From Sphingobacterium sp. CZ-UAM (GTDB lineage: Bacteria > Bacteroidota > Bacteroidia > Sphingobacteriales > Sphingobacteriaceae): 64,000 nucleotides of DNA. Under the pieces are notes generated by a model, which did not search any database, had not been told where the DNA came from, and saw only the letters and a program-made list of their open reading frames with translations. Shown here in pieces: positions 1 through 64,000 of the stretch. The translations under genes were made by a program, and so were the position numbers. Each line of letters begins with the position of its first letter. The first letter of the stretch is position 1. The DNA lies in assembly GCF_002000245.1 (NCBI RefSeq), contig NZ_MTCM01000002.1, forward strand, positions 620,001 to 684,000. Reading direction: 5' to 3'.

Positions 1-1634
<1,634 letters not shown>

Positions 1635-1722
1635 CTGGACGGAGCACCGCTCGCTAATGTAATCGCAAAGCACAGTAGCGGCGCCTGACAAGCGATTAAT
1701 AATAGGAAGGCCTGTACATGAT

Positions 1723-1746
1723 TGATGTGACCCCAAAAAGTTGGAC
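1723..1746 (+). repeat. Terminal inverted repeat of the IS3 element (orfB-side end)
   Basis: The 24 bases start TGATGTGACCCC and end AAGTTGGAC. They match the reverse complement of 3128-3151 apart from a few mismatches in the outer half. The terminal TG is typical of IS3 ends. Confidence 0.7.
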
Positions 1747-1758
1747 GGATTAACAAAA

Positions 1759-2556
1759 TTAAGTTTTTTGTACGAGAGCTCGGTATTCCACCGGGCTCTT
1801 TCCATTTAATCTATTTTTTATTCTTTTATTGTTGTAGTAGTGAATGTATTCTTCCAGGGAAAGGATAAACTCTTCTGCTGTCTCAAATCTTTGCGAGTAT
1901 AGTAATTCTGTCTTTAAGATTCCAAAAAAGTTTTCAGCCACTGCATTGTCTAAGCAATTCCCCTTCCTGGACATGCTCTGTATAATTCCTTGTTTCTCTA
2001 AAGTCTCTCTATATCCATAATGTTGATATTGCCAGCCTTGATCAGAATGAAAAATAAGCCCTTTTGTGTCCTTTACTTTATCAAAAGCCTTATGTAACAT
2101 TTCGTCTATCATCTGCATATTCGGACTTTTAGAGATACTATAGGAGATAACTTCTCCATTGAATAGGTCAAGTATTGGAGATAGGTAGATCTTCTCACCT
2201 TTGATGTTTACCTGAGTGACATCCGTAGCCCATTTCTGATTAGGCAAACTTGCCTTGAAATTCCTTTCAAGTACATTGGGGGCAATTCTACCAACTTCGC
2301 CTTTGTATGAGCGATAGCGAACTTTCCTGATATTACATTTTAGGTTCAATGTTCCCATTAATCTTTGAACAGTCTTATGATTTATATGATAACCCAAGTT
2401 CTTCATTTCGGCCGTTACCCGTCGATACCCATATCTGCCCTTATGCAAGTGATATATGCGTATAATCTCTTCCTTTTCATTCTTGTATTTATCTCTATTA
2501 TTCAGGCGTTTGAGATGATAATAAAATACCGAACGAGCCATCTGTTTGCAATCCAA
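1759..2556 (-). CDS. IS3-family transposase OrfB (DDE integrase catalytic part)
   Basis: 265 residues from the first ATG, carrying the rve integrase core: WATDVTQ (first Asp), FHSDQGWQY (second Asp) and the terminal Glu in the NAVAENFFG segment, followed by the usual RIKNRLNGKSPVEYR tail. The true product is probably an OrfAB fusion. The same frame stays open upstream of the ATG to about 2658 and encodes an ELRPAHDVAILLD-like HTH_21 entry typical of IS150-group transposases, so the ATG is internal. The frame is -1 relative to OrfA. All catalytic residues seem present, so the element could be active. Confidence 0.92.
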   Translation of the reverse strand: MDCKQMARSVFYYHLKRLNNRDKYKNEKEEIIRIYHLHKGRYGYRRVTAEMKNLGYHINHKTVQRLMGTLNLKCNIRKVRYRSYKGEVGRIAPNVLERNFKASLPNQKWATDVTQVNIKGEKIYLSPILDLFNGEVISYSISKSPNMQMIDEMLHKAFDKVKDTKGLIFHSDQGWQYQHYGYRETLEKQGIIQSMSRKGNCLDNAVAENFFGILKTELLYSQRFETAEEFILSLEEYIHYYNNKRIKNRLNGKSPVEYRALVQKT

Positions 2557-2582
2557 TAGAATTGCAACATCATGTGCAGGCC

Positions 2583-3104
2583 TTAGCTCTTCGATGGCTT
2601 TCGCCCACTCATTCGTTCGCGGGCTTCTCTTTCCTTGACTAAGGCCGTGACTTTTTTTAATAGTGCGTTCTCGGCTCGCAAACGGGCATTCTCTGCCTGG
2701 AGTTTTTCTAATTCTGTTTCAGGCTCGTGCTTCTTTGATCTACTCATATCTTTAGGTGGTCGTCCACGTTTTTTTTGTTGGTGTAGTGCACCATACCCCT
2801 CAATTCGTACTGATTTTACCCAGCGCTCTAAAGCGGTTCTGCTTACGCCATATTGCAAAACAACTTGTCCTAAAGATACTTTTTTTTCTATAACAGTCCT
2901 TACCATTTCTTCTCTGAAATCAGTTGTAGTCCTGGTATTAGGGCGCTTGAGTAGCCCATTTTCACCATAAAGATTATACTTCCGAACCCAATCCAAGATC
3001 ATCCGTTCGCCTATATGGCGTTCGCGCGATATGCGTAATATCGGCTTCCCGTTTTTTACTTGAGAAACTATATCTAGTTTCTCCTCAAATGTGTGTTTTG
3101 CCAT
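2583..3104 (-). CDS. IS3-family OrfA (DNA-binding and leucine-zipper part)
   Basis: 173 residues. Two helix-turn-helix repeats (about residues 8-50 and 60-105) are followed by a basic KKRGRPPK segment and a leucine zipper (ETELEKLQAENARLRAENALLKK), the IS150-group OrfA architecture. OrfA alone usually represses transposition or binds the ends; the OrfAB fusion transposes. A strong palindrome lies directly upstream of its start codon (3108-3149). OrfA stops 26 bases before the first ATG of OrfB, but the coding frames overlap. Confidence 0.9.
   Translation of the reverse strand: MAKHTFEEKLDIVSQVKNGKPILRISRERHIGERMILDWVRKYNLYGENGLLKRPNTRTTTDFREEMVRTVIEKKVSLGQVVLQYGVSRTALERWVKSVRIEGYGALHQQKKRGRPPKDMSRSKKHEPETELEKLQAENARLRAENALLKKVTALVKEREARERMSGRKPSKS
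2651..2658 (-). other. Candidate -1 frameshift slippery site (A7G) in IS3 orfA
   Basis: On the minus strand the end of the leucine zipper reads TTA AAA AAA GTC. A run of seven A followed by G is a classic slippery sequence of IS3 elements. Slipping back one base enters the OrfB frame, which is open from here through the annotated OrfB start. This is what would make the OrfAB transposase. Confidence 0.7.
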
Positions 3105-3107
3105 AAA

Positions 3108-3149
3108 TAGTGAACCCCAAAAGTTTTGTCCAACTTTTGGGGTTCACTA
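3108..3149. repeat. 18-bp-arm palindrome between IS3 terminal repeat and orfA
   Basis: The arms TAGTGAACCCCAAAAGTT (3108-3125) and its exact reverse complement (3132-3149) are separated by six bases. The outer arm is the terminal inverted repeat itself, so the element carries a second, oppositely oriented copy of its end just upstream of orfA (start at 3104). In RNA this would be a very stable hairpin near the ribosome binding site. Confidence 0.85.
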
Positions 3150-3238
3150 CATTTGGACAGGCATTTTTGTTTCCATGGGATTGCCGTAGCGATATTTCCT
3201 TTTGGGGTAATTTTAGCGACATATACGCGGGTAAAGCG

Positions 3239-4033
3239 TTAGAATAAGACGCTTTGCAGCCGCTTTTTAAAATCTTTCTCATCCATCCAATCATAGACGG
3301 TATCTTTTAGCTTTTTGATAATCTCTGCTTTAGATTCGGCGACAACTTTTTTCTTTTTGGTAAGCACATTGGACACAGGCGTATTCGTGATCTCGACCTT
3401 CGTCGCAAACATATTGATATTCAAAACGGGAACAGAAATGCCAAGGATCAGCCCTGGCAGGCCATGGATTAATTCGGGCCCACCCGATATCGGGATCTGC
3501 CCGGCAAAAAATGCGACAACATAGATCGAATCTTGTATAATGCCATTTGCACGCCGGCAATCATAGCCTGCAATATTGCGATATTCATCTGTATATTTCC
3601 ATTTCACTGTAGGCAGCGAGTCCTTCATCAGCAGTTGTTCGTCGCCAAAAGGCAATAATTTGATGAATTCTTTATTCTTAAAATCCATATATGTTTTTGA
3701 ATCGGCCACTGCTGGATTATACCATGAAACATTGCGATAATTAGCGGGATAGTCTTCCTGCACGGTTTCAAATAAAGTCTCGGTATCGTAAAACTTCAAC
3801 GTATGATGTGTGATCACCTCAACAGGCCCATTTTTGACCGCATTTTCCACACTCAGTTTGTCCCAAGTATCCAGATCGGGTTTGTTCAGAAAATTTCGTT
3901 TCAAGTAGTTCTGCACATGGAATTTTCGTTCAAAAGTAACCGTACCACTGCTCGGAAAGTATGCGTGCTGTGCCTGTATCGCTGTGATGGACAAGCATAA
4001 AAGCACGATCATTACTAGTATTTGCTTTTTCAT
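3239..4033 (-). CDS. GLPGLI family protein (secreted/periplasmic, Bacteroidota-specific)
   Basis: 264 residues with a clear N-terminal signal peptide (MKKQILVMIVLLCLSITAIQA, cleavage before QHAYF). The diagnostic HGLPGLILGI motif lies at about residue 190. The family is defined in Bacteroidota and its biochemical role is unknown; members are often encoded next to a carboxypeptidase-regulatory-domain beta-barrel protein, as here. The gene follows that barrel gene by 106 bases on the same strand, so the two probably form one operon and act together in the envelope. A good Shine-Dalgarno-like AAAGGAG precedes the ATG. The C-terminus is lysine-rich (TKKKKVV) and is otherwise ordinary. Confidence 0.9.
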   Translation of the reverse strand: MKKQILVMIVLLCLSITAIQAQHAYFPSSGTVTFERKFHVQNYLKRNFLNKPDLDTWDKLSVENAVKNGPVEVITHHTLKFYDTETLFETVQEDYPANYRNVSWYNPAVADSKTYMDFKNKEFIKLLPFGDEQLLMKDSLPTVKWKYTDEYRNIAGYDCRRANGIIQDSIYVVAFFAGQIPISGGPELIHGLPGLILGISVPVLNINMFATKVEITNTPVSNVLTKKKKVVAESKAEIIKKLKDTVYDWMDEKDFKKRLQSVLF

Positions 4034-4139
4034 TTGGCATCTCCTTTCATCTGTAAATAATTTTTTCTTCCATCGGCCAGATGGAGCTTACCATGATTAA
4101 AATTCACCTTAATCTTGGACAATAAAATTGATAATTTAA

Positions 4140-6926
4140 TCATGGACGGTTCATTGTTGTAAAATTATAGATCACTTTTAACATCCCGTAACGACGCAAT
4201 ACATCGTTGCTTGTCTGGATAAATGCAGTACCATCCTGGTAGCGACGCACTCCAATATTTTTATTTAATATATCGTTGACAAATAGTTGTGCTTCCAAGG
4301 ATTTATCCTTCAGGAACTTTTTAGAGATATAACCATTCATGTTCATCATGTTAATGGATTGCAATGTCTTTGTTGCTGCCTGATAATTCTGTTGCATGGA
4401 TAGCGAAATTTTAAAGTCTTTGGGAAAGTAATAAGTGACTTGCGAATAGGAACCGAATTTAAAGGTGGTTTGATTCAGCTCGGGCTGTAAATAGGAATCC
4501 ATTTTTTCTAAACCGGGGCTTAAATTGATATTAAAATCCAATTTATTGGCCTTATACCTGCTAAAGCCAATCTGAGGATTAAGGTTCCAACTTTGATTCC
4601 GGTTGAGCTTGGGTTCCTCATTCAACAACGATAAGTAGCTATATTGGCTATTATAGCTTGCATTCATACCCATGTTCATCCTTAATCCCCATTTTTTTTG
4701 CAACATAAAGCCATAGGATCCACTTGCAAACAGACGCCAATTGTCTTTATCAATATTTACGAAGGAAATTTGTCGGGTACCATCTTCGAGATTGTAACGG
4801 ATACTATTATTGATGCTGCGTCGCCCCTGATCGGCACTAGCGTAAAAATAGAAGCTTTGGTCTTTGAGCTGCTTATATGAGTTGTAATTGATCGAATAAT
4901 AGTTGTTAAATCCAGCCTTCAGGTCCGGGTTGTCCAGATATTCCACTAAGGGCTGGGCATTTTGTTTGAGCGGCTCAATCTGCGTCAATGAAGGTTGAGT
5001 GGTGCGCCCGCTATAATTCAGCCATAAGCTCTTGCTTTTAGAGATTTTATAATTGACCGAAAGTGATGGTCTTAAAGAGATCTGATCGCGTTGCAATACG
5101 GTATTCAAATTATTATACGTTCTCTTTACCGCCTCAAACTCAGTCTGATTGCTTACATTGATTGTCAAGGCATTGCTCTTATAATTCAGTGAAGTGTTGA
5201 TATTATTTTTTAAGCTGGAAAAGTTAAAATCATTTAATATACGCTGATCCAATACCGTGTATTCGCCTGTGATCGAATCTCGATTGAAGGATTGATTGAG
5301 CGTCTCTGATTTATTGCTGGAAAAGGCGTAGCCGACTGATCCTGTAATTTTTTTAGAAAGGGGTTCTGTAAAGGTTACCGAAGCGCCATACGTATTATTT
5401 CTGAATTCATCTTTTTTAAATTGATCGATGGTGTCGGTACGCCGGCTATTTTCAAAATAATTTTCCGAAAAATACCGTGTATTCGAAAGGTTCCGGTCCG
5501 TATTGGCGTTGACATTGAATGTGATGGAGCGACGTTCTTTTTTAAACCGTCGCGTTAGGATAGCATTCACATTGAATTTATCCTGATCGCTCTCCCGATC
5601 AGTCCGTGAATTGGTGCTTGTAATCGGATCCCCATTCAGGGTTTTCTGATAAGCTTCCGCTTCGGAGCTATTATCCCTGCTGGATTTATTAAAGCCCATA
5701 TTAATGGTCAAATCAGCCAATGAATCCAATTTAGAATCGTACCTCAAATTGGCGACATTTGTTCGGTTTTCATTTTCCGTCCGGGTGATGTTACTATCTA
5801 TTTGTGCCCGCTCAGGCAGGTTATTCTGTGCATTATAGGTACTGGTATTATCCACATTGATCTGACTCCGTTTGTAATTGACATTAATTTTATGCTTGTC
5901 ATTTTTGGATTTATCGGAATAACTCACCCCCATATTCAGCGCTTTAGGTATACCTCCACCCCTGTATTGTCCATCCCATCCGCCATCAGTGTCGTCACCA
6001 CTGGAAGAAATCATAATACCGCCACCATCCATCACCTGGATATTGCTGCTCCCACCCACACCATATTTCTGGCTATCTTCAAAGCCCAATCCTACCATGC
6101 CATCATTGGCCAGAATACCGTAGGCGGCAATTTTTTGGGAACCTTTAAACTTATTGAGCATGGCTTTTCCGCCGTAGTAGCTATCGGTTCCGGCACCGGC
6201 AATGGCCTGACCAAACATTCCTTTCTTTTTATCTTCTTTCAGCTTGATATCAATGGTCTGTGTGCGCTCGCCATCGTCCACGCCCGTCCGCACGGCCAGG
6301 TCCGACTTCTTCTCGTAGACCTGCACCTTGCTCACCATATCCGACCGGATATTCTTGGTGATCAGGGTTGGATCGTCCCCAAAAAACTCCTCGCCATCAA
6401 GCAGTACCTTTTTCACTTCTTTGCCCTGCGCTGTGATCTTTCCCGTCCCGTCGATGGTTATACCCGGAAGCACTTTGAGCAAATCCTCAACTTTGGCATC
6501 TTTCTCGACCTTAAAACTCCCGGCATCGTATTCTATGGTATCCCCTTTGATAACAACCGGAATTCTTCCGTTCACCTGTACCTCTTCCAAAAGCAATGCC
6601 GCCTTTGACAGCGCTATTGGTCCAAGATCAAGCCCCTGCGAGGTAATATGGATATCCTTCACGAGGTCGGCATATTGCGGATAGGACACGACCATTTTAT
6701 ACCTGCCTGTATCCAGATTGGCAATTTGGAAAGTTCCATTTTCTTTTGATCGATCAAATTTAATTAAAATAGAATCTTTTGGGTTAAGTAAAGCAACAGA
6801 CGCTTGATGGAGCTTGGCTTGGTCTTTGGCATCCACGACAGTACCTATAAGCCTATGCTGGGCATAGGAAATAGAACTTAGAGCCGAAAGCACAAGCAAC
6901 AGAACTAAGGAATAGGCTAATTTCAT
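4140..6926 (-). CDS. Outer-membrane beta-barrel protein with carboxypeptidase-regulatory-like domain
   Basis: About 928 residues. The start is taken at the ATG (6926) that begins MKLAYSLVLLLVLSALSS, a signal peptide; an upstream TTG at 6953 in the same frame is less likely. The mature N-terminus is a CarboxypepD_reg-like beta-sandwich (GTVVDAKDQAKLHQASVALL). A plug-like region follows (VLPGITIDGTGKITAQGKEV and KVLLDGEEFFGDDP), then a long C-terminal barrel rich in Tyr/Asn strands. This is the TonB-receptor-like 'outer membrane beta-barrel family' common in Bacteroidota, and it has no SusD partner. The substrate is unknown. It is paired with the downstream GLPGLI gene. Confidence 0.88.
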   Translation of the reverse strand: MKLAYSLVLLLVLSALSSISYAQHRLIGTVVDAKDQAKLHQASVALLNPKDSILIKFDRSKENGTFQIANLDTGRYKMVVSYPQYADLVKDIHITSQGLDLGPIALSKAALLLEEVQVNGRIPVVIKGDTIEYDAGSFKVEKDAKVEDLLKVLPGITIDGTGKITAQGKEVKKVLLDGEEFFGDDPTLITKNIRSDMVSKVQVYEKKSDLAVRTGVDDGERTQTIDIKLKEDKKKGMFGQAIAGAGTDSYYGGKAMLNKFKGSQKIAAYGILANDGMVGLGFEDSQKYGVGGSSNIQVMDGGGIMISSSGDDTDGGWDGQYRGGGIPKALNMGVSYSDKSKNDKHKINVNYKRSQINVDNTSTYNAQNNLPERAQIDSNITRTENENRTNVANLRYDSKLDSLADLTINMGFNKSSRDNSSEAEAYQKTLNGDPITSTNSRTDRESDQDKFNVNAILTRRFKKERRSITFNVNANTDRNLSNTRYFSENYFENSRRTDTIDQFKKDEFRNNTYGASVTFTEPLSKKITGSVGYAFSSNKSETLNQSFNRDSITGEYTVLDQRILNDFNFSSLKNNINTSLNYKSNALTINVSNQTEFEAVKRTYNNLNTVLQRDQISLRPSLSVNYKISKSKSLWLNYSGRTTQPSLTQIEPLKQNAQPLVEYLDNPDLKAGFNNYYSINYNSYKQLKDQSFYFYASADQGRRSINNSIRYNLEDGTRQISFVNIDKDNWRLFASGSYGFMLQKKWGLRMNMGMNASYNSQYSYLSLLNEEPKLNRNQSWNLNPQIGFSRYKANKLDFNINLSPGLEKMDSYLQPELNQTTFKFGSYSQVTYYFPKDFKISLSMQQNYQAATKTLQSINMMNMNGYISKKFLKDKSLEAQLFVNDILNKNIGVRRYQDGTAFIQTSNDVLRRYGMLKVIYNFTTMNRP

Positions 6927-7280
6927 AAAATTTCCGTTTATATATTGTCGCAATAAAGATATTAATGTTGCTACGGAAAATTCGTAAAATAATGTTAAAT
7001 AATTGGCAAATTAAAAAATATACGATAAACACCTAAAATACAGATAATTAAAATTTATTGAAAAATATAACGAAGTAAAACATGCCTTAGCGGGGCTTTC
7101 ATTTCCCGACAAAACAGCTTTGTTAACTTAGAAAGAAATATAGTTTCGCTATTTTTTTCTTTTGGATAAAACAGAAAAAAGGCCGCCAAAAAGTCAAATC
7201 AAATCCTTTTGAGTATTGAGTATCTAAAATGGGGTTACGGGGACGAACTATAAAATTGCATAACATGTAACATTGCATAA
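6927..7280. other. Intergenic region, AT-rich, no gene seen
   Basis: About 350 bases between the start of the beta-barrel gene and the terminator of the Rrf2 gene. It must hold the promoter of the barrel/GLPGLI operon, but I find no exact TAnnTTTG element. A short GAGTATTGAGTAT stretch at 7211-7223 resembles the tandem repeat in front of pafA. Confidence 0.5.
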
Positions 7281-7314
7281 AAAACGGGGCTATCCAAAAA
7301 ATGGACAGCCCCGC
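7281..7314 (-). terminator. Rho-independent terminator of the Rrf2 gene
   Basis: On the minus strand GGGGCTGTCC pairs with GGATAGCCCC (one G-U pair) around a seven-base loop and is followed by GTTTTTT. It lies 16 bases after the Rrf2 stop. Confidence 0.85.
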
Positions 7315-7329
7315 TCCTAATCAAGTATG

Positions 7330-7779
7330 TTATTTGGTGTCGTCTACATTTAGATTCAACTCTTTTTCTTTATTAATTAAATGTGCAATGCTGGTGTCAT
7401 TCAAAATTTGCAGCATCGCATTCCGCACTTCCACAAAGGTATCACGGATGCCACAGGCATGTTCCTCGGTACACTCTTCACAGGAACGGTAGAAATTTAG
7501 ACTGACACAAGGCAATAAGGCAATCGGCCCATCGATCAGACGCATTACCTGCGATAAAAATACATCTTCGGGCGCTTTATTTAGACTATAGCCACCACCG
7601 GCACCTTTTTTACTATAGAGAATCCCTGCGTTGCGCATTTCAAGGAGAATCTGTTCCAAGAATTTTTTTGGAATATTTTCTTCCTGTGCGATCTTAACGA
7701 TCTGCATAGGTTCATTTCCGTAATTACGACCGAGCACCATAAGTGCCTTTATTGCATATTTTGTCTTTTTGGAAAGCAT
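7330..7779 (-). CDS. Rrf2-family transcriptional regulator with candidate Fe-S cysteines
   Basis: 149 residues. The N-terminal winged helix (MLSKKTKYAIKALMVLG, then KKFLEQILLEMRNAGILYSKKGAGGGYSL) is typical of Rrf2/IscR proteins. Three to four cysteines follow at about residues 92-109 (LPCVSLNFYRSCEECTEEHACG), in the position of the IscR/NsrR cluster ligands, so an Fe-S cluster or redox sensing is plausible. The gene is monocistronic: its own terminator follows and a hairpin separates it from pafA upstream. A dyad in its leader suggests autoregulation. The target genes are unknown. Confidence 0.92.
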   Translation of the reverse strand: MLSKKTKYAIKALMVLGRNYGNEPMQIVKIAQEENIPKKFLEQILLEMRNAGILYSKKGAGGGYSLNKAPEDVFLSQVMRLIDGPIALLPCVSLNFYRSCEECTEEHACGIRDTFVEVRNAMLQILNDTSIAHLINKEKELNLNVDDTK

Positions 7780-7804
7780 AATTTGTTAACCCCCTGTTGA
7801 ATTG

Positions 7805-7836
7805 CAAATTTACGTTTTTTATTCAATAGAATAAAA
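7805..7836 (-). promoter_or_regulatory. Candidate promoter and dyad operator of the Rrf2 gene
   Basis: On the minus strand TAAATTTG (7812-7805) fits the Bacteroidota -7 element TAnnTTTG, 26 bases before the start codon. Just upstream, 7817-7836 is a 20-base dyad with arms TTTTATTC and GAATAAAA around AATA. A repressor bound there would cover the -33 region. The -33 TTG itself is weak. Confidence 0.45.
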
Positions 7837-7863
7837 CACATAAACCTGCCCTGTAAAAGAAGA

Positions 7864-7907
7864 GCCCTTAGCACAATTTATCGCCGGGATATCCTTGTGC
7901 TAAGGGC
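7864..7907 (-). terminator. Hairpin terminator after pafA
   Basis: Perfect 13-bp stem GCCCTTAGCACAA / TTGTGCTAAGGGC with an 18-base loop, 23 bases after the pafA stop on the minus strand. The U tract behind it is weak (TCTTCTTTT), so termination may be partial. Confidence 0.65.
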
Positions 7908-7930
7908 GAATATGATTTAAAACCTAATTG

Positions 7931-9574
7931 CTATTGGCCCAGTACTGCGGTAATGGGTTTGCCTATACTGCCATTCGGTTCGGTAATATGCAATAGCGAT
8001 GAAATTGTAGGTGCGATATCAACAATGTGTACCTCGGTATTGGATACGCCGGGCTTAATACCCCAGCCCATAAATACCAATGGAATATGGGAGTCATAAC
8101 CCGACCAGGTACCGTGGGTCGTACCTGTAGAACGTGGGGTACCATCATACCACTGCGGTTCACAAACAATCTGGATTGCACCGCTTCGTTTGTAATTGTA
8201 ACCATTGATCATTTTTTCACGGACAGGCTGTGGAATCATCAGACCTTCGCTCTTTTCCATATCTGCAACATAGGCAACACCTTCGGTGTGGCGCAATTCG
8301 CGGATAATTGTCTCTTTGATTTTATCGCGATCCAATTGAAGGGAATCAATTAGTTGATTATTCAAATGTACCTGGTAATTCATCATGCTCTTGACAATTT
8401 TTTCCTGCCCAAATTTCTCCTTCAACTTTTTATTAAGGTCGGAGATAATCTGACGGGAATAGAAATAGCCTCCATTTCCTTTCATGTCCATGTAGAATCG
8501 GGAATTGTAAGAAGCACCATGGTCAGCTGTCAGGAAGAAAGTATAGTTGCCTTTACCAACTGTGTTATCCAGGTAGGTGAAGAAATTTGCCAGCTGTTTA
8601 TCCAATTGCAGATAAATATCTTCAATTTCAACTGCTGTCAAGGAATAACGGTGTCCCACATAATCAGTAGCGGAAAGACTGACACAAAGGAAATCGGTAT
8701 TTTTAGTCGGATTGTTTCCCATCTGCTCATTCTTGATGGCTTCCATTGCCAGATCCAGGGTAAACTGGTTGCCCATGGGTGTTGTCTTGATCAATTCAAG
8801 TCCTTCATCTTTCATCAGCTTAGATGTCGCACGCGGCAAGGTCGGTTTATCTTCACCGGGGTATTTCCCTTCATAGATATTATCATCCGCAATACTGTTG
8901 GTTGCATAGGTGCTTACATCGTACATCGGCTTCCAGTCTGCCTTAAGATACTTTTCAGCTAATTTTTTCTTATTGAAGTCAACTACCCATTTTGGCAATT
9001 GGTCCATATAGAAATTAGAGGTAATCCAATTTCCGGACTTCGCTTCAAACCAATAAGCAGCATCCGCAAAATGACCCGCAGGTAATATTCCGCCCCTATC
9101 CTTAATGGCAATACCAATGACCTTAGATTTGAAATTAGAAGCAAGTTTCAATTGATCTGTTACGGTAGAAGCCAGCAAATTCCGAGGGGATTGTTGTCCT
9201 TCCTTTTCTGTTGTACCTACGCCGACAACATTATCATCCTGGGTACAATACATATTCTTGCCGGTAAGTTCTTCGATCCAATCATTCCCTGCAATACCGT
9301 GAATCGACGGGACAGAACCGGTATATACCGAACTGTGCCCGATAGCGGTATAGGTCGGAATATAATTGATCAGGGTATTCTCACAGGAGAAGCCTTCTTT
9401 CAAAAGTCGCTTGAAACCATCATTTCCATATCGATCCGCAAAACGGTATAGATAATCCCAACGCATCTGATCCACCATCAGACCGACGACCAATTTAGGT
9501 CTTTCCGGTTGTTGTGCCATGGTGGAGAGTGCTGCTATTCCAAATACGACACTTAAAAAAAATCTTTTAATCAT
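7931..9574 (-). CDS. pafA: PafA-type alkaline phosphatase (phosphate-irrepressible, periplasmic)
   Basis: 547 residues with a signal peptide ending SMAQ-like TMAQQ. It is a zinc-dependent phosphomonoesterase of the alkaline phosphatase superfamily and closely resembles the flavobacterial PafA enzymes. Visible hallmarks are the metal Asp in GLMVDQMRWDYLY, the nucleophile Thr in PTYTAIGHSS, the GNDW Asn, the KDRGG Lys/Arg pair that binds phosphate, STDYVGH and ADHGA metal ligands, and the last His in GTTHGTW. All expected residues are present. PafA-type enzymes in this phylum release phosphate from organic esters even when phosphate is plentiful. A tandem 14-base repeat sits immediately before the start codon. 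It is likely monocistronic. Confidence 0.9.
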   Translation of the reverse strand: MIKRFFLSVVFGIAALSTMAQQPERPKLVVGLMVDQMRWDYLYRFADRYGNDGFKRLLKEGFSCENTLINYIPTYTAIGHSSVYTGSVPSIHGIAGNDWIEELTGKNMYCTQDDNVVGVGTTEKEGQQSPRNLLASTVTDQLKLASNFKSKVIGIAIKDRGGILPAGHFADAAYWFEAKSGNWITSNFYMDQLPKWVVDFNKKKLAEKYLKADWKPMYDVSTYATNSIADDNIYEGKYPGEDKPTLPRATSKLMKDEGLELIKTTPMGNQFTLDLAMEAIKNEQMGNNPTKNTDFLCVSLSATDYVGHRYSLTAVEIEDIYLQLDKQLANFFTYLDNTVGKGNYTFFLTADHGASYNSRFYMDMKGNGGYFYSRQIISDLNKKLKEKFGQEKIVKSMMNYQVHLNNQLIDSLQLDRDKIKETIIRELRHTEGVAYVADMEKSEGLMIPQPVREKMINGYNYKRSGAIQIVCEPQWYDGTPRSTGTTHGTWSGYDSHIPLVFMGWGIKPGVSNTEVHIVDIAPTISSLLHITEPNGSIGKPITAVLGQ

Positions 9575-9577
9575 AAT

Positions 9578-9605
9578 AGTATTGAGTATTTAGTATTGAG
9601 TATTT
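9578..9605. repeat. Two tandem copies of a 14-bp repeat in the pafA leader
   Basis: AGTATTGAGTATTT occurs twice in a row (9578-9591 and 9592-9605), starting three bases upstream of the pafA start codon, where the ribosome binding site would be. Confidence 0.9.
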
Positions 9606-9725
9606 AGATTTTAGTTTTGGCAAACCTTTGGTTTACTAACATGATCTTTCATTCCTTGCTCTTTAATTTTAGTTGCTATCCAAAGTACGGGCATATCGCA
9701 TTAATAACGCATGCTAATGTAGGAC

Positions 9726-12527
9726 TTAATCTTTTAAATGTGCCTTTAAAAATTGTCCTGTATAAGAATCTTTACAATGTACCAGATCTTCTGGAAGTCC
9801 TGCAAAGACCAACTTACCGCCTTTATTACCTCCTTCAGGCCCAATATCAATCACCCAATCGGCCGACTTGATCATGTCCATATTATGTTCGATGACCAAA
9901 ATACTATTCCCAAGAGCGATCAGCGCATCAAATGATTTTAAGAGCTTTTTGATATCCTGAAAATGTAAACCTGTAGTCGGTTCGTCAAAAATAAATAAGG
10001 TTTTCTTGCTGTTATTGCCTTTGATAAGGAAAGAAGCAAGTTTAATCCGCTGTGCCTCTCCGCCAGAAAGTGTACTGGAAGACTGCCCGAGCTTCACATA
10101 GCCCAGACCTACGTCCTGTAGGGGCTGTAACTTAGCCAATATCTTAGGCTGATCGCCAAAGAATACAATGGCTTCATCCACGCTCAGCTCAAGTATATCC
10201 GCTACGGATTTACCTTTATACTGCACATCAAGGACAAACTGTTTGAAACGTTTTCCGCCACAGGCCTCACAGGGCAGTACAATATCGGCCATAAATTGCA
10301 TTTCGATTTTCACTTCTCCTTCACCCTGACAGACATCACAACGGCCACCCTCTACATTAAAAGAAAATGCTGCAGGTTTCAATCCAGCAGCTTTGGAAGC
10401 AGCCTGATTGGCATACAATGCCCGGATTTCGTCCCAGGCTTTCACATAGGTCACGGGATTGGACCGCGAAGAACGACCGATTGGATTCTGGTCCACCATT
10501 TCGATCTGCTCCACCTGTGCTATATCACCTTCGATGGAATCATATACGCCCGTTTGTTCACCGGAATAATTGCCAATTGACTTCTGCAATGCCGGATAAA
10601 GAATCCGTTTTACCAGGGAGGTCTTTCCAGAGCCCGATACCCCAGATACAACAGTAAATGTATTTAAAGGGAACTGTACATCGATCCCTTGAAGGTTATT
10701 CTCATGCGCGCCCTTCACGGTAATGCTATGGGACCACTTACGTCTTTTCTTGGGCACTTCAATCTGGCTTTTGCCACTCAGGTATTGCCCGGTCAAACTC
10801 TTGCTGTCCTTTAAGATCTCGCCGTATGTTCCTGCAAATACCATTTCCCCGCCATTGATCCCGGCTTCGGGACCGATATCAATCAGGTAATCTGCGGCTT
10901 CCATCATTTCCTGCTCATGCTCGACCACGACAACCGTATTGCCTACATCACGCAGGGATTTCAGTACCGAAATCAGGCGCTGTGTATCACGCGGATGCAA
11001 TCCAATACTAGGCTCATCCAACACGTAAATAGAGCCGACCAGGGAACTTCCAAGTGAAGTTGCCAAATTGATCCGTTGCGATTCTCCGCCGGATAGTGTA
11101 TTCGACAGGCGGTTTAGGGTAAGATAACTTAAACCAACATCACATAAAAATTGTAGGCGGTTATTAATTTCGGCCAATAAACGTTTGGCGATCACCTTTT
11201 CATTTCCTGTCAACGATAAATCCGTAAAAAATGACAGGGCCTCTTCAAGCGGCATCAATACGATATCGGTGATGGACTTACCCCCTACTTTGACATAAGT
11301 CGCATCTTTGCGCAACCTCGTTCCCCGACAATCCGGACAGTCCGTCTTGCCACGGTAACGGGACAACATCACCCGGTATTGAATTTTATAGGTCTGCTCT
11401 TCGAGTTCTTCAAAGAACTTGTTAAGTCCAGTAAAATAGCTATTTCCTGTCCACAGAAGTTCCTTTTGCGCTGCAGTCAGATCGGAATAAGCACGGTGTA
11501 TCGGAAAATCAAACTTTAGAGAGTTTTTTACCAACACCTGTAACCATTCGCCCATTTTCTCCCCACGCCAGGGAGCAATAGCCCCATCATAGACAGAGCG
11601 GCTTTTGTCCGGAATAACAAGATCCGGATCTATACCAATGATCTTCCCATAGCCTTCGCATCGACGACAGGCACCATAGGGATTATTGAAACTGAAGAAG
11701 TTGGGACTGGGTTCTTCGAAGGTAATTCCATCGAGTTCAAACTTATGTGAAAAATGGTGTCTTTTACCGTTTTCTTCGATATATAGCTCCCCTTTACCCT
11801 CAAAAAACCCCGTTTGAATGGAATCGGATAATCGATTCATGGTATCATCATCCTGTTCAATACGTATCCGGTCCACGACGATCAATACCTCGCCATCCTG
11901 AATGGTTTCGTTGGCCATGCCCTTATCGTCAATAATGCTTTCGATTTTTTGCATTTTATCCTGATAGACGACACGGACAAATCCCTTTTGCAGCAAAAGG
12001 GACAACTCTTCCTTGAGCTTTCGCCCATGGGAAGGTACCAAGGGAGCCAACAGTGTCACGGATTCGCCCGCGTCCAATTTCAGGGCAAAATCTACCACCG
12101 AACTCACACTGTCTTTGGTCACCTCCCTGCCCGAGACAGGAGAAATCGTCTTACCGATCCTTGCATAGAGTAATTTCAGGTAGTCATATATTTCGGTAGA
12201 AGTCCCTACTGTAGACCGGGGATTACTGGTAATAACACGCTGCTCAATGGCAATTGCTGGGGCAATACCTTTGATGTAATCCACCTCGGGTTTGTTCATC
12301 CGGCCCATAAACTGCCGTGCATAGGAAGAAAGACTCTCCACATAGCGCCGCTGCCCCTCAGCATAGAGGGTGTCGAAAGCGAGGGAGGATTTTCCCGAGC
12401 CCGACATTCCGGTAATGACAACTAATTTATTTTTGGGGATATCAACATCAATATTCTTTAGATTATTGACCCTGGCCCCTTTTATCTGAATATATTCTTT
12501 TGGAGTATGCTCCACTTTTTGACTCAT
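9726..12527 (-). CDS. uvrA: Excinuclease ABC subunit A (nucleotide excision repair)
   Basis: The damage-recognition ATPase of UvrABC, about 933 residues from the ATG at 12527 ([12 protein letters not shown]); an in-frame ATG at 12548 would add seven residues. It has two ABC ATPase modules: Walker [10 protein letters not shown] near the N-terminus and GVSGSGKTS at about residue 640, each with an LSGGE signature. The zinc modules show [26 protein letters not shown] and CEACGGKRF. It is full length for the family and the only recognisable DNA-repair gene complete in the window. Confidence 0.97.
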
Positions 12528-12636
12528 AATAATCCTTATCTCCCACAAAGTTACGCAATCTTAGCTGATTATAGTCCCAATGAATTAAAAGCTCGCGCGA
12601 AAAAACATCGTAGTGATCATCGTATCGTACTGTGCG

Positions 12637-14328
12637 TTAAAGGTTACCTTTTTTCATTTCACCAACGGCATAATCGACGGCTCTCGCCGTTAATGCCATA
12701 TAGGTCAGCGATGGATTTTGTGTTCCGGTTGAGGTCATACAGGCGCCATCGGTAACAAATACATTTTTTACCAAGTGTAGCTGGTTCCACCTATTCAGTA
12801 AGGACGTTTTTGGATCCAATCCCATGCGTACGCCGCCCATTTCGTGGATATCCAGCCCCGGATTTTGCCCGCTGTCACTGACGTTGAGATTCTTGACCCC
12901 TGCTACCTCGAGCATCTCCTGCCCCTGCTGAAAGAAGTCGTCGCGGGATTTGTAATCATTCTCCCCGTAACCAACGGCAGTAATCAATTGTGGGATGCCA
13001 TAAGGATCTTTCTTATCAGGACTCAAACGCACATGATTGCTTTCCTGTGGAATCGTCTCCCCCTGCATCATCATGGTGACTCCCCAGCCTCCCAGCTCAG
13101 ATAAACTATCTTTGTATGCTCCGCCAACAGACTGGCCATCAAAACTCCCGCCTCTTGAACGGTAAGCTCCAAAGAATGATGCATAGCCCCGTAAAAAATC
13201 GGTTTCCTGTCGATGTACATTTCTAAAATTGGGAATAATCGGTTGGGTGGGCCTACGCCCATAGTAATATTTATCTTCGTAGCCCTCCATTGTACCGCTT
13301 ATTGTCCCCAAATAATTATGAAAGGCCACGTATTTTCCCAATAGCCCACTATCATTCCCCAGGCCATTTGGAAAGCGGGCGGAAGTGGAATTCAACAGAA
13401 TCAAATTTGTTGCCAGTGCTGAGGCATTCACAAAGATGACTTTCGCAAAAAATTCCTGACTGGTCTTAGTCAGGGTATCCACAATCCGGACACCGACTGC
13501 TTTTTGTAAACGATCGTCATAAAGTATAGATTCGACAATTGCCTGCGGACGAACGGTCAGCTTTCCTGTTTTCGCCGCCCAGGGTAAAGTGGATGCATTG
13601 GAGCTGAAATATCCACCAAAAGGACATCCACGATGACACAAGCTACGTGCCTGACACTGGCTACGCCCCTGATCAATATGGATCTGCCGGGGCTGGGTCA
13701 AGTGAGCACAGCGCCCCTGGATCACCGGGCGATCTTTGTACTGCGACTGAATACGTTGTTGTATCGTTTTTTCGACAACATTCATCTCCCATGCCGGAAG
13801 AAAATCTCCATCTGGCATGGCCTCAATTCCATCCTTATTACCCGAAATGCCAGCAAAGTGCTCAACGTAGGAATACCATGGCGCAATATCGTCATAACGA
13901 ATAGGCCAATCCACGGCAAAACCATCCCTTGCCGGGCCTTCGAAATCGTACTGCGACCATCGCTGGGTCTGACGGGCCCAAAGAAGCGATTTGCCCCCAA
14001 CCTGATCGGCCCGAATCCAGTCAAATGGCTTTTCCTGGATATATGGCTGTACAGCATCGGGCAAAAAAAAGTGTTTGGCATCTTCGCGGTAGACATAACA
14101 TTTTGAAGCAATGGGATTCTCATTTCTGGTCTGCAGATCCACCTGCCCCCCATACTTAAACTCCCAAGGGTCCGTATATGCTGTCGGGTAATCCTGAATA
14201 TGTTTGGCATCTTTACCCCGTTCCAAAACAAGGGTTTTTAATCCTTTCTCGCAAAATTCTTTGGCGGCCCATCCACCGGAGATGCCCGAACCGATCACTA
14301 TGGCATCAAAATGATTTTCCTTGCTCAT
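12637..14328 (-). CDS. GMC-family FAD-dependent oxidoreductase
   Basis: About 563 residues from the ATG at 14328 (MSKENHFDAIVIGSG); a start at 14379 in the same frame would add 17 residues that do not look like a signal. The Rossmann motif VIGSGISGGWAAKE binds FAD. The C-terminal GMC domain carries the catalytic-pair segments DIHEMGGVRMG (His) and GTQNPSLTYMALTARA (Asn). Relatives oxidise sugars, sugar alcohols or other alcohols, often with a gluconate-2-dehydrogenase subunit 3-like partner that I do not find beside it. The substrate is not predictable from sequence. It is upstream of uvrA on the same strand, 109 bases away. Confidence 0.9.
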   Translation of the reverse strand: MSKENHFDAIVIGSGISGGWAAKEFCEKGLKTLVLERGKDAKHIQDYPTAYTDPWEFKYGGQVDLQTRNENPIASKCYVYREDAKHFFLPDAVQPYIQEKPFDWIRADQVGGKSLLWARQTQRWSQYDFEGPARDGFAVDWPIRYDDIAPWYSYVEHFAGISGNKDGIEAMPDGDFLPAWEMNVVEKTIQQRIQSQYKDRPVIQGRCAHLTQPRQIHIDQGRSQCQARSLCHRGCPFGGYFSSNASTLPWAAKTGKLTVRPQAIVESILYDDRLQKAVGVRIVDTLTKTSQEFFAKVIFVNASALATNLILLNSTSARFPNGLGNDSGLLGKYVAFHNYLGTISGTMEGYEDKYYYGRRPTQPIIPNFRNVHRQETDFLRGYASFFGAYRSRGGSFDGQSVGGAYKDSLSELGGWGVTMMMQGETIPQESNHVRLSPDKKDPYGIPQLITAVGYGENDYKSRDDFFQQGQEMLEVAGVKNLNVSDSGQNPGLDIHEMGGVRMGLDPKTSLLNRWNQLHLVKNVFVTDGACMTSTGTQNPSLTYMALTARAVDYAVGEMKKGNL

Positions 14329-14561
14329 GCGTATATTTAGGTCATATTTGAAAAGGTAATATACTGTAAATAACAGCATTGCAACAAATACTCTAGGAAA
14401 ATCCCATAATTTTGTTACAAAATAACCACTGTATATCCGACATTGAGCAGGTCTTGTCTAATGACACTTTTTCACATTGCCACCTGATGTTTCAAACAAT
14501 TATTTTGAATATATATCAATTAACAATTAATCCTTCTTAATTTTTGCTAGTCTTAAAAATA

Positions 14562-14569
14562 TAGTTTTG
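14562..14569 (+). promoter_or_regulatory. Candidate -7 promoter element of the ecotin gene
   Basis: TAGTTTTG fits TAnnTTTG, 52 bases before the ecotin start. No TTG lies at the preferred 17-23 base spacing upstream, so this is a weak call. Confidence 0.35.
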
Positions 14570-14621
14570 ATAACAATGTAGCAATACCAATAGAAATTGC
14601 GTTTTAATAATAAAATAAAAA

Positions 14622-15137
14622 ATGGTTATGAGAAAAAATCTATTTAAAGTAATGGTCATGATGCTGTTCGTCTTCGCAGCATCCACAACAGTAAGTAAAG
14701 CACAAATGGTAATTGATAAAATAGACTTAAGTATTTTTCCAGCGGCAGAAAAGGGATACAAAAAAATGGTGATCGAAGTTCCACATTCGGACAACGATAA
14801 GAATAAAAAAATCGAATTCGCTGTAGGTAAATGGATGGAAGTGGACGGTTGCAACAATTTTAACTTAGCCGGTTCCCTTGAGAAGAAAGATCTTCAGGGC
14901 TGGGGTTATGATTACTATGTATTCAAAACCAACGGGAATGTAGCAAGTACCATGATGGCCTGCCCGGATAAAGCCAAGAGAAATCTTTTTGTAAGTGCCC
15001 AACCTGAAACGGTACGTTACAATGGTCGAATGCCTATTGTTATTTATGTTCCTGAAGGTTATGAAGCGCAATTCAAAATCTATTCGACAGATGGAGATAC
15101 CTATCGGGCTGCTGAAGTCAGGGAAAAGAAAAAATAA
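14622..15137 (+). CDS. eco: Ecotin, periplasmic serine-protease inhibitor
   Basis: 171 residues with a signal peptide ending VSKAQ. Ecotin dimers inhibit trypsin-fold proteases such as trypsin, chymotrypsin and elastase. The match is strong along the length: PAAEKGYKKMVIEVP, the LEKKDLQGWGYDYYVF segment, and the reactive loop STMMACPD, whose Met-Met is the P1/P1' pair of E. coli ecotin. The two cysteines (VDGCNN and MACPD) fit the loop-bracing disulfide. A second in-frame ATG at 14628 is an alternative start. It is monocistronic, with a terminator 54 bases downstream. It probably protects the cell against host, predator or competitor proteases. Confidence 0.93.
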   Translation: MVMRKNLFKVMVMMLFVFAASTTVSKAQMVIDKIDLSIFPAAEKGYKKMVIEVPHSDNDKNKKIEFAVGKWMEVDGCNNFNLAGSLEKKDLQGWGYDYYVFKTNGNVASTMMACPDKAKRNLFVSAQPETVRYNGRMPIVIYVPEGYEAQFKIYSTDGDTYRAAEVREKKK

Positions 15138-15190
15138 TAGCCACTACATTCTGTTTAGTTGGCCCAAAAACAACAAACAAAGCTGATAAT

Positions 15191-15229
15191 GAAAAGCCTT
15201 CAATAAAAATTGGAGGCTTTTCCTTTTTT
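15191..15229 (+). terminator. Rho-independent terminator of ecotin
   Basis: 14-bp stem GAAAAGCCTTCAAT / ATTGGAGGCTTTTC (one G-U pair) with an AAAA loop, followed by CTTTTTT. Confidence 0.9.
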
Positions 15230-15417
15230 GTAGCCATCGAACAGAAAAACACGCTGATCTCTTCAAAATCCCGCGAAAATACCAGCCTCAACAACATGAT
15301 TAACAAAGCATTGTAGCAATATAAAAAAATCTTCATACCAAAAACTTAACATTGCATTGGTTTAGTATTAATACACAAAGTTTAATATTGCTTACGTTTT
15401 CAGACATAAGTATATAA

Positions 15418-18400
15418 ATGATCATGTTTAATCGACCTTCATCACATCTATCAAAAATTGCAGTGCTCACGTGTATCTTAACGACGTTATCTGCAAAGGT
15501 TGTTGCCCAATCCCCCATATTTGAGGGAAAGCTGATTGATTCCCTGAGTCAGGACGCTATTCATGGAGCAACCATTCGAAATTCCCATTGGGGTAAATTA
15601 GTTTCATCAGACCCAACAGGAAAATTCTCCATCCAGGCGCAAATCGGAGATACCCTGCGTATAGCCTTTATGGGTTACCTGCCTAAAAACTTTATTATCT
15701 CCAATCAGGGCCCGCTATTGATTTCCTTATCGCCTAATCAACAATCACTCAATGAAGTAGTGGTCACTGCCCTGGGTATAAAGAAAGAAAAACAGGCCAT
15801 CGGTTATTCCGTACAGGAGATTAAAGGCAAAGATCTGGTCAAGGCCCGCGAACCAAATGCAATATCCAGTCTTGCGGGGCGTGTATCGGGCCTGACAATT
15901 ACCCCGAGCACAAATCTATTCGGAGATCCCGGTATCACTTTGCGTGGGAGAAGCAATATTCTTATTGTCGTAGACGGTATGCCGATCAATACAGATTCCT
16001 GGAACCTGAGTCCCGATGATATTGAATCTTATTCTGTATTGAAAGGAGCAAATGCTGCAGCACTATACGGAAATCGTGGACAAAATGGTGCTATTGTCAT
16101 TACAACCAAGCGAGCCAAGACTGAGGAAAAGGGTTTTCAAGTAGAGTTTAACTCGAGCACCCAACTCCAAACCGGCTACAATGCGATCCCTAAGATTCAG
16201 ACGGAGTATGGTCCCGGTTCAAATTTTCAATATGCATTCAAAGATGGACGCGGTGGCGGAATAAACGATAACGACTATAATATCTGGGGACCCCGATTCG
16301 AAGGCCAGCTTATCCCTCAGTACAATAGTCCTATAGACCCCAAAACCGGATCTTTGGTACCGCTTCCCTGGGAAGCCCGTGGAAAAGATAATTTAAAGGA
16401 ATTTCTTCAAAATGGATTGTTGAGCACCAACAATATCGCTATTTCGAGTAAAACGGAGCGTGGGGACATTCGCCTTTCGGCTTCGCAGCTATTTCAACGC
16501 GGCACAACACCCAATACAAAACTAGGGGGCACAAATATCAATTTAACAGGTGGTATTAATGCCGGAAGCAAATTGAGGATAGACGCAAGCATCAATTACA
16601 ATAAGCAATATTCGCCAAACTATCCCAATATCGCTTATGGACCAAACAGTCCCATTTATATTCTAACACTGTGGGGTGGCGCCGATTATGACATCAATGA
16701 TCTGAGAAACTATTGGCAACCGGGGAAAGAAAATGTACAACAGTATAATCGCGAATACACGATATATGACAACCCATGGATGACAGCTTATGAAAACCTG
16801 CGTACCTATGACAAAGATGATATTTACGGCTATGTTTCGGCAAATTATAAATGGAACAGCCATCTTTCTTTGAACGCGCGCAGCAGCGCGAGCACCTGGA
16901 ACAGGAACCGAACCATCAAAATTCCAATATCTGCCAATTTATACAACTACAATATCGGCGGAAGCCGTGTCGGCGGTTATCAGGAAACTTACGATACTTT
17001 CTGGGAAAATAACACCGAGATCTCTTTAAAATATCAAAATCGTATTTCAGAAGACCTAGGCTTCAGCGGTTCCCTATTTGGAAACTTACGAACTGTTAGC
17101 GCAAAATCCTTGTTTGCCCGTACGGATCGAGGGTTGACTGTCCCTGGTGTTTATGATCTGAGCAATTCGGTCATGCCAACTGTATCGACCAACGACCGTG
17201 CGCTCCGTCAGGTCGGAAGCGCTTATGGTTTTGTGGATCTTGACTACAAAAATATGCTGTTCTTGAACCTAACCGGCCGATTCGATAAATCGTCGACCAT
17301 GCCAGTAAAAAATAACACCTATTTTTATCCATCTGCATCCTTAAGTGCGGTCATATCACAGATGGTTGCTCTACCACAAGTGATCTCTTCGCTTAAAGTA
17401 CGTGGTGCCTATGCCAATGTTGCCAGTGATTTCGTTAATGAAACAGCACAATACGATATTTACAAGCTGCTGCCAGCCTATACCAATTACGGTCGTTGGG
17501 CAAACTCCATGACTGGCGTTACCTATACAGATGTATTACCCAATCCGGATCTCGTAGCAGAACGTGTAAAGACAGCGGAGATCGGCTTAGAAACCCGTCT
17601 TTTTAATAACCGTCTCGGCCTGGATGTCGCCGTATTCCGAAACCTGGAAGGTCCCCGAATTATCGAACTGGCTACTTCTGTCACTTCGGGCGTCAAGGCA
17701 AGACAAACTAACGGGTTGACTTTGCTGCGAAAAGGAATTGAATTGAGTATAGACGCCACGGCAATCCAACGTGAGCAGTTCAGCTGGAATGTAGTAGTCA
17801 ATACATCGACCAACCATGCTTGGCTGCATGCTATAGATGGCCAGCAGACCCGCTCCGGCAATGTTCGCATCGGAGAACGCTGGGACGGCTTCTATGTAAA
17901 TGATTTTCAACGTGATGAAAAAGGAAATTTAATCGTGGGGACCAACGGTCTACCGGCCTACAATCCCTATGTCAGCAAGATCGGATACAGTGACAATAAG
18001 TTCACGGCCAGCATCAGCAACAGCTTCCGCTACCGTGATTTCAACCTGAGTTTTCTTGTCGACGGCCGCTTTGGCGGGTTGATCAAAAACGTACAGGATG
18101 CCAAACAATGGGGATCTGGCACGCACCCTGAATCGGCCAGCGTCTATCGCCTAAAAGACTGGCAAAACAGAGACAGCAAAGATTACAAGGGCTCGATAAT
18201 GACCGAGGGATTAAAGATTGTCAAAGGCCAATTGAGCACTGATCAAGATGGTAAAATAATCTCCGACACACGGGAGTTTGCAAGCAATGACATCCCCGTT
18301 TTATGGCAAAACTGGGCCACCAATTACTACCAATCCGGACCGATCAGTGCAAAAGACAGGACATTTGTCAAATTGCGGGAAATTGTCCTCAGCTACAACC

Positions 18401-18591
18401 TTCCGGTCAGTTTACTGAAAAACACTGGTTTTTTACGCAGCGCAAGCGTCTCTATCGTTGGCCGGAATCTGCTATACTTTACCGGTAAAGGGACGCAAAA
18501 CATGGATCTGGATCAATTTACCGCAGCCAGTTCGGATTACCAAACGCCATCGGTAAAAAGCTTTGGCCTAAATATTAATGCTACTTTTTAA
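15418..18591 (+). CDS. SusC/RagA-family TonB-linked outer-membrane transporter
   Basis: 1057 residues. After a signal peptide (ending KVVAQS) come a CarboxypepD_reg-like domain (FEGKLIDSLSQDAIHGATIRN), the SusC-type TonB-box region LNEVVVTALGIKKEK, the plug (VKAREPNAISSLAGRVSGL; ITLRGRSNILIVVDGMPI; AALYGNRGQNGAIVITTK) and a C-terminal barrel. There is no STN domain, so signalling to a FecR anti-sigma factor is not expected. The adjacent SusD-like gene starts 31 bases downstream, so they form a transport pair. No enzyme or regulator gene is linked, and the substrate is unknown; enzyme-less pairs of this type may import peptides or other oligomers. Confidence 0.93.
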   Translation: MIMFNRPSSHLSKIAVLTCILTTLSAKVVAQSPIFEGKLIDSLSQDAIHGATIRNSHWGKLVSSDPTGKFSIQAQIGDTLRIAFMGYLPKNFIISNQGPLLISLSPNQQSLNEVVVTALGIKKEKQAIGYSVQEIKGKDLVKAREPNAISSLAGRVSGLTITPSTNLFGDPGITLRGRSNILIVVDGMPINTDSWNLSPDDIESYSVLKGANAAALYGNRGQNGAIVITTKRAKTEEKGFQVEFNSSTQLQTGYNAIPKIQTEYGPGSNFQYAFKDGRGGGINDNDYNIWGPRFEGQLIPQYNSPIDPKTGSLVPLPWEARGKDNLKEFLQNGLLSTNNIAISSKTERGDIRLSASQLFQRGTTPNTKLGGTNINLTGGINAGSKLRIDASINYNKQYSPNYPNIAYGPNSPIYILTLWGGADYDINDLRNYWQPGKENVQQYNREYTIYDNPWMTAYENLRTYDKDDIYGYVSANYKWNSHLSLNARSSASTWNRNRTIKIPISANLYNYNIGGSRVGGYQETYDTFWENNTEISLKYQNRISEDLGFSGSLFGNLRTVSAKSLFARTDRGLTVPGVYDLSNSVMPTVSTNDRALRQVGSAYGFVDLDYKNMLFLNLTGRFDKSSTMPVKNNTYFYPSASLSAVISQMVALPQVISSLKVRGAYANVASDFVNETAQYDIYKLLPAYTNYGRWANSMTGVTYTDVLPNPDLVAERVKTAEIGLETRLFNNRLGLDVAVFRNLEGPRIIELATSVTSGVKARQTNGLTLLRKGIELSIDATAIQREQFSWNVVVNTSTNHAWLHAIDGQQTRSGNVRIGERWDGFYVNDFQRDEKGNLIVGTNGLPAYNPYVSKIGYSDNKFTASISNSFRYRDFNLSFLVDGRFGGLIKNVQDAKQWGSGTHPESASVYRLKDWQNRDSKDYKGSIMTEGLKIVKGQLSTDQDGKIISDTREFASNDIPVLWQNWATNYYQSGPISAKDRTFVKLREIVLSYNLPVSLLKNTGFLRSASVSIVGRNLLYFTGKGTQNMDLDQFTAASSDYQTPSVKSFGLNINATF

Positions 18592-18621
18592 AGGTTTTAA
18601 CACATCAAGATATTTTCCACT

Positions 18622-20109
18622 ATGAAATGCTTTAAATCAATTCTACTTTTATTAGTCTTGGGGGGTACACTGAGCTCCTGTAAAAAAATCGAGGACTTGC
18701 AAAAGGATCCTGCTGCCGTCTATGATCCAGCACCGAAGCTGCTGTTTACCGGAATATTAATGCGCGCTCATGACGCACCCTGGAGCGAAGACCATCGGTA
18801 CAATCAGTTCATGACCCAAAATGAGGCCTATTATACCGGACAACCCTACAGCTGGACTACAGGCTCCTTTGATACACCTTATGGCGTGCTGCGGGATGTC
18901 TATCGGATGGAAATCGAAGCGGCGAAAACACCCGAATTAGGAGCTGTTTACCTCACGCTGGCCAAGTTCTTCAAAGCCTATTTTTTTACGCGGACAACCG
19001 AAATGTTCGGTGATATCCCAATGGCAGATGCCCTCCAGGGGGAGACCAACAACAACTTTGCCCCACGGTACAATACGCAGCAGGAAGTCTATCTACAGGT
19101 GCTCTCCTGGCTGGAGGAGGCCAATATCGAACTGGCTGATTTCAAAGCGAAAGGCACCCTACTGGAGGGTGATTTCTTTTACAACGGAAAAACGGAACAA
19201 TGGCAGAAATTGGTCAACTCCCTGAAGTTGCGTATCCTGTTAAGCCTGAGTAAACGCGCCGATGACAGTCCAGCACTACGTATTAAAGAGCGATTTGCGG
19301 AGATGTTGGCCAATCCGTCAAAATTCCCGCTGATTCTTGACAATCGGGACAATTTTCAACTGCAATACAATTCGATCAATACCTATCCGCTCTGGCCTAC
19401 TGACGGAGTGATTATCAAAAAAGATGTGCGGAACACCCTGGGGGCAACTTATCTGGACATTCTAAAGGCAACCCGAGATCCACGATTGCTCGTTCAGGCA
19501 TTACCAGCGACTGCTTTGCCATTTGATCCGGCCAAACCTTTCGAAGCTTATCAAGGCGGTAAAACAGGTGATTTACAAAGTACACTTTTGAAACAGGCTA
19601 CTGAAGGTCTGCTATCCATGATCAATTTTGATTATTGGCTCGCCTCGCCTTCGGGTTTACCCTCCATTCAACTTGGAGCGGCTGAAGTACAGTTTGCGCT
19701 TGCCGAAGGGATCAACCGCGGCTGGAGCAATGCTGATGCAAAATCCAGATTTGAAGCGGGTATAACACAGTCCATGCAGTCCTATGGTATTTCCCCAGAG
19801 AAGATTGAAGCCTTTTTAAGGGCTTATCCTTACAAAGGGAATAATCCGGAAGGTTTGAAACAGATCCTTATCCAGAAATATGTCGCTTTTTTTGAGAATT
19901 CGGGCAAACAGGCCTTTTTTGAGCAACGACGTACCGGTATCCCGGAGTTCAATGTAGGTCCGGCAAACGCCAACAACAACCAGATTCCTAAACGTTGGGC
20001 CTATCCGAAAAACGAATATAGCACAAACGAAAGTCATTTAAAGGAGGCTTTGCAACGTCAGTTTAACGGATCGGATACGCAAAATGATGTGATATGGTCT
20101 ATTAAATAA
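18622..20109 (+). CDS. SusD/RagB-family surface lipoprotein (SusD-like 2 type)
   Basis: 495 residues. The lipoprotein signal ends LGGTLSSC-KK, with the lipobox Cys at about residue 20. The body has the TPR-like SusD fold of the divergent SusD-like_2 subgroup (FMTQNEAYYTGQPYSW; ARYFTRTTEMFGDIPMADAL-like AKFFKAYFFTRTTEMFGDIP; YWLASPSGLPSIQLGAAEVQFALAEG). It caps the SusC partner encoded just upstream and binds the substrate at the surface. It is the last gene of the operon, since a strong terminator follows about 155 bases later. Confidence 0.92.
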   Translation: MKCFKSILLLLVLGGTLSSCKKIEDLQKDPAAVYDPAPKLLFTGILMRAHDAPWSEDHRYNQFMTQNEAYYTGQPYSWTTGSFDTPYGVLRDVYRMEIEAAKTPELGAVYLTLAKFFKAYFFTRTTEMFGDIPMADALQGETNNNFAPRYNTQQEVYLQVLSWLEEANIELADFKAKGTLLEGDFFYNGKTEQWQKLVNSLKLRILLSLSKRADDSPALRIKERFAEMLANPSKFPLILDNRDNFQLQYNSINTYPLWPTDGVIIKKDVRNTLGATYLDILKATRDPRLLVQALPATALPFDPAKPFEAYQGGKTGDLQSTLLKQATEGLLSMINFDYWLASPSGLPSIQLGAAEVQFALAEGINRGWSNADAKSRFEAGITQSMQSYGISPEKIEAFLRAYPYKGNNPEGLKQILIQKYVAFFENSGKQAFFEQRRTGIPEFNVGPANANNNQIPKRWAYPKNEYSTNESHLKEALQRQFNGSDTQNDVIWSIK

Positions 20110-20262
20110 TAGATAGGATTACTTGCTCTGCTTGATTGAAGCATGCAAAGAAGAAAAAATTAAAAAGGACAGGTATTAATTCCACACATTTTGCTTTGGA
20201 AGTAGTATGCCATCGAAAATTGGCGGCATAGATCTGCTTTCGACGCAAAACCAAAAACTAAT

Positions 20263-20299
20263 AAAAAAGCCATCGAAATAATATTTCGATGGCTTTTAT
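20263..20299. terminator. Bidirectional terminator between susD-like gene and typA
   Basis: Perfect 15-bp stem AAAAGCCATCGAAAT / ATTTCGATGGCTTTT with a three-base loop. T runs flank it on both strands, so it can serve the two convergent genes. Confidence 0.9.
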
Positions 20300-20320
20300 C
20301 TTATTATCCTTATCTAATGA

Positions 20321-22126
20321 TTATTGGAATTTTTTCGCATTTTGTTTACGCTCATTTTCCGTCAAATAGATCTTACGTAGACGCATCGATTGCGGTGTTA
20401 CCTCAATATACTCATCTGCCTGGATGTACTCCATACATTCCTCTAAAGAGAATTTGATTGCCGGAGCAATACGTGTATTATCATCAGAACCGGAAGCACG
20501 CATATTTGTCAATTGCTTTCCTTTGGTCACGTTGATTGTTAAATCGTTATCACGGATGTGCTCACCCAAGATTTGACCCTCGTATACTTCCACTCCTGGA
20601 TCTACGAAGAAACGACCACGGTCTTGCAATTTATCTATCGAGTATGCTGTAGTTGAACCTGTATCCAAAGAGATCAATACACCCGCCAAACGACCAGGGA
20701 TTGTACCTTTCCAAGGCTCGTAACCTTTCAGACGGTGCGCCATTACAGCTTCACCAGCGGTTGCAGTCAATACGTTGTTACGTAGGCCAATGATACCACG
20801 AGAAGGAATAGAGAATTCAAGATGTTGCATATCTCCTCTAGCTTCCATGATCAACAATTCACCTTTACGTTGTGTGACCAGTTCAATTACTTTCCCGGAA
20901 ACATCAGAAGGAACATCAACAACAAGCTCTTCGATAGGCTCGCATTTTTGACCGTCGATTTCTTTCACGATAACCTGAGGTTGTCCTACCTGTAATTCAT
21001 AACCTTCACGACGCATTGTTTCGATCAATACAGATAAGTGAAGGATACCACGTCCATATACCAACCAAGCATCAGGAGATTCGGTAGGAACGACACGCAA
21101 TGCCAAGTTCTTCTCTAATTCTTTTTGTAAACGATCATAGATATTACGCGATGTTACCAATTTACCTTCTTTACCAAAGAACGGAGAGTTGTTGATTGTA
21201 AACAACATGTTCATTGTTGGCTCATCAATGCTGATAACTTCCAATTGCTCTGGATTTTCAAAATCTGCGATGGTATCACCGATATCGAAACCTTCGATAC
21301 CAACGACGGCACAGATATCACCTGCATGTACTTCTGGCACTTTGATACGGCCTAAACCTTCAAAAACCTGAAGTTCTTTCACGCGTGATTTAACCACTTT
21401 TCCGTCACGTTTTACCAATGATACGGGCTGGTTTTCTTTGATTGTACCCCGAGCGATACGACCGATAGCGATACGCCCTACGAAGGTAGAGTAATCCAAA
21501 GATGTTACCTGCATCTGCAAAGTACCTTCAGTAACCACTGGAGCAGGGATATATTTGATGATTGCTTCTAACAGATCCGTGAAGTCTTCGGTACGGTTTT
21601 TCCAGTCTGTAGACATCCATCCTTGTTTTGAAGAACCGTACAATACTGGGAAATCCAATTGTTCTTCGGTAGCACCCAAGTTGAAGAATAAATCGAAAAC
21701 ATTTTCGTATACTTCTTCTGGACGACAGTTTTCTTTATCGACTTTATTGACAACAACGATAGGTTTGATACCTAATCCAAGTGCCTTACCTGTAACGAAA
21801 CGCGTTTGAGGCATTGGACCTTCAAAAGCATCTACAAGTAATACAACACCATCGGCCATCTTCAATACACGCTCCACTTCACCACCAAAGTCGGCGTGAC
21901 CAGGAGTATCAATGATATTGATTTTAACACCTTTATATGTTACTGATACGTTCTTAGATACAATAGTGATTCCGCGCTCACGCTCTAAATCATTATTGTC
22001 TAGGATTAATTCACCAGCATTTTCATTTTCTCTGAATTGATTGGTAAAATATAAAATTTTGTCTACAAGCGTAGTTTTACCGTGGTCGACGTGAGCGATG
22101 ATCGCAATGTTTCTAATGTTTTGCAT
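20321..22126 (-). CDS. typA: Ribosome-associated GTPase TypA/BipA
   Basis: 601 residues, a translational GTPase that binds the 70S ribosome and helps 50S assembly and stress or cold growth. The G motifs are AHVDHGKTT (P loop), DTPGHADF and NKVD. EF-G-like domains II, III and V follow, then the BipA-specific C-terminal domain ([37 protein letters not shown]). Length is normal. Start is the ATG before [16 protein letters not shown]. It lies downstream of kbl on the same strand, with a palindrome and a promoter-like element between them, so it probably has its own promoter. Confidence 0.97.
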
Positions 22127-22155
22127 TGAGCAAGAATATTTTTATAAAATTTTAG

Positions 22156-22180
22156 GGTGCAAAGATAATCATTTTGCACC
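22156..22180 (-). promoter_or_regulatory. Palindrome overlapping a candidate typA promoter
   Basis: Arms GGTGCAAA (22156-22163) and TTTGCACC (22173-22180) form a perfect dyad. On the minus strand TATCTTTG (22167-22160), a good TAnnTTTG element, lies across one arm, 34 bases before the typA start. It could be an operator or a leader hairpin. Confidence 0.45.
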
Positions 22181-22204
22181 ATAAAATTTATAACTATGTG
22201 TATT

Positions 22205-23395
22205 TTATTTAATTACACCTAATTCCTTACCTACTTTGGTGAAGGCGGCGATCGCTTTATCCAGGTGCGCAAGCTCATGTCCTGCAGAAATCTGAACACG
22301 GATACGGGCTTTTCCCTGAGGTACAACAGGATAGTAGAAGCCGATCACATAAATACCTTCGTCCAGCATCTTGGCAGCAAACTCTTGTGCAAGTTTTGCA
22401 TCATAAAGCATCACAGGGACGATCGGGTGGAAACCTGGCTTGATATCAAATCCTGCCGCTGTCATTTTTTCACGGAAATATTTTGTATTGGATTCCAGTT
22501 TATCACGCAACGCTGTTGTCTCGCTCAACATATCCAATACCGCAACAGAAGCACCTGCGATTGCCGGAGCCAATGTATTTGAAAATAAATAAGGGCGTGA
22601 ACGCTGACGTAACAAATCAATGATCTCTTTTTTACCCGAAGTGAAACCACCGGAGGCACCACCAAGGGCTTTACCTAAAGTTCCAGTGATAATATCTACA
22701 CGATCGATCACGTTGAAAAGTTCATGTGTCCCGCGACCGGTAGCTCCAATGAAGCCCGTACAATGTGATTCGTCGATCATCACCAAAGCTTGGTATTTGT
22801 CGGCCAGGTCACAGATCTTGTCCAATGGCGCTACTGATCCGTCCATGGAGAAAGCTCCATCGGTCACGATGATTTTGTGTCTTGCTCCCGATGCTGCCTG
22901 CAGCTGTGCTTCCAGGTCTGCCATATCCGCATTTTTATAACGGAAACGTTGTGCTTTACATAAACGTACCCCATCAATGATCGAAGCGTGGTTCAATTCA
23001 TCGGAAATAATTGCATCCTCAGCACCAAACAAAGGTTCGAAAACTCCACCATTGGCATCGAATGCCGCTGCATATAAAATTGTATCTTCTGTTCCTAAGA
23101 ACTGGGAAATTTTTGCTTCTAATTCTTTATGCACATCTTGGGTACCACAGATAAAACGTACAGATGACATGCCATATCCGTGTGTATCAATCGCTTTCTT
23201 TGCAGCTTCGATTACTTTGGGGTGTGAAGACAGGCCCAAGTAATTGTTCGCACAAAAATTGACAACTTCCTGTCCTGTGCTTACTTTGATGTCTGCTCCT
23301 TGAGGAGTAACGATCACCCGTTCTTGTTTATACAATCCCGCTTCTTTGATTGCTTCCAATTCCTTTTCTAAAACTGGTTGTAATGTATTGTACAT
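22205..23395 (-). CDS. kbl: Glycine C-acetyltransferase (2-amino-3-ketobutyrate CoA ligase)
   Basis: 396 residues, PLP-dependent alpha-oxoamine synthase. It converts 2-amino-3-oxobutyrate plus CoA into glycine and acetyl-CoA, the second step of threonine breakdown. Visible features are [15 protein letters not shown], the [16 protein letters not shown] segment, the [10 protein letters not shown] aspartate/histidine region and the PLP-binding lysine in [15 protein letters not shown]. Length matches the family. The partner threonine dehydrogenase (tdh) is not in the window, although in many Bacteroidota the two genes are separate. Confidence 0.95.
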
Positions 23396-23753
23396 AATTT
23401 GATTTTATTTTTTTATACAATATTACAGTTTTTCTTTGGTGGAAACAGCCTGTTTATTGAGAATTCACCTCAAATCAATGTTTTGATAACATTAAACCGT
23501 TTGCACAAATTTACATCCTGCATTGATTTCTTTCCTTTCGCAACGAAAAATGAACTATTATGCGGGGATAACGAGCAAACTGCATTGGATCATTGGCAGC
23601 ATAAAAACAATCTGTTTGCAACGCGACAACTTAAAAGTATGGGCCTAGCCCGGAATTATGCGCAGCTGAGGAAAGCCCCGCCCCTGACCTGTTAGGTTTG
23701 AACTTTTGTTCTCTTCTTGGGTGAATTATATGGTGGATAAATGCCGGTTTTGT
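23396..23753. other. Intergenic region, no supported gene
   Basis: 358 bases between kbl and the permease. A 98-codon plus-strand frame crosses it, but its composition is not protein-like and it lacks a ribosome binding site. I see no hairpin terminator for the permease region here. Confidence 0.5.
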
Positions 23754-25001
23754 CTATTCGTAACGAAGTGCGTCGACAGGATCCAATTTCGACGCTTTGG
23801 AAGCCGGATAATAACCGGATAGCATTCCCACCAGACCGCAAACTGCAAATCCGAGAATAATGGCTGCCCAGGGGATAATAAAAGATGTCCCCAGTTGTAG
23901 CGCCAATAAATTACCGATCAGGATTCCGATAAATATACCTGCGACACCGCCCATCATACAGATGACGATGGCCTCCATCAGAAATTGCTTGCGGATCACA
24001 CTTGGTGTCGCCCCGATCGCCTTGCGGATACCAATTTCCCGCGTCCGCTCGGTAACCGATACCAACATGATATTCATCAACCCGATGGATGCGCCAACAA
24101 GGGTAATAAAAGCAATCACGACAGCTCCCAGGGTTACCATGGCCATATTCTGCATCAGCATCTGTGCGACAGCATCGGATTTGGTAATCTCAAAATCGTT
24201 GGTCTGTCTGGCGGATAGACCACGAATATTTCGAAAAACAATGGAGGCCTCTCCAATTGCTGCTTCCAAGCGCATTGGATCATTAGAAGAGACGGTGATC
24301 ACATAGGATGGCTCCACCACTTGCATCACTGACCGGGCTTTCACCAAGGGTATAAAGCAAGCTCTATCCCCACCCATCCCTGCAGAAGAACCCTTGCTTT
24401 TTAGCACTCCGATTACTTGGTATCGGATATTATTGACCGTAATAAACTGCCCGACCGGATCTATGATTTCTCCAAAAAGTGTTTTACTGACCTCGCTACC
24501 AATAATAATCACTGCGCCACCCGTCGCTACATCTCGAGCAGAAAAGTTGCGTCCTTCGCTGACCACATAACCTGATGTCTGAAGATAATTTTCGTCGGTC
24601 CCGATGAGGCCAATATTGGGATTGGTCTTTTTGGATTGAAATTTTACCGTTGAATTCCAGGTTACATTGGCACTGATGGAGGTCGTTGCGTTAAAATGAA
24701 AGTTCTGCTTGAACCTTGCCGCCTGCGCATAGGTAATATTGGCAAATACTTTCGACCGGGTGCCGCCGGTACCGATCTGTACATTCAGTCCCCGGTTGCG
24801 GATATTGAATGAATTGGAGCCCATCGAAGAAAAGGAATCCGTCAGCGAATTTTTCATGGCATCAATAGATGTCAATACACCAATCAAAGCCATCATCCCT
24901 ATCGCAATGATCAATGCCGTTAAAAATGTCCGCAACTTATTGCCTACGATAGATTGCAGCGCAAGTTTGACATTTTCAACATAAGACATTTTTACGGACA
25001 T
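23754..25001 (-). CDS. MacB/FtsX-type ABC transporter permease without an adjacent ATPase
   Basis: 415 residues. One N-terminal membrane helix (FLTALIIAIGMMALIGVLTSI), a large MacB_PCD periplasmic domain (about residues 50-270) and three C-terminal helices of an FtsX domain (MVTLGAVVIAFITLVGASIGLMNIM, then ERTREIGIRKAIGATPSVIRKQFLMEA). An in-frame ATG at 24989 (MSYVENVKLALQSI) is an equally good start by family alignment. MacB-type permeases transmit ATP-driven movement across the membrane for efflux or lipoprotein handling. The ATPase and membrane-fusion subunits are not encoded next to it, so they must lie elsewhere. Confidence 0.88.
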   Translation of the reverse strand: MSVKMSYVENVKLALQSIVGNKLRTFLTALIIAIGMMALIGVLTSIDAMKNSLTDSFSSMGSNSFNIRNRGLNVQIGTGGTRSKVFANITYAQAARFKQNFHFNATTSISANVTWNSTVKFQSKKTNPNIGLIGTDENYLQTSGYVVSEGRNFSARDVATGGAVIIIGSEVSKTLFGEIIDPVGQFITVNNIRYQVIGVLKSKGSSAGMGGDRACFIPLVKARSVMQVVEPSYVITVSSNDPMRLEAAIGEASIVFRNIRGLSARQTNDFEITKSDAVAQMLMQNMAMVTLGAVVIAFITLVGASIGLMNIMLVSVTERTREIGIRKAIGATPSVIRKQFLMEAIVICMMGGVAGIFIGILIGNLLALQLGTSFIIPWAAIILGFAVCGLVGMLSGYYPASKASKLDPVDALRYE

Positions 25002-25054
25002 ACGGCGATTTTTATAATTTGCAGATGAAAATACTGTTATTCCTGCACAAAACC

Positions 25055-25091
25055 AAAAGGCAATTTATCCTAATGGAATAAATTGCCTTTT
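25055..25091 (-). terminator. Terminator of the DUF2147 gene
   Basis: Stem AAAAGGCAATTTAT / ATAAATTGCCTTTT (14 bp, plus two more pairs after a one-base bulge) lies 85 bases after the DUF2147 stop. It is followed by TTTTGGTTTTG on the minus strand. Confidence 0.7.
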
Positions 25092-25175
25092 TATAACAGA
25101 TCATTGCCATCAAGAAGGTTTGTATTGATCTGCTATAGCTTTTGATATGAATCGCTTTCGCTATCCATTTGTCTG

Positions 25176-25601
25176 TCATTTGATCCTTTTCCAGGTTTCA
25201 GTCCGGCCCAATAAGCTGACGCCAACGTAACCGCGTATATCAAGTTTATCGCCTTTTAACGTCATTTTACAGCTGTAGGTCTTTCCTGTTTTTGGATCAT
25301 AGATTTTTCCATCTTCATAGGTATTTCCATCTTTTGCAAAATTGGTCAGGATCTCCAAGCCCTGGACAGCTCTAGCCTGAAGTGCTTTATCCGGATTTTT
25401 TACGTCTTTCTTGGGCTGGCCCGATTCATTGTTCGGAAATTTAAGCCAATAGAGTTTACCGAAAAATTTATCCCCTTTTTTATAAATTTCCACACGCCCC
25501 TCGCCACTTGGGTTTTCCCATTTTCCGATAATCGGATCTGTTTGTGCAAACAATGTTACTGTAGCTAGTAACATGATGAATGACATCATAATTTTCTTCA
25601 T
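25176..25601 (-). CDS. DUF2147 domain-containing secreted protein
   Basis: 141 residues with a signal peptide (MKKIMMSFIMLLATVTLFAQ). The mature part is one DUF2147 domain, a lipocalin-like beta barrel: PIIGKWENPSGEGRVEIYKKG at the start and LDIRGYVGVSLLGRTETWKR at the end. Relatives occur in many proteobacteria and Bacteroidota; the function is unknown. It is monocistronic. A tandem 17-base repeat occupies the leader directly before the start codon. Confidence 0.9.
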   Translation of the reverse strand: MKKIMMSFIMLLATVTLFAQTDPIIGKWENPSGEGRVEIYKKGDKFFGKLYWLKFPNNESGQPKKDVKNPDKALQARAVQGLEILTNFAKDGNTYEDGKIYDPKTGKTYSCKMTLKGDKLDIRGYVGVSLLGRTETWKRIK

Positions 25602-25612
25602 TGGTTTACTAT

Positions 25613-25646
25613 TTATAAGTGATAACTAATTATAAGTGATAACTAA
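25613..25646. repeat. Two tandem copies of a 17-bp repeat in the DUF2147 leader
   Basis: TTATAAGTGATAACTAA occurs twice without a gap (25613-25629 and 25630-25646), ending 11 bases upstream of the DUF2147 start codon on the minus strand. The rest of the interval up to 25913 is AT-rich with no gene seen. Confidence 0.92.
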
Positions 25647-25913
25647 AAATGATCGCTGCTATCTCATTTATTAACATGAATAAATATACAAAATATTTAC
25701 TATGCTCGCATATATTTATTTGTCGTGTTTTCGATTTATTTAAATAGACGCTTAGATTCATTGTTGGTTTAATGAACTAGATCTAACAAAAATCTGAACA
25801 GCGAGTACACGAAGACCTATTTATCAACAAGCATCTATTAAATTTTGGCATCGCGTTTGCACGATAGTTTTTATATTATTACTTTATTCACAGTTTATAA
25901 ATTAGCGCATATT

Positions 25914-26255
25914 ATGAAATTTATTATTAGTCTTTTACTCACCGGAGTTGTCGTCGCAGTCGCTTGCTGGCTCATACCGGGAGCCCAAGTTGCCGGTTTT
26001 GGCTGGGCTATCGTCACAGGATTGGTCATTGGATTTGTCAACGCTACTGTAGGTTCCATCTTGAGGCTGTTCACCTTTCCTCTGAACTGGCTAACACTGG
26101 GTCTGGTTTCTTTTATTATCACTGTCCTTATGGTCTTACTTTCAGATTCACTGCTTGGAGACAAGTTTAATGTGGATGGATTCTGGACTGCGGCCTTATT
26201 TGCCATCGTTGTTGCTATATTGGAAATGATCATCGGCAGCACTTCAAAAGACTAA
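25914..26255 (+). CDS. Small four-helix membrane protein of the phage-holin-like (superfamily IV) type
   Basis: 113 residues from the ATG at 25914 (MKFIISLLLTGVV); a start at 25845 in the same frame would add 23 unlike residues. Four hydrophobic segments cover nearly the whole protein (about residues 3-22, 26-48, 56-78, 90-108), with a FGWAIVTGLVIGFVNATVG turn typical of the 'phage holin family / mycobacterial 4TM holin' group. In chromosomes this group usually has no phage link and its role is unknown. It is monocistronic with its own terminator. Confidence 0.8.
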   Translation: MKFIISLLLTGVVVAVACWLIPGAQVAGFGWAIVTGLVIGFVNATVGSILRLFTFPLNWLTLGLVSFIITVLMVLLSDSLLGDKFNVDGFWTAALFAIVVAILEMIIGSTSKD

Positions 26256-26276
26256 AATTAGATTTACCGCATATAG

Positions 26277-26314
26277 AAACGGCTGTTTTTCGATTTGAAA
26301 AACAGCCGTTTTTG
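26277..26314 (+). terminator. Rho-independent terminator after the small membrane protein
   Basis: Perfect 15-bp stem AAACGGCTGTTTTTC / GAAAAACAGCCGTTT with a five-base loop. The T-rich distal arm continues into TTTG. Confidence 0.85.
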
Positions 26315-26420
26315 TTTGAGCGTTCGGGGAATCCACGGAGAGTGCTTTTTATTAAAGTCCGCCTCGCTTTTTAAGCTTAAAATCGCTAAATTTATAGTAT
26401 TTAAATAGATCCCTCAATAT

Positions 26421-28316
26421 ATGTGCGAACACAATCACGAGCATAGCCATACAGAAAAAGAGACCCCCTGGTGGATTTCGCAACGCAAACTCCTTATTGC
26501 ACTTCTCCTATTGATCAGCCTGCTGATACTCAAATACGCATTTAAGATCAGTCCTCCATTTTATGCTTCGCTCCTTCTAAACGGGATTGCTTACTTATTA
26601 GCCGGCATTCCAGTTCTCCAAATGGCTTTTCGAAAGGCCAAACGTGGCGATTTTTTTAATGAGTTCTTTCTGATGAGTGTCGCGACGCTAGGCGCTTTTG
26701 CCATAGGCGAATTTGAAGAAGGGGTCGCAGTAATGGTATTCTATCAGATCGGTGAATGGTTTCAGGACACGGCGGTAGACAATGCAAAAAAATCCATCAA
26801 ATCATTGCTGGATATCCGCCCAGATAAGGTCACTGTGCTGCGTGATGGGGAACAAATAGACGTCAATCCGAAGACGGTCGGAATTGGTGAAGTCATTCTC
26901 GTCAAAGCCGGTGAAAAAGTGGCTTTGGATGGCAAACTGGTCAATGAGAGGGCCGCATTCAATACCGCAGCGCTTACAGGGGAAAGCAAACCAGACACCA
27001 AATATAAGGGCGAGGCTGTTTTTGCCGGCATGATAAATCTGGAGACCGTTTCCCAAATCGCTGTAAGTAGCTCGTTTCAGGATAGCAAATTGAGCAAAAT
27101 ATTGGAGATGGTGCAGGATGCTACTGCGCGAAAATCCAAAACACAGCTATTTATCTCAAAGTTTGCAAAAATCTATGTTCCGATTATCTTCGCGCTGGCG
27201 CTTCTGGTACTTATCATCCCCCTATTTGTTGTTAATGACTATAGCTTTCGAGACTGGTTTTACCGCAGCTTGGTCTTTTTGGTCATCAGTTGCCCTTGTG
27301 CATTAGTCGTTTCGATCCCCTTAGGTTACTTCGGCGGAATAGGATTGGCCTCGAGAAATGGCATATTGTTCAAGGGGGGTAATTTCCTCGATGCCATCAC
27401 TGCTGTTGACACCATCGTTATGGACAAAACGGGTACCCTCACCGAAGGAGTCTTTGAAGTAAAAGAGGTCAAAGCCGTCAATGGGCAAACGGCAACATTG
27501 CTGGATTACGCCACAGCCATTGAGTCAAATTCTACCCATCCTATTGCCAAGGCAATTGCCAACTACCATCCCGGAAATGCTTCCTTTACAACGGAAGAGA
27601 TAGAAGAAATCGCGGGACATGGCCTCAAAGCCAAGGTCAACAATAAGCTTGTCCTAGCGGGCAATACGAAGCTGATGGACAAGTTTGGCATTCCGTATCC
27701 GGAAGAAATAAAGCAAATTGTTTATTCCATTGTAGTCATAGCAATAGAGAATCAATATGTGGGCTACATTACTGTTGCCGATCGAAATAAGCCAGGGGCA
27801 AAAGAGGTTATTTCCGCTATGCGGACACAGGGCCTATACACAGTCATGTTGTCCGGCGATAAGCAGGCTGTAGTAAACGAGATTGCAAAGGAGCTGGGGG
27901 TTGACCAAGCTTATGGTGACCTTTTACCAGAAGACAAAGTGAAGCATGTACAGGGACTGATCAACGAAGGGCGAAATGTTGCTTTCGCCGGGGATGGCGT
28001 CAATGATGCTCCTGTCGTCGCGCTAGCGCAGGTAGGTATAGCAATGGGCGGATTAGGCGCAGATGCAACCATTGAAACGGCGGATGTCGTGATACAGAAT
28101 GATGAGCCCCATAAAATTTTATCTGCGATCAAAATCGGTAAGATTACCCGCAATATTGTCTGGCAAAACGTGATCCTGGCGATGGGTATAAAAATAATTG
28201 TTTTGATCTTGGGCGCCGGAGGGGTTGCGACACTCTGGGAGGCTGTTATTGCCGATGTTGGGGTGGCACTCCTGGCGATCCTAAATGCAATCCGTATCCA
28301 AAATAAAACGGTATAA
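26421..28316 (+). CDS. Zn/Cd/Pb-type P1B heavy-metal-exporting ATPase
   Basis: 631 residues, ATP-driven metal export across the inner membrane. The N-terminus is short and histidine-rich (MCEHNHEHSHTEKE) instead of carrying a CxxC heavy-metal-associated domain. The membrane metal site SCPCALVVSIPLG indicates the P1B-2 (ZntA/CadA-like) class. The phosphorylation motif DKTGTLT, actuator loop LTGESKP, HP motif (STHPIAKAI) and hinge GDGVNDAP are all present. The helix after the CPC segment and a final conserved Asp (VIADVGVALLAILNAIR) also fit zinc transporters. It stands alone, with no ArsR or MerR regulator next to it. Confidence 0.93.
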   Translation: MCEHNHEHSHTEKETPWWISQRKLLIALLLLISLLILKYAFKISPPFYASLLLNGIAYLLAGIPVLQMAFRKAKRGDFFNEFFLMSVATLGAFAIGEFEEGVAVMVFYQIGEWFQDTAVDNAKKSIKSLLDIRPDKVTVLRDGEQIDVNPKTVGIGEVILVKAGEKVALDGKLVNERAAFNTAALTGESKPDTKYKGEAVFAGMINLETVSQIAVSSSFQDSKLSKILEMVQDATARKSKTQLFISKFAKIYVPIIFALALLVLIIPLFVVNDYSFRDWFYRSLVFLVISCPCALVVSIPLGYFGGIGLASRNGILFKGGNFLDAITAVDTIVMDKTGTLTEGVFEVKEVKAVNGQTATLLDYATAIESNSTHPIAKAIANYHPGNASFTTEEIEEIAGHGLKAKVNNKLVLAGNTKLMDKFGIPYPEEIKQIVYSIVVIAIENQYVGYITVADRNKPGAKEVISAMRTQGLYTVMLSGDKQAVVNEIAKELGVDQAYGDLLPEDKVKHVQGLINEGRNVAFAGDGVNDAPVVALAQVGIAMGGLGADATIETADVVIQNDEPHKILSAIKIGKITRNIVWQNVILAMGIKIIVLILGAGGVATLWEAVIADVGVALLAILNAIRIQNKTV

Positions 28317-28343
28317 AGAAATGGTTCTACAAGAGAATGGATA

Positions 28344-28385
28344 AACAACAAGCGGCTGACATTGAAAAATCAGCCGCTTGTTGTT
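28344..28385. terminator. Bidirectional terminator between the metal ATPase and pgi
   Basis: Perfect 16-bp stem AACAACAAGCGGCTGA / TCAGCCGCTTGTTGTT with a ten-base loop, between two convergent genes. Confidence 0.85.
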
Positions 28386-28432
28386 ATGTAAGGATATCCC
28401 TATTGTTAAATGTCAGGTATGCTTCGTTCGTC

Positions 28433-30082
28433 CTAATCGCGCCAAGATTTATAGGTATTGATCAGGCCATTGGTAGAAGAATCATGGCTACTGATGGGAT
28501 TATTGTCACCCAATTCAGGCAAAATCTTGTTGGCAAGCTGTTTACCAAGTTCAACACCCCATTGGTCAAAACTGTAGATATTCCAGATCACACCCTGCAC
28601 AAAAATTTTGTGTTCGTACAATGCAATAAGTCGGCCTAATGTACGTGGTGTCATTTTTTTCAATAAAATAGAATTTGTCGGCCGATTGCCTTCAAATACC
28701 TTATAGGCTTTCAATTCTTCCACCTCTTCTTTCGACTTACCTGCTTTTTGCAGTTCCGCAACAACCTCTGCCTCAGTTTTACCATTCATCAGGGCCTCAG
28801 TCTGTGCAAAGAAATTAGATAATAAAAGCTGATGATGATTACCGATCGGATTCAGGCTATTCGCTGGTGCGATAAAATCACATGGGATCAGTTTTGTGCC
28901 TTGGTGGATCAATTGGTAAAAGGCATGTTGTCCGTTTGTCCCAGGCTCACCCCAAATGATCGGTCCAGTCTGATAATCTACACGCTCTCCATTCCGGTCT
29001 ATATATTTTCCGTTGCTCTCCATATCTCCTTGTTGGAAATAAGCCGCAAAACGATGCAAGTACTGATCATAAGGAAGGATTGCATGGCTCTCCGCTTCAA
29101 AGAAATTATTATACCATATACCAAGCAAAGCCAATATTACCGGAATATTTTCCTCGAAGGCGCTGGTCCTGAAATGCTCATCGGCATCATATGCGCCTTT
29201 GAGAAGCTCTTCAAAATTATCAAAGCCGATCGCTAAGCTAATGGAAAGTCCAATTGCAGACCATAGGGAATAACGTCCGCCAACCCAATCCCAAAATTCG
29301 AACATATTTTGCGGGTCTATTCCAAAAGCCTTCACGGCCTCCGTATTGGTGCTCAATGCGGCAAAGTGTTTAGCAACATCTTCCTGGCCTGCCCCGCCGC
29401 CCAAGAACCAATCCTTGGCTGTGTGCGCATTGGCCATGGTCTCTTGGGTGGTAAATGTTTTGGATGCAATCAGAAACAAGGTTGTCTCTGGATCGACTGC
29501 TTTTAGGGTTTCGGCAATATGTGTTCCATCCACATTGGAGACAAAGTGCACATTCAGTCTAGTTTTGTAAGCTTTTAAAGCTTCAGTGACCATGACGGGT
29601 CCCAAATCAGAACCCCCAATGCCAATATTGACCACATCTGTGATCTCCTTGCCTGTATACCCTTTCCATTCGCCGGAGAGAATCTTTTCTGTGAAAGCTT
29701 TCACTTGAGCCAACACGTTTTTAACAGCAGGCATCACATCTTTCCCGTCGACGAAGACAGGTTGATCCGATTGATTTCTTAATGCCGTATGCAGAACGGG
29801 CCTGTTTTCAGTCACATTGATCCTTTCGCCGGCAAACATGGCTGCTATTGCTTCATCTAGTTGACACTCCTTGGCCAACTGGATCAGCAGTGCCATTGTC
29901 TCCTCGTTTACACGATTTTTAGAATAGTCTAAGAGAATATCCTCAAAAAGAATTGAAAATTTCTCAAATCGTTGTGGATCTGCTGCAAAAAGCTCTCGTA
30001 GGTCCTGCTGATTGATATCAATATAATGATCTACCAGATATTGGTAGGCTTTGGTTGTCGTAAAATTAATTTTTGGAAACAT
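28433..30082 (-). CDS. pgi: Glucose-6-phosphate isomerase
   Basis: 549 residues. It interconverts glucose-6-phosphate and fructose-6-phosphate in the cytoplasm. Signature segments are [14 protein letters not shown] (sugar-phosphate binding), [32 protein letters not shown] (PROSITE P-GLUCOSE-ISOMERASE type), and [18 protein letters not shown] with the catalytic Glu and His; the last Lys is in the C-terminal [11 protein letters not shown] segment. Full length, ATG start before [15 protein letters not shown]. Transcribed divergently from prfB. Confidence 0.97.
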
Positions 30083-30485
30083 ACTGTTTTTGTTGAAATT
30101 ATTTGTTTTAAAATGCGAATAAAAACCTTCGGTATTTTTTCATTCCCCCCGGCACAGATCGTTCAGTGAAGGTTGATACAATTGATGATACCAAAACTAA
30201 AAAAAAAAGGTCAAATATTTGTATAAGTTAGCCAGTATTGCGTACTAGACTCGCTTTCCACCGGTCTTTTACCCGTGGTTCTCTACCTTCGACTTGTCCA
30301 ACAAGATTATCTAACTTTATTGCTATCCAATTGCGCTGGGAACTTTACAAAATTCCGTAATCTTAGTTCCTTCCCTTTTTATCTTAGCATTTGTCCGTAT
30401 AGCGATCAATAAGCTTATTAAATACCACAGCGAATTTTAGCCAGGACGACGAATTTATTACTAAAAAATTTATACATTAGCAGAT
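30083..30485. other. Divergent intergenic region pgi / prfB
   Basis: 403 bases that must contain both promoters. I see an A-rich tract near 30195-30210 but no exact promoter match and no ORF worth reporting. Confidence 0.5.
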
Positions 30486-31569
30486 ATGACAAAAGAACAA
30501 ATTCAAGACTTGAGGGATCGTGTTACTTCCCTGAGGAGGCATCTTTGACATTGATGTCCGCAAAGAAGAAATAGAAAGAGATCAAGCGCTTACCTTAGAG
30601 GCGACCTTCTGGGATGACTCCAAAGCTGCAGAAAAAATACTGCAGGCCATCAAAAACCAGAAAGTATGGACAGATCATTTTGACGCGGTAGCCGCTGCGG
30701 TTGAAGATACCTATGTGATGTACGAGTTTTTTCAGTCCGGAGATGCAAGCGAAAAGGAACTGGACGATCAGTATAAGCTTGCATTGGCAGAGGTCGAAGA
30801 ACTGGAATTCAAAAATATGCTCAGTGCAGAGGAGGATCAGCTGGATGCGATCTTACAGATCACCGCGGGAGCGGGAGGTACAGAAAGCTGTGACTGGGCT
30901 GCCATGTTGATGCGCATGTATATCATGTGGGGCGAAAAAAATGGGTATAAAGTCACCGAGCAGGATTCTCAGGAGGGAGATGTTGCGGGAATCAAAAGTG
31001 TAACGCTGCAGCTTTCCGGAGATTTTGCCTACGGCTACCTGAAAGGTGAAAACGGTGTACATCGACTGGTTCGCATTTCGCCTTTTGACTCCAATGCAAA
31101 ACGACATACCTCTTTTGCCTCAGTTTATGTTTATCCGCTGATTGACGACAATATCGAAATAGACGTCAAAGACTCAGAGATTGAATGGGATACTTTCCGT
31201 TCGGGCGGTGCGGGCGGCCAAAATGTAAACAAAGTAGAAACGGCGGTCCGACTGCATCATAAACCCACGGGAATTATTATAAAAAATCAGGAAACAAGGT
31301 CGCAATTGCAAAATAAGGAAAATGCCTTACGCCTATTGAAATCGCAATTATACGAGATCGAAATGCGCAAAAGGCAAGAAGCCACTGCAGCAATTGAAGG
31401 AAATAAGAAGAAAATAGAATGGGGATCGCAAATTCGTAACTATGTCTTACACCCTTACAAATTGATCAAGGATTTACGCACAAATTACGAAACATCAAAT
31501 ACCCAAGCCGTGTTGGATGGGGACCTCAATGATTTCTTAAAAAATTATTTAATGGAATTTGGCGGTTAA
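30486..31569 (+). CDS. prfB: Peptide chain release factor 2, with programmed +1 frameshift
   Basis: Release factor that reads UGA and UAA stops. Translation starts at ATG 30486 ([16 protein letters not shown]), meets an in-frame TGA at 30546-30548 after 20 codons, and must shift +1 so that codon GAC at 30547 continues the frame to the stop at 31567-31569, giving about 360 residues. The SPF tripeptide that recognises UGA ([12 protein letters not shown]) and the catalytic GGQ loop ([17 protein letters not shown]) are both present. An annotation starting at the later ATG (30715) would lose the N-terminal domain. A terminator follows directly. Confidence 0.96.
30534..30549 (+). promoter_or_regulatory. 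RF2 autoregulatory frameshift signal
   Basis: Internal Shine-Dalgarno AGGAGG (30534-30539) lies three bases before CTT (30543-30545), then the stop TGA (30546-30548) and C. This is the same CTT-TGA-C arrangement that makes RF2 synthesis respond to the RF2 level in many bacteria. Confidence 0.95.
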
Positions 31570-31594
31570 CCCATCGCGAAAAATCCATCAAGTT

Positions 31595-31630
31595 AAAGGG
31601 GGTATCAGTCAGGTCTGATCCCCCCTTTTT
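31595..31630 (+). terminator. Rho-independent terminator of prfB
   Basis: Stem AAAGGGGGTATCAG / CTGATCCCCCCTTT (one mismatch) with a six-base loop, ending in TTTTT, 26 bases after the prfB stop. Confidence 0.85.
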
Positions 31631-31982
31631 CATGCAAATCACTGCCTTTTTTCGGATACATTCTTGGCACTACACTGTCAAGTTCTCTTAACAAAATCCC
31701 TGAAAACGTTAAAAAATCTTAAATGTCCACCTGCGGCATAGCCTACTATTTTTTTGGTTAATCGAAAACTATCACACATAAAACAAGTTGAATATCAACG
31801 AATTACAAAACAACGTAATGTATCAAGAACGTTACAAATAGCTGGTTACCTCAATTTTTGGCACAAAATAAAGGCATGTATTTTGCGTTTATGGATTCGT
31901 AATATTTTCATTACAAAAGGCTCCTCGCTTGAGTCCGCTAAAAAATAAAAAAGAAGAATGCATATCTAAAAATAGAACGGCT
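31631..31982. other. Long AT-rich leader region before the glycosyltransferase
   Basis: About 350 bases without a supported gene. It probably holds the promoter and a long 5' leader of the synthase/dehydrogenase pair. I find no exact TAnnTTTG element; TATTTTG near 31879 is one base short. Confidence 0.4.
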
Positions 31983-33428
31983 ATGAATTACATGAAAGAA
32001 AACTCAATCGTATCGGCGCAGATGACTAAACAATGGAAACCTGCCATGTACGACGTAAATGAAGAACAGCAGCAATCTGAGACGGCAGTAGATAAAGTCG
32101 AAGAAAGCAATTTTGGAACAAAAGAATACTTAATTTTTGGAGCGACATTTTTTACACTATTTGCATCAGTCTTTGGTGTATATATGCTCCAGCCAGATTT
32201 TGACGCCTTACGTTTTCAACGTTTAGACAGTATTTGGGGGACATTTTTAATTGGCTTGGGTATATTTTTAGCGGTTGTCGCAATTAGCTTTTTACTATTT
32301 TTAGTTGTACTCCATCGCAAATATAAGCCGATTGCCTCGGTCTCAGATGAGGAACTGCCGACCTGTACGATCATCGTGCCGGCTTATAATGAAGGACAAT
32401 TGGTTTACGATACCTTGCATAGCTTGGCAAGTAGCGATTATCCGGAAAAGAAACTGCAGATTATCGCCATTGATGACGGAAGTAAGGATAACACCTTCGC
32501 GTGGATACAACGTGCTAAAATGGAGTTAGGAGATCGTATAGAGATCTACCAACAACCCAAAAATATGGGTAAACGCCATGCATTATACCGTGGTTTTAAA
32601 TTAGGTACGGGAGAGGTATTTATCACAGTGGATAGTGACTCTGTGGTCAATAAAGATACTATTCGTAACATGGCCAGCCCTTTTGTAACCAATCAGGAAT
32701 GTGGAGCTGTAGCGGGTAACGTGCGGGTACTGAACAATAAAAAGGCTATTATACCACGTATGTTGAATGTGAGCTTCGTGTTCAGCTTTGAATTTGTACG
32801 TTCGGCTCAGAGCATGTTGGGCACCGTGATGTGTACCCCAGGCGCATTATCCGGATACCGCCGGGAAGCTGTGCTGAACTGTCTTGAAGATTGGGTTAAC
32901 CAAACGTTTATGGGACAGCCGTCAGATATTGGTGAAGATCGTGCCATGACCAATATGATCTTGAAACAGGGATATCATGTATTGTTTCAGTCCAACGCAT
33001 TAGTGTACACTGATACACCTGTACGCTATAGGAATTTATATAAAATGTTTATCCGTTGGGAACGAAGCAATGTGCGTGAAAACATTATGATGAGCCAGTT
33101 TGCCTTTAAAAACTTCCGTCAAGGACCAAAATGGGGCGCACGTATCCTATTGATCATGCAATGGCAGAAAGTACTACTTTCCTACCCCATGATGTTGCTG
33201 ATGCTTTGGACGGTATTTCACTATCCGTTGATGTTTTTAAGTTCGACTTTGGTAGGAATCCTTATTTTTTCAAGCATTCAGGCTTATTTCTTTGCATCTA
33301 AAAACTCCAACGCAAAAGAGGCATTCTGGGCATATAGCTACAGTATATTCTACGCATTTAGTTTATTTTGGATCACTCCGTACGCCATCGCTACTGCTGG
33401 ACGTAGAGGTTGGTTGACAAGGGGGTAA
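31983..33428 (+). CDS. Processive family-2 glycosyltransferase, hyaluronan/cellulose-synthase-like
   Basis: 481 residues from ATG 31983 (MNYMKENSIVSAQM); a TTG at 31929 would extend the frame. An N-terminal membrane segment pair (LIFGATFFTLFASVFGVYML; FLIGLGIFLAVVAISFLLFLVVL) is followed by a cytosolic GT-A domain: TIIVPAYNEGQ, AIDDGSKDNT, ITVDSDSVV (DxD), GEDRAMTN (the catalytic-base region) and FIRWERSNVRE, which corresponds to the Q/RxxRW motif with Met in place of Gln. Several C-terminal helices follow. The order and motifs are those of HasA-type synthases that extend and extrude a polysaccharide. The next gene makes a UDP-uronic-acid type donor, so the polymer likely contains a uronic acid. 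Confidence 0.9.
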   Translation: MNYMKENSIVSAQMTKQWKPAMYDVNEEQQQSETAVDKVEESNFGTKEYLIFGATFFTLFASVFGVYMLQPDFDALRFQRLDSIWGTFLIGLGIFLAVVAISFLLFLVVLHRKYKPIASVSDEELPTCTIIVPAYNEGQLVYDTLHSLASSDYPEKKLQIIAIDDGSKDNTFAWIQRAKMELGDRIEIYQQPKNMGKRHALYRGFKLGTGEVFITVDSDSVVNKDTIRNMASPFVTNQECGAVAGNVRVLNNKKAIIPRMLNVSFVFSFEFVRSAQSMLGTVMCTPGALSGYRREAVLNCLEDWVNQTFMGQPSDIGEDRAMTNMILKQGYHVLFQSNALVYTDTPVRYRNLYKMFIRWERSNVRENIMMSQFAFKNFRQGPKWGARILLIMQWQKVLLSYPMMLLMLWTVFHYPLMFLSSTLVGILIFSSIQAYFFASKNSNAKEAFWAYSYSIFYAFSLFWITPYAIATAGRRGWLTRG

Positions 33429-33467
33429 TTTCGATGTAAAGAATGTATCTTTACTTTAAATATAAAT

Positions 33468-34769
33468 ATGACAGACTTTCAGATAAAAAAAATTGCCATC
33501 ATTGGTCAGGGTTATGTGGGATTGCCTTTAGCGATAGCTTTCTCTGAATTCTTTCCAGTGATCGGCTTCGATATCAACAAAACACGTATTGACGAACTTA
33601 AGGCGGGTGTAGACCGTACATTGGAGACTCCCGAAGATGAGCTGATGCGTGCTCGGAACTTATTTACAACATCGGAACAGCGCAAAGGGTATGATGCAAG
33701 TGCAAACGTTCAAGATATCGCTGATGCCAATGTATATATTGTCACTGTACCGACACCCATAGATCGTTATAACTCACCGGACCTGTCGCCACTGTTGGCG
33801 GCTTCCAAAATGATCGGAGAACTCCTAAAAGCGGGTGATCTGGTTATTTATGAATCCACCGTATACCCCGGTTGTACTGAAGAAGAGTGTATTCCGGTTT
33901 TAGAAAAGAACTCAGGATTAAAATTTAATCAGGACTTCTTTGTTGGATATTCCCCTGAGCGTATAAATCCTGGCGATAAGGTGAATTCGTTGCAAAAAGT
34001 GATGAAAGTAACTTCAGGCAGTACTGCTGCCGCAGGATTTGTGGTGGATGGTCTTTATAAAAAAATTATTCACGCGGGTACGCACCTGGCACCGTCAATC
34101 AAAGTCGCCGAAGCAGCAAAAGTGATTGAGAATGCACAGCGCGATGTCAATATCTCTTTTATGAATGAGCTGGCCCTGATCTTTGACCGCGTGGGCATAG
34201 ATACACAGGATGTGCTCGATGCTGCCGGTACAAAGTATAATTTCCTCCGTTTCAAACCCGGTTTGGTTGGTGGGCATTGTATTTCGGTAGATCCCTATTA
34301 TCTGGCTCAAAAGGCAACACAATTAGGCTATCATCCCCATGTCATTCTATCGGGGCGGGAAGTCAATGACCAGGTCGCTTCTTTTATTGCCTCAAAGGTC
34401 GTCAAATTGATGATTCAGAAGAACATCAAATTTGATGGCGCCAAAGCTTTGGTATTGGGTGTTACCTTTAAAGAAAACTGTCCTGATATCCGCAATAGTA
34501 AGGTGGTTGACATGATTCAGGATTTGAAAGAATTTGGTCTGGAGGTTGATATTTATGACCCGTGGGTAAACACCGATGAATTAAAAAAACATTTTGGTCT
34601 GGATTTACTAAAAACTCTCCCCCAGACAGGCGATTATGATAGTATCATCCTTGCTGTTGGACATCGGGAATTTTTACAGCTTGACCTCAAAAATTTAAAA
34701 AAGAATCCATCGGTTGTATTCGATATCAAAGGAATACTGGATCGAAACTTAGTAGACGCTCGCTTGTAG
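33468..34769 (+). CDS. UDP-sugar 6-dehydrogenase (TviB/WbpA-like UDP-N-acetylhexosamine type)
   Basis: 433 residues. An NAD-dependent four-electron oxidase that turns a UDP-hexose or UDP-HexNAc into the UDP-uronic acid. The N-terminal Rossmann motif IGQGYVGLPLAIAFSE, the VPTPID loop, ESTVYPGCTEE, YSPERINPGD, and the catalytic cysteine segment LVGGHCISVDPYYLA are all present. The sequence around FDINKTRIDELKAGVDRTLE resembles the Vi-antigen TviB/WbpO branch (UDP-GlcNAc or UDP-GalNAc) more than UDP-glucose dehydrogenases, so the sugar made may be an N-acetylhexosaminuronic acid. It follows the synthase by 39 bases, in one operon closed by a strong terminator. Confidence 0.93.
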   Translation: MTDFQIKKIAIIGQGYVGLPLAIAFSEFFPVIGFDINKTRIDELKAGVDRTLETPEDELMRARNLFTTSEQRKGYDASANVQDIADANVYIVTVPTPIDRYNSPDLSPLLAASKMIGELLKAGDLVIYESTVYPGCTEEECIPVLEKNSGLKFNQDFFVGYSPERINPGDKVNSLQKVMKVTSGSTAAAGFVVDGLYKKIIHAGTHLAPSIKVAEAAKVIENAQRDVNISFMNELALIFDRVGIDTQDVLDAAGTKYNFLRFKPGLVGGHCISVDPYYLAQKATQLGYHPHVILSGREVNDQVASFIASKVVKLMIQKNIKFDGAKALVLGVTFKENCPDIRNSKVVDMIQDLKEFGLEVDIYDPWVNTDELKKHFGLDLLKTLPQTGDYDSIILAVGHREFLQLDLKNLKKNPSVVFDIKGILDRNLVDARL

Positions 34770-34808
34770 CACCGTATATTTTTAGCATATTTCTGACAAC
34801 ATTCTTCT

Positions 34809-34856
34809 AAACAGTCAGTTTTCTCTTTAAGTAACGAGAAAACTGACTGTTTTTGT
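34809..34856 (+). terminator. Rho-independent terminator of the synthase/dehydrogenase operon
   Basis: Perfect 17-bp stem AAACAGTCAGTTTTCTC / GAGAAAACTGACTGTTT with a ten-base loop, ending TTTTTG. Confidence 0.9.
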
Positions 34857-34939
34857 TATAAATGCAGGTTATGCAATCGTTTGTTTTAAAAAATAGCATC
34901 AAATCTTTTGTTTTTAATATTAACTTAACACCACAATTA

Positions 34940-34947
34940 TAAATTTG
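34940..34947 (+). promoter_or_regulatory. Candidate -7 promoter element of the first sigma/FecR locus
   Basis: TAAATTTG fits TAnnTTTG, 44 bases before the sigma-factor start. The nearest TTG is too far upstream, so the -33 part is not supported. Confidence 0.4.
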
Positions 34948-34990
34948 ACCTCATTAAACTAAGAGATATTTAGCACAAATTGCGGTACCT

Positions 34991-35533
34991 ATGGAACAGT
35001 TAGACGACACCGAGCTATTCACTAGAATTCAAGCGGATGACCGTTATGCTTTTTCTGAATTAGTCAATCGCTATTCAGACATTCTTTTCCGTTTCATTCA
35101 GCGCCGTGTTTCCTGTATTGAAGACAGCGAAGATATTTTGCAGGAAGTATTTGTTTCACTCTGGAATCAGCGTCTTCATATTACAATAGCCTACTCGCTA
35201 TATCCGTATCTATTTCAAACCGCTAAGTATAAGATTATCGACTGGACAATAAATGAACAAAAGAAAATTGTCCGTGCCGAAAAACTATTGGCAAATTTCC
35301 AAGAAGAATCGACTTCTCCAACCTCTGAGGAGGAACTACTGGCAAAAGAATTAGCCCAATTGATCGACACAGAAATAGAAAAAATGCCAACAACAATGAA
35401 ATCAGCATTTTCACTCAGCCGAAAGGAAGCGATGTCCATCAAAGATATTGCTTCGGAACTAGCCCTATCCGAGCAAACCGTCAAAAACAATATTTCGTTA
35501 GCCCTCGGATGGCTTAAACTTCGTTTTAAATAA
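34991..35533 (+). CDS. ECF-type RNA polymerase sigma factor (SusCD-linked)
   Basis: 180 residues. Region 2 (FSELVNRYSDILFRFIQRRV, DSEDILQEVFVSLW) and region 4 (MPTTMKSAFSLSRKEAMSIKDIASELALSEQTVKNNISLALGWLKLRF) are complete. Such sigma factors in Bacteroidota are held by the FecR protein encoded next and released when the STN-domain SusC binds its substrate. The gene opens a sigma-FecR-SusC-SusD-phosphoesterase cluster, which it probably activates. Confidence 0.93.
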   Translation: MEQLDDTELFTRIQADDRYAFSELVNRYSDILFRFIQRRVSCIEDSEDILQEVFVSLWNQRLHITIAYSLYPYLFQTAKYKIIDWTINEQKKIVRAEKLLANFQEESTSPTSEEELLAKELAQLIDTEIEKMPTTMKSAFSLSRKEAMSIKDIASELALSEQTVKNNISLALGWLKLRFK

Positions 35534-35630
35534 CGGAGCATAAAAAATATAACACTCATTTACAGCGGATTACAAAATTACCGTAATTTTCTTCGGTACT
35601 ATTATTCCCCTATACAGATTATAGGTCTGT

Positions 35631-36746
35631 ATGAAGGAACAAGAATCGTCAGATCAAGCTAAAGCTTTGCTCAAAAAATATCTGGAAGGTCAGTGTACGC
35701 CAGAAGAAGAACAACAGGTTCTTCACTGGTTTTATGCGCAGGATCATCCCGAGGAGGAGCCGTTAACAAAGGAATACCGCGCGGGGTTAGCACCACGTAT
35801 CAATACCAGACTGGAGGAACAACTATTTGGTGAATCTACCCCTACCGTCAGCCGCCCCCTCTGGTTTCGTTCCAAATGGATGGTAGCGGCAATGCTGGTG
35901 GCCGTTTCAGGCTTTGGTCTGTGGATGTATAACAGCTTGTCCCCGTCGGATCACAGGCTGCAGGAACTGGCCGCGGAGGTGCCTTCACATGACAAGACCT
36001 TTCACAACGATATCCTACCCGGAGGGCATTATGCCAAAATCATCACAGCAAAAGGGGAAGAACATACACTAGCCGACCCGTTCATTCAGCGGCTTGAACA
36101 ATCATCCGATCAACAGGGAAAGAATTTTCTTGTTGATGTTCCTAAAGCTGGTTCTTATATGGTTATTCTTGAAGATGGCACAAAAGTATGGTTGAATGCT
36201 TCCACAAAATTGTCGTATCCTACACATTTCGAGTCCGATCAACGTCAAGTTGCTTTAACGGGAGAAGCGTATTTTGAGGTAGCAAAAGATGCAAACAGAC
36301 CTTTCCGGATCAATGCCAACGGTACCACAATTGAAGTCCTCGGGACAACTTTTAATGTCAATGCCTATCACGAGGAGGTCGCTACATCATTAGTGGAGGG
36401 TAGCGTGAAAGTCCTGAAGGAAGGTAAGCAAATGATTATCAAGCCCGGTCAACAGGCAACCACATCGCTGACAAACGATATCAAAGTCACCACCACAGAC
36501 CTGGCTAAAAATACAGCCTGGCAACGGGATGAATTTTATTTCGATGGCAGCAATTTTAGCGATATTTCTCTTCAGATCGCCCGATGGTATAATGTTGAAT
36601 TTGAAAATTTGGAAACAATTGGCACAAATTCGACTTACAAAGGCTCTATCAGCAGAAATAGTAGACTTTCAGAGGTATTGCAGATCCTGGCTCTGGCCAC
36701 GGGGCGCAAATTTGACATTATCGGACGAAAGGTTATAATACAATGA
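35631..36746 (+). CDS. FecR-family anti-sigma factor
   Basis: 371 residues. A short cytosolic N-terminal part (KKYLEGQCTPEEEQQVLHWF) is followed by one membrane helix near residues 84-104 (KWMVAAMLVAVSGFGLWMY). The periplasmic FecR domain (LEDGTKVWLNASTKLSYPTHF, VALTGEAYFEVAKDANRPFRI) and a C-terminal DUF4974-type STN-like domain (FSDISLQIARWYNVEFE) complete it. It transmits the signal from SusC to the sigma factor encoded 97 bases upstream. Confidence 0.93.
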   Translation: MKEQESSDQAKALLKKYLEGQCTPEEEQQVLHWFYAQDHPEEEPLTKEYRAGLAPRINTRLEEQLFGESTPTVSRPLWFRSKWMVAAMLVAVSGFGLWMYNSLSPSDHRLQELAAEVPSHDKTFHNDILPGGHYAKIITAKGEEHTLADPFIQRLEQSSDQQGKNFLVDVPKAGSYMVILEDGTKVWLNASTKLSYPTHFESDQRQVALTGEAYFEVAKDANRPFRINANGTTIEVLGTTFNVNAYHEEVATSLVEGSVKVLKEGKQMIIKPGQQATTSLTNDIKVTTTDLAKNTAWQRDEFYFDGSNFSDISLQIARWYNVEFENLETIGTNSTYKGSISRNSRLSEVLQILALATGRKFDIIGRKVIIQ

Positions 36747-36817
36747 GATTAATTACCCAAATATTAAACGGCCTATGGTATAGACATCAACTTTAGCGCC
36801 TTGCGATTAACAAAAAA

Positions 36818-36837
36818 GGGGATGTTGACGCATCCCC
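36818..36837 (+). other. Intercistronic hairpin between fecR and susC
   Basis: Arms GGGGATG and CATCCCC with a six-base loop, preceded by six A and not followed by a T run on the plus strand. It may stabilise or separate the SusC message, and as a plus-strand terminator it would be poor. Confidence 0.5.
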
Positions 36838-36906
36838 GGTTAAATTCAAGGCTTATTTTACTGATTACCAACAGAAATTTTAAAACCTTAAAAATCATTC
36901 TAATTT

Positions 36907-39900
36907 ATGAATTTTTTTTCTCCATTAAAAAGGCAGGAGAAAGATCGGGGATTCCGTATCCCTCCAGCCTTTAAAACTTTATGTATGATAAAGTTAAGCA
37001 CCCTTTCCTTGCTTTCCCTCGCACTTGGAGCCCATGCTTCGGGAACAGCACAGACTGTCAATCTTTCTTTGAAAAAAGTACGGATAGAGAAAGTTTTGCA
37101 AGAAATTTCAAAACAAACTGACCTCCGCTTTTTCTATGACGAAAAACTATTGAACAGTTTGCAGCCTGTGAGTATCCAAATGGATCACGGCCCTATACAA
37201 CAGGCCCTATCCAAGGTTCTTAAAGGTCAGAACCTGACCTATCAGATTCTTAACAACACGATCGTCATTTCAGAAAAACAACGCACAGATATCGAAATAA
37301 CAGGTACTGTACGTAGTACAGAATCTGCCCTGGCCGGTGTTACCGTATCTGTGGAGGGACATACTACACTTTCGACGAAAACTGATGCCAATGGCCAGTT
37401 TAAACTCCGTGTACCGGAAAACGCTGTATTGGTATTTCAATATATGGGATATACCACAGCGCGTGTGCAGATAGGCAGTCAACGTACAGTCAACATGACC
37501 CTACAGGCGAGCAACTCACAGTTGGATGAGGTTGTTGTTGTCGGCTACGGTACGCAGCGAAAAGTGAACCTAACGGGGGCTGTTGATATGATCTCTTCAA
37601 AACAACTGGAAAGCCGTCCGATTGCAAATCTTGGCGCTGGACTTCAAGGATTAATCCCCAACTTAAATATTACCACTTCCAATGGCCGTGCTTCCACAAA
37701 TCCTGAATTTAACGTACGCGGATTTACCAGTCTAAATGGTGGAGCACCGTTAATTTTGGTCGATAATATCCCCTACTCTCCGGATGAAGTTGCACGTATC
37801 AACCCAAATGATGTCGAATCCGTGTCGGTATTGAAAGATGCTGCTTCAGCCGCGATTTATGGTGCCCGTGGTGGTTTTGGGGTGGTATTAATCACCACAA
37901 AAAAAGCGAAGAGCGGTCAGCTTGATGTGAATTTCAGCACCAATGTTGGCTATAGAACTTTAGGCAAGCTCCCTGAATTCATTACTGACCCTTACGAAGT
38001 AATGGCCATTAAACACGAAGCCGGAAAACCTTTATACAACTCGTATCCGGAATCTGCTCGTGAATATGCAAAAAAACGTTCGTTGGACCCTTCTTTACCT
38101 GCGGTAACACTATCCGATAATGGTCAGGACTGGGTATATACGGGAAGCACGGATTGGCTGAAAGAGGCCTACAATAAAACTGCTCCAACCTATAATGCCA
38201 ACTTAAGTATTGCCAAAAAGTCGGATAAAATCGGCTATTACCTCTCCAGTGATTACTATAGACAAGATGGGCTTTTAAAATATGGAAATGATGTTTACAA
38301 GCGTTACAATGTCAGAGGTAAGGTAGATTTTGATGTTACCGACTGGCTACAGGTATCTAATAATACATTGCTTACCAGCATGAACTATGATACCCCTGTA
38401 GTTTTGGATGCGGGCGACAGCTTTTTCTGGAGAGTAAACCGAACCAACTCGCTCGATGTACCCCGAAATCCGGATGGTAGCTGGACAAGAGCTGGTGCAC
38501 AGGTATTAGGTTCATTACAAGAAGGTGGGCGTAATGATAATCGTATCAACGAATTTGTAACCACATTCTCCGCAAAGGCCGCGTTGATCAAAGGGATCTG
38601 GGACTTAAATGCCGATGCTACTTTCAGACGCAGCTCAGGATTAAAAAGATCATATGATGTTCCCTCGAAGTACAAAACGGGACCAGAGGCTATTCTAACG
38701 CCAACATTTTCGAATACCTATGCAAGAAATGAGAATGATCTCACCCGATATAATGTCTATAATATCTACACTGATTTTCATAAAAATTTTGGGGATCATT
38801 ATTTACAGGCACTTGCAGGTTATAACCAGGAGTACAACTACAACAACTACAATTACATACAGGCATTAAATCTCATCTCCACAACGGTGCCTTCCATCGG
38901 AAGTGCGACGGGAAATATCTCAAAAGATGAACGTATTAAAGACTGGGCAGTACAGGGTATATTTGCCCGCGTCAGCTATAGTTATAAAGATAAATATCTG
39001 GCAGAATTCAATGGTCGATTTGATGGTTCGTCCCGTTTTCCGAAGAATAACAGATGGGGTTTCTTTCCTTCGGCCTCTGCTGGATGGGTAATCTCCAAGG
39101 AGAATTTTTTCGAACCGGTGAAAAATACGCTGGCAATGGATTTCCTAAAAATCAGGGGTTCTTATGGATCTTTGGGCAACCAATTGTTCAGATATGATGC
39201 TGATTTCCCTTATTACGATGCCTATCCATATATGCCAATTATGGACAATAAACTAGCCGACTACATCCTGGGGAATGGTAAACCACCGGCTGTCTATGCT
39301 CCGCGGGCTGTTTCGGATAATTTCACTTGGGAGACAATCCAAACGGTCAATGCGGGTATTGATATGGGATTTTTCAATAACAAGCTCGGCGTCAACTTTG
39401 ATAAATATACCCGTTATACCAAGGATATGTTGGTACCGGGCAAAGAATTGCCGGGACCATTTGGGGCAAAGATTCCCGTACAAAATGCCGGTGACTTAAA
39501 AACAAAAGGCTGGGAGTTGCGTTTGAGCTGGCGTGACAGCAAGGAACTAAGCGGTTCTCCATTCTGGTATAATGTCGCCTTTACACTGGCGGATAGCCGT
39601 TCATGGATAACCCGTTTTGATAATCCGACAAAATCCTTAGGCGATCAATGGGACAGACATTATGTAGGGAAGGAAATTGGTGAAATCTGGGGTGCGGACA
39701 TCGTTGGTTTTTTTGAAGATGATGCTGCCGCAGCTGCCTCCAAACAGTCTGCTATGGGAACGGATGATCAATCTTATAAGTTCTATGCCGGTGATCCTGT
39801 CTTTGCTGACCTAAATGGAGATGGCAAAGTGGATATGGGCAAAAAGACGGTGGATGACGCCGGCGATATGCATATTGTTGGTAATAACAGTGCAAGGCTA

Positions 39901-40398
39901 CCTTATAGTTTGGATCTCTCCACAGGATGGAAAGGCTTTGATTTACGCGTATTCTTACAGGGTATAGGTAAGCGTGACTGGTATCCGGGAGCTTCCAACA
40001 TCTACTTCTGGGGTGTCTATGCTCAACCTTGGACAAATCCAACGGTACAAAATGGCGATCATTGGAAATCTAAAGACGAAATTGGCTACTTCCCTGCTGT
40101 GCGTGCTTACTCTGCCGAAGATAATTATCAACAGCTCGGTATTCCAAACAAACGTTATATGCAGAATGGTGCTTATATGCGGGTAAAAAATCTTACGCTT
40201 GGCTATACGCTACCAGAATCTGTATTACAACGTATCAAATTGCGAAAAGTACGTTTCTTCTTCAGTGCAGAAAACGTTTTTGAGATCTCTCATATTAAGG
40301 TGAAATTGGATCCGGAATCGATAGGATCAGGTAACAGGGCGCAAGCTGCATATCCATTCCAGCGGACGTATACATTTGGTCTGAATGTAAATCTTTAA
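36907..40398 (+). CDS. SusC/RagA-family TonB-linked transporter with STN signalling domain
   Basis: 1163 residues. The N-terminus has an extended cytosolic stretch before the signal peptide (MIKLSTLSLLSLALGAHA), common in FecR-linked SusC proteins. Order of domains: STN (VNLSLKKVRIEKVLQEISKQ... to about residue 125), CarboxypepD_reg-like (ITGTVRSTESALAGVTVSVEG), the DEVVVVGYGTQRKVNLTGAV motif, plug (FNVRGFTSLNGGAPLILVDNIPY; AAIYGARGGFGVVLITTK), and a 22-strand barrel. The STN domain contacts FecR. The SusD partner starts 18 bases after the stop. Confidence 0.95.
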   Translation: MNFFSPLKRQEKDRGFRIPPAFKTLCMIKLSTLSLLSLALGAHASGTAQTVNLSLKKVRIEKVLQEISKQTDLRFFYDEKLLNSLQPVSIQMDHGPIQQALSKVLKGQNLTYQILNNTIVISEKQRTDIEITGTVRSTESALAGVTVSVEGHTTLSTKTDANGQFKLRVPENAVLVFQYMGYTTARVQIGSQRTVNMTLQASNSQLDEVVVVGYGTQRKVNLTGAVDMISSKQLESRPIANLGAGLQGLIPNLNITTSNGRASTNPEFNVRGFTSLNGGAPLILVDNIPYSPDEVARINPNDVESVSVLKDAASAAIYGARGGFGVVLITTKKAKSGQLDVNFSTNVGYRTLGKLPEFITDPYEVMAIKHEAGKPLYNSYPESAREYAKKRSLDPSLPAVTLSDNGQDWVYTGSTDWLKEAYNKTAPTYNANLSIAKKSDKIGYYLSSDYYRQDGLLKYGNDVYKRYNVRGKVDFDVTDWLQVSNNTLLTSMNYDTPVVLDAGDSFFWRVNRTNSLDVPRNPDGSWTRAGAQVLGSLQEGGRNDNRINEFVTTFSAKAALIKGIWDLNADATFRRSSGLKRSYDVPSKYKTGPEAILTPTFSNTYARNENDLTRYNVYNIYTDFHKNFGDHYLQALAGYNQEYNYNNYNYIQALNLISTTVPSIGSATGNISKDERIKDWAVQGIFARVSYSYKDKYLAEFNGRFDGSSRFPKNNRWGFFPSASAGWVISKENFFEPVKNTLAMDFLKIRGSYGSLGNQLFRYDADFPYYDAYPYMPIMDNKLADYILGNGKPPAVYAPRAVSDNFTWETIQTVNAGIDMGFFNNKLGVNFDKYTRYTKDMLVPGKELPGPFGAKIPVQNAGDLKTKGWELRLSWRDSKELSGSPFWYNVAFTLADSRSWITRFDNPTKSLGDQWDRHYVGKEIGEIWGADIVGFFEDDAAAAASKQSAMGTDDQSYKFYAGDPVFADLNGDGKVDMGKKTVDDAGDMHIVGNNSARLPYSLDLSTGWKGFDLRVFLQGIGKRDWYPGASNIYFWGVYAQPWTNPTVQNGDHWKSKDEIGYFPAVRAYSAEDNYQQLGIPNKRYMQNGAYMRVKNLTLGYTLPESVLQRIKLRKVRFFFSAENVFEISHIKVKLDPESIGSGNRAQAAYPFQRTYTFGLNVNL

Positions 40399-40415
40399 TC
40401 TCTAAATCTAAAAAA

Positions 40416-42215
40416 ATGAAACGTATCAATTATATCGCACTGGCCTCCCTTATCGCACTGGGGACATCCTGTAAAAAAGATTTTCTGGATCGCACCTCGG
40501 GATCGGCGATAACCAAAGAGGTCTTTTTTAATACAACCGAAGATCTGGCAATCTATACAAATGGTCTATACAAGCAAATGCGGGCCCAATATACAGATCT
40601 TTATTCGGACAACATTGCCTTGAGCAACAACGACCAAAACGCGGAAGTCAGAACACTATTGGCCGGCACGCTGACACCCTCTACCGTCTCCGGATGGGAT
40701 AAAGATACCTGGGCTCCTTTACGTGACGTCAATTACATGCTGGACAACGTGGGCAAGGTCACGGGAGACCAAGCTGTTATTAACCATTATATTGGTGTTG
40801 CCCGTTTGCTTCGCGCAAACTTCTACTTTAAAATGGTGAAGAAATATGGTGATGTCCCTTGGTACTCCCATGTAATGGGTACATCATCCGAAGATCTTTA
40901 CAAGGCAAAAGATCCCCGTACTGCAGTTGTCGACTCCCTCATGAAGGATCTTGAATTTGCGGCAGCAAATGTCCGTCCGGGTGGAGATAATAGTTATTTC
41001 ACCAAATGGAGTGCTTTGACGTTATTGTCACGTGTAGCCCTTCATGAAGGTACCTTCCGTAAATACCACACGGAATTAAATCTACAGAACACGGCAGCAA
41101 CATTTTTGGAAAGAGCTGCATCGGCCTCGCAGGAAATCATCAATAACGGTGGGTTCTCTATATCAGGTAGCTCTGCTACGGACTATCGTGCACTCTTTTC
41201 GAGCAATACACTTGCTGGCAACAAAGAGGTGATTTTCGTACAGAAAAACGGCCGCGATCTAGGGGTTGCCAACAATACACACACGGTATTGGACTGGCAA
41301 TGGGCATTGAGTGCCGAACTGGCCGATGAATTCCTGATGAAAGACGGAACAACATTTACATCCAAAGCTGATTACAAAAAGAAAGCCTTTGTGGATCTAT
41401 TCAAAGACCGTGATCCGCGTCTTGCCGAAACAATTATGCCTGCGGGATTCAGCAATAATGCTGCTGGGACGCCGTATATAACACGTCCGGATTTTGGGGG
41501 ATTGCTTCAGGTCAAATTCTATCCGCGTGACCCCGCTCTACGGGGTGGCTGGGAACTGAATTATACGGATCTTCCTATTATGCGTTACGCAGAAGTCTTA
41601 CTCATCAATGCCGAGGCAAAGGCGGAACTGGGAAAATTGACGCAAACTGATATTGATGCTACTGTGAACAAGATTCGCGCACGTGTAGGAATGCCTGCAT
41701 TAAATCTCGCAGCCGCCAACGCAACGCCAGATGCCTATCTTGCAAATCAATACGCTTTAGTAACAGGTGCCAATAAAGGCGTGTTATTAGAAATCCGTCG
41801 CGAACGCCGTGTAGAACTCGCCTGTGAAGGATTCCGTTTTGATGATCTTTACCGCTGGAAATCGGGCAACATACTCGCCAAGGCTCCAAGTGGCATGTAC
41901 ATCCCTAAGCTGGGACTTATTGATGTGAGCGGCGATGGTGTTGGGGATATTATCATCCTAAAAAAAGGAGATAACAGTCCGATAGCCGGTATTCCTGAAG
42001 ACGATCTTAAAAAGATCCCTAAATTCTATGTCAATGATGGCATATTTTATCTGGAAAACGACAATTCAGGAAGAATCATGTTCATCGATGACAAAACAAC
42101 CCGTCCAAGGAGTTTTAATGAGCAAAGATATTATTACTTTCCTATACCGATTGAGCAAACTGTTCTCAACAATAAGCTGAAACAGCCGAAAGGTTGGGAA
42201 GAATTTGACCTGTAA
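40416..42215 (+). CDS. SusD/RagB-family surface lipoprotein
   Basis: 599 residues, with lipoprotein signal ALIALGTSC-KKDFLD. Standard RagB/SusD architecture: N-terminal TPR-like part (NTTEDLAIYTNGLYKQM; GVARLLRANFYFKMVKKYGDVPWYS) and the C-terminal RagB domain (LPIMRYAEVLLINAEAKAELG; ARVGMP; EIRRERRVELACEGFRFDDLYRWKSG). It forms the lid of the SusC barrel encoded immediately upstream. The substrate may be inferred only from the next gene, a secreted phosphoesterase. Confidence 0.95.
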   Translation: MKRINYIALASLIALGTSCKKDFLDRTSGSAITKEVFFNTTEDLAIYTNGLYKQMRAQYTDLYSDNIALSNNDQNAEVRTLLAGTLTPSTVSGWDKDTWAPLRDVNYMLDNVGKVTGDQAVINHYIGVARLLRANFYFKMVKKYGDVPWYSHVMGTSSEDLYKAKDPRTAVVDSLMKDLEFAAANVRPGGDNSYFTKWSALTLLSRVALHEGTFRKYHTELNLQNTAATFLERAASASQEIINNGGFSISGSSATDYRALFSSNTLAGNKEVIFVQKNGRDLGVANNTHTVLDWQWALSAELADEFLMKDGTTFTSKADYKKKAFVDLFKDRDPRLAETIMPAGFSNNAAGTPYITRPDFGGLLQVKFYPRDPALRGGWELNYTDLPIMRYAEVLLINAEAKAELGKLTQTDIDATVNKIRARVGMPALNLAAANATPDAYLANQYALVTGANKGVLLEIRRERRVELACEGFRFDDLYRWKSGNILAKAPSGMYIPKLGLIDVSGDGVGDIIILKKGDNSPIAGIPEDDLKKIPKFYVNDGIFYLENDNSGRIMFIDDKTTRPRSFNEQRYYYFPIPIEQTVLNNKLKQPKGWEEFDL

Positions 42216-42290
42216 AAAAGCAAGATTCATAACCTCGGTAAATAAGCCTAGGTCATGACTACGCTTAATAAGCAGCGAAACCAGCAAAAC

Positions 42291-42321
42291 GAGCCAGCTC
42301 TCCTCAGGGAGCAGCTGGCTC
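42291..42321 (+). other. Hairpin between susD and the phosphoesterase gene
   Basis: GAGCCAGCT pairs with AGCTGGCTC, extended by CTCC/GGAG past a one-base bulge, and is followed by TACTTTATAAAA. It resembles a weak terminator or attenuator inside the operon, 15 bases before the likely start of the next gene. It argues against the upstream in-frame ATG at 42255. Confidence 0.55.
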
Positions 42322-42335
42322 TACTTTATAAAACT

Positions 42336-44714
42336 ATGATGAAATTAACGAAACTAATCACATGCCTCCTACTCCCGATCTCGCCCTTATTGGCACAACA
42401 GCGGACGGGACGGGTTTTTGAAGATCAAAATGCGAACAATCAGTTCGAACAGGACGAAAAACAACTTGCCAACATCGTTGTCTCCGATGGTTATGATGTT
42501 GTAAAAACGGACAAGACCGGGACATACAGCTTACCGCACAACCCAAACGCCCGCTTTCTGTCAGTTACCATTCCGAGCGGATATAAAGCAACAAAAACGC
42601 ACTATATCCCACTGCGCGGTGAGGTTAAAAATTTAGATTTCGCCTTAACCAAAGACACGGTACAGCAAAATGATTTTTTACGTTTTATCCAAATTACGGA
42701 CACCGAAACTCCACTTTATGGCCCATGGATAGATAACGTGCGAAATTATGCCCAAAATCAAAAGGCGAGCCTGATCATGCATACAGGCGATATCTGTTAT
42801 GAACCGGGTATGCTTTTTCATGCCAAGCAGGTGAACTCCGATCTCATGGGCAGACCCACATATTATACCGTCGGTAACCATGACCTTGTAAAAGGGGAAT
42901 ATGGGGAGCAACTATTTGAAGACCTCTTTGGTCCGACGTATTACTCTTTTGATGCCGGCCCGGCCCATTTTGTCGTAACCCCCATGCCTAATGGAGACTA
43001 CAAACCTAGTTACACCGCCGATCAGATCATTTCCTGGCTCAAGAAAGACCTTGCTGCGATGGACAGGTCAAAACCTTTGATCTTTATCAATCACGATTTT
43101 TTCGCCGGGCCTGACTTTATCCTAAAAGGGGAAAAAGAACAGATCGACCTGACGCGATATAACCTCAAAGCCTGGTTTTATGGGCACTGGCACAACAATT
43201 TTGTCTTTAAACAAAAAGGAGTCTATGTTGTCTGTTCAAACGCACCAAATAAAGGGGGGATTGACAATTCGGCTGCACAGTTTGTCGTCGTCGATATCGA
43301 CAAACAAGGCATCAAAGGTATTCAGCCCATTTATACCAACCGACGCGATCAGGTCCAACTGGTACAGCCAAGCGCTGATCAACAAGTGACAGCAAAAGAA
43401 GCCTTGCCTGTCGTAGTCAGTGCTTACGACAGTGAGCGAAAAATACAAAGGGTGACCATGGAAGTCTATGCCCATGAAAATGGCAAACGTCTGAGCAGTG
43501 TTCAACTGTCTCCCTCTGGCGATTGGTTGTGGCAAGCAAACATACCATTCGGAAAACAAAAAGGCCAATATGAAGCCCTTATTACCATCCAGTATGAAAA
43601 TGGTGAACAAGCATTAAAAAAACAGTCTTTTAATTTGGTGGACCGCGCAGAAAGCGACATGAAACTTCAATGGTCTACTGCTATAAAAGGAAATATCTGG
43701 AAAACCAGTCCATTAATCGTTGGGGATAAACTTTTTGTTGCTACTATGGACGATGGTATCGGAACCAACCATGCTATTACCGCGCTGGACAAACGCACGG
43801 GTAAAATGCTATGGTCAGTGCCCACCGTCAATTCAATCAAACATAAACTGCGCTACAGCGACGGAATATTGCTTGCAACCGATATCGAAACCAATGTATA
43901 TGCCATCGATGCGAATACTGGCAAAATACGCTGGACTAAAAAAACCTCCAATCCGGGCCTTCCGACATTTGTGTCAGGTCCAGTACTTGAGCAAGGGGTT
44001 TATTATGCCGGACTTGGCAAGCGCATGTCGGCGATTGATATCAAAACAGGAAAAGTACTTTGGGAAGGTGTAGATCCCTCGGGCGGCGAAGCAACCCCTG
44101 CAGAGCTATCCGTAGTGGATCAAACCTTATTAGCGGGATACAACTGGAATGCCCTCTGTGCGTACGATACCCAGACAGGAAAGCTTCTTTGGAAACGCCA
44201 AGAGGATGGTCTCCGTTTTCGAAGCGGGGGTGTCACGGCAAAAGACGGCTACCTCTATACAACAGGCCTCAATGGACTATTTAAGCTAAATTTAAAGACG
44301 GGCGAGGTCGCACAAAAGAGCATCAAAACCGATGACTTTAAAGTCATGGCTTTTCCGGGCATTGTCGAGGATCTGTTGGTCATGCCAACATCCACAAATG
44401 GCATCAAGGCATACGACCTGCAGACCTTAACGGAAAAATGGCATTTTAACACCGGTGAGGCTCTTGTCTATACCTCCCCTTACAGCAGCCCCGATCAGCA
44501 TAAACCGGTCGGAACCGTAGAATCCTCTGTAACTGAAGTAAAAGGGAAGCTGTTTTTTGGTGCTTCGGACGGTTACATCTATATGCTTAATAAACAAGGA
44601 AAGCTACTTTCCAAATTTAACCTGGGCGCTCCTATTTTTTCGGAAATCACAGCAGATGGCGATTTTATTTACACGGCTGATTTTGCAGGAAATGTGTCCT
44701 GCTTTAAACTATAA
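42336..44714 (+). CDS. Secreted calcineurin-like metallophosphoesterase fused to a PQQ-type beta-propeller
   Basis: About 792 residues from ATG 42336 or 42339 (MKLTKLITCLLLPISPLLAQ signal peptide); an ATG at 42255 lies across a hairpin and is unlikely. Domains: an N-terminal beta-sandwich (TGRVFEDQNANNQFE, residues about 20-100), a metallophosphoesterase domain (ITDTET, HTGDICYE, VGNHD, INHDFF, YGHWHNN), an Ig-like segment, then about seven PQQ/WD-like propeller repeats (ITALDKRTGKMLWS; YAIDANTGKIRWT; SAIDIKTGKVLWE). The first metal motif reads Asp-Thr-Glu where the family usually has Asp-x-His/Gln, so one metal site may differ. Last gene of the sigma/FecR/SusCD cluster, so it presumably cleaves a phosphoester in the imported material. 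Confidence 0.9.
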   Translation: MMKLTKLITCLLLPISPLLAQQRTGRVFEDQNANNQFEQDEKQLANIVVSDGYDVVKTDKTGTYSLPHNPNARFLSVTIPSGYKATKTHYIPLRGEVKNLDFALTKDTVQQNDFLRFIQITDTETPLYGPWIDNVRNYAQNQKASLIMHTGDICYEPGMLFHAKQVNSDLMGRPTYYTVGNHDLVKGEYGEQLFEDLFGPTYYSFDAGPAHFVVTPMPNGDYKPSYTADQIISWLKKDLAAMDRSKPLIFINHDFFAGPDFILKGEKEQIDLTRYNLKAWFYGHWHNNFVFKQKGVYVVCSNAPNKGGIDNSAAQFVVVDIDKQGIKGIQPIYTNRRDQVQLVQPSADQQVTAKEALPVVVSAYDSERKIQRVTMEVYAHENGKRLSSVQLSPSGDWLWQANIPFGKQKGQYEALITIQYENGEQALKKQSFNLVDRAESDMKLQWSTAIKGNIWKTSPLIVGDKLFVATMDDGIGTNHAITALDKRTGKMLWSVPTVNSIKHKLRYSDGILLATDIETNVYAIDANTGKIRWTKKTSNPGLPTFVSGPVLEQGVYYAGLGKRMSAIDIKTGKVLWEGVDPSGGEATPAELSVVDQTLLAGYNWNALCAYDTQTGKLLWKRQEDGLRFRSGGVTAKDGYLYTTGLNGLFKLNLKTGEVAQKSIKTDDFKVMAFPGIVEDLLVMPTSTNGIKAYDLQTLTEKWHFNTGEALVYTSPYSSPDQHKPVGTVESSVTEVKGKLFFGASDGYIYMLNKQGKLLSKFNLGAPIFSEITADGDFIYTADFAGNVSCFKL

Positions 44715-44730
44715 TAGACAATAGCGTCTG

Positions 44731-44778
44731 CAAGACTCTCGAATCGGGGAAACGCCTAAATTCGGGAGTCTTGTTTAT
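44731..44778 (+). terminator. Terminator of the first SusCD/phosphoesterase operon
   Basis: Stem CAAGACTCTCGAAT / ATTCGGGAGTCTTG (one G-U pair) with a 15-base loop, followed by TTTATTT. Confidence 0.8.
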
Positions 44779-44869
44779 TTGTCAATTAAACGACCTTCCG
44801 CAATATCCATGAAAAAATTGATCAAATAATCTGTAATCTATCCTGAAATAAAAAACACTGTTGATTAGT

Positions 44870-46315
44870 CTATAAAAAATGATTTATGGTTGCCAATATA
44901 CCTTGCCGCTCTATATGATTAACTATTGTATGAACTAAAGAAATGAGACCTGGATAATTATGAAGTGGTTTATCCCATATCTCAGGATCGGATAATATTC
45001 TTGTTGTTAAATTGGGGTACTCCTGGTGTCTTGATATTATTAAAGTAGCGTCATCTTGAAATGAAGGTTCTGTTGTGATTTGATGGCGTATGACAAGTAT
45101 GTATGCAGCTAGGCCAATAGCAATACCAACCGGTGGTTCAGGTTTTTTGCTATACCATTGTTCAATTAAAGGACACACCCGCATGTTAAGTTTGGCCGTA
45201 TACTGAAATGCGATGGACTGCCATTTGTGTAATAAAAATGGGTTCTTAAAACGATCAATAACTGCCTCACCAAATGGTTGAATAAGTTCATGACTGATAC
45301 CCGATTGCTCAACTATTGGACTTATCTCTTTAAAAAGTAAATATTGAATATAACGGTCTAAGATCTCATTATTAAAGAAGCCCTTAACAAATTCTGTATT
45401 GGACAAGAGCGCAATACCACAACATAAAATATGCGGAGCATTAAGCAGACGCAGTTTCAATTCTCTATATTGCGCTATGCTGGGAACTATCTTCACGGTA
45501 CTGTCAACCAATGCAAAACTCAAAATATTCTTAACATCCTGATTATCTGATTCAATAGCCCATAACTTATACGGTTCGGCCATAATTGCAAGTTGATCTC
45601 TATAGGAAAGGTCCTCTTCAGAGACCTTACCGGGAACAATACGATCTACCAGTGAATTGCAAAAGTAATTGGCCTTGTCAATCCAATCAATAAAATCCTT
45701 GCTTAATTTTTGCTGTTCAGCAATCCAGACGATGTTATGCTTAAGTACCTTCGCATTATCTGAAACTAACTCCGTAGGAATGATGACAAGACCTTTAGCG
45801 TTATCGCCATTAAAATGGGAAAATCGATGATATAAATAAGCTGTTACCTTTGCCGCAAAGCTTGTCGGGGGACTGTCATCAATAGTTCCTCCCAATTCCA
45901 ACAGTCCAGCTTCAGTTGTATTTGAAATCAGAATGCTGATCAAAGGAGAAGTCGCTGTCGTTAGTATTTCCTCCCACGAATCATGGGCAGACAACACCCT
46001 GGAGATGGAAGCATTAATACATTTCAGTTCTTTAATCTTTCCTTTCTCCATCCCCCTCGTAATTAAAGTATAGAGCCCATTTTGATTGTCAAATGCACTT
46101 GTATTTCCAGTGCGTGTTGATTTGACAACAACTATACGGCCATTAAATATTCCTTTTTGATTGGCCTGATGGATATAATCATCAGGCAGGCCACGTAAGA
46201 GTGCTCCTGTTCCAAATTGGATGACCCGTTCCGGCATATTAAATATTGACTCCATGGGAACTTCAATTTCCTGATGGTTAATACCCGCCAAATGTTGTTT
46301 ATCTAAATTCATCAT
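44870..46315 (-). CDS. uxaB: Tagaturonate reductase (altronate oxidoreductase)
   Basis: 481 residues of the polyol-type long-chain dehydrogenase family (mannitol dehydrogenase superfamily). UxaB reduces D-tagaturonate to D-altronate with NADH in galacturonate breakdown. The N-terminal Rossmann region shows RVIQFGTGALLRGLPDDYIHQ, and the catalytic part has TELVSDNAKVLKHN, FCNSLVDRIVPGK and the KLRLLNAPHILCCGIALL segment with Lys and Asn. The usual neighbours (uxaA, uxaC, kdgK, kdgA) are absent here. It lies downstream of a zinc alcohol dehydrogenase on the same strand, 268 bases away, with no recognisable feature in between. Confidence 0.9.
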   Translation of the reverse strand: MMNLDKQHLAGINHQEIEVPMESIFNMPERVIQFGTGALLRGLPDDYIHQANQKGIFNGRIVVVKSTRTGNTSAFDNQNGLYTLITRGMEKGKIKELKCINASISRVLSAHDSWEEILTTATSPLISILISNTTEAGLLELGGTIDDSPPTSFAAKVTAYLYHRFSHFNGDNAKGLVIIPTELVSDNAKVLKHNIVWIAEQQKLSKDFIDWIDKANYFCNSLVDRIVPGKVSEEDLSYRDQLAIMAEPYKLWAIESDNQDVKNILSFALVDSTVKIVPSIAQYRELKLRLLNAPHILCCGIALLSNTEFVKGFFNNEILDRYIQYLLFKEISPIVEQSGISHELIQPFGEAVIDRFKNPFLLHKWQSIAFQYTAKLNMRVCPLIEQWYSKKPEPPVGIAIGLAAYILVIRHQITTEPSFQDDATLIISRHQEYPNLTTRILSDPEIWDKPLHNYPGLISLVHTIVNHIERQGILATINHFL

Positions 46316-46583
46316 GCTATTTCTTTAATACCAAAAGCTTTTGTTTTCTTTTTACCTGATACTTGGTCCTCACCGAAATGGTTATTATTCAAATTGTACA
46401 CGCTATTTTGAATGTCATGTTTGCGTACAGTTATCCCTTTATTTTCATCAAAACTCTTTACTTTGATCGTGCTGATTATCTCTTTGGGCTATTCAATGTT
46501 TTCAATAGCATATTAATTTAGATAAAGAGCTTTAATGTATACTATGAGGTATTTTATCGGGCCTAAATTGTGATTGACTTATA

Positions 46584-47600
46584 TCAACGGATGGATATCA
46601 TCGCTTTTATTACCGATGATGATGGATCAAGCCAACTTTTAAACTCAGTTTTTACTTCATCAAAAAATACCCGGTGTGTAATATAATATTCGGGGTTGAT
46701 CAATCGCCTTTTCATACAGTTTATTACGTGATCAAAATCTTCGATAGTTGCATTCCGACTGCTCATGAGCGTGCCTTCGCGTTTATGGAATTCCGGATGA
46801 CTCACAATCAATTCACCTTTTTGTAAGCCAACCAATACATATCTGCCGCCGTGTGCCATGTAATAAAAAGAATTGTTAATCGCTTTTTGATTACCGGTAG
46901 CATCTATCACCAGTGTAGGCATATCACCACCTGTAATTTCAGCTAATCTATCGGCTACATTTTCATTGCCTGCATTTATGATGTGTCTTAGATTTAATTT
47001 TTCACTACAGAAGTTTAAACGGTTGCTGTTGATGTCCAAGGCAATTACTTGAGCGCCAGCAATTCTGGCGAGTTCTATAATACCAAGTCCTATTGGACCC
47101 GCTCCGACCACAAGGACGAACTCACCTGGTTGTATCTGGGCTCTACGCAGGCTATGGGCACCTATAGCCAAAGGTTCTATCAAAGCCAGTTCATCAAAAC
47201 TCAAGCCACATCCCTTTACCAACAAACGTGCAGGAATCTGTATAAACTCCGCCATGCCTCCATCTGTATGCACTCCGCAGACTTTTATATTTACGCAACA
47301 ATTAGGCTTTTTACTTAAGCAGGCAATGCAGTTTTCGCAATTGATGTAAGGGATAAATGTCACAGACTCCCCCACTTCAAAGTTTTGATTACCGCCAGTA
47401 TCGATCAGTTCACCAGAGATCTCGTGCCCCAAAATGCGGGGATAAGTAAAAAAGGGTTGCGTTCCTTCAAATGCGTGTAAATCGGTACCGCAAACCCCGA
47501 TGCGATGTATTTTTATAATTGCAAAATCAGCCTTAGCTTTTGGCATGGTGCCGTCTTTGTATTCTAGTTTTTGTGGTCCTGTACAGATTAGAGTTTTCAT
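46584..47600 (-). CDS. Zinc-dependent medium-chain alcohol dehydrogenase (sugar acid/polyol type)
   Basis: 338 residues. Catalytic zinc ligands are seen in GVCGTDLHAFEG (Cys) and GHEISGE (His-Glu). The structural zinc Cys cluster is CENCIACLSKKPNCC and the NAD-binding motif is VVGAGPIGLGIIELA. The closest functional group is L-galactonate/L-gulonate/L-idonate 5-dehydrogenases and related threonine/sorbitol dehydrogenases; the exact substrate cannot be fixed. With uxaB downstream, a role in hexuronate or aldonate metabolism is likely. The stretch 47601-47980 upstream contains no gene I can support. Confidence 0.9.
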   Translation of the reverse strand: MKTLICTGPQKLEYKDGTMPKAKADFAIIKIHRIGVCGTDLHAFEGTQPFFTYPRILGHEISGELIDTGGNQNFEVGESVTFIPYINCENCIACLSKKPNCCVNIKVCGVHTDGGMAEFIQIPARLLVKGCGLSFDELALIEPLAIGAHSLRRAQIQPGEFVLVVGAGPIGLGIIELARIAGAQVIALDINSNRLNFCSEKLNLRHIINAGNENVADRLAEITGGDMPTLVIDATGNQKAINNSFYYMAHGGRYVLVGLQKGELIVSHPEFHKREGTLMSSRNATIEDFDHVINCMKRRLINPEYYITHRVFFDEVKTEFKSWLDPSSSVIKAMISIR

Positions 47601-47982
47601 AATTTACCGTCTTATTGACACTTAATCATATACTAAAAGCCAAATGTCCTATTTAAACCTTCCTCGCTAATCAAATTTCCCTGCTATAGATGATGCCAAA
47701 AACTTTTAGGTATGTGGGTATGTGTCAAACCAATATTCTATTCAATATGCTCGAGCGAACTCGCGCTTAAAGCAATCCTACTTATTCTCGAAGCTGCTAT
47801 CCTAAATTTTGCACACACTGCTACTGGAGTAAGATTCGTTTGCCCTTAATATTCAGTTATTCAGAGCAAAAATAATTTTTTGAAATCGATTTCCAATATT
47901 TTAATTCATTTTTGAAAAATGTAGGGAATAAGGGCGGAGGAGAGCTTGATCTGGATATGCGGACAAAGTAGCGGAAGAGGAC

Positions 47983-48018
47983 AAAAAAAAGGCAAATCAA
48001 GTTTTTACTTGATTTGCC
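47983..48018 (-). terminator. Strong minus-strand terminator behind a tRNA 3' fragment
   Basis: Perfect 12-bp stem GGCAAATCAAGT / ACTTGATTTGCC with a four-base loop, followed on the minus strand by eight T. It lies eight bases from the tRNA-like 3' end, as expected behind a real tRNA gene. Confidence 0.9.
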
Positions 48019-48025
48019 TACCCTG

Positions 48026-48060
48026 TAGCCCGTAGGGGAATCGAACCCCTCCTGCATTAG
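48026..48060 (-). pseudogene. 3' fragment of a tRNA gene (T arm and acceptor strand); candidate attachment-site remnant
   Basis: On the minus strand AGGGG-TTCGATT-CCCCT forms a perfect T arm with the invariant TTCGA loop, followed by ACGGGCT and discriminator A. The matching 5' acceptor half (AGCCCGT), D arm and anticodon arm are not found upstream on the minus strand, where the sequence becomes AT-rich. The fragment with its terminator is what remains when an element integrates in, or a deletion ends in, a tRNA 3' end. tRNA identity cannot be told. Confidence 0.5.
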
Positions 48061-48286
48061 TCTATTTATCAGTAATTTACAAACCTATCCTTTTCCAGTT
48101 CACCGAATAACTCACTGGTTTGACATTCGTTTTAGCTGCAAGTACTCTTATATTTTAAAGATAAGAGATTGAAGTAATAAATACAAATGAAGATGGACAA
48201 AAAGGTCTTCTATAGAATGTCTATATCAATAGTTTCTCCATTTTCCTAGTAACTAGTTTCAAAATGCTAAATTTCATGGATAGTAT

Positions 48287-48574
48287 TCAAGATTCGAAAA
48301 AGAAGGAAGTACCGATTGGCAATTCAATATTAGATACTATCAATTTATTCGTTTCTATTTTTTCAATGAAATTTTGATTTATTATATATAGATGATGAAT
48401 TTGGATGAATAAGTCTTTCGGGAGTTCTAGAATATCCTCCAACGTTATTTTAACAGGCTTCTTTTAGTCAATAGGACACAATTCAGCGTAATTTCCGGTT
48501 GCTTCGATAGGCTTGATTAGATCGCCTATTGGAACCAAGTAGGTATAAAAAAGCCCGAAACAAACCGCCTCGTG
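48287..48574 (-). pseudogene. LytTR-type DNA-binding domain, broken by an in-frame stop
   Basis: The frame from 48574 down to the stop at 48287-48289 reads like a LytTR domain: PIEATGNYAELC, then an in-frame TAA at 48464-48466, then KKPVKITLEDILELP, LFIQIHHLYIINQNFIEKIE and LPIGTSF. The pattern (E-A-x-x-N-Y, H-x-x-Y-I-I-N, I-E-x-I-E, P-I-G) is that of the LytTR C-terminal output domain of response regulators. No receiver domain and no start codon are found upstream; the endonuclease V fragment abuts it. It is a remnant with a nonsense mutation. Confidence 0.65.
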
Positions 48575-48587
48575 CTAAAAAGAATTA

Positions 48588-49016
48588 TCAACTCTTGGTA
48601 TAACTATCCAATATTTCCAGTATATCGGGTATTCTAAATCTACCTTTCATACCTTCGATTGATTCTATTACTTCATCTAAATCAATTCCTATCGCAGATA
48701 CATATAATGGTTTTGACCTCTCATCACGATATACTTCTTTGACTGTAGTATGATTAGCATGAAATGAATTCTTGGCAACCCCAATTATTGGAATTTGTTG
48801 ATTAATAATTTCATAGAGTTTTCCTCCTAGGCCATCTCCTTTTTGTGGGCCGGCTTCACAACTTTTTTTTTTCACATCCTGTAACATCTGCTTGTCCAAA
48901 CTTAAATCAGGAACAAGCTTTTTTAGCTCGGCATTCTCCTCTTCCTGCTGCCATAGTTTGCGCAATTCACACACGAATTCTCTAACCCATTTTATGGAGG
49001 CAGAAACGCTGGACAT
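48588..49016 (-). pseudogene. Chimeric ORF: IS3-family OrfA tail joined to endonuclease V C-terminal half
   Basis: 142 codons. Residues about 1-51 resemble the end of IS3-family OrfA (ELRKLWQQEEENAELKKL, DLSLDKQMLQDVKKK). From about residue 60 the sequence is the C-terminal part of endonuclease V (Nfi, deoxyinosine 3'-endonuclease): GDGLGGKLYE, IPIIGVAKNSFHAN, PLYVSAIGIDLDE, MKGRFRIPDILEILD. The nfi N-terminal half with the catalytic DVxY and Glu is missing, so DNA cleavage is not expected. An IS insertion followed by deletion would explain the join. I treat it as a pseudogene, although the fused frame is open and could be translated. Confidence 0.75.
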
Positions 49017-49207
49017 AGCACTGCTGTATCATGGGACAGCGACATTCAGAAATTTCGCCACAAGAAAGGACAGGGATCTATTCGTGAGCATAAAGTGTCT
49101 AAGGCGTTCAGGTGGACTTTTAAGAAATCCAATGCTTGCGAAAGCTGTATTGTGCCTCTTTTAAATCTAAATATCCAATTTACTATTTTTGAACTGCAAA
49201 ATAACCA

Positions 49208-49426
49208 TTAGATAGATGTTACGCTTGAATATACAGATGTCAGGGACATTTCATTGCATCTCCCTGAGGCAAATGGGAAAATAGCATTTATCGGTATTTG
49301 CACTCTATTAAAATCGAAATTAAGAACTAAAATTTCTCTGGAACTAGTGATTTTTAGATTTTTAAGTTTGTGGGAAATTGAAACATCCGAAGTATGGGGG
49401 ACGTCGGGCAGGAAAAACAGAATCAC
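49208..49426 (-). CDS. Small hypothetical ORF, weak support
   Basis: 72 codons with no recognised domain and no clear ribosome binding site. It lies in the decayed region. It may be a fragment of a longer lost gene. The flanking stretch 49017-49207 also shows no recognisable coding sequence. Confidence 0.2.
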   Translation of the reverse strand: MILFFLPDVPHTSDVSISHKLKNLKITSSREILVLNFDFNRVQIPINAIFPFASGRCNEMSLTSVYSSVTSI

Positions 49427-49450
49427 TATGATGTTAGATATAATCAGATC

Positions 49451-49663
49451 TTAATACCATACAACCGAATCTTTTACCATGTAAAAGGGGCTCTCCAATC
49501 TAAGTTCGGCCTCGTTTTCCATCAATGCAAGAATCTGGCACATTGATTTAAATTCAGAAAAAGTGATCAGAGAGTCCTGTACCGGAGTGCGGGACGAAAT
49601 TGTATCCCAATCGTCTTTGTGATTTAGCGCAATCAGCCTGTAAGATTTTTTCGCTTTAACCAT
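49451..49663 (-). CDS. Small hypothetical protein, start overlaps the end of an upstream broken ORF
   Basis: 70 residues, charged and soluble, with no recognised domain (MVKAKKSYRLIALNHKDDWD at the start). Its ATG (49663) overlaps the stop of the preceding minus-strand frame in the string ATGGTTAA, an arrangement typical of translational coupling. That neighbour carries an in-frame stop, so both may be remnants of an accessory gene pair. Not recognised. Confidence 0.35.
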   Translation of the reverse strand: MVKAKKSYRLIALNHKDDWDTISSRTPVQDSLITFSEFKSMCQILALMENEAELRLESPFYMVKDSVVWY

Positions 49664-49940
49664 GCGTCTTCACCATAATTATTTTTCTCCAGTCTGATGC
49701 CGATCGGGAATGGTTCGGAATATAGGTTTTCATTATTGACAGTTTTAAGTTTCCGTCTTTTTCCAATAAAAATACATTACTTTTTAAATTGAATTTTCCT
49801 TTATTATCATAATATCCACCCCGATAGAGGATATCAGTTCACATATTTTTGAAAATAAACCGACCTTTTCTCGTCAGCGAACCATAGAATATAGGCCGCC
49901 ATTTACCATAACTGTAGGTACCTATATGATAAGGATGATT
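49656..49940 (-). pseudogene. Broken hypothetical ORF upstream of the 70-residue protein
   Basis: The frame opens after a TAA at 49943, runs through a protein-like stretch (GTYSYGKWRPIFYGSLTRKG), meets TGA at 49839-49841, and continues in the same frame (YRGGYYDNKGKFNLKSNVFL, LEKDGNLKLSIMKTYIPN) to a TAA at 49656-49658. The composition looks coding on both sides of the internal stop. No family recognised. Bases 49941-50175 show no gene. Confidence 0.4.
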
Positions 49941-50175
49941 TTATATACAATTACCTTAAAAAGTTGGAAGTTTATAAAGTCTCTGGACATTTGAAACTAA
50001 CAAAAAAATAGAGCATAAAAAACAGTGCCAAAAATCCTCAGTAAAACAGGATGAAAAGCATAAAATTGAATCAAAAGCTCTAAAAATGAAAGGTTCCGCA
50101 AATTCTGACCCCATGCAGAAGCTATTCTTTTTTTAATATGAAAATATTTCGGGACAATTTACTTTTTCAATCGTC

Positions 50176-51666
50176 TTGTTTAAAATTAGGAAGAAAGGGA
50201 TTCTATACTTTCTTTCACTGTCACTATGCGCTATTTTACCGGTGCTTGGCTGCCAGAAGAAATTCTCTTTGGATAATAAGGATAGAAAAGTGGCACAGGA
50301 AAATAAAAAGTGTATTTCCCCCCTCTCTATAGAGGGGATGAATGATAAAAAATTGAAAAAAATACATTTTAACAGATTAAAGGGAGATAAACAAAAATTA
50401 CTTATGTACCTGACCAAAAAGAGAAAGGCCAAGATTTACAAGGGCTTGATTAGCCTATTTTACCTGTCTATATTCATTATTCAGAATGAAGTCTTGGCAC
50501 TAGAGATTTCTATACCCCATACGGCGAGTCCTACATCGATTATGACTTTAGATCCGTACCTGGGACATGCTTCGGCAAAGATATGTACTGTTGCTTCCTA
50601 TCATACTCATGCAGCAGGCTTTGAGCCAACATGGAATAAGGACAGTGTCACGAAGGTCGCTAATGCAGTCTTTGACTGGCAGATAAAAAGCTATCAAAAA
50701 AATGAGCGTAGTTTGGACCAGGGCTGGGTAAGCGGTGTTTTATACAATGGCTTGTTTGATTGGGCAGAAAGTACAAACAGTAAATTTTATTTTGATTTTC
50801 TAAATAAAATCTTGGCCCGCTTTTATTGGCAGGTCGGTAATCGCATGTATCATGCAGATGATTTATGTGTGGCGCAAGTTTATCTCGATATGTATTTGAA
50901 GAAGGAAAAAAAAGAAATGATGACCCCAGCCAAGGCTAGGATTGATTGGATCATTGCCAATCCACCTTCCAATAATATCGATATCACGAAAGGGAAAAGT
51001 GAACGTTGGTGGTGGTGTGATGCGCTGTATATGGGGCCATCTGTATTTGCTAGGCTTGGGAAAATAACAGGTGAGACTAAGTATCTCACTTTTGCACATC
51101 ATGAATTCCTTGCCGCTTATCATCATTTGTATGATCGTGATGAACACTTGTTTTTCCGTGATGGTAGATATTTAAGGACGAAAGATGCTGATGGTACTAA
51201 AGTGTTTTGGAGCCGCGGAAATGGTTGGGTACTAGCAGGGCTTGTCGAGATGTTGAAGAACCTACCAGAACAGGATAAAAAATATCGTCCATTTTACGAG
51301 AAGTTATTTCTAGAAATGAGTGCAAAAATAGCAAGTCTTCAGCATAGAGATGGATATTGGCGGAGTAGCTTATTGAATAAAGATATCTACCCAATGCCCG
51401 AAACAAGTGGTACAAGTCTGTTTACTTATGCTTTGATGTATGGTATTAATCAGGGGATATTACCGGCCGATACATATTTACCTGTTGTACAAAGAGGCTG
51501 GAAAGCACTTGTCAATGCTGTTGACCCAACAGGCAGAGTTGGCTGGACACAACTTGTTGCTGAGAAGCCAGGAGTAGTTGAGAAGGAATCAACAAGAGGT
51601 TATTCTACTGGAGGTTTTTTGATGGTAGCAGCGGAATTGAATAAATATTTAGCCAACACAAATTGA
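50176..51666 (+). CDS. Glycoside hydrolase family 105 (unsaturated glucuronyl/rhamnogalacturonyl hydrolase type)
   Basis: 496 codons in one frame. The catalytic (alpha/alpha)6-barrel starts near residue 150: WNKDSVTKVANAVFDWQ, DQGWVSGVLYNGLFDW, MYHADDLCVAQVYLDMY, SERWWWCDALYMGPSVFARLG (catalytic Asp), FWSRGNGWVLAGLVEML, and the ETSGTSLFTYALMYG and RGYSTGGFLMVA ends. GH105/GH88 enzymes remove the 4,5-unsaturated uronic acid left by polysaccharide lyases on pectin, ulvan or similar glycans. The N-terminus is odd: a lipoprotein-like signal (LPVLGC at about residues 22-27) precedes a second hydrophobic signal (IYKGLISLFYLSIFII, about residues 87-102). The ATG at 50404 may be the native start. Confidence 0.88.
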   Translation: MFKIRKKGILYFLSLSLCAILPVLGCQKKFSLDNKDRKVAQENKKCISPLSIEGMNDKKLKKIHFNRLKGDKQKLLMYLTKKRKAKIYKGLISLFYLSIFIIQNEVLALEISIPHTASPTSIMTLDPYLGHASAKICTVASYHTHAAGFEPTWNKDSVTKVANAVFDWQIKSYQKNERSLDQGWVSGVLYNGLFDWAESTNSKFYFDFLNKILARFYWQVGNRMYHADDLCVAQVYLDMYLKKEKKEMMTPAKARIDWIIANPPSNNIDITKGKSERWWWCDALYMGPSVFARLGKITGETKYLTFAHHEFLAAYHHLYDRDEHLFFRDGRYLRTKDADGTKVFWSRGNGWVLAGLVEMLKNLPEQDKKYRPFYEKLFLEMSAKIASLQHRDGYWRSSLLNKDIYPMPETSGTSLFTYALMYGINQGILPADTYLPVVQRGWKALVNAVDPTGRVGWTQLVAEKPGVVEKESTRGYSTGGFLMVAAELNKYLANTN

Positions 51667-51890
51667 TCACTTACTCTCAGATTTTTTAATAAAACAGTGT
51701 TAAAATTCGCCGTAAAGTGATGCAGATCTTTTTTTTAGGTAAGTACAGAGAAAAACAAACAAGCAGCTGAAATGGATCAACATTTCACGGTTTGAGAAAC
51801 ATTAATATAAACCATAAATGTAAGTATGTGATTTTTAATTACTTTACAAAATCTGGGCGTTGGTATAACTTCGAGAATAATTTATTGCCG

Positions 51891-52187
51891 ATGAAGTTGA
51901 CTACGTTGTCATTTATTTTGCTCTTTCAGCAAGATCTAGTGGCAAATAGGCTTGACATAGATCCTGCTGCGATTCCCAAAGGAACAATAAATGAAAAAAC
52001 AAGCCAGTTTCTCAATAATAGGCAGCAAATAATTCGGGGAAGAGTGCTGGATGGCAAAGGCGATCCTTTATATAGGGTTAGTGTGGGAGTATAAGGGACC
52101 AATATTGGAACAAGTACAAACGAAAAAGGAGAGTTTGCGGTAATATTCGTCTGCTACAATTTAATATTAGTAAATCTATTCTTGTAA
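51891..52187 (+). pseudogene. N-terminal stub of a SusC-type gene, with in-frame stop
   Basis: MKLTTLSFILLF signal-like start at 51891, then IIRGRVLDGKGDPLYRVSVGV ending in TAA (52092-52094); the same frame then continues GTNIGTSTNEKGEFAV before it loses resemblance and stops at 52185-52187. This is the CarboxypepD_reg-like entry of a SusC protein (usually G-x-P-L-x-G-V-S-V-x-V-K-G-T-x-x-G-T-x-T-x-x-x-G). The Lys codon before GTN appears mutated to a stop and the plug and barrel are gone. Confidence 0.7.
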
Positions 52188-52246
52188 TTATCGATATTCC
52201 TTTTATTTACCATTTTCAACCTCCGAGATACCACCAATAAAAAGAA

Positions 52247-52276
52247 AGGCCACTTTGAGATTGTCCAAAGTGGCCT
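52247..52276 (-). terminator. Terminator of the phosphodiester-type SusCD operon
   Basis: Stem AGGCCACTTTG / CAAAGTGGCCT with an eight-base loop, followed on the minus strand by TTCTTTTTATT, 48 bases after the last gene of the operon. Confidence 0.75.
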
Positions 52277-52323
52277 AATTATCAATAAATTCATATTCGT
52301 TCTGTTACAATCGGCAAGGTTCT

Positions 52324-53568
52324 CTAGTCATCAGCACTTAGAAGTCCGCTTTCCCATTTAACAGCACGGTTGAACTCGTCCAATACATATACCTTGTAAC
52401 CTTGGCCACCTTCAAATACACGAAGAATAACGTGTCCACGAAATGACTGATATCCCTTCTGGAACCATGGACCATAAGTAACCAAAGTTTCATCATGCAT
52501 ATTGGTTGAAAATAGCAATCTATCTTTTCGCTTCCCCAAATTCCGCAGCCTATAGTAAACCTCTTGTCCGGGCTGGTCTGAACTATAGACTTGTTGAATG
52601 GCAATTTTTGGATCCAGCGTCGCTATAAGGTTTGCGTTGTTGGCATCGCGATTTCCATGATGATCCAATACCATCGCATCGACTCGTCCGACAGCTTTGG
52701 CAATAGAAGTTTCTACATCAAACCAAGACGGTACTGAGCCGTCGTGCAAACCGGTATTGTCAGCACCAGCATAGTAGTCAAACTTGCCATAACGAAACTT
52801 TAAGGCCATACTCAAAGGATTTTCATTATATCCCCCTTTGTAAAAGTCGAGCATATCTTTAGGCGAAAAAAGTTCTGTCCTTTCATTGCTTTGTGGATTC
52901 CATACCTGCGCATTATTTTTGATATTCAGAATATGTACCATTGGAAAAGCGTTAGGATCTTTTGTCAATACGATCTGATCTTGACGTCCAACTTGCAAAG
53001 ATTGAATGGTATACAAACGACTATCAACCAATTGGAGATATTGCTGAAATAACTTATCATCCTTCAATTTAACTCTTAGATCCAAAGGAAAGTCGTAATT
53101 TGGATAATTACGGTCAATGATAGTTTTAACATCCAGTCTCGGCAGCAGATCCATTACGGCACCATAATGGTCACTATGGAAATGACTGATAATAGCATAA
53201 TCCAGCACGAGCGGACCTCGTTGACTCTCAGTGGCCCACCCTATATAATCAATCAGCGCATCCTGAATGGAACGAGTCGATGCGTAACGGGAATCGATGG
53301 CTTTCAATGGCGCATTATTTTTCTCAAAACCCTTTTTATCCACTGTTCCAGCATCCAATAAGATACGCGTCCCATCAGGCATCATCATAAAGGTGCAATT
53401 TCCCTCTCCTGTATTAATGTGATGTATATCCATGTACCCTTTTTTCCAAAACGGAAATTTCTGTTGCGCTGAAGGTTCATGCTTGACTGGGGATAGCTGT
53501 GCCAACAGTAATGGAACTTCTAATGCGAACAATAACACTAACATTCCTAGTCTTCTAATCATCTTCAT
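52324..53568 (-). CDS. Secreted metallo-beta-lactamase-fold hydrolase (ComEC/Rec2 C-terminal-like)
   Basis: 414 residues with a signal peptide ending LLLAQ. The metal motif SHFHSDHYGA (HxHxDH) follows the opening strand motif HHINTGEGNCTFMMMPDGTRILLDAG; later ligands appear in AGADNTG and LDHHGNRDANN. The fold resembles the competence ComEC C-terminal hydrolase family, which acts on phosphodiesters, but here the protein stands alone and is exported. Its start overlaps the end of the glycerophosphodiesterase gene by 14 bases, so the two are translationally coupled and should act on related substrates. Last gene of the operon. Confidence 0.85.
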   Translation of the reverse strand: MKMIRRLGMLVLLFALEVPLLLAQLSPVKHEPSAQQKFPFWKKGYMDIHHINTGEGNCTFMMMPDGTRILLDAGTVDKKGFEKNNAPLKAIDSRYASTRSIQDALIDYIGWATESQRGPLVLDYAIISHFHSDHYGAVMDLLPRLDVKTIIDRNYPNYDFPLDLRVKLKDDKLFQQYLQLVDSRLYTIQSLQVGRQDQIVLTKDPNAFPMVHILNIKNNAQVWNPQSNERTELFSPKDMLDFYKGGYNENPLSMALKFRYGKFDYYAGADNTGLHDGSVPSWFDVETSIAKAVGRVDAMVLDHHGNRDANNANLIATLDPKIAIQQVYSSDQPGQEVYYRLRNLGKRKDRLLFSTNMHDETLVTYGPWFQKGYQSFRGHVILRVFEGGQGYKVYVLDEFNRAVKWESGLLSADD

Positions 53569-54475
53569 GGGTTTTGCTCTTTAAATAATTTATCAAAAGC
53601 GCTGGACGGTCGGTTTGGATCATGTTTACATGATTCTCCAGAAACCAATCATAAATGGATGGGTCAGCTACAGCTCTTTCGTCATCATGCCCAGCATTCT
53701 GCTTGGCCCAGAGTGAATTAACCCAGATATTGATCCCCTGTTGCCGTAATTCTTGAAATCTTTTCAATACGTCCTCCTGGCCCTTGTTGATCGAGAATTC
53801 TACCGCGATGGGTTTATAATTTCGAAGATGGTTATCCAATAAAACCATCGCATTGGAACTGTTCATATTAATAATTGGCATGAAACTTACCTCTTCAAAG
53901 CCTTCACCCAGTTTTTCTTTGATTTCCTCATACGATTTATTGGCTTTAAGTACGATCTGATCCAGCGTCCCTGTAGATTTAGCTATCGCATAACAGATAG
54001 GAAACAGCTCAAAGCCCTTGTCAATATTAACAAGAATGTGCCCTTTGCAGGTTAACAATGCTTCTTCTAAGGTTGGGATACGATGTGAAGTGGCTATACC
54101 GAGTCCGTCTTTGAGAAATAGGTTCTTTAGACTATCCAACGTCCAGTCTCCAACCCTTCCCTTTCCGGTAGTTGTACGGTCAATAGTGGAGTCGTGCATT
54201 AATACCGCTTTTCCGTCTTTGGTCAGTTGTACATCGATCTCGACCATATCCACCCCCATTGAAATACAGTTTTTGATTGCCTGAACGGAGTTTTCGGGCG
54301 CATTGCGCCAATCGCCGCGATGCGCGATGACCCAAACTTTTTCGCGGGGTGAATCCCGCAGTTGCGCTGTTGTCCGCTCGATGTTCGTTGGGCTGGCAGC
54401 CCTCTCCTGTGCTGATATCTGCTGTACAAAAAGTAGCAGCAGATAGAAATAACATAGCCTGATAGTTATCTTTAT
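53555..54475 (-). CDS. Glycerophosphodiester phosphodiesterase family protein, no ordinary start codon
   Basis: Hydrolyses glycerophosphodiesters to glycerol-3-phosphate and an alcohol. Visible motifs are VIAHRGDWRNAPENS, DMVEIDVQLTKDGKAVLMHD and the C-terminal NHVNMIQTDRPALLINYL. The first ATG in frame (54259) lies after the catalytic AHRG motif, so it cannot be the real start. The frame is open back to a TAG at about 54497, and the segment KITIRLCYFYLLLLFVQQ is a signal peptide whose expected first codon is ATA (54475-54473), with AAGG about ten bases upstream. Either an ATA start is used or the ATG has mutated and the gene is poorly expressed. It follows susD by 25 bases and overlaps the next gene by 14. 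Confidence 0.85.
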   Translation of the reverse strand: MKITIRLCYFYLLLLFVQQISAQERAASPTNIERTTAQLRDSPREKVWVIAHRGDWRNAPENSVQAIKNCISMGVDMVEIDVQLTKDGKAVLMHDSTIDRTTTGKGRVGDWTLDSLKNLFLKDGLGIATSHRIPTLEEALLTCKGHILVNIDKGFELFPICYAIAKSTGTLDQIVLKANKSYEEIKEKLGEGFEEVSFMPIINMNSSNAMVLLDNHLRNYKPIAVEFSINKGQEDVLKRFQELRQQGINIWVNSLWAKQNAGHDDERAVADPSIYDWFLENHVNMIQTDRPALLINYLKSKTHEDD

Positions 54476-54500
54476 GGATTTAAAAGCCTTAATTTTCTAA

Positions 54501-55898
54501 TTATTTAGTATAACCTGGATTTTGTACGATACGTTGATCAGTCGCGGTCTGGCTTGCAGGAATAGGAAGCAACAACTTATTGTTGTCTGTCAATCCCAAA
54601 AGCAGCGCAGCACGTCCCCGACGGATAATATCAAACCAGCGGTGGCCTTCAAAAACGAGTTCTTTGCGACGCTGCATATCAATTTCCTCAAAAATAGCTT
54701 GTTTTGTCAAAGCTCCTCCATAAGGGCCTATACCTGCGCGCTTCCGGATTTGATCAAGGTATTTCAAGGCCGATGTGGTACTGCCCAATTCATTTTCAAT
54801 CTCAGCTAGCATCAGCAATACGTCCGCATAACGCAAGACAACAAAATCACTGCCGGCATCTTCAACGACAGTCACTGGAACTGCGATTTTATTGCTATAG
54901 GCCAAACCTGAAGCTAACCTTTTGACATAGCTTCCTTTACGTTTGTCCTGATCTGTAAATAGACCATAGAACTTGCTACTCAGCACACCATGACCTTTGG
55001 TGCCAGTCATCTTTCCTTCCACGCGTCCGGTTGGATTAAACATCCGATAAGCGTCTGTCCCTTCGCTGTTGGAATTAACACCTGAAGCGAACTGAACAGC
55101 AAAAATAATCTCCTTATTTAATTCATTGGCCACTGGAAAGACCTGTGTGATATCATCAAGCAACCCTTGCCCTGAGGCAGGACTAATCACTTCATCCAAA
55201 AAGGTTTTGGCATTTTGGAAATTACCTAAGGTTAGCTCGACTTTCCCCATTAAGGTTTGCGCAGCCGATTTTGTCGCGCGGCCTTTATTGGACTCTGTAC
55301 GTGTCGGCAGCGAAACAATAGCCTCTTTAAGATCTGTTTTGATCTGGTCGTAAACCTTTGCCTTTTCTGTACGGCCCTGACCAAATAGTTCCTGTGGATC
55401 TTTAATCTCATCAACCACAAGTGGCACATCCCCGAAACAGCGTACCAAATTAAAATAAAGCAGGGCGCGGATAAACTTCATTTCACCGATCCTATTTGAT
55501 TTCAATTCTTCTTTGTTGAACGAAATCTCCTTAATTCTGTTGAGTACAATATTTGCATTCTGGATAGCCATATAGTGATCTCTCCAAACGGCCTCAATGA
55601 GGCCGCTTTGTGGTATATTGGTAAAGTTGTCCAACATGCCATACTCGCCATTATCATTGGCAGGAGTTTCATCATAAGCGTCCTCACCGGGGATTTCACC
55701 GATGGCGAGCATGCCCAAGTTATAGATTCCTTTAAACTGTAAAGAACCATAGGTCGCATTTATCGCTTCTTCGATTTCTTTTTCATTTCGGTAAAACCGT
55801 TGCGCAACCTTCTCTGTTTCAGGATAGATCTTAAGTTCCTTTGTACAGCTCAGCATAGTGGCCGAACCAATCAAAAATATGTAGATTATTTTTTTCAT
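54501..55898 (-). CDS. SusD/RagB-family surface lipoprotein
   Basis: About 465 residues from the ATG at 55898 (MKKIIYIFLIGSATMLSC lipoprotein signal, with GGAG nine bases upstream); an ATG at 55940 would extend it. Domains: SusD N-terminal part (NEKEIEEAINATYGSLQFKG; EMKFIRALLYFNLVRCFGDVPLV) and RagB C-terminal part (FVVLRYADVLLMLAEIENELG; LDQIRKRAGI; QRRKELVFEGHRWFDIIRRGRA). Partner of the SusC encoded upstream. The operon context (GDPD and a metallo-hydrolase downstream) suggests it binds a phosphodiester-containing ligand. Confidence 0.95.
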   Translation of the reverse strand: MKKIIYIFLIGSATMLSCTKELKIYPETEKVAQRFYRNEKEIEEAINATYGSLQFKGIYNLGMLAIGEIPGEDAYDETPANDNGEYGMLDNFTNIPQSGLIEAVWRDHYMAIQNANIVLNRIKEISFNKEELKSNRIGEMKFIRALLYFNLVRCFGDVPLVVDEIKDPQELFGQGRTEKAKVYDQIKTDLKEAIVSLPTRTESNKGRATKSAAQTLMGKVELTLGNFQNAKTFLDEVISPASGQGLLDDITQVFPVANELNKEIIFAVQFASGVNSNSEGTDAYRMFNPTGRVEGKMTGTKGHGVLSSKFYGLFTDQDKRKGSYVKRLASGLAYSNKIAVPVTVVEDAGSDFVVLRYADVLLMLAEIENELGSTTSALKYLDQIRKRAGIGPYGGALTKQAIFEEIDMQRRKELVFEGHRWFDIIRRGRAALLLGLTDNNKLLLPIPASQTATDQRIVQNPGYTK

Positions 55899-55970
55899 CT
55901 CAATAAACTCCGTTCGTATAATTAATTTCTCTATTGACATTTCGTCTAAACGATGTTGTCATGGTTATCT

Positions 55971-58900
55971 TTAATAAGTTGCTTTGAGTCCAAAAGTTAT
56001 TGTCCTCGCAATTGGATAGTTTCCTCCTGTATTGTATCCTGACGTCAGGATATTTCCCATGGTGGTACCATCGGGATTCCAGCCCCTAAACTTGGTTTTT
56101 GTAAATAAATTTGTACCAGAAACATAAAGCTGCAGATCACTTAATTTTATCTTTTTCAACAAGCTTGAATCAAAGGTATAGGCGAGGCGCACATTTCGTA
56201 ACCGAAAGTAGTCGCCATTATTGCGTTGCACAACAACAGAACTGCGCACCAGCTTTCGGCTATTGGAAAAGTTACCAAAATTGGGCTGCCCCAGAAACCC
56301 TCCAGGATTGTTTTCGGGATGATATCTGTTTTCAAAATAGTACTGCGAGGGAACAGCGAAGCCTTCGCCGGATTCAGTCAGTGAAGACATATCACCGTCC
56401 AGCAATGTCCGTCCATAAATGCCGGCGAAATCAAAACTAAAGTTAAACCGCTTATACGTGATATCTGAGCCAAAACCATAAGTCCATTTTGGTGCATATG
56501 AACCTTTTGAGGTTTTATCCTCTTCATTGATCTTGCCGTCGTTGTTGACATCGATGACGCGGTAATCGCCTGTCAGCGTTCCATCGAGATGTGGCGAATT
56601 ATCTATCTCTGCCTGCGTTTTATACACCCCCTCAACGGTATAGGCGTAGATCTCCGCAATAGAACCACCTACTTTAGTTACGAAATTTTGATCAACACCA
56701 GTGGCTACCTTGGTTTGCCCCGGCCCTAAGGCCAACACTTTGTTGCTATTACGCGTGGCATTAGCATTAAAACCAATAGCGACCTTACCAATCATAAAAT
56801 TATTACCGGATAATTGTGCTTCAAAACCTTTATTCTCCATTTCACCAACATTTGCCAGCGCTTCACTATAACCTGATTGAGCCGGGACGGGTACTTTGAG
56901 CAATAATCCTTTGGTATTGGTTTTGTAATATGCTAGTGAGAGATTTAACCTATTTTTTAAAAATCCTAGATCTAAGCCTATATTTTGTGCATTGGCAATT
57001 TCCCAACCAAGGTTAGGATTCGAAGATGTACTCGTAATATACCCCGGTGCGACCGTTGATCCATTGAGATAATCATAGTTGTATTTGGTATAGTCATTCA
57101 AATTGGTAACCAGCGCGTAAGAACTATAGTTGCCAATTTGGTTATTTCCCGTCTTTCCCCAACTTAAAGCCAATTTGGCAAAATTTAGGAAGTCATTTTC
57201 AGGAAAGAAATTCTCTTTGCTCATAACCCATCCCACCGATGCTGATGGGAAGTTTCCCCATCGATTGTTTTCACCAAACCGGGAGGAACCATCACGGCGT
57301 AGCGCTAAAGAGACAAGATACTTCGCATCATAATCATATTGAATACGGGAAAGAAAGGATTCTAATGTCCACATATCAATCTTAGGAACTGATCTTGTTG
57401 TACTCGCTCCTGCAATGTTCTGGATATTGTCATCAGCATACCCTGTCCCCGTAATTTTATTTAAATTGATCCGTTCTTTCTGAAAAGTATGACCTATTAA
57501 CACATTAAATGAGTGCTTTTGAATCCGGAAGTCATAATTCAAGGTATTCTCTACGAGATAATTATAAGTTGATATCCGAGTTTGTGTTCCATCTGCGTCT
57601 GGTCTTGGCGCAGGAATCCGGTATGCCCCTACACTTAAAGGGTAATAGAAATCCGCTAAATAGGAATCGTAATCACCACCTAGGCTAAAACGGTATTTAA
57701 GCCCTTTAATAATCTCATAATTGAGAAAGATATTACCAAATGTTTTAAACCGCTGGTTAAGGTTTTTGACCAATGTTGATGTCGCTAGCAAATTTTCTAC
57801 AGGAGTACCGTTAATTGCAACCCCTTCAAGAATACGCTGTTCTTGTACCAGTTGGTCACTGATATTCAAACTACCATCAGTCTTATAAGGGCTATAAAAT
57901 GGGAAAGACAGTGGTATTAATCCCAGGGCGCCGTCACTTCTGCTCGATTGATCTCGTGCATTTTGGTGAGTATAACTCGGTTTGAGATGGATCCCGAAAT
58001 CAAGTTTACTTGATATTTTGGTTTCCAAATTAACGGCAGCAGAATAGCGCTGCATATCAGACCCAATGACGACTCCTTTTTGGTTAAAATACCCGAGTGA
58101 GGTGTAGAACTTTGACTGTGATCCGCCGCCGCTGATATTAACATTGTAATTGGACATTGGTGCTGTTCGAAACGCTAAATCCATCCAATCTGTATTTGTT
58201 AAACCTTGCTGACCGTCAAGATAAGGTCTTAGATAATCCAGGGAAAGCTCTCTCCCATCAATGTTCTTGCCATTGATTTTTTTCGTAACACGTACCGAAT
58301 TTGGATCAGAAGCACTTCGATTCATTGGATCTTTGGATACATAACCCCAATCTCGAGCTTCAGACAGGAATTGAGCCAACTGATAACCGTCCACAAGTTT
58401 TACGCCTGATGTCTGCTGCTGGAAACCGTAATAGGCATCAAAGCCTACTTTGGTCTTTTCGGCCCCCATCTTTCCCTCCTTGGTCGTCACCAGGATAACA
58501 CCATTGGCAGCGCGTGAACCGTAAATTGCTGCGGATGCAGCATCTTTTAGAATATTGATACTTGCTATATCCGAAGGATTGATCGAGTTTAATGTATTTC
58601 CTTCGGATAGCGGGAAACCATCAACTACAATCAAAGGACTCGCCCCAGCAGTCAATGTGCCTCGTCCCCGAATGACAATTTGAGCGCTCGCTCCCGGTTG
58701 GCCATCAGCCTGATTAATCACAACACCAGAAACCTTCCCTGCCAATTGTTGCTCAAAACTGGCCGCTGCAGTCTTTTCTAGGCTTTTGGCGTCAATCTTA
58801 CTGACAGCACCTACGATTTTTGCCCGAGATTGCTCGCCATACCCAATCACCACGATTTCATCCAACAATCTATTTTTGGTATTTAATTTAATGTCAAGCT

Positions 58901-59441
58901 GATCTTGGCCCTCTATTGTGGTACGGAAGGTATCATAGCCCACATGAGAAACCATCAAAACTTTTTCTGGCACATTGGGCACAGCTAGTCGATAACTCCC
59001 ATCTGCTTGAGACAATGTTTTAACGCTGCTATTCAGAAATTCTATCGTAACACCGCTAACTGGTTTGTTGTCTTGATCACGGATAACACCAGCAAGAACC
59101 TGTTGTTGTTTAGCTGTCTTCATCAAACGTTTGACCGTAACAACCTTATCCTTAACAAAGAAATCCAGCGGAAAATTCCTTTTGAGGAAATCTATGGATT
59201 CGTTCATCGTCTTGAACTGAAGGGCTGTTTCCTCCACATAAAGCCCCTGCAGGTCACTTTCTACATAGTACACTTGGTATCCAAACTGCTTCCCCAGGTT
59301 GTTGATCGCGGAGCGTAAGGACAGTGATTTTAACTTGGCCTGCTGACCAAGAGTGTAAGGGGCCGCATCTGTCGATTCAGGAAATGCGGACCAAAACAAT
59401 GAAAAAAGTATAGCAGAGGCTATAAAACTGTTTTTTTTCAT
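55971..59441 (-). CDS. SusC/RagA-family TonB-linked transporter with STN signalling domain
   Basis: 1156 residues with signal peptide (SAILFSLFWSAFPESTDA). STN domain at about residues 35-105 (LKSLSLRSAINNLGKQFGYQ), CarboxypepD_reg-like domain (LAGVIRDQDNKPVSGVTIEF), the LLDEIVVIGYGEQSRAKIVG motif, plug (SAQIVIRGRGTLTAGASPLIVVDGFPL-type segment; ASAAIYGSRAANGVILVTTK) and barrel. The STN domain links it to the FecR encoded 78 bases upstream on the minus strand. Full length, with no visible lesion. Confidence 0.95.
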   Translation of the reverse strand: MKKNSFIASAILFSLFWSAFPESTDAAPYTLGQQAKLKSLSLRSAINNLGKQFGYQVYYVESDLQGLYVEETALQFKTMNESIDFLKRNFPLDFFVKDKVVTVKRLMKTAKQQQVLAGVIRDQDNKPVSGVTIEFLNSSVKTLSQADGSYRLAVPNVPEKVLMVSHVGYDTFRTTIEGQDQLDIKLNTKNRLLDEIVVIGYGEQSRAKIVGAVSKIDAKSLEKTAAASFEQQLAGKVSGVVINQADGQPGASAQIVIRGRGTLTAGASPLIVVDGFPLSEGNTLNSINPSDIASINILKDAASAAIYGSRAANGVILVTTKEGKMGAEKTKVGFDAYYGFQQQTSGVKLVDGYQLAQFLSEARDWGYVSKDPMNRSASDPNSVRVTKKINGKNIDGRELSLDYLRPYLDGQQGLTNTDWMDLAFRTAPMSNYNVNISGGGSQSKFYTSLGYFNQKGVVIGSDMQRYSAAVNLETKISSKLDFGIHLKPSYTHQNARDQSSRSDGALGLIPLSFPFYSPYKTDGSLNISDQLVQEQRILEGVAINGTPVENLLATSTLVKNLNQRFKTFGNIFLNYEIIKGLKYRFSLGGDYDSYLADFYYPLSVGAYRIPAPRPDADGTQTRISTYNYLVENTLNYDFRIQKHSFNVLIGHTFQKERINLNKITGTGYADDNIQNIAGASTTRSVPKIDMWTLESFLSRIQYDYDAKYLVSLALRRDGSSRFGENNRWGNFPSASVGWVMSKENFFPENDFLNFAKLALSWGKTGNNQIGNYSSYALVTNLNDYTKYNYDYLNGSTVAPGYITSTSSNPNLGWEIANAQNIGLDLGFLKNRLNLSLAYYKTNTKGLLLKVPVPAQSGYSEALANVGEMENKGFEAQLSGNNFMIGKVAIGFNANATRNSNKVLALGPGQTKVATGVDQNFVTKVGGSIAEIYAYTVEGVYKTQAEIDNSPHLDGTLTGDYRVIDVNNDGKINEEDKTSKGSYAPKWTYGFGSDITYKRFNFSFDFAGIYGRTLLDGDMSSLTESGEGFAVPSQYYFENRYHPENNPGGFLGQPNFGNFSNSRKLVRSSVVVQRNNGDYFRLRNVRLAYTFDSSLLKKIKLSDLQLYVSGTNLFTKTKFRGWNPDGTTMGNILTSGYNTGGNYPIARTITFGLKATY

Positions 59442-59519
59442 AAATTTGAAATGATTTGAAAATTGATTCTAATTGTTTGAATTGATTTATTCACCGGTAA
59501 TGGCTGTTACCGGTGTTTT

Positions 59520-60335
59520 TTATTTTAAGCTATATTGTTGTTCATTAATTCGGATCGGTTTTAGGTTTAGTGGGAAAGATATAATCTGTAGGATATCCTC
59601 AAAATTACCACTGAAAGCACCACTAACAACTTTGTCCTTTAGGCTATCTGGATAAGCTATTTTCATCTGGTAAGATTCTTCCAGTTGTTGTAACACGATA
59701 GCTAGCTCAGTGTGGTCAAACTTAAAAGTTCTCTTAGCGGATGGTAGCATATAATGCTTTTGTGTCGATCCCGCTTTAAAGCACCAGGCCTCTTCGGGCA
59801 TTAAATAGGTTATATTCCCATCTTTATTGATCTTAACTTTTCCCTCAAATAGTTGTACCCGATGGTCGATATCCGTTTGAATGAGGTCAAACTTTGTACC
59901 CAGCACCTCAACATCAAAATCCATTGCATCAATCTGAAAAGGTTTATTTTTGTCCTTAGCGATATCAAAATATCCCTTCCCTCTGAAAGCTACTTTTCGT
60001 AAACTACTCCCAAATTCGGTAGATATAGTCAGCTCACTAAAGGGTTCCATGATGATATGGCTACCATCTTTAAGGTATACAGTATCACGATTGTTCATTG
60101 TCACAAAAGTGTAGTGTTCTGCTACATTTTTGGGCTGGAATATAAACCACGCTCCTAACAGCAATACGGGAAGAATAAGTAGCATACTTTTCCTCTTTTT
60201 TCTTTTAGCCCGTTCCTTTTTCTGGATACGTTGATCAATGTTTTCCCATAAGGATTCAGACGTCTCCTGTTTCACGGAGGGGTCCTCAGAAATTGCATCC
60301 CAGATTTCTTTCGGATCTTTTTTTCCTTTCGCCAT
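59520..60335 (-). CDS. FecR-family anti-sigma factor (short form)
   Basis: 271 residues. A basic juxtamembrane stretch (QRIQKKERAKRKKRKS) precedes one membrane helix (MLLILPVLLLGAWFIF, about residues 50-65). The FecR domain shows VYLKDGSHIIMEPFSELTIS and VAFRGKGYFDIAKDKNKPFQI; a C-terminal STN-like segment (ELAIVLQQLEESYQMKIAYP) ends the protein. Shorter than the FecR of the other locus because the cytosolic N-terminal part is compact. Regulates the sigma factor encoded 71 bases upstream. Confidence 0.93.
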   Translation of the reverse strand: MAKGKKDPKEIWDAISEDPSVKQETSESLWENIDQRIQKKERAKRKKRKSMLLILPVLLLGAWFIFQPKNVAEHYTFVTMNNRDTVYLKDGSHIIMEPFSELTISTEFGSSLRKVAFRGKGYFDIAKDKNKPFQIDAMDFDVEVLGTKFDLIQTDIDHRVQLFEGKVKINKDGNITYLMPEEAWCFKAGSTQKHYMLPSAKRTFKFDHTELAIVLQQLEESYQMKIAYPDSLKDKVVSGAFSGNFEDILQIISFPLNLKPIRINEQQYSLK

Positions 60336-60406
60336 ATCGTATAGATGGTATCTATAAATTATTACGTCTATACCCCTATATCGTACACCCCCTATTTGGA
60401 AAAAAA

Positions 60407-60889
60407 TTAAAAATTAGCGCGAAGAAAAGCCATGGCTTTGTTGATCTGCTTAGCAACGGCTGTTTTGGATATTTTGAATTTATGAGCAATCTCACTGTAA
60501 CTTAACTCATCCACAACACTATCAAGTACCATTATTTTTCGACGTTCTGGCAAAGCTGACAATAATAAATTCAGTTTGTCTACTTTAATCTGATAGGCAG
60601 ATTCGTCAAACCTCTCTTCGATTTCTGTTAACTCATAAGCGCTATCAAGGGAAGTAAATTGAACCTTTTGTTTTCTATAAAAATTGGCAATTTCCTGTTT
60701 GGAGGTTTTAAAAATTATTGCTTCTGGATTGGATACCCCATATAGCTTATGAACATAACGCCACAGGTGAATAAAAACTTCCTGTACTACATCTGCAGCA
60801 TCATCCTGGGATTCAATATAGTATTGAACGAATAAAAATACTTTCTTATGGTATCTATTAAATAGGTCTTTGAAGTACTCCTTCTTCAT
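60407..60889 (-). CDS. ECF-type RNA polymerase sigma factor (SusCD-linked)
   Basis: 160 residues. Region 2 contains DLFNRYHKKVFLFVQYYIES and DAADVVQEVFIHLWRYV; region 4 contains LPERRKIMVLDSVVDELSYSEIAHKFKISKTAVAKQINKAMAFLR. It heads the second sigma-FecR-SusC-SusD cluster and is predicted to activate it when substrate reaches SusC. A good TAnnTTTG-type promoter lies 87 bases upstream. Confidence 0.93.
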   Translation of the reverse strand: MKKEYFKDLFNRYHKKVFLFVQYYIESQDDAADVVQEVFIHLWRYVHKLYGVSNPEAIIFKTSKQEIANFYRKQKVQFTSLDSAYELTEIEERFDESAYQIKVDKLNLLLSALPERRKIMVLDSVVDELSYSEIAHKFKISKTAVAKQINKAMAFLRANF

Positions 60890-60975
60890 AACGATTTTTA
60901 TTCAAATCAGACAAACGATGTCTAAAAGCTAACTCATAATTGGTTAAGGTCTTTTACCTTTTACAGATAAATCTA

Positions 60976-61004
60976 CAAAATTAGTAAGAACCCTACAATC
61001 CAAA
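60976..61004 (-). promoter_or_regulatory. Promoter of the second sigma/FecR/SusCD operon
   Basis: On the minus strand TTTG (61004-61001), a 17-base spacer and TAATTTTG (60983-60976) fit the Bacteroidota TTTG / TAnnTTTG promoter. The rest of the 60890-61240 interval shows no gene. Confidence 0.6.
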
Positions 61005-61240
61005 TTGAATATTAAGTTGTTCCAATAAGTTCACCAGACAAAAATACAAAGCCTATCACCATTATATGAGCAAAGTAGCAGATTTCATAATTTCTTAACA
61101 CGAACTTGTATTTAAAACATAATACCCACCATGTACTGATAATTTTTATCCTGCTCGATCCCTTTGGTTAATTCACACAGCTGTAAACCTACTTTTCGTT
61201 ATAAAGATCCAAGTCTAAGGTTTCTCCCAAAAAGTAACTA

Positions 61241-62273
61241 ACGTGAGTTCGGTTTAAGCAGCAAGGAATAATTGATTTACTTGTTGTTCAAACTGAATAT
61301 TTAATGATGGTTTTTTAGGAAAAAACGCATATGTTGCAAACGCTCCTAAAATATTCAATAAAAAGTTGTTCACTGACCGATCTCTAGTATGCTGTATCTT
61401 GCATATATTTTTTAGTTCGTCGTTCTCAGATTCTATTATGACTCTTTTTCTGAGCATAATTTTATCGGTCTGACTTAGGTTCATGCCTTTCATATTTTTC
61501 CGGGGCTTTGTTAACATCTGTATTCCATTTCCCCAAAGGATGTCTGCCATTGCTTTTGAGATATAGCCTTTATCTCCATAGAGTTTTCCAAAAATATCCT
61601 TTGTCATATCCATCATATGCCGCAGGTTCCTGTCATCAACATTACCTTTGGTGAGATAAAATGAAAGTATTTCCCTTTATCGTTGATAATCAGGTGTAGT
61701 TTGAAACCATAAAACCAACCAATGGAACACTGGCCTCTTTCGGCGGTATCCTTAAAGACCCTGTGCTGGTGAATCCCCTTGTATGACAAACTTTGAGTGG
61801 GTAGAATCGATGAAATTAATTCCTTCGCTCTTGCCCAAACAACACATTTTAACAAATAGCATGAATAGCACCGCACATCGAGGCTGTAATTCCACAAAGC
61901 GGTTATACGATGGCAGCCCCGGAAACAAGTCTGTCAGATGTGGCAATGCATAATACGTATAGAAGGACTTTAGATTATTAAACTGACCAGCGTGGAACAG
62001 GATCATCAAACTCATAAGCTCGCTTTCACAAAGACCAGCCTTACGATTTCGCTTACCTAATTTTCTGTCTTCGATTAGCTTTTCCTCCATAACTGGCTGA
62101 ATTTCTTTGCAAAATATCAACTTTTACAAATATTTCTATAGCTTTATCTCTAAGCATAAGGCTTGATTTTATATTGTATTAATCTTATTTACAACTAATT
62201 ATATACAAAAATCAAACCTTTTTTATTTTTTAAAACACTCTGTTTTAACGTTTTCCTTATCCCGAACTCACGT
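61241..62273 (-). mobile_element. IS982-family insertion sequence, inactivated
   Basis: About 1.03 kb, bounded by perfect 12-bp inverted repeats ACGTGAGTTCGG (61241-61252) and CCGAACTCACGT (62262-62273), which extend to 14 bp if the flanking TA on each side is included. The single transposase gene is broken by two frameshifts. No unambiguous target duplication is visible. Confidence 0.85.
61254..62120 (-). pseudogene. IS982-type transposase with two frameshifts
   Basis: The coding sequence runs 62120 to 61254 across frames. Part 1 (from 62120) has LPSYNRFVELQPR and the first catalytic Asp region GINFIDSTHSKFVIQG. A +1 shift at a GGGG run near 61781 leads to part 2, which begins IHQHRVFKDTAERGQ, continues through WFYGFKLHLIINDKG and ends after HFIS. 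A -1 shift near 61640 leads to part 3: KGNVDDRNLRHMMDM, FGKLYGDKGYISKAM (second Asp), MLRKRVIIESENDELKN (Glu) and QHTRDRSVNNFLLN. All three catalytic segments survive, so the loss is recent or caused by simple indels. Confidence 0.88.
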
Positions 62274-62298
62274 TAATAAGGTTTACTTATAAGAGCAG

Positions 62299-62588
62299 AT
62301 GAGCACAAGGGCTATGTTTTTTTTTAAACACCTGGAGCAAGTTGTTCAGGGATTGAATGATAACCAAAGCTATAATGCGCCTCATGAGCAGGTAATAAAG
62401 ATCGAATCAGAAATTATCGGTTCCCGGCTATCTGTGGCATTTTCGCTGGGGCCACGGTTGCGGGCTGGCATTATATAAAAGGCTCTCCCTATAATGAGCT
62501 GTATGGGAAGCAGGGCTATGAGGTGATATTGTACAATATTATGTGGGCCAGCCAGATGGTGATATCAGTTAAAATCTATGGCTTTTAG
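62299..62588 (+). pseudogene. Frameshifted hypothetical gene next to the IS982 element
   Basis: The frame from ATG 62299 (then FKHLEQVVQGLNDNQSYNAP) stops at 62476-62478, while a second frame from about 62430 continues with a membrane-like stretch (AICGIFAGATVAGWHYIKG) and YNELYGKQGYEVILYNI to the stop at 62586-62588. A nine-T run near 62316-62324 is a further likely indel site, because the frame ahead of it reads protein-like (IRADEHKGYVFF). Not recognised. It was probably broken around the time the IS arrived. Confidence 0.4.
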
Positions 62589-62630
62589 CTTTTCAACAAG
62601 TTAATGATAATCAATTTTTTGGTTTGTTTC

Positions 62631-62644
62631 TTACAATATTGTAA
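62631..62644. repeat. 14-bp palindrome upstream of the HU gene
   Basis: TTACAATATTGTAA is a perfect palindrome 38 bases before the HU start. It may be an operator or chance in AT-rich DNA; a related palindrome ATATTGTACAATAT lies at 62526-62539. Confidence 0.4.
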
Positions 62645-62682
62645 TATAGCGGCATCTTTCGCTTATAATATGACTAAAAATT

Positions 62683-62970
62683 ATGAACGAAGCAGAACTT
62701 ATTAACGAGATCGCCACTGGTGCAGGTCTTACAAAAGTGCAGGCTGACAAAGCCCTGGACAGTTTTACAAATGCTGTGGTTTCCTCCGTTAAAAAATGTG
62801 ATAATGTAACGCTTGGTGGTTTCGGTACCTTTTCAGTAACAGAGCGAGCAGCCCGTAACGGTCGTAATCCACAGACAGGCGACACCATAAAAATAAAGGC
62901 CAGGAAAATACCAAAATTCAAAGCTGGGAAAGCATTCTCCGAATCTGGAGCTAAAGCAAAGATTAAATAA
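62683..62970 (+). CDS. HU-family DNA-binding protein
   Basis: 95 residues, nucleoid-associated histone-like dimer that bends DNA. N-terminal helices MNEAELINEIATGAGLTKVQ and DSFTNAVVSSVKKCDNVTL, the GFGTFSVTERAARNGRNPQTG arm that contacts DNA with the conserved Arg and Asn-Pro, and the C-terminal IKARKIPKFKAGKAF. Normal length for the family. A degenerate second copy of the central HU segment follows immediately downstream. Confidence 0.96.
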   Translation: MNEAELINEIATGAGLTKVQADKALDSFTNAVVSSVKKCDNVTLGGFGTFSVTERAARNGRNPQTGDTIKIKARKIPKFKAGKAFSESGAKAKIK

Positions 62971-62971
62971 A

Positions 62972-63054
62972 GAAGAAAGGTGATAATGTTACACTGTTGG
63001 TTTTGGCACTTTGTCGGTTAGCGATAGAGCTGCGCGTAACGATAGAAGTGAAAA
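62972..63054 (+). pseudogene. Degenerate partial second HU copy
   Basis: The stretch encodes KKGDNVTL, then after a frame change GFGTLSVSDRAARNDRSEN, matching KKCDNVTLGGFGTFSVTERAARNGRN of the gene just upstream. Codons differ at many synonymous positions, so this is an old paralogue or a recombination scar, not a recent duplicate. It has neither start nor C-terminus. Confidence 0.7.
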
Positions 63055-63144
63055 TAACTTTAACCTACCTAAATTCAAACAAATGCAATGCAAACAGCCC
63101 AATTTTCCTTGGATAGAAAATTTATTGCTGATCAGAACGTTTTA

Positions 63145-64000
63145 TCACCACCAGACCTGCTTCCCATTTTCGTAGGTAAATATACGTTCCTCTTTCCCTT
63201 CGGTATGATTGCGCAGGAGCAGAAGCGCTCCTTTGGGAACACGCCCGTAATTCAGGCGCAGCTGACTATCCAGCGTCCCTGCACCGAGCGACACCCACTT
63301 GTCCTTCCAGTAAAAAAGTTCGTAGTTCATGCCCTGCATAATACCATTGGTATCATTCCGGGGACTGAGGCCAACTGCCGTGATCTTTGTCCTTTCCCCC
63401 AGGTCCAGCCCTATCCATTCCCCTTTATAGGTATCAGCTGCCTCGGTATAAATAAAATTATCCAGCCGACCGTCAAAAGCGATCTTTACATCTTCTGGTT
63501 TTACTTTAGCAGAAGCGACCGGCTTTCCTTTCAATGGGATCTGAAAAAGGCTGTCTGCGTAGACAGCGAGCTCTGCCAACGAACCAAAACTGCTGTCAGG
63601 GAAAACATACCGTATATATCGAAACGATCCATTGTTGCCATAATAATATTTGTTCATCGCCATCTCACTCCAGCTGATCTTAATGATCTCCTGTGCATCC
63701 GAAAAATCGGCGCTACCAGCCCCCTGAAATAATCCGCCCCTTACGAGCTCCAACCAGGCCCGCTGTTTTTCCCCAAGGGGGTATTTGCGGGAGAGCACCA
63801 CTTTTTCAACCTCGCTGCCAGTGGGGCGGATCTCGCTCAGCCCACCATCTTTCTTCAGCAGTAGGGGAGCAGACAATGGCAGCATCTGACTTTTTATTGC
63901 CATTGGCAGATAGACAGCTCCCAGCCCGATATCTTTGAAGACGGCATTTTTACCATCTGCGGTTTCGGTGGATGAAAACGGGATCCACTTTTCGTTATCA
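63145..64000 (-). CDS. C-terminal part of a large secreted protein with a discoidin-like domain (5' end outside window)
   Basis: The frame is open from the stop at 63145 to the right edge, so the apparent ATG at 63903 is internal: residues before it (KWIPFSSTETADGKNAVFKDIGLG-type sequence) continue the protein. The C-terminal domain resembles Bacteroidota F5/8 type C (discoidin) modules: FRYIRYVFPDSSFGSLAELAVY, KIAFDGRLDNFIYTE, WIGLDLGERTKITAVGLSPRN and YELFYWKDKWVSLG. Such domains occur at the ends of secreted transglutaminase-like or glycan-active proteins; the catalytic part is not visible here. Confidence 0.7.
   Translation of the reverse strand, partial: DNEKWIPFSSTETADGKNAVFKDIGLGAVYLPMAIKSQMLPLSAPLLLKKDGGLSEIRPTGSEVEKVVLSRKYPLGEKQRAWLELVRGGLFQGAGSADFSDAQEIIKISWSEMAMNKYYYGNNGSFRYIRYVFPDSSFGSLAELAVYADSLFQIPLKGKPVASAKVKPEDVKIAFDGRLDNFIYTEAADTYKGEWIGLDLGERTKITAVGLSPRNDTNGIMQGMNYELFYWKDKWVSLGAGTLDSQLRLNYGRVPKGALLLLRNHTEGKEERIFTYENGKQVWW

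Follow-up and report, generated by a model that had tools for sequence, protein, structure and literature searches.

On the minus strand of the window, the 64,000-nucleotide stretch of DNA from Sphingobacterium sp. CZ-UAM that was analysed here, lies an operon of six genes encoding an ECF sigma factor, a FecR-type anti-sigma factor, a SusC-type transporter, a SusD-type lipoprotein, a glycerophosphodiester phosphodiesterase (GDPD) and a hydrolase with the metallo-beta-lactamase (MBL) fold. Profile searches confirmed these families. The ECF sigma factor (160 aa, 60407-60889) matched Sigma70_r2 (E 6e-10) and Sigma70_r4_2 (E 6e-9) as well as TIGR02985 (E 3e-28, under the cut-off of that model), and the FecR-type protein (271 aa, 59520-60335) matched FecR (E 6e-13) and FecR_C (E 8e-8). 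The SusC/RagA-type TonB-dependent transporter (1156 aa, 55971-59441) has an N-terminal extension, matched TIGR04056 with 809.8 bits and contains Plug and CarbopepD_reg_2. It adjoins the SusD-type lipoprotein (479 aa, 54501-55940; SusD_RagB, E 7e-32; SusD-like_3, E 8e-23), as in other SusCD loci. No carbohydrate-active enzyme was found among the six operon products, none of which matched a glycosidase family in the profile searches. A GH88 gene (50176-51666) is convergent with the operon and lies past its terminator.

The gene order, strand and ends given in an earlier note on this DNA agree with the ORF coordinates and the family profiles. Its gaps of 25-80 bases correspond to 71, 78, 30 and 25 bases, the last of which requires that the GDPD gene start at 54475, and the GDPD and MBL genes do overlap by 14 bases in the ORF coordinates. 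The promoter and terminator that it had proposed were also located. Ahead of the sigma gene, on the minus strand, lies a probable promoter, TTTG-17-TAATTTTG (61004-60976), which we take to fit the Bacteroidota consensus. It is identical in S. detergens (locus L006), from which the 218 bases directly 5' of the sigma start show one difference. A hairpin resembling an intrinsic terminator lies 3' of the MBL gene (52276-52247, minus strand) and is conserved in S. detergens. An inverted repeat between the FecR and SusC genes (59492-59515), also conserved there, was rejected as an operon terminator because its T-run is on the plus strand only.

The sigma and FecR genes of a sigma/FecR/STN-TonB signalling system are both present. 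The transporter had been described as an STN-SusC; however, the Pfam scan found no STN domain in the SusC of the window or in those of L006, L045 and L064, whereas the orthologues at L068, L070 and L052 have STN above the cut-off and those at L044, L067 and L076 under it. The nearest solved relatives of the SusD protein are deposited only as SusD homologues with the ligand unstated, so that a glycan ligand is possible. The literature search found no publication matching codes 9SJE and 9SJJ; among the papers listed, code 9SM2 leads to one on phage adsorption, and two on SusD mention 6GCZ.

The predicted secreted GDPD (53555-54475) matched the GDPD profile (E 1e-26) over its N-terminal part only, the C-terminal part being DUF4996 (PF16387, E 1e-29). 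The match to 3i10 (E 8e-70) covers residues 51-308 of 313. The HRG, E-N, E-D and H positions, which we take to be catalytic, are kept (H52 R53 G54, E61 N62, E79 D81, H94) and are invariant in ten aligned GDPD sequences. In these respects the protein resembles GlpQ and other GDPDs, whereas it differs in its DUF4996 subtype and in its tie to a SusCD operon. Wheat-straw secretomes have been reported to contain Sphingobacterium-type glycerophosphodiester phosphodiesterases, which are listed there under GH16 (PMC4666044) and for which no tie to the GDPD gene of the window could be made.

In the GDPD frame there is no ATG, GTG or TTG 5' of the HRG motif. A start at 54259, the first in the ORF listing, was rejected because this motif would be lost; the profile match starts at 54322. 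The homologous start codon is ATA here (54475-54473) but ATG in all four Sphingobacterium relatives, S. detergens and three others, so GDPD may be poorly produced in CZ-UAM. It is possible that the ATA is a sequencing error. In comparison with S. detergens, dN/dS was highest for GDPD among the six genes (0.245, against 0.148 for MBL and 0.039 for SusC); in this set the S. detergens sigma and FecR slices start 5' of the start codons, and start codons read from both are meaningless. The ATA start together with the highest dN/dS suggests that the proposed phosphodiester system may be weakened in the window genome.

The MBL-fold hydrolase (414 aa, 52324-53568) is secreted, carries the motif HFHSDH and is a probable phosphodiesterase. 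It matched PF00753 (E 2e-8) and, in profile searches, Pce (E 6e-13) and ComEC (E 9e-9). Its structure model (pLDDT 91.9) consists of one N-terminal helix and then one MBL domain. The leading fold matches were the ComEC nuclease domain (Z 28.1, 258 residues), Pce (Z 23.2) and RNase J (Z about 17), three families that cleave phosphoesters; further down the list come other MBL-fold enzymes, among them the lactamase PNGM-1 and an arylsulfatase. Among proteins with solved structures, Pce (CbpE), the teichoic acid phosphorylcholine esterase of Streptococcus pneumoniae, is closest in sequence, and it shares the MBL fold and the HxHxDH motif. In contrast to Pce, to which it is about 17% identical, the window protein is secreted, has a single MBL domain in the model, lies within a SusCD operon and contains no choline-binding repeats in the Pfam scan. 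The C-terminal nuclease domain of ComEC, its best structural match, has a general phosphodiesterase activity (PMC8579336). Unlike ComEC, the window protein is not fused to a membrane channel and has His in place of Asp in motif II. The earlier description of this protein as ComEC-like is therefore right for the fold and wrong for the metal motif, which is of the Pce type, and a nuclease-only role is disfavoured by this motif.

The full six-gene order was also found in four other Sphingobacterium genomes (L006, L044, L045, L046). In five genomes of another genus of the same family (L064, L070, L074, L075, L076), the MBL and GDPD genes are present in swapped order beside the same SusCD, with 46-47% identity in SusC and 48-49% in SusD. 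These came from whole-genome searches; a contig search with MBL peptide patterns, which were too specific, had returned only the S. detergens locus. The neighbourhood is thus kept across genomes; its loss in relatives, which the earlier note had named as telling against its reading, did not occur, and the conservation places the arrangement beyond chance.

GDPD was present in 15 of the 17 members of the SusD clade, and the other two (L067, L068) have a PF01663 phosphodiesterase and MBL. The trees were built by a quick method; the SusD tree leaves out frames no longer than 400 aa, SusD-like proteins unmatched by the window SusD and the second SusD of L076, and its background includes three added window ORFs, among them 33468, whose branch is very long and whose identity as a SusD is doubtful. 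L081, L082, L086 and L087 belong to the same SusCD clade and have GDPD but no MBL. A search with SusD only, in 390 genomes of the class, found five SusD genes in at least four other genomes; since it scored no more than four candidates in each genome, it may have overlooked members of the clade. Four of these genes (in G486, G862 and G186) lie within sigma-FecR-SusCD-GDPD operons from which MBL is absent, and the fifth (G253, at 36-38%) lies in no such operon and falls outside the clade. From these partner counts, GDPD is a near-constant partner of the SusCD clade and MBL a variable accessory. The co-occurrence that the earlier note had proposed to look for thus exists between the clade and GDPD; its idea of GDPD and MBL as the defining pair is contradicted by the loci with only one of the two, and the MBL family occurs in other SusCD operons too.

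GDPDs with PF16387 were found in 6 of 296 genomes of the phylum, and five of the six, including that of the window, adjoin SusCD. In ten of the MBL-bearing genomes, picked after their neighbourhoods had been seen, GDPD lies within 8 kb of 1 and within 12 kb of 5 of 150 listed SusC genes, which are the highest-scoring of 35 scored per genome and not a random sample. This background counts GDPD only, and the list leaves out the SusC genes of the MBL loci and that of L085, an MBL-free SusCD-GDPD operon in G650, itself one of the ten, so that at least one such operon escaped the count. By hand count, the ten genomes contain 11 MBL loci, 6 of which have GDPD (Fisher p 1.4e-7 against the SusC background, with rows that are not independent).

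Of the 37 loci of the MBL family itself, 33 lie close to SusC/TonB receptors, and at least 26 contain a recognised phosphoesterase in the directon, the folds of these enzymes being unrelated. The latter count is a lower bound, since the Pfam scan covered 29 of the 82 distinct neighbour groups and the rest carry no label; some of the labels come from BLAST clustering. At some of the 11 loci without a recognised phosphoesterase, the neighbours have no evident link to phosphorus, among them an FGGY sugar kinase and a xylose-isomerase-like protein (AP_endonuc_2). GDPD is present at 14 of the 37 loci; on the MBL tree, from which the pseudogene L048 had been dropped, this partnership must have changed no fewer than six times. 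The GDPDs of L058 and L066 gave short matches of 40% identity or less to the other GDPDs compared. With the SusCD clade accompanied by GDPD and the MBL family by phosphoesterases, the phosphodiester reading of the earlier note holds up by comparative genomics.

The PUSI and PUSII loci of Flavobacterium johnsoniae are low-Pi-induced SusCD loci with sigma or FecR regulators and phosphodiesterases, and are described as distinct from loci bearing CAZy enzymes (PMC8115612). Like the present operon, they combine SusCD with periplasmic phosphodiesterases or a phosphatase, with an ECF sigma factor in PUSI and a FecR-like regulator in PUSII; PusD has been reported as polyphyletic, and the PhoA of PUSII carries an extra pf13653 domain (PMC8115612). 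The enzymes are not the same: PUSI has PI-PLC together with a metallophosphoesterase, and PUSII has PhoA, against GDPD-DUF4996 and MBL here, whose activities are predicted. The pf13653 domain is presumably of the GDPD type. We call the operon PUS-like by its gene content. The idea of SusCD systems dedicated to organic phosphorus is not new (PMC8115612). The present enzyme combination beside SusCD looks new, although related phosphate-scavenging sets are known; no description of a GDPD-MBL-SusCD operon was found among the titles and abstract openings listed, whose coverage is short on subscription papers and preprints.

It is quite probable, judging from gene content and neighbourhoods, that the operon encodes an outer-membrane phosphodiester-acquisition system, a PUS-like variant of SusCD. 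The ECF sigma/FecR pair would probably turn the operon on once substrate engages SusC. SusD and SusC would then capture and take up a molecule that contains glycerophosphodiester and is too big to pass through porins, from which the periplasmic GDPD, with its signal peptide, family assignment and intact catalytic residues, would free glycerol-3-phosphate. The MBL protein, as a Pce/ComEC-like metal phosphodiesterase, may make a complementary cut, for example by trimming phospho-substituents or cutting the chain internally. In other lineages this third place is taken by a PF01663 phosphodiesterase or left empty. As to uptake of the freed glycerol-3-phosphate, the glpT model matched the genome under its cut-off only.

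Two kinds of substrate are the likeliest, and they are indistinguishable here: head groups or oligomers derived from phospholipids, and polymers of glycerol-phosphate. Scavenging of head groups and phosphoinositides (glycerophosphocholine, glycerophosphoethanolamine, glycerophosphoinositol, lysophospholipids) is a tentative possibility. L083 has the order SusCD-GDPD-SusCD-PI-PLC-alkaline phosphatase, and PUSI of F. johnsoniae has PI-PLC (PMC8115612). At L059 a HAD hydrolase occurs together with a DAO oxidoreductase, while L061 combines an aminotransferase and a purple acid phosphatase with two enzymes of the PF01663 type, one of them assigned by clustering. This gene set presumably resembles one for phosphonate catabolism. 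However, porins should admit free head-group diesters, so that SusCD would be needed for larger forms only, and the six operon genes include none for choline, ethanolamine or inositol catabolism. A narrowing to teichoic acid, with SusCD importing poly(glycerol-phosphate) fragments of Gram-positive walls, is rather unlikely. SusCD is suited to oligomers more than to small head groups, and Pce, the nearest solved relative of MBL, acts on teichoic acid. On wall teichoic acid GlpQ acts exolytically, and lipoteichoic acid must be pre-cleaved for it (PMC7086022). In this reading MBL would act endolytically or strip phospho-substituents like Pce, and GDPD would free glycerol-3-phosphate exolytically like GlpQ. 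GDPD operons without MBL nevertheless occur. Many natural teichoic acids are substituted, yet no enzyme that removes sugar or alanine is encoded by the six genes. That the locus is dedicated to poly(glycerol-phosphate) teichoic acids or similar polymers, with secreted Pce/ComEC-like metallohydrolases of a new family and an exolytic GDPD acting after SusCD import, is distinctly unlikely.

Scavenging of nucleic acids with MBL as a ComEC-like nuclease is very unlikely. The fold match to the ComEC nuclease domain would suit it, as would L060, where the same MBL family occurs with adenosine deaminase, a nucleoside phosphorylase and a nucleoside symporter, but the window operon has GDPD and no nucleoside gene, and its MBL lacks the Asp of ComEC motif II. 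SusCD loci are mostly for glycans, and a more distant SusD relative (L088, 36%) has no GDPD in its locus, where the remaining genes seem by inspection to be for sugar metabolism. It is nonetheless highly improbable that the operon is simply a glycan locus in which two enzymes happen to lie, given the recurrence of GDPD with this SusCD clade, its rarity near the other listed SusC genes and the lack of glycosidases among the products.

In conclusion, a soil-type bacterium appears to possess, as far as gene families tell, a set of genes that senses, imports and cuts phosphate-linked molecules through a transporter type associated with sugars. As SusCD is usually annotated as a glycan importer, a clade tied to GDPD would let annotators spot loci for uptake of organic phosphorus, and the Pce/ComEC-like metallohydrolase family, repeatedly beside phosphoesterases near SusC/TonB receptors, would likewise serve as a marker. 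The outcome is a brief, testable set of candidate substrates and enzymes. If the teichoic-polymer reading were true, a Gram-negative bacterium would be feeding on wall polymers of Gram-positive bacteria, and the MBL family would generally serve SusCD loci of Bacteroidota as a module for cutting phosphodiesters that has so far gone unrecognised. With the PUS-like reading, PUS systems would extend past Flavobacterium.

The operon on the minus strand of the window consists of genes for an ECF sigma factor (60407-60889), FecR (59520-60335), SusC (55971-59441), SusD (54501-55940), a glycerophosphodiester phosphodiesterase with a C-terminal DUF4996 domain (GDPD; frame end at 53555) and a metallo-beta-lactamase-fold hydrolase (MBL; 52324-53568), as given by the ORF list and family searches. 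The earlier note had read this order from the sequence, and the searches confirmed the families of all six products, together with gaps of 71, 78, 30 and 25 bases from the sigma gene to the GDPD gene and a 14-base overlap between the GDPD and MBL genes. The terminator it had proposed corresponds to a terminator-like hairpin after the MBL gene (52276-52247, minus strand), which is conserved in Sphingobacterium detergens. However, the STN domain it had assigned to SusC was not found by Pfam; Pfam STN is also absent from SusC of the related loci L006 (S. detergens), L045 and L064, is above the cut-off in L068, L070 and L052, and is below it in L044, L067 and L076. In the 218 bases immediately before the sigma start, the window and S. 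detergens differ by one mismatch. Farther upstream, about 250 bases from this start, the similarity is lost, and a frame-broken transposase remnant, whose 3' piece is DDE_Tnp_1_3, lies upstream at 61254-62120. The FecR-SusC gap contains a perfect 10-bp inverted repeat (59492-59515) with an antisense T-run, conserved in S. detergens. Convergent with the operon is a GH88-family gene (50176-51666) with a TTG start and an unusual N-terminal extension.

The GDPD start at 54259 in the ORF list was rejected because it would exclude the HRG motif, and because the profile begins earlier, at 54322. Ahead of the HRG motif, no ATG, GTG or TTG was found in the GDPD frame, which is open up to 54496. The codon at 54475-54473 is ATA, whereas the homologous codon is ATG in S. 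detergens, and ATG also opens the GDPDs of three other Sphingobacterium (four of the four relatives compared). Since ATA stands where relatives have ATG, GDPD may be poorly translated in the window genome, unless the ATA base reflects a sequencing error. Purifying selection acts on the rest of the frame, but less strongly than on the other five genes (dN/dS against S. detergens: GDPD 0.245, MBL 0.148, sigma 0.088, SusD 0.079, FecR 0.070, SusC 0.039). With an ATA start, GDPD would be a weakened or non-canonically started gene in an otherwise intact operon.

GDPD is the near-constant partner of the SusCD clade. One clade of 17 rows in the SusD tree (SH-aLRT 96) has GDPD in 15 rows and MBL within the operon in 12, MBL being absent from the operon in five. 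GDPD is missing from L067 (SusC 39%, SusD 36% identical to the window) and L068 (45% and 46%), where related SusCD and MBL occur with a PF01663 phosphodiesterase replacing GDPD; L067 additionally has an Exo_endo_phos protein. Because most rows were recruited via MBL or PF16387 (DUF4996) searches, those found by SusD only are the cleanest evidence. In this enzyme-independent search of 390 class genomes with the window SusD, scoring the best four candidates at most per genome, matches beyond the window were found in genomes G486, G862 (two SusD) and G186, all in sigma-FecR-SusCD-GDPD operons without MBL; G253 also matched (36-38%), in a different kind of locus without GDPD.

PF16387 was matched in six of 296 phylum genomes, and its GDPD adjoins SusCD in five of the six, the window counted and L080 being the exception. 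L081 is ordered sigma-FecR-SusC-SusD-GDPD-PF01663, without MBL (its SusC and SusD share 63% and 62% identity with those of the window), and L082 is sigma-FecR-SusC-SusD-GDPD and nothing else. A further sigma-FecR-SusC-SusD operon, L085 (6182-15295), carries two GDPD genes but lacks MBL; its genome has the MBL-GDPD operon L070 as well. L083 (1335-14263) reads SusC-SusD-GDPD-SusC-SusD-PI-PLC-C1-alkaline phosphatase; it resembles a locus for scavenging phosphoinositides or phospholipids and is close to PUSI, a phosphate utilisation locus of Flavobacterium. As background, GDPD lies within 8 kb of one of 150 SusC genes among the matches listed in ten genomes, and within 12 kb of five, whereas it is present at six of 11 MBL loci in the same genomes; the Fisher p of 1.4e-7 is descriptive only, because the rows are related, the genomes were hand-chosen and the listed SusC genes omit L085.

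MBL is present in 15 of 93 genus genomes (including the window genome and one pseudogene) and, by profile search, in 28 of 400 order genomes. In an evenly drawn phylum sample it was found in 14 of 395 by single-sequence search (E 1e-3) and in nine by profile at E 1e-20, two of these being weak partial matches. The complete six-gene order is shared with L006, L044, L045 and L046, and five genomes of another genus (L064, L070, L074, L075, L076) have the same SusCD (SusC 46-47%, SusD 48-49%) but the order SusD-MBL-GDPD.

Of the 37 MBL loci (L006, L044-L078 and that of the window), 33 have a receptor of the SusC or TonB type nearby on the same strand by BLAST or clustering, the exceptions being L048 (pseudogene), L063, L072 (cut by the region edge) and L078. 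At least 26 have a recognised phosphoesterase in the same directon (GDPD in 14, PF01663 in eight, metallophosphoesterase in four), some labels coming from BLAST clustering rather than the member's own Pfam hit; none was recognised at L048, L049, L051, L055, L056, L057, L060, L063, L072, L073 and L078. L056 has an FGGY kinase. L060 (3708-14351), an apparent nucleic-acid locus, has sigma-FecR-TonB receptor-MBL and, after these, genes for adenosine deaminase, nucleoside phosphorylase and a nucleoside symporter. L048 (3993-4710), from another Sphingobacterium, contains degenerate fragments with 80-88% identity to the window MBL, a decayed copy beside which no SusCD or GDPD was recognised. The MBL/SusCD loci L051, L054 and L062 have a sodium:solute symporter, DUF6772, DUF6385, an FAD oxidoreductase and, read by eye, polyol dehydrogenase and sugar kinase genes; their substrate is possibly a polyol-phosphate polymer. 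The distribution of GDPD on the MBL tree requires at least six changes, and so does that of recognised phosphoesterases of any kind. In L054/L062, L058 and L066 the GDPDs are clearly unlike the window type, which suggests that GDPD was recruited separately there.

The AlphaFold model of MBL, built with 37 sequences, has a mean pLDDT of 91.9. Among solved structures it comes nearest to the ComEC nuclease domain (Z 28.1, 258 residues) and the teichoic acid phosphorylcholine esterase Pce (Z 23.2), then to RNase J (Z about 17), and lower-ranked matches take in other MBL-fold enzymes. In profile search, Pce was top (E 6e-13), then ComEC (9e-9). Motif II is HFHSDH and thus of the Pce type, since it keeps the His at the position where ComEC carries Asp (PMC8579336); the relatives L050, L054 and L062 have HFDPDH instead. 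Over residues 51-308 of the 313 read, GDPD aligns with 3i10 at E 8e-70, and an alignment of ten GDPDs shows no variation at the HRG, E-N, E-D and H positions.

The PusCD loci of Flavobacterium are induced by phosphate depletion, as described by Lidbury et al. (PMC8115612); PUSI contains an ECF sigma factor, PI-PLC and a metallophosphoesterase, and PUSII a FecR-like protein and PhoA to which a pf13653 domain is added. The window operon is alike in architecture, but its enzymes differ from those described there. In a literature search of partial coverage, mostly titles and abstract openings, no description of the GDPD-DUF4996 SusCD clade or of a link between the MBL family and SusCD was found. 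The PusCD-like architecture was already known; what looks new here is the enzyme combination.

GlpQ can act exolytically on wall teichoic acid, but lipoteichoic acid must be pre-cleaved before GlpQ digests it (PMC7086022). An endo-plus-exo enzyme pair acting on glycerol-phosphate polymers is therefore attractive but unproven. Read by eye, the signal peptides of GDPD and MBL are plain and lack a lipobox, which fits periplasmic action. The simplest reading is that sigma/FecR control would respond to the substrate and SusCD would import a phosphodiester-containing molecule, as their families suggest, and that GDPD plus MBL, or the substitutes of MBL, would then cleave it in the periplasm, as suggested by families, residues and fold.
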